A stretch of 5,685 nucleotides of DNA from Bacteroidales bacterium (GTDB lineage Bacteria; Bacteroidota; Bacteroidia; Bacteroidales; UBA10428). Position numbers and translations under genes: made by a program. The notes under the pieces are model-generated. The model worked only from the letters and a program-made list of their open reading frames with translations. It did no database searches and was not told the origin of the DNA. Below, piece by piece: positions 1-5,685 of this stretch (position 1 is its first letter; each line of letters starts with the position of its first letter). The stretch covers positions 1 to 5,685 of the forward strand of contig JAFGOZ010000188.1 of the NCBI GenBank assembly GCA_016926235.1, in the 5' to 3' direction.

Positions 1-8
1 AATCTCCT

Positions 9-37
9 AAATTTAGTGTTGATAATATACTAAATTT
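9..37 (-). terminator. Weak AT-rich hairpin after the radical SAM gene
   Basis: A perfect 9-bp inverted repeat, AAATTTAGT (9-17) and ACTAAATTT (29-37), with an 11-base loop lies five bases beyond the stop codon of the minus-strand gene. One G-U and one A-T pair can extend the stem inward. There is only one G-C pair in each arm and no T-tract follows on the minus strand, so it does not meet the usual intrinsic-terminator pattern. It may be an mRNA 3'-end structure or chance in AT-rich DNA. Confidence 0.3.
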
Positions 38-42
38 CTTGA

Positions 43-984
43 TTATACTCTCATATTAAATGGTACATATTTCGGGGAGCATTCCACAATATGCGGCATC
101 CAGCAATTTCTTGTACATTTACAAACTTTGTCTCGTACCTGCATAGCCTGCTTGCTATTCCATATATTATCGAAATCAGATTCCTTCAAGTCGCCCATAA
201 TCCACGGCTCCTGAGAACCATTACAAGCCAAAACCTTTCCGTAAGGATCCAGAAAGAAGCTATCATTTGCTACGCCGCAATCGAAAGGGCGGCTCTCACC
301 TGACAGGTTATTTAACATCCCATAATTAAGATAAGCCCTGAACCAGTCTTTGATTCTTAATTTAAGATTCTTCCTTTTCGAGCTAAGCATTGCTTTTATT
401 AAATTATCAATCTCTTTTATGACGTCCTCAATGTTCTCTGGGGTATTGTCGTATTTACAGAAATAGAAGGAGTTATGTTTAATAGTCGTAACGAATTCCA
501 AATCCCTGCTTACCGATAAATAATATAAATCCAGCAGGTCATTAAGATTGCTGTTTGACACTACCGTTGAAAATCCAACATCTTTGACACCAAGTTCCTT
601 TAGTCTTAATGCACTTGTTAAGGCATGGTCAAAGCCGTCCTCTATCCCACGGATTTTGTCATTAACTTCGGCCAGGCCGTCGAGGCTGATTCTTACCATT
701 ATCTCGGGGAATTTCTTTGCAATATTAATGATCTTGTCTGTGTAATAGCCGTTGGTTATTATTAATACCTTTGAAGTTTTCTTATATGCAGCAGCAATGA
801 TATCTTCGATATCTTCTCTCATCATCGGCTCACCACCGGTAATTTTCAACTGTCGCAGTCCTGCAGGCAGCTTATCGATTATTTCAGGAGTAATTTCATC
901 TTCGACATGACTTGGATTTTGCCAGATATTACACATTTGGCAATGTGCATTGCATCGATATGTTGTAATTACAGAGCATTCCAT
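43..984 (-). CDS. Radical SAM protein with C-terminal SPASM/twitch-like cysteine cluster
   Basis: Complete 313-residue cytoplasmic enzyme of the radical SAM superfamily. The N-terminal core shows the CX3CX2C cluster motif (Cys11, Cys15, Cys18, within TYRCNAHCQMCNIW), which binds the 4Fe-4S cluster that cleaves S-adenosylmethionine. It also shows the TGGEP motif at 49-53, ITNG at 76-79 and SLDG at 100-103. The C-terminal part has Cys236-x12-Gly249-x4-Cys254, then Cys288-x-Cys290-x3-Cys294 and Cys302. This resembles a SPASM/twitch auxiliary-cluster domain, but the last cysteines are spaced more tightly than the classical CX2CX5CX3C. SPASM enzymes often modify peptides or sugars; no precursor peptide or sugar-pathway gene is visible here, so the substrate is unknown. 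The ATG at 984 is fixed by an in-frame stop at 1002-1000 just upstream. No Shine-Dalgarno precedes it. The superfamily call is firm; the exact role is not. Confidence 0.9.
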   Translation of the reverse strand: MECSVITTYRCNAHCQMCNIWQNPSHVEDEITPEIIDKLPAGLRQLKITGGEPMMREDIEDIIAAAYKKTSKVLIITNGYYTDKIINIAKKFPEIMVRISLDGLAEVNDKIRGIEDGFDHALTSALRLKELGVKDVGFSTVVSNSNLNDLLDLYYLSVSRDLEFVTTIKHNSFYFCKYDNTPENIEDVIKEIDNLIKAMLSSKRKNLKLRIKDWFRAYLNYGMLNNLSGESRPFDCGVANDSFFLDPYGKVLACNGSQEPWIMGDLKESDFDNIWNSKQAMQVRDKVCKCTRNCWMPHIVECSPKYVPFNMRV

Positions 985-1430
985 TAATTTACAGTCTTGT
1001 CAATTGTTCTCTTAAGTTTAGTTTTCAATCAGCCGTTGCAAAACAACTTATTAGTGGCGTCAATTCGAGTTGATACATTTCATATCAATAGAACTACTAA
1101 ATTAAACACCAACATTTAATATTATCGACCGTTTACAATGCTAAAATGACTATATTTATACAGTTTATGCCATATTCCAGCCAATTGCGTGTCACTTTCA
1201 ATATATTGCTGTCCGATAAAAGGAGTATTCGTAAACTCTTCCTATGTCCCCAGGAATAATCTTGACTAAACTGCTCTTCTATATTAAATATCTGTTGTGG
1301 AAAACCAGTAAAAACGGCCGTATGAATATTGGATAGTCGAACAATTTGACTAATATAATATTGCTGGGCTTAGCATATAATAAGAGGATCGCCTTCAAAT
1401 TCCTGCGGCTGTTTTTTATATTTCGAGCTG
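985..1430. other. Intergenic stretch without a recognisable gene
   Basis: These 446 bases lie upstream of both genes, which face away from each other. I find no convincing coding region. The best frame is a 30-codon reading at 1244-1336 (plus), starting MSPGIILTKL, with an AGGAG at 1221-1225 that is 18 bases away, too far to be a normal ribosome site. A perfect TATAAT (1376-1381) has no partner -35 at suitable spacing. A TTGACA on the minus strand (1003-998) is too close to the radical SAM start to serve it, so the promoter of that gene is not identified. The stretch may be decayed sequence. Confidence 0.5.
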
Positions 1431-1462
1431 AACCGCAGATAGACGCTGATTAACGCAGATTA
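1431..1462. repeat. Three tandem decamers of the CCGCAGAT type, copy 1
   Basis: Three adjacent 10-bp units read AACCGCAGAT, AGACGCTGAT and TAACGCAGAT, followed by TA. The period and the shared core (A/C)CGC(A/T)GAT are seen directly. A second array of the same design starts 96 bases downstream. From memory, interspersed arrays of this kind occur between genes in many environmental bacterial genomes; they code for nothing known to me. Confidence 0.75.
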
Positions 1463-1473
1463 AAAGAGGCTTG

Positions 1474-1488
1474 TCCGCCGCAGGCGGA
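1474..1488. repeat. Short GC-rich hairpin TCCGCC-GCA-GGCGGA
   Basis: A perfect 6-bp inverted repeat (TCCGCC 1474-1479, GGCGGA 1483-1488) with a 3-base loop sits midway between the two decamer arrays. Its high GC contrasts sharply with the AT-rich surroundings. It resembles the small palindromic extragenic elements seen in several environmental lineages. No T-run follows on either strand, so a terminator role is unlikely. An imperfect direct repeat, AATGTTGAA (1488-1496) and AATGTTGGA (1501-1509), follows at once. Confidence 0.65.
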
Positions 1489-1526
1489 ATGTTGAATGAG
1501 AATGTTGGAAAGGGGATTTTACTTGT

Positions 1527-1556
1527 AACCGCAGATGTACGCAGATTATCGCAGAT
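1527..1556. repeat. Three tandem decamers of the CCGCAGAT type, copy 2
   Basis: Three 10-bp units read AACCGCAGAT, GTACGCAGAT and TATCGCAGAT. The first unit is identical to the first unit of the array at 1431-1462, in the same orientation. The two arrays and the hairpin between them form one compound element of about 125 bases. The units vary at positions 1-3 while GCAGAT is constant in this copy, which suggests an old dispersed repeat rather than a fresh duplication. Confidence 0.75.
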
Positions 1557-1559
1557 ATT

Positions 1560-1587
1560 AAACGAGGTATGAGATACGAGGGACGAA
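1560..1587. repeat. Degenerate 7-bp tandem repeat of the ATACGAG type
   Basis: Four adjacent heptamers read AAACGAG, GTATGAG, ATACGAG and GGACGAA. They begin three bases after the second decamer array, so three different short repeat types are packed into about 157 bases. The period of seven is clear but the units are diverged. I see no coding or regulatory meaning. Confidence 0.55.
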
Positions 1588-1604
1588 TTAAATACAAAAT
1601 GAAT

Positions 1605-1636
1605 CTATATAGAAAAAGAGATGTATTACTATATAG
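1605..1636. promoter_or_regulatory. Two copies of the 8-bp palindrome CTATATAG
   Basis: The self-complementary octamer CTATATAG occurs at 1605-1612 and again at 1629-1636, with starts 24 bases apart. The first copy also overlaps AATCTATA (1602-1609), which is the reverse complement of TATAGATT at 1669-1676. The pair lies about 95-125 bases upstream of the predicted -35 of the large plus-strand gene, so it could be a binding site for a dimeric regulator. In AT-rich DNA such repeats can also arise by chance. Confidence 0.25.
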
Positions 1637-1730
1637 CTATCACATATTCCTTTTATAATAACCAATGTTATAGATTAATGTTTTTTGTTAAATAGTTTGA
1701 TTATAGCTTTAAAGTGCGATATTTTCACTA

Positions 1731-1759
1731 TTGAGCACAATTATTAAAAATGTTATAAA
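1731..1759 (+). promoter_or_regulatory. Sigma70-type promoter with extended -10 for the STAND gene
   Basis: TTGAGC at 1731-1736 serves as -35 and TATAAA at 1754-1759 as -10, with the ideal 17-base spacer. The -10 is preceded by TGT (1751-1753), giving a TGn extended -10. Transcription would begin near 1766, leaving a leader of about 45 bases before the ATG at 1812. A second, weaker pair overlaps it: TTGATT (1697-1702) with TATTTT (1720-1725), also 17 bases apart. The housekeeping-sigma consensus is assumed; the host's own consensus is unknown. Confidence 0.55.
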
Positions 1760-1784
1760 AGACTCGATTGATGTTTGAAGAGTT

Positions 1785-1814
1785 AAAGGATATTGATAAT
1801 GGAATATAATAATG
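1785..1814 (+). promoter_or_regulatory. Translation start region of the STAND gene, with competing ATGs
   Basis: The ATG at 1812-1814 is the first start after the in-frame stop TAA at 1797-1799, so the protein cannot begin further upstream. It has only a weak GGA (1801-1803) eight bases before it. A better ribosome-site match, AAAGGA (1785-1790), is instead ideally spaced for an ATG at 1799-1801 in another frame, which would give a 14-residue peptide overlapping the gene start. Initiation at 1812 may thus be inefficient or coupled to upstream translation. Confidence 0.35.
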
Positions 1815-4800
1815 ACGACTGCTCAAGCAATAGAAAATATTAAAGATGCAGGTATGTTTGAAATTCTTGCAACTCGTGTACTTAGAATTATTGATAAAGA
1901 CTGCCAACAAATAGAACACCTTGGTGTTAATGCAGATGGAAAAACAAGAGGAAATCCAATTGACTGCTTTTGTCAGGTTCCTGAAACTAATCCCCCACGA
2001 TTTGTTATAGCAGAATTTAATACAGAAGATAATAAAACCTTAAAAGCTAAATGGCTACGTAACAATGATAATTCTAAAGATGGTGATTTAATTAAGGCAA
2101 GTCGTAGAGCAAAAGAGATTCTTAAAACAAATCCACAAGCAACATTTATAGTTTATTTATGTACTAATAAACAACCTAACGACAGACTAATAACAGAAGT
2201 TATTAATAAAGGAAATGATCTTGGCTTGGAAGTAAAATTTCTAACACAATCAAAACTTAGAGACTTTCTTGATGTTAATCCTGATGGACAATGGTTACGC
2301 AAAGAACATTTAGGGATTAATGCAGATAGAGTATCATTGCCTTTATTGCAAGAACTGTCTGAGAAAAGTAAACAACAATATGAAAAAGAATTTTTAATAA
2401 CTCACCCAGACAATTTTATCTCCACTTCTTCTGAACGAGATATAATAAGCCAACTTAAATCATCTCAGTCACTTTATGTTGTCACAGGACCATCTGGTTC
2501 TGGCAAAAGCGTATCATGTTTTCAGGTATTAAATAATCATTTAAAAAATGGTGGAATTGGCTTATGGATACCTGGAGATATAGCTGTAAAATCAAATTCA
2601 ATCGAAGAAGCAATAAATTATACTTTGAAATCTCTTTATCCCACTATTGAATCAAAGGCTGCTGAAGCGACACTACGTATTTGTGATTCTTCAATACGCT
2701 TAATTATTATTATCGATGACATTAATAAGAATGCGACTCCACATGAAATACTTAAAAAAATAGCGACATGGGCTCAGCCATCTACGAATAAAGATAAAGA
2801 AACTGGAAATAAATATTTTTCACCTTATAAGGTTATAGTACCTGCTTGGGATATTTACTGGACACCACATGATACTCAATTCCGATCAGTTGAATGGCTA
2901 TTGAGAATTCCAATTAAAAAGATGAATGATTTTGAGGCTATAGAATGCTTATCTACTGCACTTGGGTCCAAGGCATTTAATTTTACAAAAGCTGAGACTC
3001 GAAAAATAGTAAAAGAATTAGAATATGATCCAATATTAATAGCACTATATTCTATTTTAACAAAAGATAGTAATGAGTACGAACAGCAAATATCACCTCA
3101 TAATGTTATAAATCGTTTCGTAACGGATGCAGAAGCCGAATTAGCTCAATCATCAGACCATCTCCAGGGAGAATACGATCAGGTTTTATTGCTATTAGCT
3201 GAAAGCATTCTTAAACAACGAGACCTCTTTCCACAATGGCATAATGTGCAAAAATGGATTCCAAATGATAAATTACAAGCATTAAGAGAATTAGTTAAAG
3301 TTGAAAAAATCTGTCGCTTAAAAAAGATGAGTGATGATGGACATTTCGAGTTTCGACATGACCGTATCCTTGAGCATTTTCTTGTACGTGCAATAAAACC
3401 GATGTTAGATGATGCAGAGACTAATGCTGAAGTACTTTCTGATCCATTTTATGCTTCATTTGTTGGGCATGCTGTTGCCATAAGTCAACCGTCAGATAAA
3501 TTACTACAATGGCTTCGACAGTATGCACCACTTGCAATTATTTCAGCTATTCATTTTCTGGCTAATACTCCTGAATATTACAAAGATCGCATTGTTATAA
3601 CAGCAAAAACATGGTTAGAGTTAGCATCTAAAGATATAAATACTCCTTCTTCTTTACTTTTTGCTGCATTTAGAGTTCTTGAAAATACTGACTCGACTTA
3701 TGTTCTTGATATTACACAACCTCTTGCAATGAGTCGTAAAGTTGCCTTAGCAAGATTAGCGAATGGAGATGCTGCGGCTGGAGCAATAGAATTTTCTGAT
3801 ACACAATGGTTTTCTCCAGCAACAACCGATTACAGATTGGATGAAATATTAAATCGCGCTCTTTGTCGGCACAAACAGCAACTTATTAATGATTGTAAGG
3901 CTATTCTTCAAAATTCACAGATTAAAGAAGCCGATGTCCGTGGTACTCTTGTATTGGCAGGCTTCATTGCTGAAAATTCATTGGCATCATCTATTCAAAT
4001 AGCATGGAATACGATGAATAATAAAAAGAGTATTTTACTGTATGCTTTATGGGCTGGTTTACGTTGTTATGATAAAGAAAACGGTATTATTGATAATATG
4101 TTTACTGTTTTTGCAGACCTTCCTGATAATGATATGGAAGGGAAATTATCAGAGCAAATGTATATTGCGCAGGAACTTAAATTTGCTATTCAAAAAGGAA
4201 TATCTCAACAAGCATTAAATTATTTGGTAACAAAAGCAAAAACTGATAGGTCTTTACGATGGCCAATTACCTTCATGTTGGAACATGTTGACAGTCCAGT
4301 AGTATTAAAGTTCCTAATTGAAGAAGCGGCAGATTCAGATCGACGATTAAAAGGAACAAATAAAATATCCCCATGGAAAATAACTTTTCTAAGCTATTGG
4401 GATCCTACAGTCAAATCTCAAGGTAAAAGACTTTCCCAAGAATCAGTACTAACAATTAAATCTCTTTGGGAATCAGAAACATCTGATTACCAACTAAGTA
4501 AAACAGCATTCCAGTTTTGGTTGAGAACTGTTGACGATTTAGCAACGCTCAAGTCAATACCTAATAACCATCCACAATACGAAAGTGTGATATGGCGTCG
4601 AGCAACATTGGGAGACCTTTCAGTAACAACTTTGGTTAAATCACTTGCTAAATCTGATGATAAATGGTTTCATGTAATAAGTAATATATGGTCTGAAGAA
4701 TTCGTTGATTTAATAGACACTGCTCTTCTTAAACTCAAAGATAATACACCAACTGATTATACTGATGGTAGGAGTAATGAACATTATGCCTTGGCGCATT

Positions 4801-5555
4801 TATTACGTGATATACCAATAAAAGATGCTCAACCATTACTCGAAAAACACTGGGAGCATTTAAAATTCAGTCGACTATTTATTCATGTTGCACTTTATGT
4901 TGGTACCCCAAAATGTATTTCTCTGGTTGATGAGTCAATAAATAATTATCCAAGCAATATCGATCCATTAGAATATATTGGTTCCTTCTTTGGATTTTTT
5001 GAGTCAGGATTAAGTGATCGTATAAATATGCAACATCTAAAAGTACTATTACCATATATCGAAAGACTGGGTAGTAATACCCTGTCTAATATGGTAGAAT
5101 TCTGTGAACGTCATAATAAAAATGACTGGAGTATTGAGTATTTAAAACCGGAATTTGAAAGGAGAAGAGCGATATTGCCACAAGACAAAAACATTGACCA
5201 GAAGTACATTGAAAATATTACAATACGACACTTCCCCTCTAATAATGATCTTTTTCAGGAACTAGATTCAATTGAACAAAGAAGCGGATCATTTAGTGGA
5301 AGTCTTTACTATTGGTCTGAGAATTTCAAACGGCGACAAGATAGCCATAAGCGATGGAGGGAGATATTAATTGAGTGGTTTTCCTATAAGCCAACGATTG
5401 AGAGGTTCCGTTTGTATACTGCTGCAATTTCGGATCATGGGAAAAGAAGTGATATAGATATGCTAAACCATGATGTTATTGATGGTGATGTTGAGAAAAT
5501 TGAAAGATTAAGAGCAGATACTATATTTGAAATTAAAAGACGGACTCTTCAATAA
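1812..5555 (+). CDS. Large nuclease-fold/STAND NTPase protein, probable anti-phage defence (Avs-like)
   Basis: A 1247-residue, apparently intact soluble protein. Residues about 10-170 look like a PD-(D/E)XK (Mrr-like) domain: helix FEILATRVL (16-24), GVNADGKTRGNPID ending at Asp51, strand FVIAEFN (64-70) with Glu68, then a helix and TFIVYLCTN (111-119). The usual lysine two places after the glutamate is Asn70. Residues about 200-530 form a STAND/NACHT-like NTPase: Walker A GPSGSGKS (226-233), Walker B LIIIIDD (297-303), KVIVPAW (340-346) at the sensor-1 position, and FEFRHDRILEHFL (512-524) in the winged-helix region. About 530-1247 is mostly helical and HEAT/TPR-like by eye, e.g. HLLRDIPIKDAQPLL (996-1010). 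STAND defence proteins use such C-terminal regions to sense an invader, then oligomerise and activate the effector. No signal peptide or membrane segment is evident. It has its own promoter and no partner gene in view. A non-defence signalling NTPase cannot be excluded. Confidence 0.8.
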   Translation: MTTAQAIENIKDAGMFEILATRVLRIIDKDCQQIEHLGVNADGKTRGNPIDCFCQVPETNPPRFVIAEFNTEDNKTLKAKWLRNNDNSKDGDLIKASRRAKEILKTNPQATFIVYLCTNKQPNDRLITEVINKGNDLGLEVKFLTQSKLRDFLDVNPDGQWLRKEHLGINADRVSLPLLQELSEKSKQQYEKEFLITHPDNFISTSSERDIISQLKSSQSLYVVTGPSGSGKSVSCFQVLNNHLKNGGIGLWIPGDIAVKSNSIEEAINYTLKSLYPTIESKAAEATLRICDSSIRLIIIIDDINKNATPHEILKKIATWAQPSTNKDKETGNKYFSPYKVIVPAWDIYWTPHDTQFRSVEWLLRIPIKKMNDFEAIECLSTALGSKAFNFTKAETRKIVKELEYDPILIALYSILTKDSNEYEQQISPHNVINRFVTDAEAELAQSSDHLQGEYDQVLLLLAESILKQRDLFPQWHNVQKWIPNDKLQALRELVKVEKICRLKKMSDDGHFEFRHDRILEHFLVRAIKPMLDDAETNAEVLSDPFYASFVGHAVAISQPSDKLLQWLRQYAPLAIISAIHFLANTPEYYKDRIVITAKTWLELASKDINTPSSLLFAAFRVLENTDSTYVLDITQPLAMSRKVALARLANGDAAAGAIEFSDTQWFSPATTDYRLDEILNRALCRHKQQLINDCKAILQNSQIKEADVRGTLVLAGFIAENSLASSIQIAWNTMNNKKSILLYALWAGLRCYDKENGIIDNMFTVFADLPDNDMEGKLSEQMYIAQELKFAIQKGISQQALNYLVTKAKTDRSLRWPITFMLEHVDSPVVLKFLIEEAADSDRRLKGTNKISPWKITFLSYWDPTVKSQGKRLSQESVLTIKSLWESETSDYQLSKTAFQFWLRTVDDLATLKSIPNNHPQYESVIWRRATLGDLSVTTLVKSLAKSDDKWFHVISNIWSEEFVDLIDTALLKLKDNTPTDYTDGRSNEHYALAHLLRDIPIKDAQPLLEKHWEHLKFSRLFIHVALYVGTPKCISLVDESINNYPSNIDPLEYIGSFFGFFESGLSDRINMQHLKVLLPYIERLGSNTLSNMVEFCERHNKNDWSIEYLKPEFERRRAILPQDKNIDQKYIENITIRHFPSNNDLFQELDSIEQRSGSFSGSLYYWSENFKRRQDSHKRWREILIEWFSYKPTIERFRLYTAAISDHGKRSDIDMLNHDVIDGDVEKIERLRADTIFEIKRRTLQ

Positions 5556-5685
5556 TTAATATAATTCATTATGATAAAAACAAATAATAATGTTTTATAT
5601 GTAATAGCCACTACTTCATCTGACAAACAATATTATTTTGTTCGATAGTTGTCTGTAAGTTAATGTCCAGTTTTTTAGCTTTCGC
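5556..5685. other. Downstream flank with short competing open frames, possible gene edge
   Basis: No certain gene lies in these 130 bases. On the plus strand an ATG at 5571 opens 25 codons to a TAG at 5646-5648, beginning MIKTNNNVLYVI, without a ribosome site. On the minus strand two overlapping frames enter from the window end: one reads AKAKKLDINL and ends at a stop at 5613-5611, the other reads RKLKNWTLTYRQLS and ends slightly earlier. They meet at a run of six A (minus strand, 5676-5671), where dropping one base would give AKAKNWTLTYRQLS. This could be the C-terminus, intact or frameshifted, of a minus-strand gene lying beyond the window. I cannot name its family. Confidence 0.2.

Follow-up and report, generated by a model that had tools for sequence, protein, structure and literature searches.

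The 5,685-nucleotide stretch of DNA analyzed here (the window) contains a long gene whose product we consider, with slightly better than even confidence, to be a self-contained intracellular STAND-type immune sensor with a variant nuclease or a novel enzymatic effector at its N-terminus. A defense role is suggested by genomic context. The protein has a three-part plan with intact NTPase motifs and conserved charged residues in its N-terminal domain (N-domain); its family is spread sporadically across bacteria and archaea, has no recurrent partner gene, and lies beside defense genes at several loci. In the mechanism that we propose, the C-terminal part of ~700 residues would recognize a viral or other foreign component, and the central NTPase would bind ATP and probably oligomerize. 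The N-domain, which may be an enzyme of the restriction-endonuclease fold whose active site is rearranged (E17, D51, and K80, with D92/K95), would then be switched on and end the infection, most likely through degradation of nucleic acid. The features of the gene are as follows.

1812..5555, + strand: whole gene, a single open reading frame of 1247 aa (frame analysis)
1812..2381, + strand: effector-type N-domain, residues 1–190 (alignment, entropy)
1860..1862, + strand: E17, invariant in 134/134 full-length proteins
1962..1964, + strand: D51, invariant in 134/134 full-length proteins
2013..2021, + strand: residues 68–70, EFN in the window; commonest residues A, F, and T among 134 full-length proteins
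2049..2051, + strand: K80, present in 133/134 full-length proteins, candidate displaced catalytic lysine
2085..2096, + strand: D92-L-I-K95, with D92 in 134/134 and K95 in 133/134 full-length proteins
2487..2510, + strand: Walker A, GPSGSGKS, residues 226–233 (sequence and 93-sequence alignment)
2700..2720, + strand: Walker B, LIIIIDD, residues 297–303 (sequence and 93-sequence alignment)
3351..3365, + strand: FRHDR, residues 514–518, end of the NTPase module (sequence and 93-sequence alignment)
3447..5552, + strand: putative sensor, residues 546–1247, matching no known domain (domain scan, alignment)

The uninterrupted frame reported in the first-pass annotation was borne out: at the base composition of the stretch, the probability that 1812–5555 would stay open by chance is ~3e-44, and each of the five other frames contains 46–167 stops. 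A scan of the window for RNA genes, tRNAs, and terminators found none. The gene had also been called an orphan; the protein collection contains at least 134 full-length members of its family (≥1150 aa, window protein counted), and the family is coherent. Counting the query each time, the whole window protein retrieved 105 family proteins, the N-domain 103, and the C-terminal region 45, of which 36 were long. The family is undescribed and unnamed, and the window protein reaches the cut-off of no model in Pfam, NCBIfam, or PADLOC.

Within the protein, the N-domain is conserved most strongly, with a mean entropy of 1.57 bits versus 2.10–2.39 bits in the other domains and 2.71 bits in the linker, and a median identity to the window protein of 54% versus 31–32% elsewhere. 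It was described in the first pass as PD-(D/E)XK-like, a pattern in which an aspartate is followed by (D/E)xK. D51 is present in 134/134 proteins, but residues 68–70, probably the position where (D/E)xK would fall, do not carry it. Position 68 is A in 94 proteins, Q in 17, H in 6, E in 6, G in 4, S in 2, and another residue in 5; position 70 is T in 110, S in 16, A in 6, and N in 2, and K in 0/134. Furthermore, Pfam detected no nuclease in the window protein, no nuclease family was among the 25 of 27 Pfam families listed for 31 members, and the N-domain profile matched nothing meaningful, and no nuclease, among solved structures. The nuclease reading of the N-domain is thus half right at best.

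These observations lend weight to a rather unlikely alternative, in which the protein is STAND-like and immune and the N-domain acts as a novel enzyme other than a nuclease, or as a ligand-handling domain (for example, one acting on a nucleotide), related to restriction endonucleases distantly or not at all. In addition to the missing (D/E)xK and the absence of nuclease matches, it is favored by a different near-invariant set of residues (E17, N40, D51, K80, D92, K95, N119, D154, and R163). The Mrr-type domain (PF04471) shows a very weak profile similarity to the N-domain that is colinear in one alignment, with an hhalign probability of 4–5% and an unstable alignment (116 columns versus 18). 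The hhalign score of 21.2 for the N-domain against Mrr is no better than the 21.0 obtained against its own reversed copy. Unlike Mrr, the N-domain has no (E/Q)xK strand, and Mrr_cat (PF04471) gave no Pfam match in the window and was absent among the 25 of 27 families listed for the 31 members. Against this alternative, the order of elements appears Mrr-like by eye, with a conserved glutamate in helix one followed by an aspartate, a stretch rich in T/S, and, further on, x-x-T-N. Moreover, at two loci (L013 and L023) the profile match begins near position 190 and the N-domain is divergent, apparently related, and reads GTPD...LQIS, which looks more like a restriction endonuclease.

STAND defense proteins are known to swap effectors. 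For this family we rejected effector swapping, because the same N-domain is present in 134/134 proteins of ≥1150 aa; the whole-protein and N-domain queries are biased toward carriers of the N-domain, but all 36 long proteins found with the C-terminal query carry it too. It is lacking in 9 of 28 shorter proteins, which may be fragments, and a search of 146 genomes from the cyanobacterial phylum found no stand-alone N-domain. Because the effector–sensor pairing is fixed, a functional test with the single gene would be simple. We propose tentatively, and at well below even confidence, that the N-domain represents a new class of effector enzyme in immunity, of restriction-endonuclease-like or unrelated fold, with a displaced site (E17/D51/K80/D92/K95), permanently tied to one STAND-like sensor family.

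The NTPase motifs named in the first pass (Walker A at 226–233, Walker B at 297–303, and FRHD at 514–517) are all in place and conserved in the 93-sequence alignment: G229, G231, and K232 are each present in 93/93 sequences, D303 of Walker B in 92/93, and H516, D517, and R518 in 93/93. The window protein therefore has the Walker A and the hydrophobic Walker B ending in DD expected of STAND NTPases. The near-invariant FRHDR, which we take to be a winged-helix-like motif by analogy with STAND proteins, is followed by ~700 aa, a layout that may correspond to a winged helix plus sensor.

No Pfam STAND model reached its cut-off in the window protein (nSTAND_NTPase5, 18.5/34 bits; nSTAND3, 15/27.2 bits) or in eight chosen homologues (best, nSTAND_NTPase5 at 27.1/34 bits and NACHT at 25.0/26.7 bits in P0127); among these eight, only the generic AAA_22 cleared its cut-off, in P0063. 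At E ≤ 0.1, the 31 members matched AAA_16 (26/31), AAA_22 (20/31), nSTAND_NTPase5 (17/31), nSTAND3 (8/31), NACHT (3/31), and NB-ARC (3/31). The best-matching named STAND module, nSTAND_NTPase5 (PF25199), reached 4.2e-6 in P0050, stayed below its 34-bit cut-off in the window protein and the scanned homologues, and spans the P-loop part only (window, 211–268; P0050, 226–337). In the protein collection, whose domain labels derive from another Pfam version, nSTAND_NTPase5 is attached to 5/105 proteins and NACHT to 1/103. NCBIfam gave nothing for the window protein but sub-threshold pilus/secretion ATPases at the P-loop, and the full-protein profile gave P-loop-level or chance matches only among solved structures. 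Because no curated STAND, NACHT, or NB-ARC model is reached at cut-off, “STAND-like” is a safer word than STAND. In the C-terminal region, W732, W747, W903, and W960 are conserved, profile self-comparison revealed no convincing internal repeats in residues 545–1247, and HEAT_2 was touched by 1/31 members (E 0.031).

We rejected membership of a catalogued system, as the 2023 PADLOC models matched nothing in the window protein and NCBIfam was sub-threshold at the P-loop. bNACHT25 and bNACHT32, of bacterial NACHT clade 6, are each one large protein with an N-terminal PD-(D/E)XK DNase (essential D48), a central STAND NTPase, and a C-terminal helical domain (PMC12169576). The window protein is likewise a large single protein with an N-terminal domain, a central NTPase, a long C-terminus, and a conserved Asp; it differs in that NACHT is below the Pfam cut-off here (25.0/26.7 bits, P0127), the N-domain has no (D/E)xK, and the window's C-terminal part matches no named domain. 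Avs/AVAST STAND proteins such as Avs5 have an N-terminal effector, a central STAND NTPase, and a long C-terminal sensor (PMC12931631). The window protein shares this plan; it differs from Avs5 in that it has no Sir2 effector and no PADLOC match, and the Avs5 module nSTAND3 is below cut-off in the window (15/27.2 bits; 8/31 members at E ≤ 0.1). Avs was absent among the seven weak PADLOC families of the 31 members, even though an Avs model, Avs4, is present in PADLOC and was weakly matched by another STAND protein. What survives of the first-pass annotation is a single-gene, STAND-like tripartite protein of an uncharacterized family, with no fixed partner and with some members in defense islands; neither a canonical nuclease nor Avs/AVAST membership is supported.

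Some family members are inside clear defense islands. In Gilvimarinus, KwaB precedes the homologue by ~50 bp, and AbiEi, AbiEii, and a type I MTase follow it (L012); two Aliarcobacter plasmids both have Shedu within 6 kb, with Lit in one and TIR in the other; and on a Sphingomonas plasmid an AbiEii/AbiGii gene lies 0.3 kb downstream of the homologue. Mrr_cat, AbiEii, or N6_Mtase occurred within 10 kb in 5/21 genomes versus 0.32 expected. However, the radical-SAM control was also enriched, at 4 loci among the 150 of 501 matches listed versus 0.54 expected for those 150 (P 0.0024), and the defense markers showed no significant excess over it (conditional P 0.21). PADLOC families numbered 37 + 35 in the neighborhoods and 16 + 75 in the control stretches, so the raw family count showed no excess. 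A general enrichment of homologues near defense genes is therefore not separable from the control. The comparable enrichment of the control, together with the Mrr score no better than that of the reversed copy, weakened our main reading and raised its rivals.

All-against-all BLAST of 244 neighbor proteins yielded no family at ≥3 loci; the set combined 207 ORFs (≥150 aa, within 8 kb) from 22 loci with 36 selected plasmid genes and the window's neighbor. We thus rejected a partner gene, and the earlier statement that no partner gene exists holds at BLAST sensitivity. This result also bears on a second, unlikely alternative: that the protein belongs to mobile elements as a STAND-like regulator or a toxin-like factor, serving maintenance or inter-element competition and not antiphage defense. 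Consistent with it are the plasmid-borne copies, an integrase 0.7 kb from the homologue in Haloquadratum, toxin–antitoxin genes adjoining the homologue in Pseudanabaena and Acinetobacter, and integrases within 10 kb at ≥5/21 loci among the matches listed (one at 9,977 bp) versus 0.95 expected for the full set. The lack of a recurrent antitoxin-like partner and the co-located Kiwa, AbiE, type I MTase, Shedu, and Lit genes argue against it; because mobile elements carry defense genes too, it overlaps with our main reading. A STAND or AAA protein of cell physiology, with no role in conflict, is very improbable: the only visible neighbor in the window is a radical-SAM/SPASM gene, and radical-SAM genes are over-represented near homologues too, but 29 further loci contain no relative of the window's radical-SAM protein (best E 3.1), the family spans both domains with no recurrent neighbor, and long matches occur in just 0.4–2% of the sampled genomes per phylum in five phyla.

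If the immune-sensor reading is correct, a widespread unnamed family of bacteria and archaea, missed by the 2023 PADLOC models, joins the bacterial NLR-like sensors, with an effector active site outside the textbook nuclease pattern. Members occur patchily in seven phyla of bacteria and two groups of archaea, and some copies are on plasmids (7 of 72,556 plasmid records). At E ≤ 0.001, 31 of 1648 genomes were matched; after 15 P-loop-only matches were removed, 16 genomes in five phyla were kept, including five search-center genomes and one already found (G011). Searches of viral contigs (two) and of phage records (one) found no viral copy, and a viral origin was rejected. A Thermoplasmata archaeon grouped with cyanobacteria, away from Halobacteria, which we take as support for horizontal spread across domains.

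The ORF at 1812–5555 (+) is intact, comprising 1247 codons with 34% GC, and its length is far beyond chance. The positions that the first-pass annotation gave for Walker A (residues 226–233), Walker B (297–303), and FRHD (514–517) were borne out in the translated ORF. The sole other substantial gene in the window encodes a radical-SAM/SPASM protein and is separated from the ORF by 827 bp without a long ORF; no RNA families, tRNAs, or terminators were found in the window. The features are as follows:

43–984, minus strand: radical-SAM/SPASM gene, complete (Radical_SAM, E = 2.9e-16; SPASM, E = 2.5e-9)
1431–1460 and 1527–1556, intergenic stretch: a 30-nt sequence built on CGCAGAT, present twice (87% alike)
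1812–5555, plus strand: gene under study

The radical-SAM protein could not be placed in any specific NCBIfam family (TIGR03961 came closest, at 85 of 306 bits), and none of the 29 other homologue loci contained a relative of it (best E = 3.1).

The family was collected with three queries, each included in its own count: the whole window protein (105 proteins), the N-domain of the homologue P0042 (residues 1–185; 103 proteins), and the C-terminal part (545–1247; 45 proteins). Scoring in the whole-protein and C-terminal searches was confined to the 7,992 candidates with the most shared words. Pooling gave 162 distinct proteins, 134 of which were ≥ 1150 aa; the N-domain was present in all 134 of these and absent from 9 of the 28 shorter ones. 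One member, P0104, is named “energy-coupling factor transporter ATP-binding protein EcfA2” by one source, probably a misannotation based on the P-loop.

According to record titles, 13 loci belong to Acidobacteria, Planctomycetota, Cyanobacteria (with Melainabacteria), Armatimonadetes, Myxococcota, Pseudomonadota, and one Thermoplasmata archaeon. Plasmid homologues occurred in 7 of 72,556 records (Pseudanabaena, Haloquadratum, Halalkalicoccus, Aliarcobacter, Sphingomonas, and Acinetobacter), and there were no matches in 50,697 phage records or in the viral contigs scanned. In samples of five phyla, a long match was found in at least 3 of 386, 3 of 398, 5 of 392, 1 of 277, and 4 of 195 genomes, which are lower bounds because the matches listed show just two or three scored candidates for almost every genome. 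Each count takes in the genome used as the centre, and the first also the previously found genome G011; 15 further genomes with a P-loop-only match were left out, and the homologue in one sampled genome (G579) is interrupted by the contig end. In a quick tree, flagged for long branches and uneven composition, the Thermoplasmata protein clustered with cyanobacteria, apart from Halobacteria. This sporadic distribution, with plasmid copies and a cross-domain grouping, matches that of a mobile accessory gene.

The N-domain is the best-conserved part of the protein. Across 93 sequences, its mean column entropy was 1.57 bits, compared with 2.10 in the NTPase core and 2.29–2.39 in the remaining domains, and its median identity to the window protein was 54%, against 31–32% elsewhere. 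E17, G38, N40, D51, D92, G159, and R163 were invariant in 134 of 134 sequences, and K80 and K95 were each present in 133, a pattern suggestive of a constrained active site rather than a decayed domain. The PD-(D/E)XK-like N-terminus proposed in the first-pass annotation was not confirmed as such, as the pair that would define these nucleases is lacking: among the 134 sequences, position 68 holds A in 94, Q in 17, H in 6, and E in 6, while T, S, A, or N, but never K, occupies position 70 (window residues 68–70, E-F-N). A ten-row Mrr profile, in which one gene is represented twice, was compared with the N-domain by hhalign and gave a colinear alignment of 116 columns (probability 4.4%, score 21.2, P = 0.009; P = 0.31 for reversed Mrr). 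This alignment carries little evidential weight because the N-domain scored 21.0 (P = 0.018) against its own reversed copy. With the insert columns removed, the Mrr score was 21.4 over 18 columns, a value reached by none of 150 column shuffles, which is an easy null. A restriction-endonuclease-like fold is possible, based mainly on the layout judged by eye.

Two genomes from the cyanobacterial phylum sample encode a divergent N-domain variant, GTPD...LQIS (L013:9440–9964 and L023:4156–4692 (-)), joined to the same NTPase and C-terminal part. The variant gave 122 columns with a score of 27.5 (P = 0.001, 0 of 150 shuffles), better than the Mrr profile, and looks more restriction-endonuclease-like than the main family.

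In the NTPase, G229, G231, and K232 were invariant and D303 nearly so. Among 31 members, Pfam matches at E ≤ 0.1 were to AAA_16 (26), AAA_22 (20), nSTAND_NTPase5 (17), nSTAND3 (8), NB-ARC (3), and NACHT (3). No STAND model passed the cut-off in the window protein or in the eight homologues scanned, six of which had been chosen because the protein collection labels them STAND. The resemblance is consistent but under formal thresholds, and we therefore call the module “STAND-like.”

The proposal of a single-gene defence system was also examined through genomic context. The clearest case comes from Gilvimarinus xylanilyticus, in which defence genes are densely packed and about 50 bp separate KwaB from the start of the homologue downstream:

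L012:8954–18297: KwaB, homologue, AbiEi, AbiEii, and type I methyltransferase in a row

KwaA had one match over the neighbour set as a whole, not tied to a particular locus. Both Aliarcobacter plasmid records carry Shedu; one also has Lit, the other a TIR gene. An AbiEii/AbiGii gene lies 0.3 kb downstream of the Sphingomonas plasmid homologue. Integrases were near the homologue at ≥ 5 loci. On an Acinetobacter plasmid (L020), the genes for urea carboxylase and allophanate hydrolase flank the homologue together with a Phd/RelE toxin-antitoxin pair, an arrangement suggestive of insertion. The Nostoc and Scytonema loci (L003:13443–16517 and L005:15307–18441) have two downstream genes in common (78% and 72% identity) and no upstream genes in the neighbour-protein comparison, perhaps reflecting a common insertion site.

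Marker families were counted ≤ 10 kb from the homologue in 21 genomes (Mrr_cat in 10 of them). AbiEii was found at 2 loci (0.06 expected; 24 matches in total), N6_Mtase at 2 (0.23 expected; 70 matches), and Mrr_cat at 2 (0.03 expected; 12 matches). Pooled, these markers occurred in five genomes (G005, G008, G009, G010, and G1008) against 0.32 expected (P = 2e-5), including a partial Mrr_cat match 9.1 kb off in G005 and a weak N6_Mtase match in G1008. However, the radical-SAM genes meant as a negative control did not stay flat: among 150 of 501 matches listed, they were within 10 kb at ≥ 4 loci (G011, G199, G836, and G913) against 0.54 expected (P = 0.0024), or 1.57 over all 501 matches (P = 0.075), and the defence markers showed no significant excess over this control (conditional P = 0.21). 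PADLOC scans (E ≤ 1e-20) covered 207 neighbour ORFs at 22 loci and, as a control, 219 ORFs in 20 hand-picked stretches of 15 of the genomes. The neighbourhoods gave 37 + 35 families and the controls 16 + 75, so that by raw count the neighbourhoods were not richer. The matches listed for the neighbourhoods (25 of 37 and 25 of 35 families) include Kiwa, AbiE, JetD, SoFic, and methyltransferase models; those for the controls (25 of 75 in the larger scan) include kinase and TnpB-like models, and also ZorD, HerA, DpdE, and SIR2. Genomic context thus suggests a defence role at particular loci, without demonstrating a general enrichment.

By analogy with Avs5 (PMC12931631) and bNACHT25 (PMC12169576), we infer a scheme in which the C-terminal part would sense, the NTPase would oligomerise, and the N-domain would act as the effector. 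The nearest working model is bNACHT25, whose PD-(D/E)XK N-domain is reported to require D48 for DNA loss and protection; D51 of the family may fill this role, with K80 or K95 supplying the catalytic lysine. The family appears undescribed: no description was found in the open-licence literature searched (including PMC7159879, PMC13092281, PMC12931631, PMC12799240, PMC12169576, and PMC8195603). Restriction-endonuclease effectors in STAND-centred systems are already in print (PMC8195603; bNACHT25, PMC12169576), as are 13 validated DefensePredictor systems with PD-(D/E)XK domains (PMC13092281). A separate Myxococcota P-loop protein at L052 has an N-terminus matching LmuA (E = 2e-8), a different effector and perhaps one on another STAND module.
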